DNA of 23,080 nucleotides. Origin: a virus. The number at the start of each line of letters is the position of its first letter. The first letter of the stretch is position 1. The notes under the pieces were generated by a model. That model did no database searches and was not told the origin of the DNA. It worked only from the letters and a program-made list of their open reading frames with translations. Shown piece after piece: positions 1-23,080 of the stretch. The stretch is taken from positions 1 to 23,080 of IMG/VR virus record IMGVR_UViG_3300027712_000156. One strand, given 5' to 3'. The translations under genes and the position numbers were made by a program.

Positions 1-264
1 AATCCCGGCAGATGCCTTTACAATAGCTTCATTAAATAATTTACCATCTTTATAATCAAATAAAACTGCTTTACTTTCAACGTAAAGAAATCCATTTGCA
101 TCCTTAATTTCATCACTAATAATTAACTGCATATTATATTTTAATAGTAAAGGTTTTACAGCTTCTAGAATGTCCTCGCAGTTTCTGTACTTGTACTTAC
201 CAAATGCGTTAAATTGGTTCTTTGGTGCTTTTAATTCGTTTTGAATTTTTGTTAAATTTGTCAT
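1..264 (-). CDS. ERF-family ssDNA annealing/recombination protein, N-terminal part
   Basis: The first 88 codons of a gene that runs off the left edge of the window. The translation begins MTNLTKIQNELKAPKNQF and contains FGKYKYRNCEDILEAVKPLL followed by YNMQLIISDEI. This is the typical opening of ERF-superfamily single-strand annealing proteins: a short helix, a Y-K/R-x-CEDILEA helix, then the beta strands of the core. ERF proteins anneal complementary single strands during phage recombination and circularisation. The ATG at 264 sits just after the A-rich leader CTAAAAAAC shared with neighbouring genes. It is the last visible gene of the early-type unit, 5 bases past the stop of the 88-aa gene. 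The C-terminal half cannot be seen, so the call rests on the N-terminal pattern only. Confidence 0.8.
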   Translation of the reverse strand, partial: MTNLTKIQNELKAPKNQFNAFGKYKYRNCEDILEAVKPLLLKYNMQLIISDEIKDANGFLYVESKAVLFDYKDGKLFNEAIVKASAGI

Positions 265-269
265 GTTTT

Positions 270-536
270 TTAGTTTTTAAATTTATGTAAAAAAATAGTT
301 CCCAATTTTGTAAGGTTATTTAAATAATAACCTTCTAATCTAAATTTTATAGCCTCATGCTTTTTTAATTCAGCTAATAATAAATCTATTGACTTGTAAG
401 CTAATCGTACATAAGAGTATGGATGTTCAAAGCTGATTAAATCACGTTCGGTTTGCTTTATCCTGCCATTACATTTGGCAATCATGTCCAGGATAGCATC
501 CATTTTAAACAGCAGTAGTTGACTTTGTTTTATCAT
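270..536 (-). CDS. hypothetical early protein, 88 aa
   Basis: Family not recognised. The 88-aa product is predicted to be mostly helical, rich in Lys, Leu and Ile, with no signal peptide or convincing membrane segment. It begins MIKQSQLLLFKMDAILDMIA. The start at 536 is supported by the leader ACTAAAACCTAAAAAC directly before the ATG, which matches leaders of the other genes in this unit. The gene lies directly upstream of the ERF gene, so a role in recombination or replication is possible from context only. The 70-base gap upstream (537-606) contains a TATTTTTG box that could be an internal promoter. Confidence 0.6.
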   Translation of the reverse strand: MIKQSQLLLFKMDAILDMIAKCNGRIKQTERDLISFEHPYSYVRLAYKSIDLLLAELKKHEAIKFRLEGYYLNNLTKLGTIFLHKFKN

Positions 537-606
537 GTTTTTAGGTTTTAGTAAAAGTACAAAAATAGTTTTAATCTACAAAGTTTTATTTATTAAAATG
601 CACTTT

Positions 607-960
607 CTATTGTGCAATTTTATGCTCAACTTCAATTACTTCGCCACTTAATAAAGCATCAACCATGCTATCAATAGTAGCTTTACCTTTCTCATCCAGT
701 TGAAGCATTTTTTCAGCTATATCGGAATAAAACAAAGTATCTCCCTGACTAATAGCCTCTTTATAAAATTGTTTGCTACTATCTTTTAACCTTGTTAATA
801 TGTCTGCTTCAATCCAGTTCAGCCGGTCTACATAGGTTTTAAATATTTTTTTAACCCTGAATTCGTTATCTAATGCGATGGCATCAAAATAAGCCTTTGC
901 GTTGGTTACATGGATAAGTGCTTTTGCAATGTCGAAGGTTTCTTTTTTATAGTTTGTCAT
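607..960 (-). CDS. hypothetical early protein, 117 aa
   Basis: Family not recognised. The 117-aa product is helical and mixed-charge (MTNYKKETFDIAKALIHV to the C-terminal EVEHKIAQ). There are no cysteines, no membrane segment and no catalytic motif that I can name. Its start at 960 lies inside the end of the upstream 81-aa gene, a 14-base overlap, which suggests translational coupling. It sits in the early-type cluster leading to the ERF gene. It is likely a real gene because the frame stays open for its full length, is tightly packed with its neighbours and uses codons like them. Confidence 0.6.
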   Translation of the reverse strand: MTNYKKETFDIAKALIHVTNAKAYFDAIALDNEFRVKKIFKTYVDRLNWIEADILTRLKDSSKQFYKEAISQGDTLFYSDIAEKMLQLDEKGKATIDSMVDALLSGEVIEVEHKIAQ

Positions 961-1192
961 ATTCTTTTAAGGCTTGTTTTTCTAGTGTTTCAAAATGTGT
1001 TTCAATGTATTTATTGATTATCTCCAGTTCTTCTTTTGTATGCTTACTTTCAATTTCAAAGTTTTCTACAATATAATAAGAGTCAAATTTTACTAACCCA
1101 AATTCATCATTATAACTATCATTTAAGCAGTCAAAGTGTGGGTATAATTCTACATCAATATACTCATCAAAGTGTTCTATTTCTATCTCCAT
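947..1192 (-). CDS. hypothetical acidic protein, 81 aa
   Basis: Family not recognised. This small protein is strongly acidic: it begins MEIEIEHFDEYIDVELYPHF and is rich in Glu, Asp and Tyr. No membrane segment or cysteine pair is visible. Strongly acidic small phage proteins sometimes act as DNA mimics or bind host enzymes, but nothing specific supports that here. The start at 1192 follows the leader TTAAAAACCTAAAAA. The 3' end overlaps the next gene by 14 bases. The upstream neighbour is the 24-aa mini-ORF ending at 1210. Confidence 0.55.
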   Translation of the reverse strand: MEIEIEHFDEYIDVELYPHFDCLNDSYNDEFGLVKFDSYYIVENFEIESKHTKEELEIINKYIETHFETLEKQALKEYDKL

Positions 1193-1209
1193 TTTTTAGG
1201 TTTTTAATG

Positions 1210-1284
1210 TTATAAATACTGGCGTAAATAAATCAAGCCAATTAAAGCAATAAATAAGATTTTTTCTTCTGTAGATAGTTTCAT
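1210..1284 (-). CDS. possible 24-aa single-span membrane peptide
   Basis: A 24-codon reading frame, MKLSTEEKILFIALIGLIYL followed by RQYL and a stop. It reads as a charged N-terminus followed by a hydrophobic stretch of about 12 residues and a basic end, so it could be a tiny membrane peptide. Support for a gene: it carries the same A-rich leader (CTTAAAAACCGAAAATC before ATG) as the clear genes around it, its ATG overlaps the stop of the 32-aa frame as ATGA, and it fills an otherwise empty gap. At this length chance is a serious alternative. Confidence 0.4.
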   Translation of the reverse strand: MKLSTEEKILFIALIGLIYLRQYL

Positions 1285-1379
1285 GATTTTCGGTTTTTAA
1301 GTTCTTTTAAAATTAGGTTAAATGCTGCTGCCCTTTGCGATGGATGAATTGTTAATAAAAATTTATAGACTGATAACAT
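1281..1379 (-). CDS. possible small basic protein, 32 aa
   Basis: A 32-codon frame, MLSVYKFLLTIHPSQRAAAF then NLILKELKNRKS. It has a hydrophobic N-terminal half and a basic C-terminal helix. No family recognised. It ends with TGA overlapping the next mini-ORF's ATG (ATGA), the coupling seen elsewhere in this phage. It starts a few bases after a small GTGCG/CGCAC hairpin at 1387-1403. Evidence is limited to packing and start/stop coupling. Confidence 0.38.
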   Translation of the reverse strand: MLSVYKFLLTIHPSQRAAAFNLILKELKNRKS

Positions 1380-1386
1380 AAAGTAA

Positions 1387-1403
1387 GTGCGTTACAGTCG
1401 CAC
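1387..1403. other. short hairpin between two early genes
   Basis: Perfect 5-bp arms GTGCG (1387-1391) and CGCAC (1399-1403) around the 7-base loop TTACAGT, in the gap between the 66-codon frame's stop (1414) and the 32-aa start (1379). On the minus strand only TTACTTT follows the stem, so it is not a good terminator there; on the plus strand CCCTGTTTTTTT follows, but no plus-strand gene precedes it. It may act in mRNA processing or in controlling translation of the mini-ORFs. Confidence 0.35.
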
Positions 1404-1413
1404 CCCTGTTTTT

Positions 1414-1563
1414 TTATAATAATCCTTTTTCTTTTAAAAATTGTTTTACTATTATTTTTGAGTCATTAAAATTTTTACCACTTAATAACATTTCTATTTT
1501 TACCATATTGATAAAAGTAGTTTCAATTTTTTTTGTTGCGTAGTTGTTAAAATCTTGTGTCAT
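1414..1563 (-). CDS. hypothetical small early protein, 49 aa
   Basis: First gene after the late terminator. I place the start at the internal ATG at 1563 (MTQDFNNYATKKIETTFINM) because the leader CCTAAAAACTAAAAAA, shared with other genes of this unit, lies directly before it; the frame also runs back to an ATG at 1614 through that leader, which I regard as untranslated. The 49-aa product ends VKQFLKEKGLL and is basic and helical. No family or membrane segment recognised. As the promoter-proximal gene of the early-type cluster it is a plausible host-takeover or regulatory peptide, by position only. Confidence 0.5.
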   Translation of the reverse strand: MTQDFNNYATKKIETTFINMVKIEMLLSGKNFNDSKIIVKQFLKEKGLL

Positions 1564-1631
1564 TTTTTTAGTTTTTAGGTTGTTATTGTTTTTGTTTCTG
1601 CAAGCAAATTGCAAATTATATTTTACACTAC

Positions 1632-1639
1632 CAAATTTA
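1632..1639 (-). promoter_or_regulatory. candidate Bacteroidota -7 box for the early-type unit
   Basis: On the minus strand TAAATTTG matches the Bacteroidota -7 consensus TAnnTTTG exactly. It lies between the late terminator and the first early-type gene (start 1563), giving a leader of about 60 bases. The expected -33 TTTG is not present at ideal spacing; the nearest TTTA is only 14 bases upstream, so this is a weak call supported mainly by position. Confidence 0.35.
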
Positions 1640-1669
1640 TTTTATAAATAAGGTAAATTATTTTATAAA
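1637..1669. repeat. two exact 12-bp direct repeats, operator-like
   Basis: TTATTTTATAAA occurs at 1637-1648 and again at 1658-1669, a 21-bp period (two helical turns). Each copy contains the 8-bp palindrome TTTATAAA. The first copy touches the candidate -7 box and the second lies where a -33 region would be. This arrangement suits a repressor or activator binding on one face of the DNA. AT-rich composition makes chance repeats easier, so this is a candidate only. Confidence 0.35.
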
Positions 1670-1670
1670 A

Positions 1671-1686
1671 ATAGCTGAAACGCTAT
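1671..1686. other. small inverted repeat upstream of the early-type unit
   Basis: Arms ATAGC (1671-1675) and GCTAT (1682-1686) flank TGAAAC. It lies between the late terminator and the 12-bp repeats. It could be part of an operator or a short RNA hairpin. No poly-T follows on the minus strand close enough to call it a terminator. Confidence 0.25.
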
Positions 1687-1708
1687 GCAGGCTTGACTAT
1701 TATTTTTT

Positions 1709-1743
1709 AAAAAAAAATTCCCAAATGTAGAAACATCCGGGAA
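1709..1743 (-). terminator. intrinsic terminator closing the late transcription unit
   Basis: On the minus strand a hairpin with arms TTCCC/GGGAA (5 bp), a 2x2 internal mismatch and ATGT/ACAT (4 bp) around the loop TTCT is followed at once by nine T (1717-1709). It lies 26 bases after the stop of the HExxH gene at 1769. No minus-strand gene start lies between it and the early promoter region, so it separates the late genes from the early-type genes. Confidence 0.85.
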
Positions 1744-1768
1744 TAACCTAAAAAATCCATGATAAAAC

Positions 1769-2029
1769 CTAAAAACTATCGTCCTGCATTGGTGTCAAAT
1801 TGCTATTATCTACCTGTCTATATTGCTCGTTCCATAAAATGTTACACAAATTTACTGATAATTTTACAATAAATGCCTCATCTTTTTTTGGTAAATAAAT
1901 GTGCAAACTTTCGTGTATTAATATCTCTAAAAGTTTTTTACCTTTTATCCTACTATCAATCTCAATAGTGCCTTCGCCCAAATGCGCTTGCCCATATAAA
2001 CCCCTTAATTTTTTATATACTATTTTCAC
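1769..2029 (-). CDS. small HExxH metallopeptidase-like protein, 86 aa
   Basis: The 86-aa protein carries a zinc-binding HESLH (H39-E40-x-x-H43) in a hydrophobic helix (LLEILIHESLHIYL), followed by an acidic residue at D50/E51 that could be the third ligand, as in SprT-like and other gluzincin-type minimal domains. Such single-domain HExxH proteins recur in Bacteroidota phages; their substrates are unknown to me. The start is GTG at 2029: the 57-aa gene upstream ends in TGA overlapping it as GTGA, and no in-frame ATG fits better. It is the last gene before the terminator at 1709-1743. Peptidase activity is inferred from the motif only; at this size it may be a metal-binding fold without activity. 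Confidence 0.65.
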   Translation of the reverse strand: MKIVYKKLRGLYGQAHLGEGTIEIDSRIKGKKLLEILIHESLHIYLPKKDEAFIVKLSVNLCNILWNEQYRQVDNSNLTPMQDDSF

Positions 2030-2199
2030 ATCCCAAACATTTTTTTAAATTGCTCAACTACTGGGTCCTTAATTTCATCAATACTATAAACTTTTAAACG
2101 CTCACGAAGTTTTATATCTGCCCTGAATTGATTTTCAGCCTCTATAATAGTCTGCATCTTTTTACCAAATATCTCAAACTTTACAGTATATTTTTTCAT
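2026..2199 (-). CDS. hypothetical protein, 57 aa
   Basis: A 57-codon frame starting MKKYTVKFEIFGKKMQTIIE and ending VVEQFKKMFGM. The N-terminal half looks like two beta strands followed by helix (AENQFRADIKLRERL), resembling small phage proteins with a beta-beta-alpha pattern that are usually annotated only as hypothetical. Support: it starts 1 base after the stop of the phosphoesterase gene (2201), ends in a GTGA overlap with the HExxH gene, and fills the whole gap between them. Function unknown. Confidence 0.65.
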   Translation of the reverse strand: MKKYTVKFEIFGKKMQTIIEAENQFRADIKLRERLKVYSIDEIKDPVVEQFKKMFGM

Positions 2200-2200
2200 G

Positions 2201-3220
2201 CTAAAATATGTGTGTTAACCTTGCAATTTGTCCATGTGTTTTGTGCATTAAAAAACCCTCTATTGCTTTTGGTGCGTGTTGGTAGCCGTTTCGGTGATGC
2301 CAACTATCCGTACCGCTTGCACTCCTTAAACTTTCAATGCATACGCTTCCTATATCCTTTGCACTTTTGTGATGAATATGGTGCGTAAAAAAATAACGAT
2401 GGTTACAACCTGCCCAATCGTTTGCAGCTTCTTGTGCCATTAATAATGGTAGGTCGTTTAACTTTGCTCCATCTCCATGTGTTGTGCCTATAAGGTTAGA
2501 ATGATATTTAAAATACTTTCTATGTGCCGGTGTTACATTAAATGTAACTTGTTTGCACTTACTAAACCAACTGTTAATAGTATCCGCTAAAAAAAATCCG
2601 TTTGTATAATCATGATTTGAAGGGTCGTATTGAATATGCACTGGCGCAATTTGAATTAACTTCTCTATTGTTTCAATGTAGATTTGTTTAGCTATTGTAA
2701 ATGCATCGTACCACATAACGCTGCTATCCTGAAACGTACCACCTGTAGTTGTATTTTTTGGAGTATCTACGTGCAAAATATCATTGCCTATAATTAATAA
2801 AATTTTATCTACATGAAAACCTTGCACTTTTGCTAATATTCCATCTACACCATCCCTTACCCTTTGTACTGCAATTTGCTCGTTATATTCCTCTCCTGTT
2901 TCAATTGCCTTGCATAGCTTACCGATGTGGATGTCTGCAGGGTCAATTACTAATAAATGCCCATCGTTATTTGAAGGATAATAAACATTTGGGTAAACTG
3001 GCGCATATTGTTGCATCTCGCTTACTATCTCATCACGCATCTCAAAGTAGTTTTTATCATTTGTTTTTACAAACATTGATATACTTTTTGACTTATGCCA
3101 GTAGTGTTTTACATCGCCAATTGGTATGCCATTAGCTTCGCAATCATCGCTTAATGCTTTATGTGTTTTGCGATAATCTAAAACAATATTGTATTCGGTT
3201 TTGCTGATACGAGGGCGCAT
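2201..3220 (-). CDS. calcineurin-like metallophosphoesterase
   Basis: The 339-aa protein shows the metallophosphoesterase motif series in order: DxH (D96-I-H98), GxD (G145-N-D147, usually GD), NH(E/D) (N202-H203-D204), a histidine in THGDG (H248) and a late histidine cluster HHIHH (280-284). These residues normally hold two metal ions for hydrolysis of phosphodiesters or phosphomonoesters. About 85 N-terminal residues precede the catalytic domain and may be a helix-turn-helix-like region (YRKTHKALSDDCEANGIPIG), unproven. Homologous genes are common in Bacteroidota phages, where the substrate (nucleic acid end, nucleotide or protein phosphate) is not known to me. It starts 36 bases after the lysozyme stop; a candidate promoter lies in that gap. 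It is followed by the 57-aa and HExxH genes. Confidence 0.8.
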   Translation of the reverse strand: MRPRISKTEYNIVLDYRKTHKALSDDCEANGIPIGDVKHYWHKSKSISMFVKTNDKNYFEMRDEIVSEMQQYAPVYPNVYYPSNNDGHLLVIDPADIHIGKLCKAIETGEEYNEQIAVQRVRDGVDGILAKVQGFHVDKILLIIGNDILHVDTPKNTTTGGTFQDSSVMWYDAFTIAKQIYIETIEKLIQIAPVHIQYDPSNHDYTNGFFLADTINSWFSKCKQVTFNVTPAHRKYFKYHSNLIGTTHGDGAKLNDLPLLMAQEAANDWAGCNHRYFFTHHIHHKSAKDIGSVCIESLRSASGTDSWHHRNGYQHAPKAIEGFLMHKTHGQIARLTHIF

Positions 3221-3237
3221 AGTTATTTTTTTTGTAA

Positions 3238-3266
3238 CAAATATATATTAAAATCGTTACAGATTA
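3238..3266 (-). promoter_or_regulatory. candidate internal promoter before the phosphoesterase
   Basis: On the minus strand TATATTTG (3245-3238) matches TAnnTTTG exactly, and a CTTTA motif lies about 21 bases upstream, near the spacing expected for the -33 TTTG element. Transcription would begin about 11 bases before the ATG at 3220. It would let the phosphoesterase, 57-aa and HExxH genes be expressed apart from the lysis genes. The -33 match is imperfect. Confidence 0.33.
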
Positions 3267-3682
3267 TAAAGCTGCCATTCTGCTAATCTTCTTTTGGTTA
3301 AACCCAACAAAGGTTTGCCGTTTACTTTATTCCATTTAGAAAATTGAAACCTGATATTTTCATCTTTTGGGTTGGCATTAATTCTGCGCAATAAAGTTGA
3401 ATAAGTCAATGCGCCAACTCCGCAATTGTAAGCAAAACTAACAAGGCTATCAAATTGGTTTTGAGTCACATTATTTGCCAATTTATTCACTGAATTAGCT
3501 ACATTTAAAAGGTCATTCATTAACAATCGTTCTGCTTCTACTTGAGTAATTGTAGTTCCTAACTTTACTCCTAACGTATGCCCATAACCAATTGTATTAA
3601 CTCCGGCAGGACATTTATAAGCTGTTAACTTGCAGCCTTCAAACTTTTTAACTAAATCAACACAATTTTGCGATGGCTTCAT
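3257..3682 (-). CDS. GH24 lysozyme (endolysin)
   Basis: The 141-aa protein is a T4-type muramidase that cleaves peptidoglycan at lysis. The catalytic block is clear: E15 in KKFEG, then eight residues, C24 in YKCPAG, then five residues, T30 in NTIGYGHT. This is the E-8aa-D/C-5aa-T pattern of the family with cysteine in place of the usual aspartate, a variant known to be functional. Later blocks LVSFAYNCGVGAL and LGLTKRRLAEWQLYN also match GH24. There is no signal peptide or signal-anchor at the N-terminus, so it needs a holin for release. Its ATG overlaps the spanin stop by 4 bases (ATGA) in the lysis cassette. Confidence 0.93.
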   Translation of the reverse strand: MKPSQNCVDLVKKFEGCKLTAYKCPAGVNTIGYGHTLGVKLGTTITQVEAERLLMNDLLNVANSVNKLANNVTQNQFDSLVSFAYNCGVGALTYSTLLRRINANPKDENIRFQFSKWNKVNGKPLLGLTKRRLAEWQLYNL

Positions 3683-4164
3683 GATAATCTTTTTACAATC
3701 AGTTTAAACAAGTAAGGTATTGAAAGGCAAACAATAAAAATAATAAGCCATTTTATAACCTTGTTTTTATTACTAATCTTATAATTTAAAATATTTTCAT
3801 TTGTAGTTAAATTATATATCTGCTGCTGTAATAACTTAATCTTTGCGCTATCTTCAATGCTTTTATAAATTGTTATTTGTGGCAAATTATATGGCACTTT
3901 TACAAACTTTGTAAACTTTAATTTAATTGTGTCATGTCCTTTGATTATTACGCTATCGTGTATAGCTTCAGGGCAATCAATGTAAATCAATTTTTCGTTG
4001 GTAATAGTGTCAAACTTTACATTATAACAAGGGAATGCATTACGAGCGATTTTAGCTACAATTTCAGGATGGTAATACAAAGCCTTGCCGACTTGTTTTT
4101 CAGCCTTTTTAGAGCCATAACAAGCCGACAAAACCAAAATAATTATTAAACTACAATACCGCAT
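3679..4164 (-). CDS. likely unimolecular spanin (u-spanin)
   Basis: The 161-aa protein has a lipoprotein signal at the N-terminus (MRYCSLIIILVLSAC, lipobox L12-S-A-C15) and a membrane segment at the C-terminus (about residues 136-157, VIKWLIIFIVCLSIPYLFKL) with a basic end KRLS. A lipid anchor in the outer membrane plus an inner-membrane helix in one chain is the definition of a u-spanin, which bridges the periplasm and fuses the membranes in the last step of lysis. The middle is beta-rich with a short helical stretch (IKLLQQQIYNL) near the membrane. The start overlaps the preceding holin-like gene by 14 bases and the stop overlaps the lysozyme by 4. Position inside the lysis cassette supports the call. 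Confidence 0.75.
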   Translation of the reverse strand: MRYCSLIIILVLSACYGSKKAEKQVGKALYYHPEIVAKIARNAFPCYNVKFDTITNEKLIYIDCPEAIHDSVIIKGHDTIKLKFTKFVKVPYNLPQITIYKSIEDSAKIKLLQQQIYNLTTNENILNYKISNKNKVIKWLIIFIVCLSIPYLFKLIVKRLS

Positions 4165-4312
4165 TGTGGTCTTTTACTAGATAACCAAAAATGCCAATCA
4201 AAGCTGCATAGCCTAACTGCTTCCAATTAATACTTCCAGTTTCTAAAATTGGAGTAATTGCCACAATTGTAGCCGTGATAATACCCATTAAAGTTGTTTG
4301 CCAATTTTTCAT
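4151..4312 (-). CDS. holin-like small membrane protein, 53 aa
   Basis: Start chosen at the internal ATG at 4312 (MKNWQTTLMGIITATIVAIT): the frame is open further back to 4426, but that part reads through the 51-aa gene and is a shadow. The 53-aa product has two hydrophobic segments (about residues 8-22 and 33-46) and a charged tail KDHNAVL. Short proteins starting MKNWxTTL with this layout are frequent beside lysozymes in Bacteroidota phages and are taken as holin-like. It overlaps the upstream gene by 4 bases (ATGA) and the spanin by 14. Holin function is inferred from topology and neighbours. Confidence 0.7.
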   Translation of the reverse strand: MKNWQTTLMGIITATIVAITPILETGSINWKQLGYAALIGIFGYLVKDHNAVL

Positions 4313-4464
4313 TTTATTTTTTTTATGTTTATATAAATAGAGATGCAGCCAGAAATGATGGCTATTAATGCAGCCATGATAGTTGTATAAACTTGTACAT
4401 CTTTGAGCGTAATAAAAGCAATCCATGCACTTGCCCCACTTATAATTGCGCTAATTTTTTCCAT
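4309..4464 (-). CDS. second holin-like membrane protein, 51 aa
   Basis: A 51-codon frame beginning MEKISAIISGASAWIAFITL and ending CISIYINIKKIK. It has two hydrophobic stretches (about residues 5-20 and 27-46) separated by a short KDVQVY segment, with a basic tail. The ATG at 4464 overlaps the stop of the 77-aa gene by one base (TAATG) and its TGA overlaps the next gene's ATG (ATGA). The tight coupling on both sides makes it a convincing gene despite its size. Together with the 53-aa protein it could form a holin/antiholin pair; which one is the pore former cannot be told from sequence. Confidence 0.68.
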   Translation of the reverse strand: MEKISAIISGASAWIAFITLKDVQVYTTIMAALIAIISGCISIYINIKKIK

Positions 4465-4697
4465 TACGCTTCCCATGGTTTTGCATTAATCAATGCGTCA
4501 CTAATTACGCTGTCATCCGTACCCCAACTTTGTATTATCTCATTTGGCACAATCCAGTTTCCATCTTTCAAAGAAATGCCTTCAGCACTTTGTAAAGTAT
4601 AGTAAATCATATTGTCAGGGTAATTAATACGCCATGAAATTTGGGTAATTGTTTTACCAAATGCCGGTATTGTTTTTTCTAATTGAGCTGTAATCAT
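4464..4697 (-). CDS. small fibre-adjacent phage protein, 77 aa
   Basis: The 77-aa protein (MITAQLEKTIPAFGKTITQI, ending SDALINAKPWEA) looks beta-rich in its first half, with a conserved-looking WIVPNEIIQSWGTDDSVI segment. Small proteins of this kind repeatedly sit between the fibre and lysis genes of Bacteroidota phages, so it may be a fibre accessory or virion decoration protein; I know no proven function. It begins 10 bases after the fibre stop, with the A-rich leader AAAAATAAAAAA before ATG, and its TAA shares a base with the 51-aa gene's ATG. Confidence 0.65.
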   Translation of the reverse strand: MITAQLEKTIPAFGKTITQISWRINYPDNMIYYTLQSAEGISLKDGNWIVPNEIIQSWGTDDSVISDALINAKPWEA

Positions 4698-4707
4698 TTT
4701 TTTATTT

Positions 4708-6948
4708 TTATGGTGCGTAAGTGCCTATGTTTGTTGATGGTAATTTTGTTGCCTTCCAGTTGCTTAATTGTATAGGAGTAACTGAACCACTTGCTGCAGC
4801 TACCTTAATAGTTAATGCAGTAGTTCCGGAGAATGCTGCAAATATTTTAAATTTAGCATAATGGTTTACTGCTGTTGTTAGTGATGCAGTTGTAATTGCA
4901 AACGATGCACCACTGGTATATGTTTGTGACAATTTTAAATAACTTGAATTTGGACTTCCCGGAATACCTGCAGCAGGACTCATAATAAAATCATAGGCAG
5001 AACCAAATCCACCTGATGCAGCAAATGTCCAAGTAATTGTACTTGCTGTAGTTTTAAGAAAAAATGCTTCAACTTCTATTTCATAATATCCGGCAGTCAC
5101 CGGGATATTAGAATTTGCACCAAAAAAATTGTCAATAGTGCTTATTGCACTTCCGTTTGCCCTTAGCATAAAACTATTAAAATTAGGTACTATCCCTCTA
5201 CCCAATGTAGTATTAGAAGTAAACGCTAATAAGTTGTTTGTTGCATCATATTCCATTGCTCCTGCAGCAGCCGATGTTAAGTTAGTTCCTGCTGTTAATT
5301 TTATTGGAGCGACTGAAGTTGTGCCGGCAGTTGCGTTATAAGTTGAAGCTGAAATTCCGCCGTTAACTTGCAATCTATTCCCTGTTGCATCGTCTGTTGT
5401 AGTATTTATTAAAACGTTTGTAGCATTGTCATAAACAAGGCTATTTGCTATTGCTGAAGTACTTGTTAATTTTGGTAAATAGTTAGCAGTTCCTGTTCCT
5501 GTTACAGGATTCGTAATTATATTTTGTTTAGTATTTATCCTATTGGAAAGCGAAGCCGTATCGCTTGCGTTTAACTTAGTGTTAATTCGTGATGAAAGCC
5601 CTGCCGTATCGCTGTAATTCATTTTGCCGTTAAACGTAGTCCAATCTGCTGAAGATAATGCACCTCTATTTGTACTACTTGCTGTTGGAATATTAAACTT
5701 ATGCTGCGTTCCTGTTGATACAATTTTAAAGTCTGTACTATCTGTTCCGGTAACAATTGTTTGCGCTGAACCTGTAAGGCTATTAATTGCTGTTATTCCT
5801 GTACCTGCCATTATACCACTCTGTTGCGTTACAGTTAAAATTACAGATGGTGTTGCTGGATGTGGAGATGCAGCAGTAGCAGCCACTATTTCAATATTCG
5901 TATTACTTGTTGACCACATTAATTCAACATAATCTAAAGAAGTTAAATCAAGAACATAATTCCAAGATGCAACAACTGGAGATGCGTTAGCACTACCAGT
6001 AAGAACGACCTTACCATTTGTTGAAGGAATATCAATACCATTTTTTCTAATCCAAATATCAGCAGTCATGTTTCCACTTCCCCCTGTTTTTTCAAGTTGT
6101 AATGAAAATTGAATGTTATAAATACCTGTATTTTGTAATGTAATTTTTGTTGGATTACCACTACCATTATTAACTATACTTACTCCATTGCTTAAATCTG
6201 TTGTATTTAATTTTATTGAATAAGCTGTATTCGCAGCAACTGCTGATTGTGTTGTATTATCTTCAAATGCACCATAATATCCTAAAGGTGTGGGCGTTGC
6301 TGTATTACTTAATACTCCACCTGACAAAGATAGCCCACTTCCTATTGTAGATATACTACCATTTGCCATTAAATATTGTGCAGAAGTACCATTTGTTCTT
6401 TTAATTGCCCTGCCTATTAAAGTATCAACGCTTGTTACTTTACCATTATTATTTATTATTACATTACCATATCCAAAATTAGCATGGTTACCGCTATAAC
6501 TATTTGCAGATAATGCTAAATCACTTGTATTATTTGCAATAATTAAAGATGAAGTTTTTATATAATTATTACTAAATCTATTTCCATTATCTTCATCCGG
6601 TACGCCTGAAGTAATATCCCCAATCATTGTTCCACCACTCAAAGAAAGCTTACTATTAATTCTATTACTTAAACTTGTTGTATCTATTGTAGAACCACCA
6701 CCGCTAACTTTACGCCACGCATTACCGCTATAAATGTAAATACTACTATCTGCTTTGTTATATCTTATTTGCCCGGTATCCCTACCACCTGTAATGTTTT
6801 GCAGTTTTGTAATACCTAAAGGCAAAGTTAAAACGCTATCAAATAACATACGTTTTACCGCACCATAACCGGCTTGTGGCATAGCCTGATAAACTTGCGC
6901 TTTTGATAATAATGGCAATAAAAAAAGTAAAATAAATATGCGCTTCAT
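4708..6948 (-). CDS. tail fibre / receptor-binding-like protein with signal peptide
   Basis: The 746-aa protein starts with a classical Sec signal peptide, MKRIFILLFLLPLLSKAQ. It then has the low-complexity, Thr/Ser/Asn-rich repeats of phage fibres: the unit DTxxLSxRINxK occurs about residues 89-100, 444-456 and 460-471. A jelly-roll-like domain at about 222-376 (YYGAFEDNTTQSAV to SVILTVTQ) matches a domain type found in phage and environmental fibre proteins. A GTGTANYLPKLTSTSAI segment and a beta-rich C-terminal region (residues about 600-746) follow. It probably contacts the host surface. It is 3 bases downstream of the tail-completion gene and upstream of the lysis genes. A secretion signal is odd for a virion protein assembled in the cytoplasm. 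No intramolecular chaperone domain is visible at the end. Confidence 0.75.
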   Translation of the reverse strand: MKRIFILLFLLPLLSKAQVYQAMPQAGYGAVKRMLFDSVLTLPLGITKLQNITGGRDTGQIRYNKADSSIYIYSGNAWRKVSGGGSTIDTTSLSNRINSKLSLSGGTMIGDITSGVPDEDNGNRFSNNYIKTSSLIIANNTSDLALSANSYSGNHANFGYGNVIINNNGKVTSVDTLIGRAIKRTNGTSAQYLMANGSISTIGSGLSLSGGVLSNTATPTPLGYYGAFEDNTTQSAVAANTAYSIKLNTTDLSNGVSIVNNGSGNPTKITLQNTGIYNIQFSLQLEKTGGSGNMTADIWIRKNGIDIPSTNGKVVLTGSANASPVVASWNYVLDLTSLDYVELMWSTSNTNIEIVAATAASPHPATPSVILTVTQQSGIMAGTGITAINSLTGSAQTIVTGTDSTDFKIVSTGTQHKFNIPTASSTNRGALSSADWTTFNGKMNYSDTAGLSSRINTKLNASDTASLSNRINTKQNIITNPVTGTGTANYLPKLTSTSAIANSLVYDNATNVLINTTTDDATGNRLQVNGGISASTYNATAGTTSVAPIKLTAGTNLTSAAAGAMEYDATNNLLAFTSNTTLGRGIVPNFNSFMLRANGSAISTIDNFFGANSNIPVTAGYYEIEVEAFFLKTTASTITWTFAASGGFGSAYDFIMSPAAGIPGSPNSSYLKLSQTYTSGASFAITTASLTTAVNHYAKFKIFAAFSGTTALTIKVAAASGSVTPIQLSNWKATKLPSTNIGTYAP

Positions 6949-6951
6949 AAA

Positions 6952-7386
6952 TTAAATTAAAGGTACATCGCAGCCAGTAAAATCGCTTTGAGTAGTTATG
7001 TTTAAGGTGTATTCTATCCCTGCTAAATAGTCTTCGTATTTGTCACTAATAGCGTTAAAAGTAATGTTATCTTGTACGTAGTAATTTTTGCGCCCTGTAC
7101 GTATCAAATTAATAATGTCGCTTCCTATTCCTATTTGGTCACTTATAACTTCAGTTTCAAATTCCGCCTCCAATCCACTCTTATCCAAAAAGAAAAATTG
7201 GACATTATAAACTTGTTCACGCCCCTTGTTTAGACTTCCATTATTTACGCTGAAAAATGCCACTGGGTACAATGGTTGGTCTTCCCTCATTAACCATTCC
7301 TTTGGTGTTGCGTTCTTTACTGTTTTTATCATTGCATGACTTTGCAATAGGTTTGTTAGTGTTATTATTAATTGGTTGTACGTCAT
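6952..7386 (-). CDS. putative tail terminator/completion protein, 144 aa
   Basis: The 144-aa protein begins MTYNQLIITLTNLLQSHAMI and contains PLYPVAFFSVNNGSLNKG, then a beta-strand pattern with VYNVQFFFLDKS, ending in a YTLNITTQSDFTGC tail. The layout (N-terminal helix, then alternating strands and a helix, about 140 residues) and the position just after a head-tail adaptor fit tail terminator or neck proteins; I recognise similar proteins in Bacteroidota phages but not a specific named family. It starts 42 bases after the 263-aa gene. The gap holds no recognisable site. Confidence 0.5.
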   Translation of the reverse strand: MTYNQLIITLTNLLQSHAMIKTVKNATPKEWLMREDQPLYPVAFFSVNNGSLNKGREQVYNVQFFFLDKSGLEAEFETEVISDQIGIGSDIINLIRTGRKNYYVQDNITFNAISDKYEDYLAGIEYTLNITTQSDFTGCDVPLI

Positions 7387-7428
7387 GCTTAAATAATACT
7401 TTTTTGATTAAAATTTCTTTATACATAT

Positions 7429-8220
7429 TTAACGATAAGTGAAAGAAAATATTTCGCCTACTTGAATAACATCCCCTATTGGTAAAGTTACAGTAGTATT
7501 ATTAATTTGTAAATATAGACTATTATTTGTTGCTGCATTTGTAACCCCTTTCACTTGACCGCTTCGAGTTGCAATTAATACAACTCTATTGCTTAATTCA
7601 GGTACTATAAATGAATGCAATCCTGCTGCCGGTGTTACATAAGTTGTAGCCGGTGTGCTTACCGCACTTGTATTGCTAAATGCTTTTGATAATTCAGGTG
7701 CATACGAACCGCCTAAATAAATAGGACTTGTATAGGCTTTTGTCTCAGGAAAAATAACATCAAAGCCACTACCAGGATTAAAATACTCACTATATAACAA
7801 ATAATTTTCGCGTAAATATTCTATAATACGCATTTTATAAAACTCGGCTGTTTGCTTATATTGGTTACTTATTAATTCTAAATCTCCCCTATTTGGTGTA
7901 TTGCTTTCTTCGCTTGTTTTTTGCAATACGCCTTTGCTAAAAAACTGATAACCTAAAGCAAAAGGCAATAGGCTCATAGTATAGTATATAAGGCAATCGG
8001 TAACAAAATCATTTAACAGTGTAGTTTCTTGAATGCTTAAATTGTCAGCTTCAATACCACTTTGTAAACGCTTATATAGTGTACTTCCTAAAGCCGGTTG
8101 CAAATACATATCCTGTGCAAGTTTTATTTGTGGCTTTAATTGTTTGCCGTCAATATTATCGCTCATTCCTGTTCTACTTTTTAGGGTAGTTTCACTAATA
8201 AAAAGAATATTTGCACTCAT
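7429..8220 (-). CDS. DUF6712-like head-tail adaptor, 263 aa
   Basis: The N-terminal about 180 residues resemble the DUF6712-type helical adaptor proteins of Bacteroidota phages: a short N-terminal strand, then IKLAQDMYLQPALGSTLYKR, a helix LLNDFVTDCLIYYTMSLLPF and ELISNQYKQTAEFYKMRIIE. Such proteins sit on the portal ring as connectors. The C-terminal about 80 residues (from HSFIVPELSNRVVLIATRSG) are beta-rich and look like an added small domain, perhaps exposed on the virion. The start directly follows the portal stop with no gap, consistent with a portal-adaptor pair. Confidence 0.65.
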   Translation of the reverse strand: MSANILFISETTLKSRTGMSDNIDGKQLKPQIKLAQDMYLQPALGSTLYKRLQSGIEADNLSIQETTLLNDFVTDCLIYYTMSLLPFALGYQFFSKGVLQKTSEESNTPNRGDLELISNQYKQTAEFYKMRIIEYLRENYLLYSEYFNPGSGFDVIFPETKAYTSPIYLGGSYAPELSKAFSNTSAVSTPATTYVTPAAGLHSFIVPELSNRVVLIATRSGQVKGVTNAATNNSLYLQINNTTVTLPIGDVIQVGEIFSFTYR

Positions 8221-10311
8221 TTATTTTTGTTTTTTAGCTACTGTAATTGTTTTCCATTCGTGTCTACATTGCGGACTAGATTGGCCGTTTGGCATTGTCC
8301 ACCAACCGCCTGCCCTATCAAAAACTGAATAGCCTAAACGCTCACTAATTTGCTCAATGTTTTGTCTGCTCCATAATTTAGTTGCTGCTAATTCCATAAA
8401 CCTTACACAAAATGCACGTGATGGATGCTCTGTAGTATTACGTTCATTTGTTGGCACAATATCTCTCCATCCATAAGTATAGCGAATAAAAATGCTAATC
8501 GCTTTTGGCGCATCAATCTTGACATTTAAAGACTTCCATTCGCCAGTTTGTTTGTCTAGTGATAAAACTTTATTAGCAATTAAATCGCTAGTAATTTTAT
8601 CAATAACTTTTATATCTTGTCCTAATGCTTCAGCGATAATATCATTAGTAATTAATGTATCTTTTTTAATAAGGTTTAAGACATCATTTTCTAATTGAGT
8701 AAGTTTTTTTGCCTCTGCAAAATATTCTTTTGCCGGCTTGCTGCTTAATACCTCATATTCGCTTGCATCTTCTCCTATCTCTGTAAAGGCTTCTAATAAA
8801 TCAAATTCGTAGTTATCTTGTGTGCTAAATTGCTGAATATGTAAGAAAGTATTTACATCGTCATCATTAAAACCATAACCATTTTTAAGCAATAAAGCAG
8901 CCTGTTCTTTTGATAATTTGCCATTATTAAATTGCCTAACTATACGCATTACATTTTGATGTTGGCGCCCTGTTAAATTCTTTAAACTATCGTTAACCAT
9001 TGCAGCCGGTTGTTCTGCTACTATTGGTAAACCTGTAGCATCTGTTTGTGGTGCTTTTGGCACTAATCCTGCAAGACTTCTAATTTCTTCAGGCTTCATA
9101 TTTTCCAAAACCTTTGCAGCTACTAAAGGAGATAAACTATTAATATTATCGCTAATTATTTGTGCCTGTGTTTTAACATTTTGGTCTAATGGCTCTTTGC
9201 CCATTATCTCTCTAATCTCATCCTTTGTTAAATTCTGCGACATAACAGCTTCGCCAAATTCAAACTTTAGTGGCTCAACTGGTATAAGATTATATTCATC
9301 TTTAATACCTATTAATTTGAACAAAGTATTAAATGTCTCCTCAACAGACTTTTGCCTTTCGTTTACATAAACATTATTAAATATTTCGTAAGCCTCTCTT
9401 ATTTCACTTCGCCCACCTAATTGCCCTTCAGTCTTAATACCCATTAATGAAGGACTAACAATTTGATGGCTTGCAAAAATCTCTTGCTGAATAAGATTGT
9501 TAATATTGGTAAAATCTTCCTTTGTTAACATAGTAGTAGATAATGGCAGAATTTCTGCTGCATTTTCTTTACTCTTGTTAAACATTATTACTACCCTATC
9601 GCCTTCGCTGCCTGTAAACTTATTTTTAATACCCTTTTCAACTGCTGCCTTTTGTTCTTCCTGTGGCTCGCCACCATTTAAATTAATCAATGTGCCGGCT
9701 ACAAAACCATCCTTTGCATTACCTAAAATATGCCTACTTACTTGCACATCACTTTCAATGTAATTTAACCCCTGAAAGTAATTTGGTAAAGGATAGATTT
9801 CGCTTTGTGGGTTGTATTGCTTTACAAATAAAATTTGGCTTGCTACTGGTTGACTAAGATTAAATGCATCGTAAACTCTTGGCTTTTCTTTGTAATCGCT
9901 CCAATTGTTTTTAACGTAAAATTGTGATTGGTCAGGACTTATCCTAACCTTATGAAATTCAATGTGATATACATCCTTAATCTTACCTAATAGGTTGTAG
10001 ATAACTTGTAGATAATAACCGCCATAAAGTTCATCATCTAAGATGCAACGCTTTGTTATTTGGTTAAAACTTTCGCCCTTTATATTTGCCTTTACTGGTA
10101 TATCCTTAAAACCATTGCCATAAATATATTTGACTTTTGACTTTACAATTGCACCATGTTTTGGACTTTCATTAAACAATCCTTGTAGATATTCTGGGTA
10201 ACTATTATTTGCACCAAATTCAACGTAATTTTTACCTTTATTCTCTATGAATTTAGGTTGCTCTGCTCTTGCAAATTTTACTGAAATTATATTGTTGTAG
10301 TTATTTTCCAT
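8221..10311 (-). CDS. phage portal protein with C-terminal extension
   Basis: The 696-aa protein has the opening of Bacteroidota phage portals (NYVEFGANNSYPEYLQGLFN, then SKVKYIYGNGF), a helical core and the segment LTGRQHQNVMRIVRQFNNGK near residue 440. Portals form the twelvefold ring for DNA passage at the head vertex. After the portal core there is a predicted winged-helix-like stretch (about 540-600, TLITNDIIAEALGQDIKVID) and a final module of about 90 residues with YGWRDIVP, RAFCVRFMEL and SPQCRHEWKT. A similar Cys/His/Trp-rich ending occurs in head morphogenesis (MuF-like) proteins. At about 700 aa it is longer than a bare portal of about 450-500. Its start overlaps the 115-aa gene by 11 bases. 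Confidence 0.88.
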   Translation of the reverse strand: MENNYNNIISVKFARAEQPKFIENKGKNYVEFGANNSYPEYLQGLFNESPKHGAIVKSKVKYIYGNGFKDIPVKANIKGESFNQITKRCILDDELYGGYYLQVIYNLLGKIKDVYHIEFHKVRISPDQSQFYVKNNWSDYKEKPRVYDAFNLSQPVASQILFVKQYNPQSEIYPLPNYFQGLNYIESDVQVSRHILGNAKDGFVAGTLINLNGGEPQEEQKAAVEKGIKNKFTGSEGDRVVIMFNKSKENAAEILPLSTTMLTKEDFTNINNLIQQEIFASHQIVSPSLMGIKTEGQLGGRSEIREAYEIFNNVYVNERQKSVEETFNTLFKLIGIKDEYNLIPVEPLKFEFGEAVMSQNLTKDEIREIMGKEPLDQNVKTQAQIISDNINSLSPLVAAKVLENMKPEEIRSLAGLVPKAPQTDATGLPIVAEQPAAMVNDSLKNLTGRQHQNVMRIVRQFNNGKLSKEQAALLLKNGYGFNDDDVNTFLHIQQFSTQDNYEFDLLEAFTEIGEDASEYEVLSSKPAKEYFAEAKKLTQLENDVLNLIKKDTLITNDIIAEALGQDIKVIDKITSDLIANKVLSLDKQTGEWKSLNVKIDAPKAISIFIRYTYGWRDIVPTNERNTTEHPSRAFCVRFMELAATKLWSRQNIEQISERLGYSVFDRAGGWWTMPNGQSSPQCRHEWKTITVAKKQK

Positions 10312-10648
10312 TGTATGTTACAAATGTGTTTACTTGTTCGGTGTATTCCGTTGGTGCAAAGTTAGTGGATGGATGCAAATACATTAAACCTTTTTCCACA
10401 ATATTATCATCATCATCTATAATTTTATAATCATATAAACCTGTAGTTTTATTTAAAAAATAGGTATTAACATTTATACTTACTTTATCATATCTTAAAG
10501 TTCCTGTATTACTTGATAAATTAGTTATAACTATATTTTCTGTAGTCAATCTATTTATAAATATTATTAGCCAATTATTTATTGCTGTTGCATTTTCTGC
10601 ACCTGTAAAGTATATATCTTCGGTAAGTCCTTTCGTTAAATGTAGCAT
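10301..10648 (-). CDS. hypothetical structural-region protein, 115 aa
   Basis: The 115-aa beta-rich protein begins MLHLTKGLTEDIYFTGAENA and ends NTFVTYNGK. Proteins starting M-L-x-L-T-K-G, of about this size and next to head genes, occur in many Bacteroidota phages; I know no proven role, though a virion or neck component is plausible. The start at 10648 is unusual: the ATG is preceded directly by the eight T of an intrinsic terminator, so there is no normal leader. An in-frame later ATG (residue 89) would be far too short. It overlaps the portal by 11 bases. Confidence 0.65.
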   Translation of the reverse strand: MLHLTKGLTEDIYFTGAENATAINNWLIIFINRLTTENIVITNLSSNTGTLRYDKVSINVNTYFLNKTTGLYDYKIIDDDDNIVEKGLMYLHPSTNFAPTEYTEQVNTFVTYNGK

Positions 10649-10682
10649 AAAAAAAACCCCCCGACTTTCATCGGTCGGAGGG
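10649..10682 (-). terminator. intrinsic terminator abutting a start codon
   Basis: On the minus strand the hairpin arms GGG-A-GGCTG-type pair as CCC/GGG (3 bp), one mismatch, then CCGAC/GTCGG (5 bp; plus-strand 10661-10665 with 10674-10678) around an 8-base loop, followed by eight T (10656-10649) and then the ATG of the 115-aa gene. It lies 21 bases after the tail tube stop. It should end or strongly reduce transcripts from the capsid and tail tube genes before the portal block. Confidence 0.85.
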
Positions 10683-10703
10683 ATATTTGTAAGATTAAAA
10701 AAA

Positions 10704-11222
10704 CTATCCTGCTGTTTCTAAAGCCAATCCAATTGCGTTGGTTACTACAAAGAAATCCTCTTGCTCTGTACCGCTAAACTTCAAAGTATAGCCGTTTTGG
10801 TCACCTGCTGCTGCGCCTGTTTTACCTTCCGCAGTTTCAAGATACAAACCTGCCTGCTTACCATACATACGATAAACGCCATCCTTATCCAATGTTACTA
10901 CAACCAATTTATTTTTGGCTAATGTAGTTACAATGTTTCTAGTTGTAGCATCCCTTTTGTTGATAGGCAATTCTACTGATTGCTCATAAAACAAAGTGCC
11001 GTTTTCAATGCTACCAGTTGCAGTTGACATTGCTGTAGCTGTACTTTTTGTAGGTACTTCAAACTTATAAAATTTCTTACCAGTTACCTTTGTAATCCCG
11101 GTCACTGTTCCGCTCGCATCGGCAATAGTAAAGTTTGCAAATTCACCGAAGTAAACTGCATTAATACCGCCAATGGCTTCGCGACAATCTATTGTATATC
11201 CTGCTGTAATTGCACAAGGCAT
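10704..11222 (-). CDS. putative major tail (tube) protein, 172 aa
   Basis: The 172-aa protein begins MPCAITAGYTIDCREAIGGI and NAVYFGEFANF, an opening I recognise in structural proteins of Bacteroidota phages, and is beta-rich with Gly, Thr and Val. Size, beta content and position directly after the major capsid gene and before a strong terminator fit an abundant tube protein. Two cysteines lie near the N-terminus (C3, C13). It is preceded by a GC-rich hairpin (11241-11264) and followed by the terminator at 10649-10682, so it may be produced at high level with the capsid protein. Alternative: a head decoration protein. Confidence 0.6.
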   Translation of the reverse strand: MPCAITAGYTIDCREAIGGINAVYFGEFANFTIADASGTVTGITKVTGKKFYKFEVPTKSTATAMSTATGSIENGTLFYEQSVELPINKRDATTRNIVTTLAKNKLVVVTLDKDGVYRMYGKQAGLYLETAEGKTGAAAGDQNGYTLKFSGTEQEDFFVVTNAIGLALETAG

Positions 11223-11240
11223 AATGTTATATTTTAAAGA

Positions 11241-11264
11241 GTGGGGATGTTACGGCACCCCCAC
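11241..11264 (-). other. GC-rich hairpin between capsid and tail tube genes
   Basis: Arms GTGGGG (11241-11246) and CCCCAC (11259-11264) pair perfectly; two further pairs (TG/CA) can form after one mismatch, leaving a 6-base loop. On the minus strand the stem is followed by TCTTTAAAATA, too poor in T for an efficient terminator. It is more likely a partial terminator or an mRNA stabiliser/processing site that sets the ratio of the two abundant structural proteins. Confidence 0.5.
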
Positions 11265-11273
11265 ATTGATTAA

Positions 11274-12233
11274 TTAAATTCCTGCGATAAATTTCACTGT
11301 CTCGTTGGTAAATGCAACGTTTACACCCATTTTAAATTCTGCTCTAAAACGTACATCGTTGTTATCTTCGCTATACCATAAACGATAAGCAGTTTCTTCG
11401 TCTACCAAATCAACCGCCATAGCGATATTACCCAAACTGATTGCATAAGCATCTCCAGTTCCGTTCAAACCATTAACGCTAACAATTTCTACATTAGTAC
11501 CCGGAAGAATGAAAGATTGCGCTTGGCTATCTTGTGGATTGTAAGCAAACAAATTCAACGCTCTGTAAGCTAGGATAAGCAAACGATACCAATCGTTACC
11601 AACAAAGATTTTAACATCTCCTTTGCTCAAAACAGCAACAGGAATAGCTTTAAAAATACCTTCAGTAGCAGCCACTACGTTTGAAGCTGTGATAGTTGTA
11701 ATTGTTGCAACACCTGTGAAAGCAGAAACGTTTGCATCTACTGGACTACCGGCAGCAATCAATTTTTGTAAACCATCAAACTTATTAAGGTTTGCAGTTC
11801 CTGAAGTTGTATCTCCCTGCCAAATTGCAGTCTCCAATTGTGCAGCGATACGGCTATTCTTTTTAGCTAAATAAGCAGCTTGGAAATCAGCATTGCCAAA
11901 ATCTTCGTAAGTAGAACCTGCTTTCAATGCTTCTTGCGTGAAGTACGCTTCCATGTCTTTAGGACAAATTTTCTCTTCTACTTTAATTTTACCTACTGTA
12001 ATTGTACGCTGACTAAAAGTAGTTGTACCGCTCGCGTCAAATGAACAAGATTGCGTTCCGAATACTGCATCGGACTCCATCAAAGGAATAGCGACTGCGC
12101 TTTTTACGTTTGGAATTACGATACCATTTGCTAAGATTAATTGCTGTGTTTTTGCTTCAAATACAGCTGAAGTAAGTAATGGTTTTACAAGCTGTTTAGT
12201 ATATGCTGATAAACCTGAAAATGCTAGTGCCAT
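11274..12233 (-). CDS. major capsid protein
   Basis: The 319-aa protein (MALAFSGLSAYTKQLVKPLL) has the features of an HK97-fold capsid protein of Bacteroidota phages: an N-terminal arm with VIPNVKSAVAIPLMESDAVF, a segment CSFDASGTTTFSQRTITVGK, a spine-helix-like stretch with AAYLAKKNSRIAAQLETAIW, and a C-terminal half with KIFVGNDWYRLLILAYRALN. Position after a protease and a scaffold-like gene is the standard head order. G and C at third codon positions are somewhat more frequent than in neighbours (GCT, GGT, AAC, ATC), as expected for a highly expressed gene. It starts 14 bases after the scaffold stop with the leader AACAAAAACAAAAAC. Confidence 0.85.
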   Translation of the reverse strand: MALAFSGLSAYTKQLVKPLLTSAVFEAKTQQLILANGIVIPNVKSAVAIPLMESDAVFGTQSCSFDASGTTTFSQRTITVGKIKVEEKICPKDMEAYFTQEALKAGSTYEDFGNADFQAAYLAKKNSRIAAQLETAIWQGDTTSGTANLNKFDGLQKLIAAGSPVDANVSAFTGVATITTITASNVVAATEGIFKAIPVAVLSKGDVKIFVGNDWYRLLILAYRALNLFAYNPQDSQAQSFILPGTNVEIVSVNGLNGTGDAYAISLGNIAMAVDLVDEETAYRLWYSEDNNDVRFRAEFKMGVNVAFTNETVKFIAGI

Positions 12234-12247
12234 GTTTTTGTTTTTGT

Positions 12248-12781
12248 TTAGTTAAATAAAATTGAAAAATCTTTCTTTTGTTCTGTAAATGTGTTTGAAG
12301 TTCTAACTGACTTATCAGCCTCAACGCTTGGAGCATCAACAATCAATTGCGACAATTGCAAAAGTTGGTCAATAACTTTAGTAGCTTTTTTTAGCTTGCT
12401 TTCATACTCTGCAAACTTTGTTTCATATACTGCAAATTTTTCGCTTGTAGTTGTTTCAAATGCTGCAAACTTTGCTGCCATATCCATTGGAGGTTCTTCG
12501 GTTGCAACTGTTTCAGCAGGTTCATCAACTACAGTGATAACACCATTATCGCCAATCGTTAATTTAGTGCCATCCTTTAATTCAATATCTCCGGGCAAAG
12601 CTGCTGCGCCGTCAATCATTACGATACCGCCAACTTCAAGAGCATCAATCATAACCATACCACCATCCTTTAATTCATATTCGGTAGGTGGTACTACTGG
12701 TGCTGCCATTGTAGGGTCAACTGGTGCGGTTAAATCCGCAAAGTATTCTTTTACTTTTTGTAATATTTCTTTTGCTTCCAT
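12248..12781 (-). CDS. putative capsid scaffolding protein, 177 aa
   Basis: The 177-aa acidic protein has a central beta-repeat section (YELKDGGMVMIDALEVGG, then DIELKDGTKLTIGDNGVI), a likely coiled coil (about residues 100-145, MAAKFAAFETTTSEKFAVYE and KLKKATKVIDQLLQL) and a tail ending KKDFSILFN. Position between protease and major capsid gene, small size, charge and coiled coil fit a scaffold. The repeated L-x-D-G-x-x-(V/L) units are seen in scaffold-position proteins of Bacteroidota phages. The start codon lies inside the 17-bp dyad element shared with two other genes. Confidence 0.65.
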   Translation of the reverse strand: MEAKEILQKVKEYFADLTAPVDPTMAAPVVPPTEYELKDGGMVMIDALEVGGIVMIDGAAALPGDIELKDGTKLTIGDNGVITVVDEPAETVATEEPPMDMAAKFAAFETTTSEKFAVYETKFAEYESKLKKATKVIDQLLQLSQLIVDAPSVEADKSVRTSNTFTEQKKDFSILFN

Positions 12782-12796
12782 AATACTATTATATAA
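12780..12796 (-). repeat. start-codon dyad element, copy 1 (scaffold gene)
   Basis: Plus-strand sequence ATAATACTATTATATAA. The arms ATAATA and TATTAT form a perfect dyad around one C. On the minus strand the ATG of the scaffold gene overlaps the end of the dyad. The same 17-mer, allowing C or G at the centre, occurs at 13795-13811 and 20428-20444. Confidence 0.75.
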
Positions 12797-12800
12797 GTTT

Positions 12801-13796
12801 TTAAATTTTGTTTAAAATATTTTTTAATTCCTGCAATTTTAATTCGTCATTGCTTTTTGGTTGCTCATAATCAAACATTCCTTCAACGCTAAAACCTTTT
12901 ACTTTACCATCCTTTACTAACTGCCAAACATCATTATTTTCTACATAGAAACTACCAAACCATGTACCATCCGGTAAATCATTAAACGCCTCAATTGGTT
13001 TAATACCTCTATTGCTATCACTGATAAAACTTTCAAACATCGTTACTCCTTGCATCTGCAAATTTTCATCGTGCATTAAATTGACATTCTTTTGGTAGCC
13101 TTTCTTTGCAAACTTTATAGCTATTTGTTTAATAGTATCGGTAGTAAACTTTACATAATGTTCGCCTAATGATTGGTTATTTCTATAGATTAATTGCTGC
13201 GGTATCATTAAAGGACCAGTAATAATATGCTCATCTTCATTTTGGATAGCAAAAACCATTTGCTCAAACTTGCTACCAATGCTGCCTAATTCTTTAATCA
13301 CATCGGCATTATTATCATAGTGTTTAGATATTCCTAATTCTTTTATTTTTTCAACCTTTGCCTTATTGCTACCTGTTGCGTAAACTCTGCTTTCAGGAAT
13401 GCCTAAATCTTTTGCAGTTGATAACATCCCTGCTTTGTCCTGCCTTGCTGAAATTATATAAACAGTATTACCATCTGCAATTTGTTTTTTTGCTAATTCT
13501 TTACCTCGTGATGTGCTTAATGTATCGTCATAATCAAAAGAAACTTTATTACCTGCAAAATGCTGTTCCCACATTGAATTGCAAATAGCTACAGCTTGTT
13601 CGTTATCCTTACCTTCATTAATTACGTAACTAATACAGCGTGGCAAAAACGCATCTTTATGTTCGCCTTTTGTAGGTTCCATAAATGCTAAAAAATCACG
13701 TTTAATAGCTGGCGCATCTACTAACGCAACGAAAGAAACTTCAGCGTTATCGGCTTCCTTATCGTTAATAATTAAATCGTAAATTGGTAAGTTCAT
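12801..13796 (-). CDS. XkdF-like prohead protease with inserted HAD-like domain
   Basis: The 331-aa protein begins with the XkdF-type opening (LPIYDLIINDKEADNAEVSF, then VALVDAPAIKRDF) and ends with the XkdF-type protease core: H242 in NLMHDENL and S303 in VKGFSVEGMF, the probable catalytic His and Ser. Between them are two insertions. Residues 46-82 (FLPRCISYVI, AVAICNSMWEQHF) form a small Cys-containing motif seen in several phage head proteins. Residues 84-177 look like a HAD phosphatase domain: D88-Y-D90-D91-T92, S117 in YIISAR, lysines around 147-150, and D161 in KHYDNNAD. The protease should trim scaffold and capsid before packaging; the role of the HAD part is unknown. The start codon lies in the shared dyad element. 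Confidence 0.82.
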   Translation of the reverse strand: MNLPIYDLIINDKEADNAEVSFVALVDAPAIKRDFLAFMEPTKGEHKDAFLPRCISYVINEGKDNEQAVAICNSMWEQHFAGNKVSFDYDDTLSTSRGKELAKKQIADGNTVYIISARQDKAGMLSTAKDLGIPESRVYATGSNKAKVEKIKELGISKHYDNNADVIKELGSIGSKFEQMVFAIQNEDEHIITGPLMIPQQLIYRNNQSLGEHYVKFTTDTIKQIAIKFAKKGYQKNVNLMHDENLQMQGVTMFESFISDSNRGIKPIEAFNDLPDGTWFGSFYVENNDVWQLVKDGKVKGFSVEGMFDYEQPKSNDELKLQELKNILNKI

Positions 13797-13811
13797 AATA
13801 GTATTATATAA
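13795..13811 (-). repeat. start-codon dyad element, copy 2 (protease gene)
   Basis: Plus-strand sequence ATAATAGTATTATATAA, identical to the other two copies except for G at the centre of the dyad. It overlaps the ATG (13796-13794) of the prohead protease and occupies half of the 30-base gap after the tape measure gene. Confidence 0.75.
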
Positions 13812-13826
13812 AAAATTTAATCTTGT

Positions 13827-15875
13827 TTAATTTATTCGTGCTGCCCTGTTTAATCTTGCTATACGCTCCTGGTTATTAGTGACATCTGTTTCTAATACAA
13901 AGGCTCTGCTAGATGCCTGCCCTATGCTATTAATACTTTGTTGGTCTAGAGTAGTTGTTGTAGCTTGTGCTGTTAATGGTGCTACTGCTGCTGATACATT
14001 TGCTCCTGCCGGTAATGATGCACTTCCACTACTTTTGCCTGGTACTTTTGTAGCAAGTATATTTTTTACCGCTCCAAAACCTGTGGCTGCTGCTGCAATA
14101 ACTGCAGGGATAGCTGCTGGGAAACCTAATTTTACACCTGCTGCAATACCTTGATAAGTATTTATTAAAGCATTTGCAACACCAATAGCTTTGGCTGCTA
14201 CTGTATCTTGACCTAATAAATTTGCTACATCGCTTGCAGCTTGTTGATAAGATTTTATTAAAGCTAATTTTCCTGCATTTTCTTTTTCAGTAATACTCAA
14301 TTTAGCCTTACTTGCTTCATCTGTAATAGCTGTTAATTTATCTTGATGTTGTTGCTCTAATAATGCTAATTCTCCATCTGTTAATTCTTTATTTGCTTTT
14401 GCTAAATTAAAAGCGTTATTTTCTGCTGTTATTTTTGCTGCTGCTAGTGCATCAATTTTTAATGCAGCTTCTTCAGGATTATCAGTAGGTAATATTTTAT
14501 TAACCCTTTCAGCTTCTAATAATTTTGCATCGTTTAAAGCCTTTGTATTTGTTAATTCTTTTGCTGCTGCTTTTGCTGCATTTGCATCAATTAAAGCCTG
14601 TTGTTGAATAGCAGTATTTTCATTTATTAATTTTACTCTTGCATCGTATGTTTCCTTACTAATTAATTTTTGATTGAGTAAATCAGCTTCTTTATCTATT
14701 TCTTTTTGATTATTAACAGCAATTTCGTTTTGCTTTTTTGTAAAATCGTCTTTAATACGATTAAGCATTGTTTGCGTAATAAGGTCATCAGTTGCATTTT
14801 GTTGTGCTATTCTATTATTCTCAATTTCTCTTTCTTTTGCTGCTCTATCTTCTGCTGCTTTTTGTTTAGCATCATTATTTTTTTTATTTAATTTAACCGA
14901 TTGCTCTCCTGCTTTTTCTTCTTTTTTGTTTGCTGCCTCATCTGCTTTTGCTTTATCGGCTGCTACCTTTTCAAGCCTTTTTTGTTCTTCAATATCTAAA
15001 ACTTGTTTATCAGTTTTTAACTTTAAAAACTGTTTCATGTCTTCATCATTTAAGCCATTTTGTAGCTTAAATTTTGACCTTAAAGTTTCTAGTTCATTAT
15101 CTGCTTGCTTTTGTTTTAACTTATAAATTACAGCTTCTTGACCGCCTTGCGCTTGTAGTATTCTTATTTGATTGCCAATTGCTGCATTTGTTTTATCTGT
15201 TGCCTCTGCTAATTTCGTTTGAGCCTTTTCTGCTGCACTTGCAGAATTTGCCCATGCCATTATTTTATCAACTAAAAAACCAACTGCTACAACTAGAGCA
15301 CCTACACCAGTTGAAATAATTGCACCCCTTAAAACTTTAAATGAATTGCTAGTAGTTACAACTGCAATCCCAAATAATTTTTGCGCTGAAGTTGCTAATC
15401 CTGTTGCTATTGCAAATCCCTTTTGTACAATACTATTTTGTAACACTTGCGCATACAAAATTTTAAAACTATCAATAGCACCAAATACTCCGCTTATACC
15501 TTGCTGCAATGCCATTGCACTTTGCACTTTTAACAAGGCTTCTTCTACCTTTTTATTTTCCCCACCAAATAAACCCATTGCACCTTGCAAGGCACTAAAT
15601 CCACCTACAGCACCCTGTAATGCTCCGCCTAATGCTACAAACTTTTTATCAGGGTTGAATGTATCAGCTACTGCTTTTGCATCGCCAATAGCATCCTTTA
15701 ATTTAGCTACTTTTTTTGCTGCATCTGCTGCTTCTTTTGAAGTTTCGCCAAACTGCATAGACATATTAACAAGTTCCTGCGTTGCCTCTCTTAAAACTTG
15801 TTTATATGATTTTACCGATTGTTCAGCATTACCGCTGTCGGTTGTTAGTTTAAATGCTATTTCTTGGGTTGCCAT
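13827..15875 (-). CDS. tail tape measure protein
   Basis: The 682-aa protein is long, Ala/Lys/Gln-rich and mostly helical, with a hydrophobic segment near residues 185-205 (ISTGVGALVVAVGFLVDKIM) and an extended coiled-coil region (about 215-540). The C-terminal region has Gly/Ala-rich membrane-like stretches (GVKLGFPAAIPAVIAAAATG) and an ending RAFVLETDVTNNQERIARLN that recurs in Bacteroidota tape measure proteins. It sets tail length: at roughly 1.5 angstroms per residue, a tail near 100 nm. Its ATG overlaps the stop of the upstream 697-aa gene by one base. Unusually, it precedes the head genes, and the chaperone-like gene lies four genes upstream instead of next to it. Confidence 0.88.
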   Translation of the reverse strand: MATQEIAFKLTTDSGNAEQSVKSYKQVLREATQELVNMSMQFGETSKEAADAAKKVAKLKDAIGDAKAVADTFNPDKKFVALGGALQGAVGGFSALQGAMGLFGGENKKVEEALLKVQSAMALQQGISGVFGAIDSFKILYAQVLQNSIVQKGFAIATGLATSAQKLFGIAVVTTSNSFKVLRGAIISTGVGALVVAVGFLVDKIMAWANSASAAEKAQTKLAEATDKTNAAIGNQIRILQAQGGQEAVIYKLKQKQADNELETLRSKFKLQNGLNDEDMKQFLKLKTDKQVLDIEEQKRLEKVAADKAKADEAANKKEEKAGEQSVKLNKKNNDAKQKAAEDRAAKEREIENNRIAQQNATDDLITQTMLNRIKDDFTKKQNEIAVNNQKEIDKEADLLNQKLISKETYDARVKLINENTAIQQQALIDANAAKAAAKELTNTKALNDAKLLEAERVNKILPTDNPEEAALKIDALAAAKITAENNAFNLAKANKELTDGELALLEQQHQDKLTAITDEASKAKLSITEKENAGKLALIKSYQQAASDVANLLGQDTVAAKAIGVANALINTYQGIAAGVKLGFPAAIPAVIAAAATGFGAVKNILATKVPGKSSGSASLPAGANVSAAVAPLTAQATTTTLDQQSINSIGQASSRAFVLETDVTNNQERIARLNRAARIN

Positions 15876-17968
15876 TAATATATTTTATTTATTACTTTTA
15901 AAAATTCTGCTTTTGTTGTTTCGTTTGCATTTGGTGTATAGTCTATTAATTTAACTAACCGATATAAACCGCCATCAATAAAATAGTATTTTGAAAAATC
16001 TAGGTTAAACACATCTACATCGTTTAGTTTTACTTCGCAACTCAACAGCTTACTGTCTTTATCGGTTATCTCTGCCATGTAAGGACTATAATAAACATTA
16101 AATTGATTAACATTTAAACCACCTGCAAGTAAACTAAAATATAGTTCCTTTGGCACTCCGAATTGTATGTCATCACTTGGCGCATCTGGAGAATTTAAAT
16201 GTCCACAGTATGGGTAAACAGTAGATGAAGCCAATGTACTTGTATTAGATGTATTGCGTAAATTCCAACTACTAACCCCTGTTATTTTTTTGTATTGTAG
16301 TATCCTAATATTACTATCTACTCGTTCCTCTGTATAAGGGTTATTACCGCTGCGTTTAAATATTGTGCTATAGACTTTATCCTCGCCTAAATAGCCTACC
16401 AATGGAGTAGGACTAAATATTAATTCTAGCTTTGCTGTTTCTTTTGCAAATTCAAATGCGCTATCGTAGATTAATTCCCCATACCCCTGATTATATGCCT
16501 TTTGATATAAGTCATTATAATAGTCACTATCATTTTTAAATTTAAAAGAATAGTATCGGCTGTTTAATTCGCTCATTGGCTTAACCTTAATAGGTTTGCT
16601 TCTATCAATCTTTAATGTCCAATCTTCTACATTGTTTAAATAATAATCTACATAAGGTTTGATAACTAAATGTTTATCGTTAAACCTATCCTCATCAATA
16701 TACAGATTAAACAGCTTTATAATTGAAGTAAAGAAATCTTTTTGAAGCACATTTTTAGGCAGCATTTCATTCATTATTACCATCTCATTACCTAAATACT
16801 CAACAGTTTGTGGTATGGCTGATTGTATCTCAAAAAATCCATCATTGTATTTAATATATTGCCCTGCTGTTAATGTGATATTTGTTTCAACTCTTAAACT
16901 TACTGTATCATTTTTAGTCAAGGAAATTGAGTAGCCATCATCAATAGCCTGATCCCATATGTATGTTGTGCCACTAGTAATAGTTCTCGTATTTACTGCT
17001 GTTCCATTTTTATATAAATGAAATTTGATAAACTTACCGCTGCCATAGGTTACATTGATTGCAAAATTTAATGTCCAAAATAAATTAAAGGATATTGTTG
17101 GTTCGCCAACGTAAGTAAATAAACCATTATCAGTTGTAGTAAATAATGGATAAAGACTATCTAATAAATTTTGTGTAACTATTTGAATGCCTATTGTAGT
17201 GTTATCAATAACATTGTAAGCATTTGTAATACTACGTTGACCATTTACAAGGTTACTAGTTTTTAAGGTCATTTTTGCCCTGTTAAAAGGCACTATTAAA
17301 TTTTTAAACCTTGTAGTATTAAATAGGCTACATTCATAAGTATACCCTGCTGCTGCAAAGATTTTATCTATATATTCTTTTACAAATAAAGCCGGCTTAA
17401 AAGCATTTTGAGTAAAGCCATGTTTACCACCTAATACGTTGCCACTTGTTAACCCTACATTACCGTAGTCAATCAAAGGATAAACATAACCACTACCGCC
17501 TGCATTATCCCAACTGCTTACTATATTAGCACCCCACGCATGGTTATAAGCTGAAAAATCTAAGTCCTCTAGTTTAGATGCACCTAATTTTGAAACAAAA
17601 CCGCCCAACTCACCTAATACACTACATTCATATTCTACATTATCTCCATCAATTATAATTTCTAATAGCCTGAATGTGCCTTTAATTAAAGTCATATCGT
17701 CAATATCAATCCTACATTTGGCTGTTCTTGCTGCGTTAAAATTATAGCCAATGTTTGCGCCTGTATTGTTGGTATCGTTGCTATTATTAAAGTCAAAAAT
17801 ATTGCCTAATAAGTTGTTATTTTTAGCAGTTCCAGGAAGTATAATAGTCTTGGTAAATGGTGTAGCCTTACTGTCTATATTTCTAATATCATCAATAGCG
17901 TAGGTAATTTGATTACTCAATTGAGCATTAATATCCAGTAAATTATCTTCTATATAAATCTTTGTCAT
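15875..17968 (-). CDS. large tail/baseplate protein, 697 aa
   Basis: The protein opens MTKIYIEDNLLDINAQLSNQ and continues IDDIRNIDSKATPFTKTIIL with PGTAKNNNLLGNIF, a signature I recognise in large proteins beside tape measure genes of Bacteroidota phages. The N-terminal about 130 residues, ending in GELGGFVSKLGASKLEDLDF, look like a baseplate-hub beta domain; the rest is beta-rich with a region YYLNNVEDWTLKIDRSKPIK near residue 440. Role as distal tail hub or tail-associated protein is inferred from size and neighbours. It shares one base with the genes on both sides (TAATG type overlaps), so the 377-aa, 697-aa and tape measure genes form one coupled block. Confidence 0.65.
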   Translation of the reverse strand: MTKIYIEDNLLDINAQLSNQITYAIDDIRNIDSKATPFTKTIILPGTAKNNNLLGNIFDFNNSNDTNNTGANIGYNFNAARTAKCRIDIDDMTLIKGTFRLLEIIIDGDNVEYECSVLGELGGFVSKLGASKLEDLDFSAYNHAWGANIVSSWDNAGGSGYVYPLIDYGNVGLTSGNVLGGKHGFTQNAFKPALFVKEYIDKIFAAAGYTYECSLFNTTRFKNLIVPFNRAKMTLKTSNLVNGQRSITNAYNVIDNTTIGIQIVTQNLLDSLYPLFTTTDNGLFTYVGEPTISFNLFWTLNFAINVTYGSGKFIKFHLYKNGTAVNTRTITSGTTYIWDQAIDDGYSISLTKNDTVSLRVETNITLTAGQYIKYNDGFFEIQSAIPQTVEYLGNEMVIMNEMLPKNVLQKDFFTSIIKLFNLYIDEDRFNDKHLVIKPYVDYYLNNVEDWTLKIDRSKPIKVKPMSELNSRYYSFKFKNDSDYYNDLYQKAYNQGYGELIYDSAFEFAKETAKLELIFSPTPLVGYLGEDKVYSTIFKRSGNNPYTEERVDSNIRILQYKKITGVSSWNLRNTSNTSTLASSTVYPYCGHLNSPDAPSDDIQFGVPKELYFSLLAGGLNVNQFNVYYSPYMAEITDKDSKLLSCEVKLNDVDVFNLDFSKYYFIDGGLYRLVKLIDYTPNANETTKAEFLKVINKIY

Positions 17969-19101
17969 TATCGTAGTTGACTATTGCGCTGTGAATTAAA
18001 ACTAAATTCAATCTCTAAAGGCTTAAGCCTATCATTGACATACTTGTTAAATGTGTAGCTGCTGTTTGTAATTGTAACAGGGTAATAATAGCCATCAATC
18101 TCCATCAGTATTTGTGGCGACATAATCAAATCGGCTGCCCATTGCCATTCTGCATCGGTCAAAGCTGAAGCCGTTAGTTTATATTTAAAGGTGCTAGTAT
18201 TATAATAGTTAACATTGCCTTCGTAGTATTTATTGCCACTTAAATAGTTAACCGCTGTATTGGTAAACCTGTAGTCTGTTTGCTCAAAATCTTTGCGCTT
18301 TAAATCCATTGACAGCTTACTAACTAAATCAAATCTAAGGCTATCAAATACTCCCCAACCATTTAAAAAATGTACATTGATTGGAGTATATTTAGGATTG
18401 CAGGTATTTGTAACCTTAAATGTTTCTGTTCCATCAATATCAATAGTATAGTATTTTGCTGCTGTTGTACTTATTCCGAAGCCTTGTAAAATACCTTCGC
18501 TACCAATGTTTAATTGATAAAAGCCGGCTGTTTTGCTTACTGTTGCAGAAGCTACCAATGTATTGCTACCATCATAAGTTTTTACATTTATGTTTTTAGT
18601 AGCAGTCAAATAAAGTCCTATAAATAACTTTTCGCCATTATCAGTATTGGCATAATTAGGTCGATTAGTAAAACATTTATTTGCCCTATCTGCTATAGTT
18701 GTTAATCTACGTTTAAATAATGGTGCGTTAAAATTATAAGCTACTGTGTTACCGCTTGCCATGTTTGTAGTTGTTACCCCGCTCAATTCTTCACCGTAGC
18801 GCACTTGGTAAGTTAAACCAACCTCACCGCTTACATTTGGTTGGTCAACTATAAAATCACTAATAGGATCAAACCATTCGTAGGTCATTGAATTACGCAC
18901 AATATTTGCAGCGTTAAAATAACCTCTTGAAGTTGTAGGGTCAGCAAACTGCCTTACTCTTATTTTTTGCGTTCCATTTATCCAAACATCAAACACATAT
19001 TTAAATTCAATGTCTGCACTATTGGTGCTACTTACAACGTGCCATAATTCATCTTGTACTGTACTGCCACTTGCAGGAGTATTAACTATTGTTATTGCCA
19101 T
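17968..19101 (-). CDS. putative distal tail protein, 377 aa
   Basis: The 377-aa beta-rich protein starts MAITIVNTPASGSTVQDELW and contains KYVFDVWINGTQKIRVRQFA, DPTTSRGYFNAANIVRNSM and an ending PLEIEFSFNSQRNSQLR. I recognise this type as a companion of the 697-aa protein in Bacteroidota phages; a distal-tail (Dit-like) or baseplate role is likely but not shown by a motif. It starts 2 bases after the gp10-like gene and overlaps the next gene by one base. No signal peptide or cysteine-rich region. Confidence 0.55.
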   Translation of the reverse strand: MAITIVNTPASGSTVQDELWHVVSSTNSADIEFKYVFDVWINGTQKIRVRQFADPTTSRGYFNAANIVRNSMTYEWFDPISDFIVDQPNVSGEVGLTYQVRYGEELSGVTTTNMASGNTVAYNFNAPLFKRRLTTIADRANKCFTNRPNYANTDNGEKLFIGLYLTATKNINVKTYDGSNTLVASATVSKTAGFYQLNIGSEGILQGFGISTTAAKYYTIDIDGTETFKVTNTCNPKYTPINVHFLNGWGVFDSLRFDLVSKLSMDLKRKDFEQTDYRFTNTAVNYLSGNKYYEGNVNYYNTSTFKYKLTASALTDAEWQWAADLIMSPQILMEIDGYYYPVTITNSSYTFNKYVNDRLKPLEIEFSFNSQRNSQLR

Positions 19102-19103
19102 GA

Positions 19104-19736
19104 TTATTGTACAATGTTTATTTTAATTTTATTTCCAATCATTTCAGCTAAATCTGCCGGTAATTTTTCAAATGCTATCGCTATTGCCTCATCCAAATAA
19201 TGCGTTGCTTTAATACCATATTTTTTAATTAAGAAAATCAATTGTTCTGTTTGCAAATCAATTAAGGACATTTTCTTTTGCTCGTTTTTTTGAATGCCAC
19301 TTTTATTATTTTGTATAGTGCTAATCTTTGCCTTACCACTTTCAATGTACTTTTTTATGGATGCCCTGCCATCTGCACTCATACCATAATTTTTAAATTG
19401 ATAAGGACTATCAGGCGCATTTTTACTACTTGTTACACCATGTACCCCTTTATTTGGATAATCAAAATAGCTAGGCATTAATACATCCATTCCCAATTTA
19501 TCCGTATAAACTTTTAATTCTACTTTACTTGCTAGGTTACCAGATGCTGTAACATTTTTACGCTTCATTACATCTGCCAATATCTTTTGAAAGTCTAACC
19601 CATATTCATAAAATAACTTATTTACACCAGTATAGAAATTACTATCTATTAATTCTACATCATGTAAATTCTCATTAATGCCGTCTATACTTTTTAAGTT
19701 AGCTGCTTGCGCTGCTGCTATGCTTTTGTAAGCCAT
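19104..19736 (-). CDS. HK97 gp10-like head-tail connector, 210 aa
   Basis: The 210-aa protein carries NVTASGNLASKVELKVYTDK and MDVLMPSYFDYPNKGVHGVT, followed by SPYQFKNYGMSADGRASIKK. The pattern 'ASG-L-x-S/K-hydrophobic strand, then strand, then Y-x-x-x-x-x-KG-V-x-G' is that of HK97 gp10-type tail completion/connector proteins. The N-terminal 50 residues are helical. Its start at 19736 lies inside the -1 frame extension of the upstream gene, with a 38-base overlap if that extension is translated. The C-terminus (KYGIKATHYLDEAIAIAFEK) is helical. Confidence 0.6.
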   Translation of the reverse strand: MAYKSIAAAQAANLKSIDGINENLHDVELIDSNFYTGVNKLFYEYGLDFQKILADVMKRKNVTASGNLASKVELKVYTDKLGMDVLMPSYFDYPNKGVHGVTSSKNAPDSPYQFKNYGMSADGRASIKKYIESGKAKISTIQNNKSGIQKNEQKKMSLIDLQTEQLIFLIKKYGIKATHYLDEAIAIAFEKLPADLAEMIGNKIKINIVQ

Positions 19737-19980
19737 CGTTTTCTATTTTCATTTTTAAGTATAGCAAATCATTTAGAAAGTTTATTGCTGTTAAATTCCA
19801 AACCTCATTAACAGATATTCCCTCAAAGTCTGCGACCATTTTGGCATTGTAAACCCACCCAAAAGACTGTTGAAATTCACTAAGGCTTCCGTTACTGTCG
19901 CTCTCTCCATCCCTTTCTTTGTCGCTTCCTGAACTAAATAAGGCTGGATAACCTGCATTAAGATTTGATATTGTAGATAA
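19699..19980 (-). CDS. -1 frame extension of the tail assembly chaperone-like gene
   Basis: Starting at the T9 run the -1 frame is open for 93 codons to TAA at 19699-19701. It reads LSTISNLNAGYPALFSSGSD, then SLSEFQQSFGWVYNAKMVAD, then ISVNEVWNLTAINFLNDLLY and LKMKIEND. The tail pattern G-W, a D, E-V-x-x-L, F-L-x-x-L-x-Y-x-K-x-K-x-E matches the C-terminal domain of tail assembly chaperone-like proteins I know from Bacteroidota phages. Its codons end mostly in A or T like the other genes here, whereas the competing 0 frame over the same bases uses many G-ending codons. It has no start codon of its own at the right place, so it should be made as a fusion of 150 + 93 = 243 residues. Confidence 0.72.
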   Translation of the reverse strand, partial: LSTISNLNAGYPALFSSGSDKERDGESDSNGSLSEFQQSFGWVYNAKMVADFEGISVNEVWNLTAINFLNDLLYLKMKIENDGLQKHSSSASS

Positions 19981-20429
19981 AAAAAAACCGCTGCATGATA
20001 AGCAGCCTCAAAATCTACGTTCTCCATGTCCTTTGCAATATCTTGATGTTCTCGGTGGTAAACCTTACCTCTCCAATTTATTGGCTCTGCAATCGTTGCT
20101 AATAGCTTGTGGATGTCATTGATAATATCCTTTGCAAACGTGATGCCTTCAACGTACTTGGATGCTTTTTGTAGGTCATAATTCAATCGGTAAATTCTGC
20201 CATTTACAAACAGATACTTTGATGGCTTACCATTCATTAATTCCTTTCCAAATATCTCAAACGCTTTTACAATCTTGGCGCACTCTTTATTAAAGGCTTT
20301 CATTTTCATTGCCTCAACTTGTTCAGGTACTTTGCCAGTAAGTACTCCAACCATTTTAATTGACTTGTCAAAGTCAATATCTTCGCCTTTGCTAATAAAA
20401 TATAATTCCTGAAATTGTTTAACCTTCAT
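19791..20429 (-). CDS. tail assembly chaperone-like protein, 0-frame product (212 aa)
   Basis: The first 150 residues (MKVKQFQELYFISKGEDIDF to AAYHAAVFF) match the N-terminal domain of chaperone-like proteins of Bacteroidota phages: a start domain with a VGVLTGKVPEQVEAM helix, a strand YLFVNGRIYRLNYDL, a helix ITFAKDIINDIHKLLATI and the EDMENVDFEAAYHAAVFF helix. At codons 148-151 (GTT TTT TTT TAT) the sequence hits nine T. The 0 frame continues 62 codons to 19791, but this part has atypical codon use, so the biologically meaningful C-terminus is probably the -1 frame. Two products from one start would parallel the G/GT chaperones of siphophages, which help assemble the tail around the tape measure. 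The start codon overlaps dyad element copy 3; TerL lies 30 bases upstream. Confidence 0.7.
   Translation of the reverse strand: MKVKQFQELYFISKGEDIDFDKSIKMVGVLTGKVPEQVEAMKMKAFNKECAKIVKAFEIFGKELMNGKPSKYLFVNGRIYRLNYDLQKASKYVEGITFAKDIINDIHKLLATIAEPINWRGKVYHREHQDIAKDMENVDFEAAYHAAVFFYLQYQILMQVIQPYLVQEATKKGMERATVTEALVNFNSLLGGFTMPKWSQTLREYLLMRFGI
19979..19987 (-). other. T9 slippery run, probable frameshift site
   Basis: Nine consecutive T on the minus strand in the context GTT TTT TTT TAT. The heptamer T TTT TTT fits the X XXY YYZ rule for -1 ribosomal slippage, and a run of nine T is also long enough for polymerase slippage. It is exactly where the N-terminal domain in frame 0 meets the convincing -1 frame domain. 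A homopolymer sequencing error is the alternative. Confidence 0.7.
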
Positions 20430-20444
20430 AATACTATTATATAA
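20428..20444 (-). repeat. start-codon dyad element, copy 3 (chaperone-like gene)
   Basis: Plus-strand sequence ATAATACTATTATATAA, identical to copy 1 at 12780-12796, lying over the ATG (20429-20427) of the chaperone-like gene in the 30-base gap after the terminase gene. Confidence 0.75.
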
Positions 20445-20459
20445 ATTTTAAGTAATTGT

Positions 20460-21629
20460 TTACAAGATATAATATTGACCGCTGCCCTTATTTTCTATAA
20501 AGCATTTGTTTGCTAGTGCCAATGCATTGACTGTATCGTCATGGAACCCAGTAGGTGCAGAGTATCTAACCCCTGTAGATGTGAATAAATATTCAAATAT
20601 TTCTAATTCTGTTTTTATCTCATTGTCAGGATAACCCAAATCTCCTTTATGTATTGCCGATGCTAAGCCTTCCATTAATTGCTGCTTACTTGTGCTAGTG
20701 TATTTAAAGCCAGTCATATCATTAAAGTATCTTTGCAAGTCTTCTACAATGGCATCACCCACTCCTGTACTATCAATAAAAATATGTTTGTGTTTAGGGA
20801 TGCGTTTAATTGTTTCCCTTGTTTGCATCCAGTCCTTTTGAAAACGTTCATAGTGCGCCACATTGCCGTTAACATCTAAACCAATGATAACAGTCCAATC
20901 AAAGGACTTCGCCAAATCTATGCCGTAGTATCTAGCCTCTAAATTGCTCAAAGGTTTAACGCATTTAGCTATGTGCTCACTACCAAAAGGGTTGGCAGCA
21001 TTTTCCATTGCATTAGCCATGTACTCCTGCTCAAAAACTGCATGTGGAAGTTGCGCCCTTGCTGCATCTATTTCGGCAGGGTCAATATAAGGGTTATCAT
21101 AAGTAGTAAATTTAAAAGTCTCCCATTCAGGACTACCATTTTTAAGGAATAAACTATAAAAATAATTCTTACCTCTTGGAGTGGATAAAAAGATGGCTTT
21201 GCCTTTGTAGTCTGTTAATGTAGGTCGTATGCTATTCTGCCATCCATCTTGTAAGTTAGGTATGAATGAAGCCTCATCTATAATAGCCAAATGAAATTTT
21301 AAACCTCTAAGCGCATCTAATCGTTCGCCTGTAAAGAAACGAATTACACCGCCTGTTATAAACTGAATAACTAAATCACTTTCATTCTTTTTATATAGGT
21401 TATCAGGAAGTAGTTTGCAAATCTCTTGAAAGAATATTTTGCCTAACTGATAGGTTGGTGTTATATAGGCTACTTGCTGCCTTGACACTCCGCATTCAAT
21501 AGCAATGTTTTGACTGATTAATGATTTACCAAACCTTCTTCCTGCCATCATTACCCTAAACCTTGCCTCACTATCTAAAACCTTTTGTTGTGCAGGATGT
21601 GCTTCATTAAGTTTTATTTTTTGCTTCAT
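20460..21629 (-). CDS. terL: terminase large subunit
   Basis: The 389-aa protein has both terminase domains. ATPase: Walker A A29-G-R-R-F-G-K35-S36, Walker B LAIID118-E119, and the coupling motif LST-P (149-151). Nuclease (RNase H-like): first acid D238 in YYGIDLAKSFDWT, second D286 in IFIDSTGVGD, third D364/D365 in GFHDDTVNALALA. It cuts concatemeric DNA and pumps it into the prohead. The length is typical for the compact TerL proteins of Bacteroidota phages. Its start overlaps the small-subunit gene by 23 bases. The ATG at 21629 is preferred because Walker A then lies about 30 residues in, as usual. Confidence 0.95.
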   Translation of the reverse strand: MKQKIKLNEAHPAQQKVLDSEARFRVMMAGRRFGKSLISQNIAIECGVSRQQVAYITPTYQLGKIFFQEICKLLPDNLYKKNESDLVIQFITGGVIRFFTGERLDALRGLKFHLAIIDEASFIPNLQDGWQNSIRPTLTDYKGKAIFLSTPRGKNYFYSLFLKNGSPEWETFKFTTYDNPYIDPAEIDAARAQLPHAVFEQEYMANAMENAANPFGSEHIAKCVKPLSNLEARYYGIDLAKSFDWTVIIGLDVNGNVAHYERFQKDWMQTRETIKRIPKHKHIFIDSTGVGDAIVEDLQRYFNDMTGFKYTSTSKQQLMEGLASAIHKGDLGYPDNEIKTELEIFEYLFTSTGVRYSAPTGFHDDTVNALALANKCFIENKGSGQYYIL

Positions 21630-22002
21630 AGCTAATAACTATTTCGGTAACTGTTTCGTCAATTATTGTAGTGCTTTCTTTTGGCTTACCATAAACACGG
21701 CTAAGCAATGTATCTAAACTATATAGCGAACCTTTTTTAAGGCTTGTAAACATTGCGTTGGCTACAGTTTTTTCTAATATGGTTGCCTTATCGTTTTGGT
21801 AAATCTCTTTTAATTCATCTACAGTTGAAGCCATTAATATTTGGATGCAATCGTTAATCTCGCTTAACTTGTAACCTTCAATATTTAAATTATTAACCAA
21901 CTTTCTAGGTCTGCCGTTAGGGTTGCCAGTTTCGCCTTTCTGCCATCTGTTAAGCTTACCGCCTGTTGCACCATTGCTTTTGCCATCAACTAAAATAGCC
22001 AT
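21607..22002 (-). CDS. terminase small subunit-like protein (DUF5681-type N-terminus)
   Basis: The 131-aa protein has the basic glycine-rich motif RWQKGETGNPNGRPRKL (residues 19-35), which defines DUF5681-like N-termini that often precede terminase large subunits. A helical region follows (INDCIQILMASTVDELKEIY, then LEKTVANAMFTSLKKG), and the ending SRVYGKPKEST fits the DNA-recognition subunit of a packaging terminase. It starts directly after the methyltransferase stop (TAA-ATG, no gap) and overlaps TerL by 23 bases. Small-subunit function is inferred from motif and position. Confidence 0.8.
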   Translation of the reverse strand: MAILVDGKSNGATGGKLNRWQKGETGNPNGRPRKLVNNLNIEGYKLSEINDCIQILMASTVDELKEIYQNDKATILEKTVANAMFTSLKKGSLYSLDTLLSRVYGKPKESTTIIDETVTEIVISYEAKNKT

Positions 22003-22530
22003 TTACTTTAATTTAAATAATTTAGCATAAGGAGTAGGATAGGATAAGTTTTTAATCATCTCATATCCTTTGCCTTGAAAAAATTCAATCCATTTGTTTT
22101 GAGTCTTAATGTTTATATGCCCCCAATCACCATCCCAATCGGTAACCTCACTTGTGCTGCTATGTAAAATATAAGTAGGCTTAATCGCTTTAAATAGCTT
22201 GTTTAATTCTTTGTCAGTCATGTGTTCGCTTACCTCAATAAAAAGCATTAAATCGGTTGTAATTGGCTTACTGATAATTTTAAGATGTGGCGCATATTCT
22301 TTGATATAGTCAGTATGTGCCTGCCATATTTCGTAAGCACTTGTATTATATCCTGCGTTATGAAATGCAGCCGTATAAACTCCTGTTCCTGCGCCATAAT
22401 CCATTACGCTTTTTATAGGGTAATCTTTTACCTGGTGTGCTGTTACATCTGCAAGGTTAACAAAGTCAGGATTATGGAAACCAATACCCCAACCTAATTC
22501 CTTTGCTAAAAATTCATCATCTTTTATCAT
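22003..22530 (-). CDS. class I SAM-dependent methyltransferase, 175 aa
   Basis: The protein carries motif I D44-Y-G-A-G-T-G50 for S-adenosylmethionine binding, an acidic residue at the end of strand 2 (E67 in SAYEIW) and a strand-4-like LMLFIEVSEHM (95-104). There is no DPPY/NPPY or PC motif, so it is not a typical adenine-N6 or cytosine-C5 DNA methyltransferase; small molecule, glycan or protein methylation is more likely. The C-terminal half has WGHINIKTQNKWIEFFQGKG, seen in phage and environmental methyltransferases beside glycosyltransferases. Its ATG overlaps the 82-aa stop (ATGA), and TerS follows at once. With the glycosyltransferase it could decorate a virion component or glycan. Confidence 0.8.
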   Translation of the reverse strand: MIKDDEFLAKELGWGIGFHNPDFVNLADVTAHQVKDYPIKSVMDYGAGTGVYTAAFHNAGYNTSAYEIWQAHTDYIKEYAPHLKIISKPITTDLMLFIEVSEHMTDKELNKLFKAIKPTYILHSSTSEVTDWDGDWGHINIKTQNKWIEFFQGKGYEMIKNLSYPTPYAKLFKLK

Positions 22531-22775
22531 CTATATATGTTTAATAAAAATTCAATTACGCAAACAGGGCAGCTATTATTATAACGATAGTAAGCATCCT
22601 TTTTGGCTCTGTATGCTTCAAGTAGTTCAGCTTGCACATCGTGATTAAAGTTTACTAATTCGCCTGTCTTAATATAAAAATCATAGTAGTGCCTATGCTT
22701 TGCAAAGGTCGCTGTATGCCTGTCTTCTACTATCGTTGACTTCGGTAAAGTTGTATTTTGTTTTCGCCCACTCAT
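22527..22775 (-). CDS. small CxxC phage protein, 82 aa
   Basis: The 82-aa protein (MSGRKQNTTLPKSTIVEDRH) is rich in His and Tyr in the middle (FAKHRHYYDFYIKTGELVNF) and ends with NNSCPVCVIEFLLNIYR. Short phage proteins with a C-x-x-C-V-x-E ending followed by a Tyr are frequent in Bacteroidota phages and are of unknown role. The frame overlaps the glycosyltransferase gene by 83 bases, unusually long, and no internal ATG exists; either the overlap is real or translation begins at a non-ATG codon further in. The stop overlaps the methyltransferase ATG by 4 bases, which supports it as a gene. Confidence 0.6.
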   Translation of the reverse strand: MSGRKQNTTLPKSTIVEDRHTATFAKHRHYYDFYIKTGELVNFNHDVQAELLEAYRAKKDAYYRYNNSCPVCVIEFLLNIYR

Positions 22776-23080
22776 ATAATGCGTTCCCTAATTGCTCCCT
22801 CAGGTTGGGATTGTTGACTAATAAATTAATATAATTAAACCAATCGCTTTGCTTATTAACCCATAATACTGGCGCATCGTAATCTATATTATATGGTGCT
22901 ACGTTGCTACATATTACCGGCAATCTTTTTGCTGCTGCTTCTAGTATCTTTAAATTAGACTTGCAAGCGTGCCATTCGCTATTCTCTAAAGGGATAACGC
23001 AAATATCTGCATTCTCATACATACTCATGTAGGTTGCAGGTGGCTGTGATGGCATTATTTCAGTAGCACTATAAGCATTT
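22693..23080 (-). CDS. glycosyltransferase (GT4/GT-B-like), C-terminal part
   Basis: The frame is open to the right edge of the window, so this is the C-terminal portion of a larger gene (an internal ATG at 23055 is not taken as the start). The segment YENADICVIPLENSEWHACK followed by SNLKILEAAAKRLPVICSNV is the nucleotide-sugar-binding region of GT-B fold, GT4-type glycosyltransferases; the E in KILEAAA belongs to their conserved acidic motif. It ends with a helix LREQLGNALYEWAKTKYNFT, typical of the family. It transfers a sugar to an unknown acceptor: virion protein, host glycan or DNA. Neighbours are the 82-aa protein and a methyltransferase, then packaging genes. Confidence 0.8.
   Translation of the reverse strand, partial: NAYSATEIMPSQPPATYMSMYENADICVIPLENSEWHACKSNLKILEAAAKRLPVICSNVAPYNIDYDAPVLWVNKQSDWFNYINLLVNNPNLREQLGNALYEWAKTKYNFTEVNDSRRQAYSDLCKA

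Follow-up and report, generated by a model that had tools for sequence, protein, structure and literature searches.

The window, a stretch of 23,080 nucleotides of viral DNA (positions 1 to 23,080 of IMG/VR record IMGVR_UViG_3300027712_000156), carries a gene that we read as a G/GT-type tail assembly chaperone gene with two products, the switch between them being RNA polymerase slippage on a run of nine T (T9). We give this reading as a whole a probability of roughly 0.52. Judged from the comparison of homologous sequences, the T9 frame switch is a real recoding switch and not a sequencing error. The best reading of the gene is that of a putative G/GT-type tail assembly chaperone from a siphophage of a Bacteroidota-type host. 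As for the mechanism, we lean towards polymerase slippage, which is placed modestly ahead of ribosomal -1 frameshifting.

Organization of the gene and its predicted products

All genes near the T9 site lie on the - strand, and the run corresponds to A9 on the + strand. In the 0 frame the sequence at the run is GCG GTT TTT TTT TAT, with T9 beginning at the second base of the Val codon. The relevant features are:

19791-20429, - strand: 0-frame ORF, G-like product of 212 aa (family alignment; AF2 pLDDT 84)
19979-19987, - strand: T9 run, 0-frame reading GTT TTT TTT T (nine T exactly in 300/300 family loci)
19980-19986, - strand: in-phase heptamer T TTT TTT within T9, candidate ribosomal slip site
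19699-19980, - strand: -1 frame C-terminal (T-like) domain, 93 codons plus stop TAA (alignments)
19794-19979, - strand: dual-coded region of 186 b, 62 codons of 0-frame tail over the -1 domain
19702-19736, - strand: last part of the -1 domain, shared with the beginning of the following gene (ATG 19734-19736)
19990-20006, - strand: hairpin GCTGC-TTATCAT-GCAGC, 5 bp, ending two bases 5' of T9
20460-21629, - strand: terminase large subunit (terL), upstream neighbour and anchor for a run-independent search of relatives
13827-15875, - strand: tape-measure-like protein (phrog_9483, E 5e-6)

The terminase large subunit gene lies directly upstream of the 0-frame ORF. The latter stops at 19791-19793 and the -1 frame at the TAA at 19699-19701, so that a -1 shift is predicted to yield a G+T fusion of 150 + 93 = 243 aa. 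An earlier note on this DNA had given the ORF ends, the T9 coordinates and products of 212 and 243 aa, and all of these were recomputed and are correct. Its dual-frame region of about 190 bases was measured as 62 codons (186 b), and the abundance of G-ending codons that it had seen in the 0-frame tail was confirmed (23 of 62 codons, vs 31 of the 147 before the run). When the 0-frame amino acids were fixed and the codons redrawn, 2% of the draws left the -1 frame open across the window's tail.

Other observations concern the surroundings of the gene. A protein with DUF5681 is encoded directly upstream of terL (21607-22002) and could be the small terminase subunit, a role that we infer. Two genes that lie upstream of the terminase genes are, by Pfam matches below threshold, methyltransferase-like (22003-22530) and glycosyltransferase-like (22693-23055). 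The window has a second T9 on the - strand (1709-1717), where no - strand ORF of at least 70 aa is listed.

The T9 run is invariant among the relatives of the window's gene

Relatives were collected without reference to the T run by using the terminase as the IMG/VR query. This search returned 80 loci, among them a near-identical contig (3300010885_006365) and others sharing 68-74% identity. A homologous gene was found after terL in 52 of them and all 52 had a run of nine T, no more and no fewer, in the same phase; the -1 frame was open for 88-95 codons except in two loci cut by contig ends. With further queries, namely the -1 domain, the 0-frame protein and an N-domain of greater distance, the set grew to 300 loci (202 distinct, forming 55 clusters at <80% identity). 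Exact T9 in the same phase was present in 300/300 loci, and wherever both domains were detected the C domain was in the -1 frame. Five N-domain loci were without the run, the contig edge being reached before its position.

The conservation of exact T9 together with a homologous -1 domain (52/52 and 300/300) excludes chance as the origin of the two-frame layout. Nor does codon bias explain the presence of GTT TTT TTT in all 55 clusters, since Phe is encoded elsewhere in the gene by TTT 986 times and by TTC 318 times, and GTT accounts for 41% of Val codons. The C-terminal domain that the earlier note had recognized in the -1 frame is real and one that the relatives share; the pattern that it had named as contrary, homologues conserving only the 0-frame C-terminus, is not the one they display. 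As a separate observation, the base before the GTT codon (19989 and its equivalents) was always G or T, whatever the amino acid (202/202 in this family; log10 P -18.8 over the 55 clusters given codon usage), a feature that the second family described below does not have.

The relatives came from IMG/VR: tblastn of either frame against GenBank phages gave nothing for the window's family. Among genome contigs, the 0-frame alignment used as query led to one Chitinophagaceae MAG contig, which has T9, and a scan with the -1 domain as query found no relatives.

A second family includes gp38 of the cultured phage P12024S

The viral models matched by the predicted structure of the 0-frame product (pLDDT 84) included gp38 of the cultured Nonlabens phage P12024S (E 1.8e-5). 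This gene follows terL and reads CTT TTT TTT TAT, with T9 in the same phase, and its -1 frame runs from T9 into gp39. The two are annotated in GenBank as unrelated hypothetical proteins and belong to PHROG 32199 and 38404, which have no assigned function; positions 23136-23830 of P12024S (NC_018271), covering gp38 and gp39, look like two frames of one recoded gene. Hmmsearch with a single profile missed gp38 of P12024S. Profile comparison joined the two families in both frames (99.5%, E 9e-23, 12% identity; 97.7%, E 1.8e-12, 18% identity). Some of the search peptides included FF, but the codons were degenerate and sites with TTC would have been caught.

The 0-frame search of the second family revealed T9 in 45 and T10 in one of 46 distinct sequences with a placed run (a fragment, L383, whose run could not be placed is left out of the 46). 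The -1-domain search gave T9 or T10 at 66/66 distinct sites, and never fewer. In this family FF is preceded by V, L, I or F, always encoded NTT, and followed by Y or F; across the families these positions vary as V/L/I/F and Y/C/W/F, respectively.

Further window genes match P12024S, the protease, capsid, portal and connector genes among them. A possible tail tube protein encoded after the capsid gene (10704-11222) resembles gp03 and gp09 of P12024S, which may carry two copies of such a protein.

Both frames of the overlap are under selection in the window's clade

The earlier note had called for substitution patterns to be compared per frame among relatives. In the group with 62-codon tails, which is that of the window, the overlap had third-position differences in the -1 frame at 0.51 of the post-overlap rate (bootstrap 0.46-0.57) and wobble differences in the 0 frame at 0.49 of the upstream rate (0.43-0.54), intervals that are not strictly independent given that the sequences within each group are related. 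These lowered differences indicate that both frames of the 186-b overlap are under purifying selection in the window's clade. The groups with tails of 50-68 codons were likewise constrained, with ratios of 0.26-0.78. No constraint on the 0-frame tail was detectable in a 48-codon clade (L004, L007 and others; ratio 1.12), which has kept T9 and the -1 domain. For the window's clade we reject the idea of an unused 0-frame tail, which may still apply to the clade with 48 codons.

The 0-frame tail is predicted to form helices that continue from the body of the protein to about residue 191. The prediction for the -1 domain consists of a low-confidence linker followed by long helices.

The gene is best read as a G/GT-type tail assembly chaperone gene

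Profile searches with 23 family members yielded matches to Phage_TAC_7 (PF10109, P2 E-like) for 8 of them (best E 1.7e-4), to the tail protein PHROG 166 for 15 (best E 1e-4) and to the tail assembly chaperone PHROG 18582 for 6 (best E 1.4e-3). The window protein itself scored 12.9 bits against Phage_TAC_7, which is below the Pfam cut-off of 25 bits. Foldseek against the PDB found no solved structure of similar fold for either domain, and a profile search of PDB sequences gave no match.

The layout has what is expected of a G/GT pair, namely a first ORF with a slippery site in its 3' part and a second domain reachable from there by a -1 change, and this arrangement is conserved in 300/300 loci (202 distinct) as well as in the second family. 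The usual position just before the tape measure gene was not seen. As the earlier note had remarked, the gene is not beside the tape measure gene, three genes lying between them; it had considered this unusual, but P12024S has a similar layout, which is normal in this lineage. Based on the weak Pfam and PHROG matches, the genome setting and the two-product layout, a G/GT-type chaperone is the best reading, in agreement with the chaperone-like function first proposed for the gene.

Proposed mechanism of the frame switch

In the mechanism that we propose, the ordinary message would be translated into G (212 aa), and a fraction of messages or ribosomes would enter the -1 frame at T9 to produce GT (243 aa). 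In the least certain step, RNA polymerase would slip on T9 and generate mRNA with 10 or 7 U. In the window's clade, slippage may be helped by a hairpin in the nascent RNA, immediately 5' of T9. In lambda, the binding partner of gpG is the tape measure protein, and that of the T part of gpGT is the major tail protein (PMC5009743); by analogy with the T domain, the extra 93-aa helical domain of GT probably recruits the tail tube protein.

Four observations make us lean towards the polymerase, the first being the run length. The run never has fewer than nine T in either family, even though T7 or T8 would preserve the heptamer. For a background, 1,518 other ORFs (1.4 Mb) were scanned and the expectation was obtained by synonymous shuffling. 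In-phase T7 heptamers were seen 131 times (230 expected), T8 12 times (55 expected) and T9 once (14 expected). The depletion of T8 and T9 held in every phase and in-phase T7 is common, which is suggestive of an effect of run length. Avoidance of long runs can likewise be produced by replication slippage. Efficient slippage has been described at nine A/T (PMC5009743), and selection against runs acts at about nine in many genomes (PMC1088944).

We have also looked for elements that could stimulate a shift. No convincing downstream RNA structure was found in the 60-100 b 3' of the site (mean z -0.2), and a 3' stem predicted in the alignment (columns 75-106) was discarded for its many broken pairs. 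Within 30 b upstream, 44 of 55 clusters had no match to a Shine-Dalgarno-like element and the remaining 11 had GAGG. Rfam and tRNA scans were empty.

The 5' hairpin is limited to the window's clade and some close relatives, being absent from most clades. Ala/Val codons account for four of its five pairs; the one pair that varies freely is kept in 29 of 30 sequences vs 19.8 expected by shuffling, a difference inflated by relatedness. In a Roseiflexus IS element, slippage is stimulated by an adjacent stem-loop on the 5' side (PMC5009743).

Alternative explanations

The earlier note had left ribosome and polymerase slippage side by side, and both are still candidates; what we add is the lean towards the polymerase. 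A classical -1 ribosomal frameshift on T TTT TTT, in the style of lambda G/GT or P2 E/E', would give the same two products from the same gene, and we regard it as a serious contender at somewhat less than even odds. It is compatible with the heptamer being in phase in every member, every T9 run bringing an in-phase T TTT TTT with it, and with a nearest Pfam family that is the P2 E group; the well-studied phage G/GT switches are, moreover, described as ribosomal (PMC5009743). Less easily accommodated are the lack of any member with T7 or T8, either of which would retain the heptamer, and the frequency of that heptamer in other genes of these phages (131 cases). The missing 3' structure and an SD-like element that is at best GAGG, in 11 of 55 clusters, also count against it, but many phage frameshift sites have no obvious stimulator. 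In E. coli constructs, U_UUU_UUU was much less shift-prone than A_AAA_AAG (PMC5009743). Against the polymerase reading, the outer T may be held by the protein, through the hydrophobic residue encoded NTT before FF, the Y/C/W after it and the Leu that starts the -1 domain. Because the protein constrains V/L/I, Y and the -1 Leu in this way, asking whether the outer T are required gives no clean split between ribosome and polymerase.

The remaining alternatives question the function or the switch itself. A recoded two-product gene that is not a tail chaperone, for example one for another tail or neck assembly protein, would fit the sub-threshold matches of the window protein, the lack of a matching solved structure and the three genes separating it from the tape measure gene. 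We consider it improbable, as several members match Phage_TAC_7, PHROG 166 and PHROG 18582 and a -1 two-product layout among the structural genes of a tailed phage is what tail chaperones typically show. An assembly or sequencing error, or a decaying gene, in what is truly one continuous frame was considered because homopolymers invite errors and the sole near-identical contig (99.93%) may share source material; it is rejected on the conservation of T9 across relatives (300/300 loci out of many metagenomes, the genome of a cultured phage and the Chitinophagaceae MAG contig) and on the selection acting on both frames, which leave it with a negligible probability. No more credible is a separate protein made from an internal start, with no fusion. 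The -1 frame can open with TTG in TGC variants and gp39 of P12024S is annotated as a separate ORF, but most members have TTA at that position and there is no conserved start, and the invariant T9 and the conserved -1 residues right after it would be left unexplained.

Significance and comparison with known systems

Recoded G/GT chaperones are already well known. What is new here is the invariant T9 across a deep, mostly uncultured phage lineage, the selection acting on both frames across 186 b and the argument in favour of polymerase slippage. The literature covered, outside which most subscription papers and preprints fall, contained no earlier report of the T9 site or of realignment in a phage tail chaperone. 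For the lineage as a whole, we give even odds that these Bacteroidota-type tailed phages make G/GT by polymerase slippage on an invariant T9, some with a 5' hairpin, with both overprinted frames selected. The G:GT ratio is crucial for lambda tail assembly (PMC5009743). If our reading is true, this ratio would be set at transcription and not at translation, the same outcome being reached with a different molecular machine. The analysis also suggests a likely function for two unannotated phage protein families, PHROG 32199 and 38404, and indicates that gene callers split this gene in the cultured phage P12024S. The several hundred natural variants allow run length, flanking codons and the 5' hairpin to be compared.

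A close counterpart is gp38/gp39 of P12024S, which, like the window's gene, lies directly after terL, has T9 in the same phase and a -1 frame opening into the gp39 region; it differs in sequence (about 12-18% identity), in its 0-frame tail of only 25 codons and in its annotation as two separate proteins. With lambda gpG/gpGT the window's gene shares two products from one start, a -1 shift, a C-terminal T domain and a place in the structural gene block. The likeness is at the level of layout: lambda shifts near the end of G, whereas the window has a T9 run and a 186-b overlap with both frames selected, and its gene, unlike that of lambda, lies beside terL and three genes from the tape measure gene. 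P2 E/E' (Phage_TAC_7, PF10109) is the nearest Pfam family by the best member match (E 1.7e-4), the window protein being below the cut-off. The -1 shift of P2 likewise takes place at a T-rich site, T TTT TTG, whereas the window's run is pure T9 and its heptamer never ends in G. For the switch itself, the comparison is with the programmed transcriptional realignment sites of Thermus dnaX, Shigella mxiE and spa13, and IS elements. Slippage at the window's T9 is what we infer from its sequence, which resembles these sites in having a homopolymer of about nine with no need for a downstream stimulator (PMC5009743, PMC1088944) and, as in one IS case, a 5' stem-loop.
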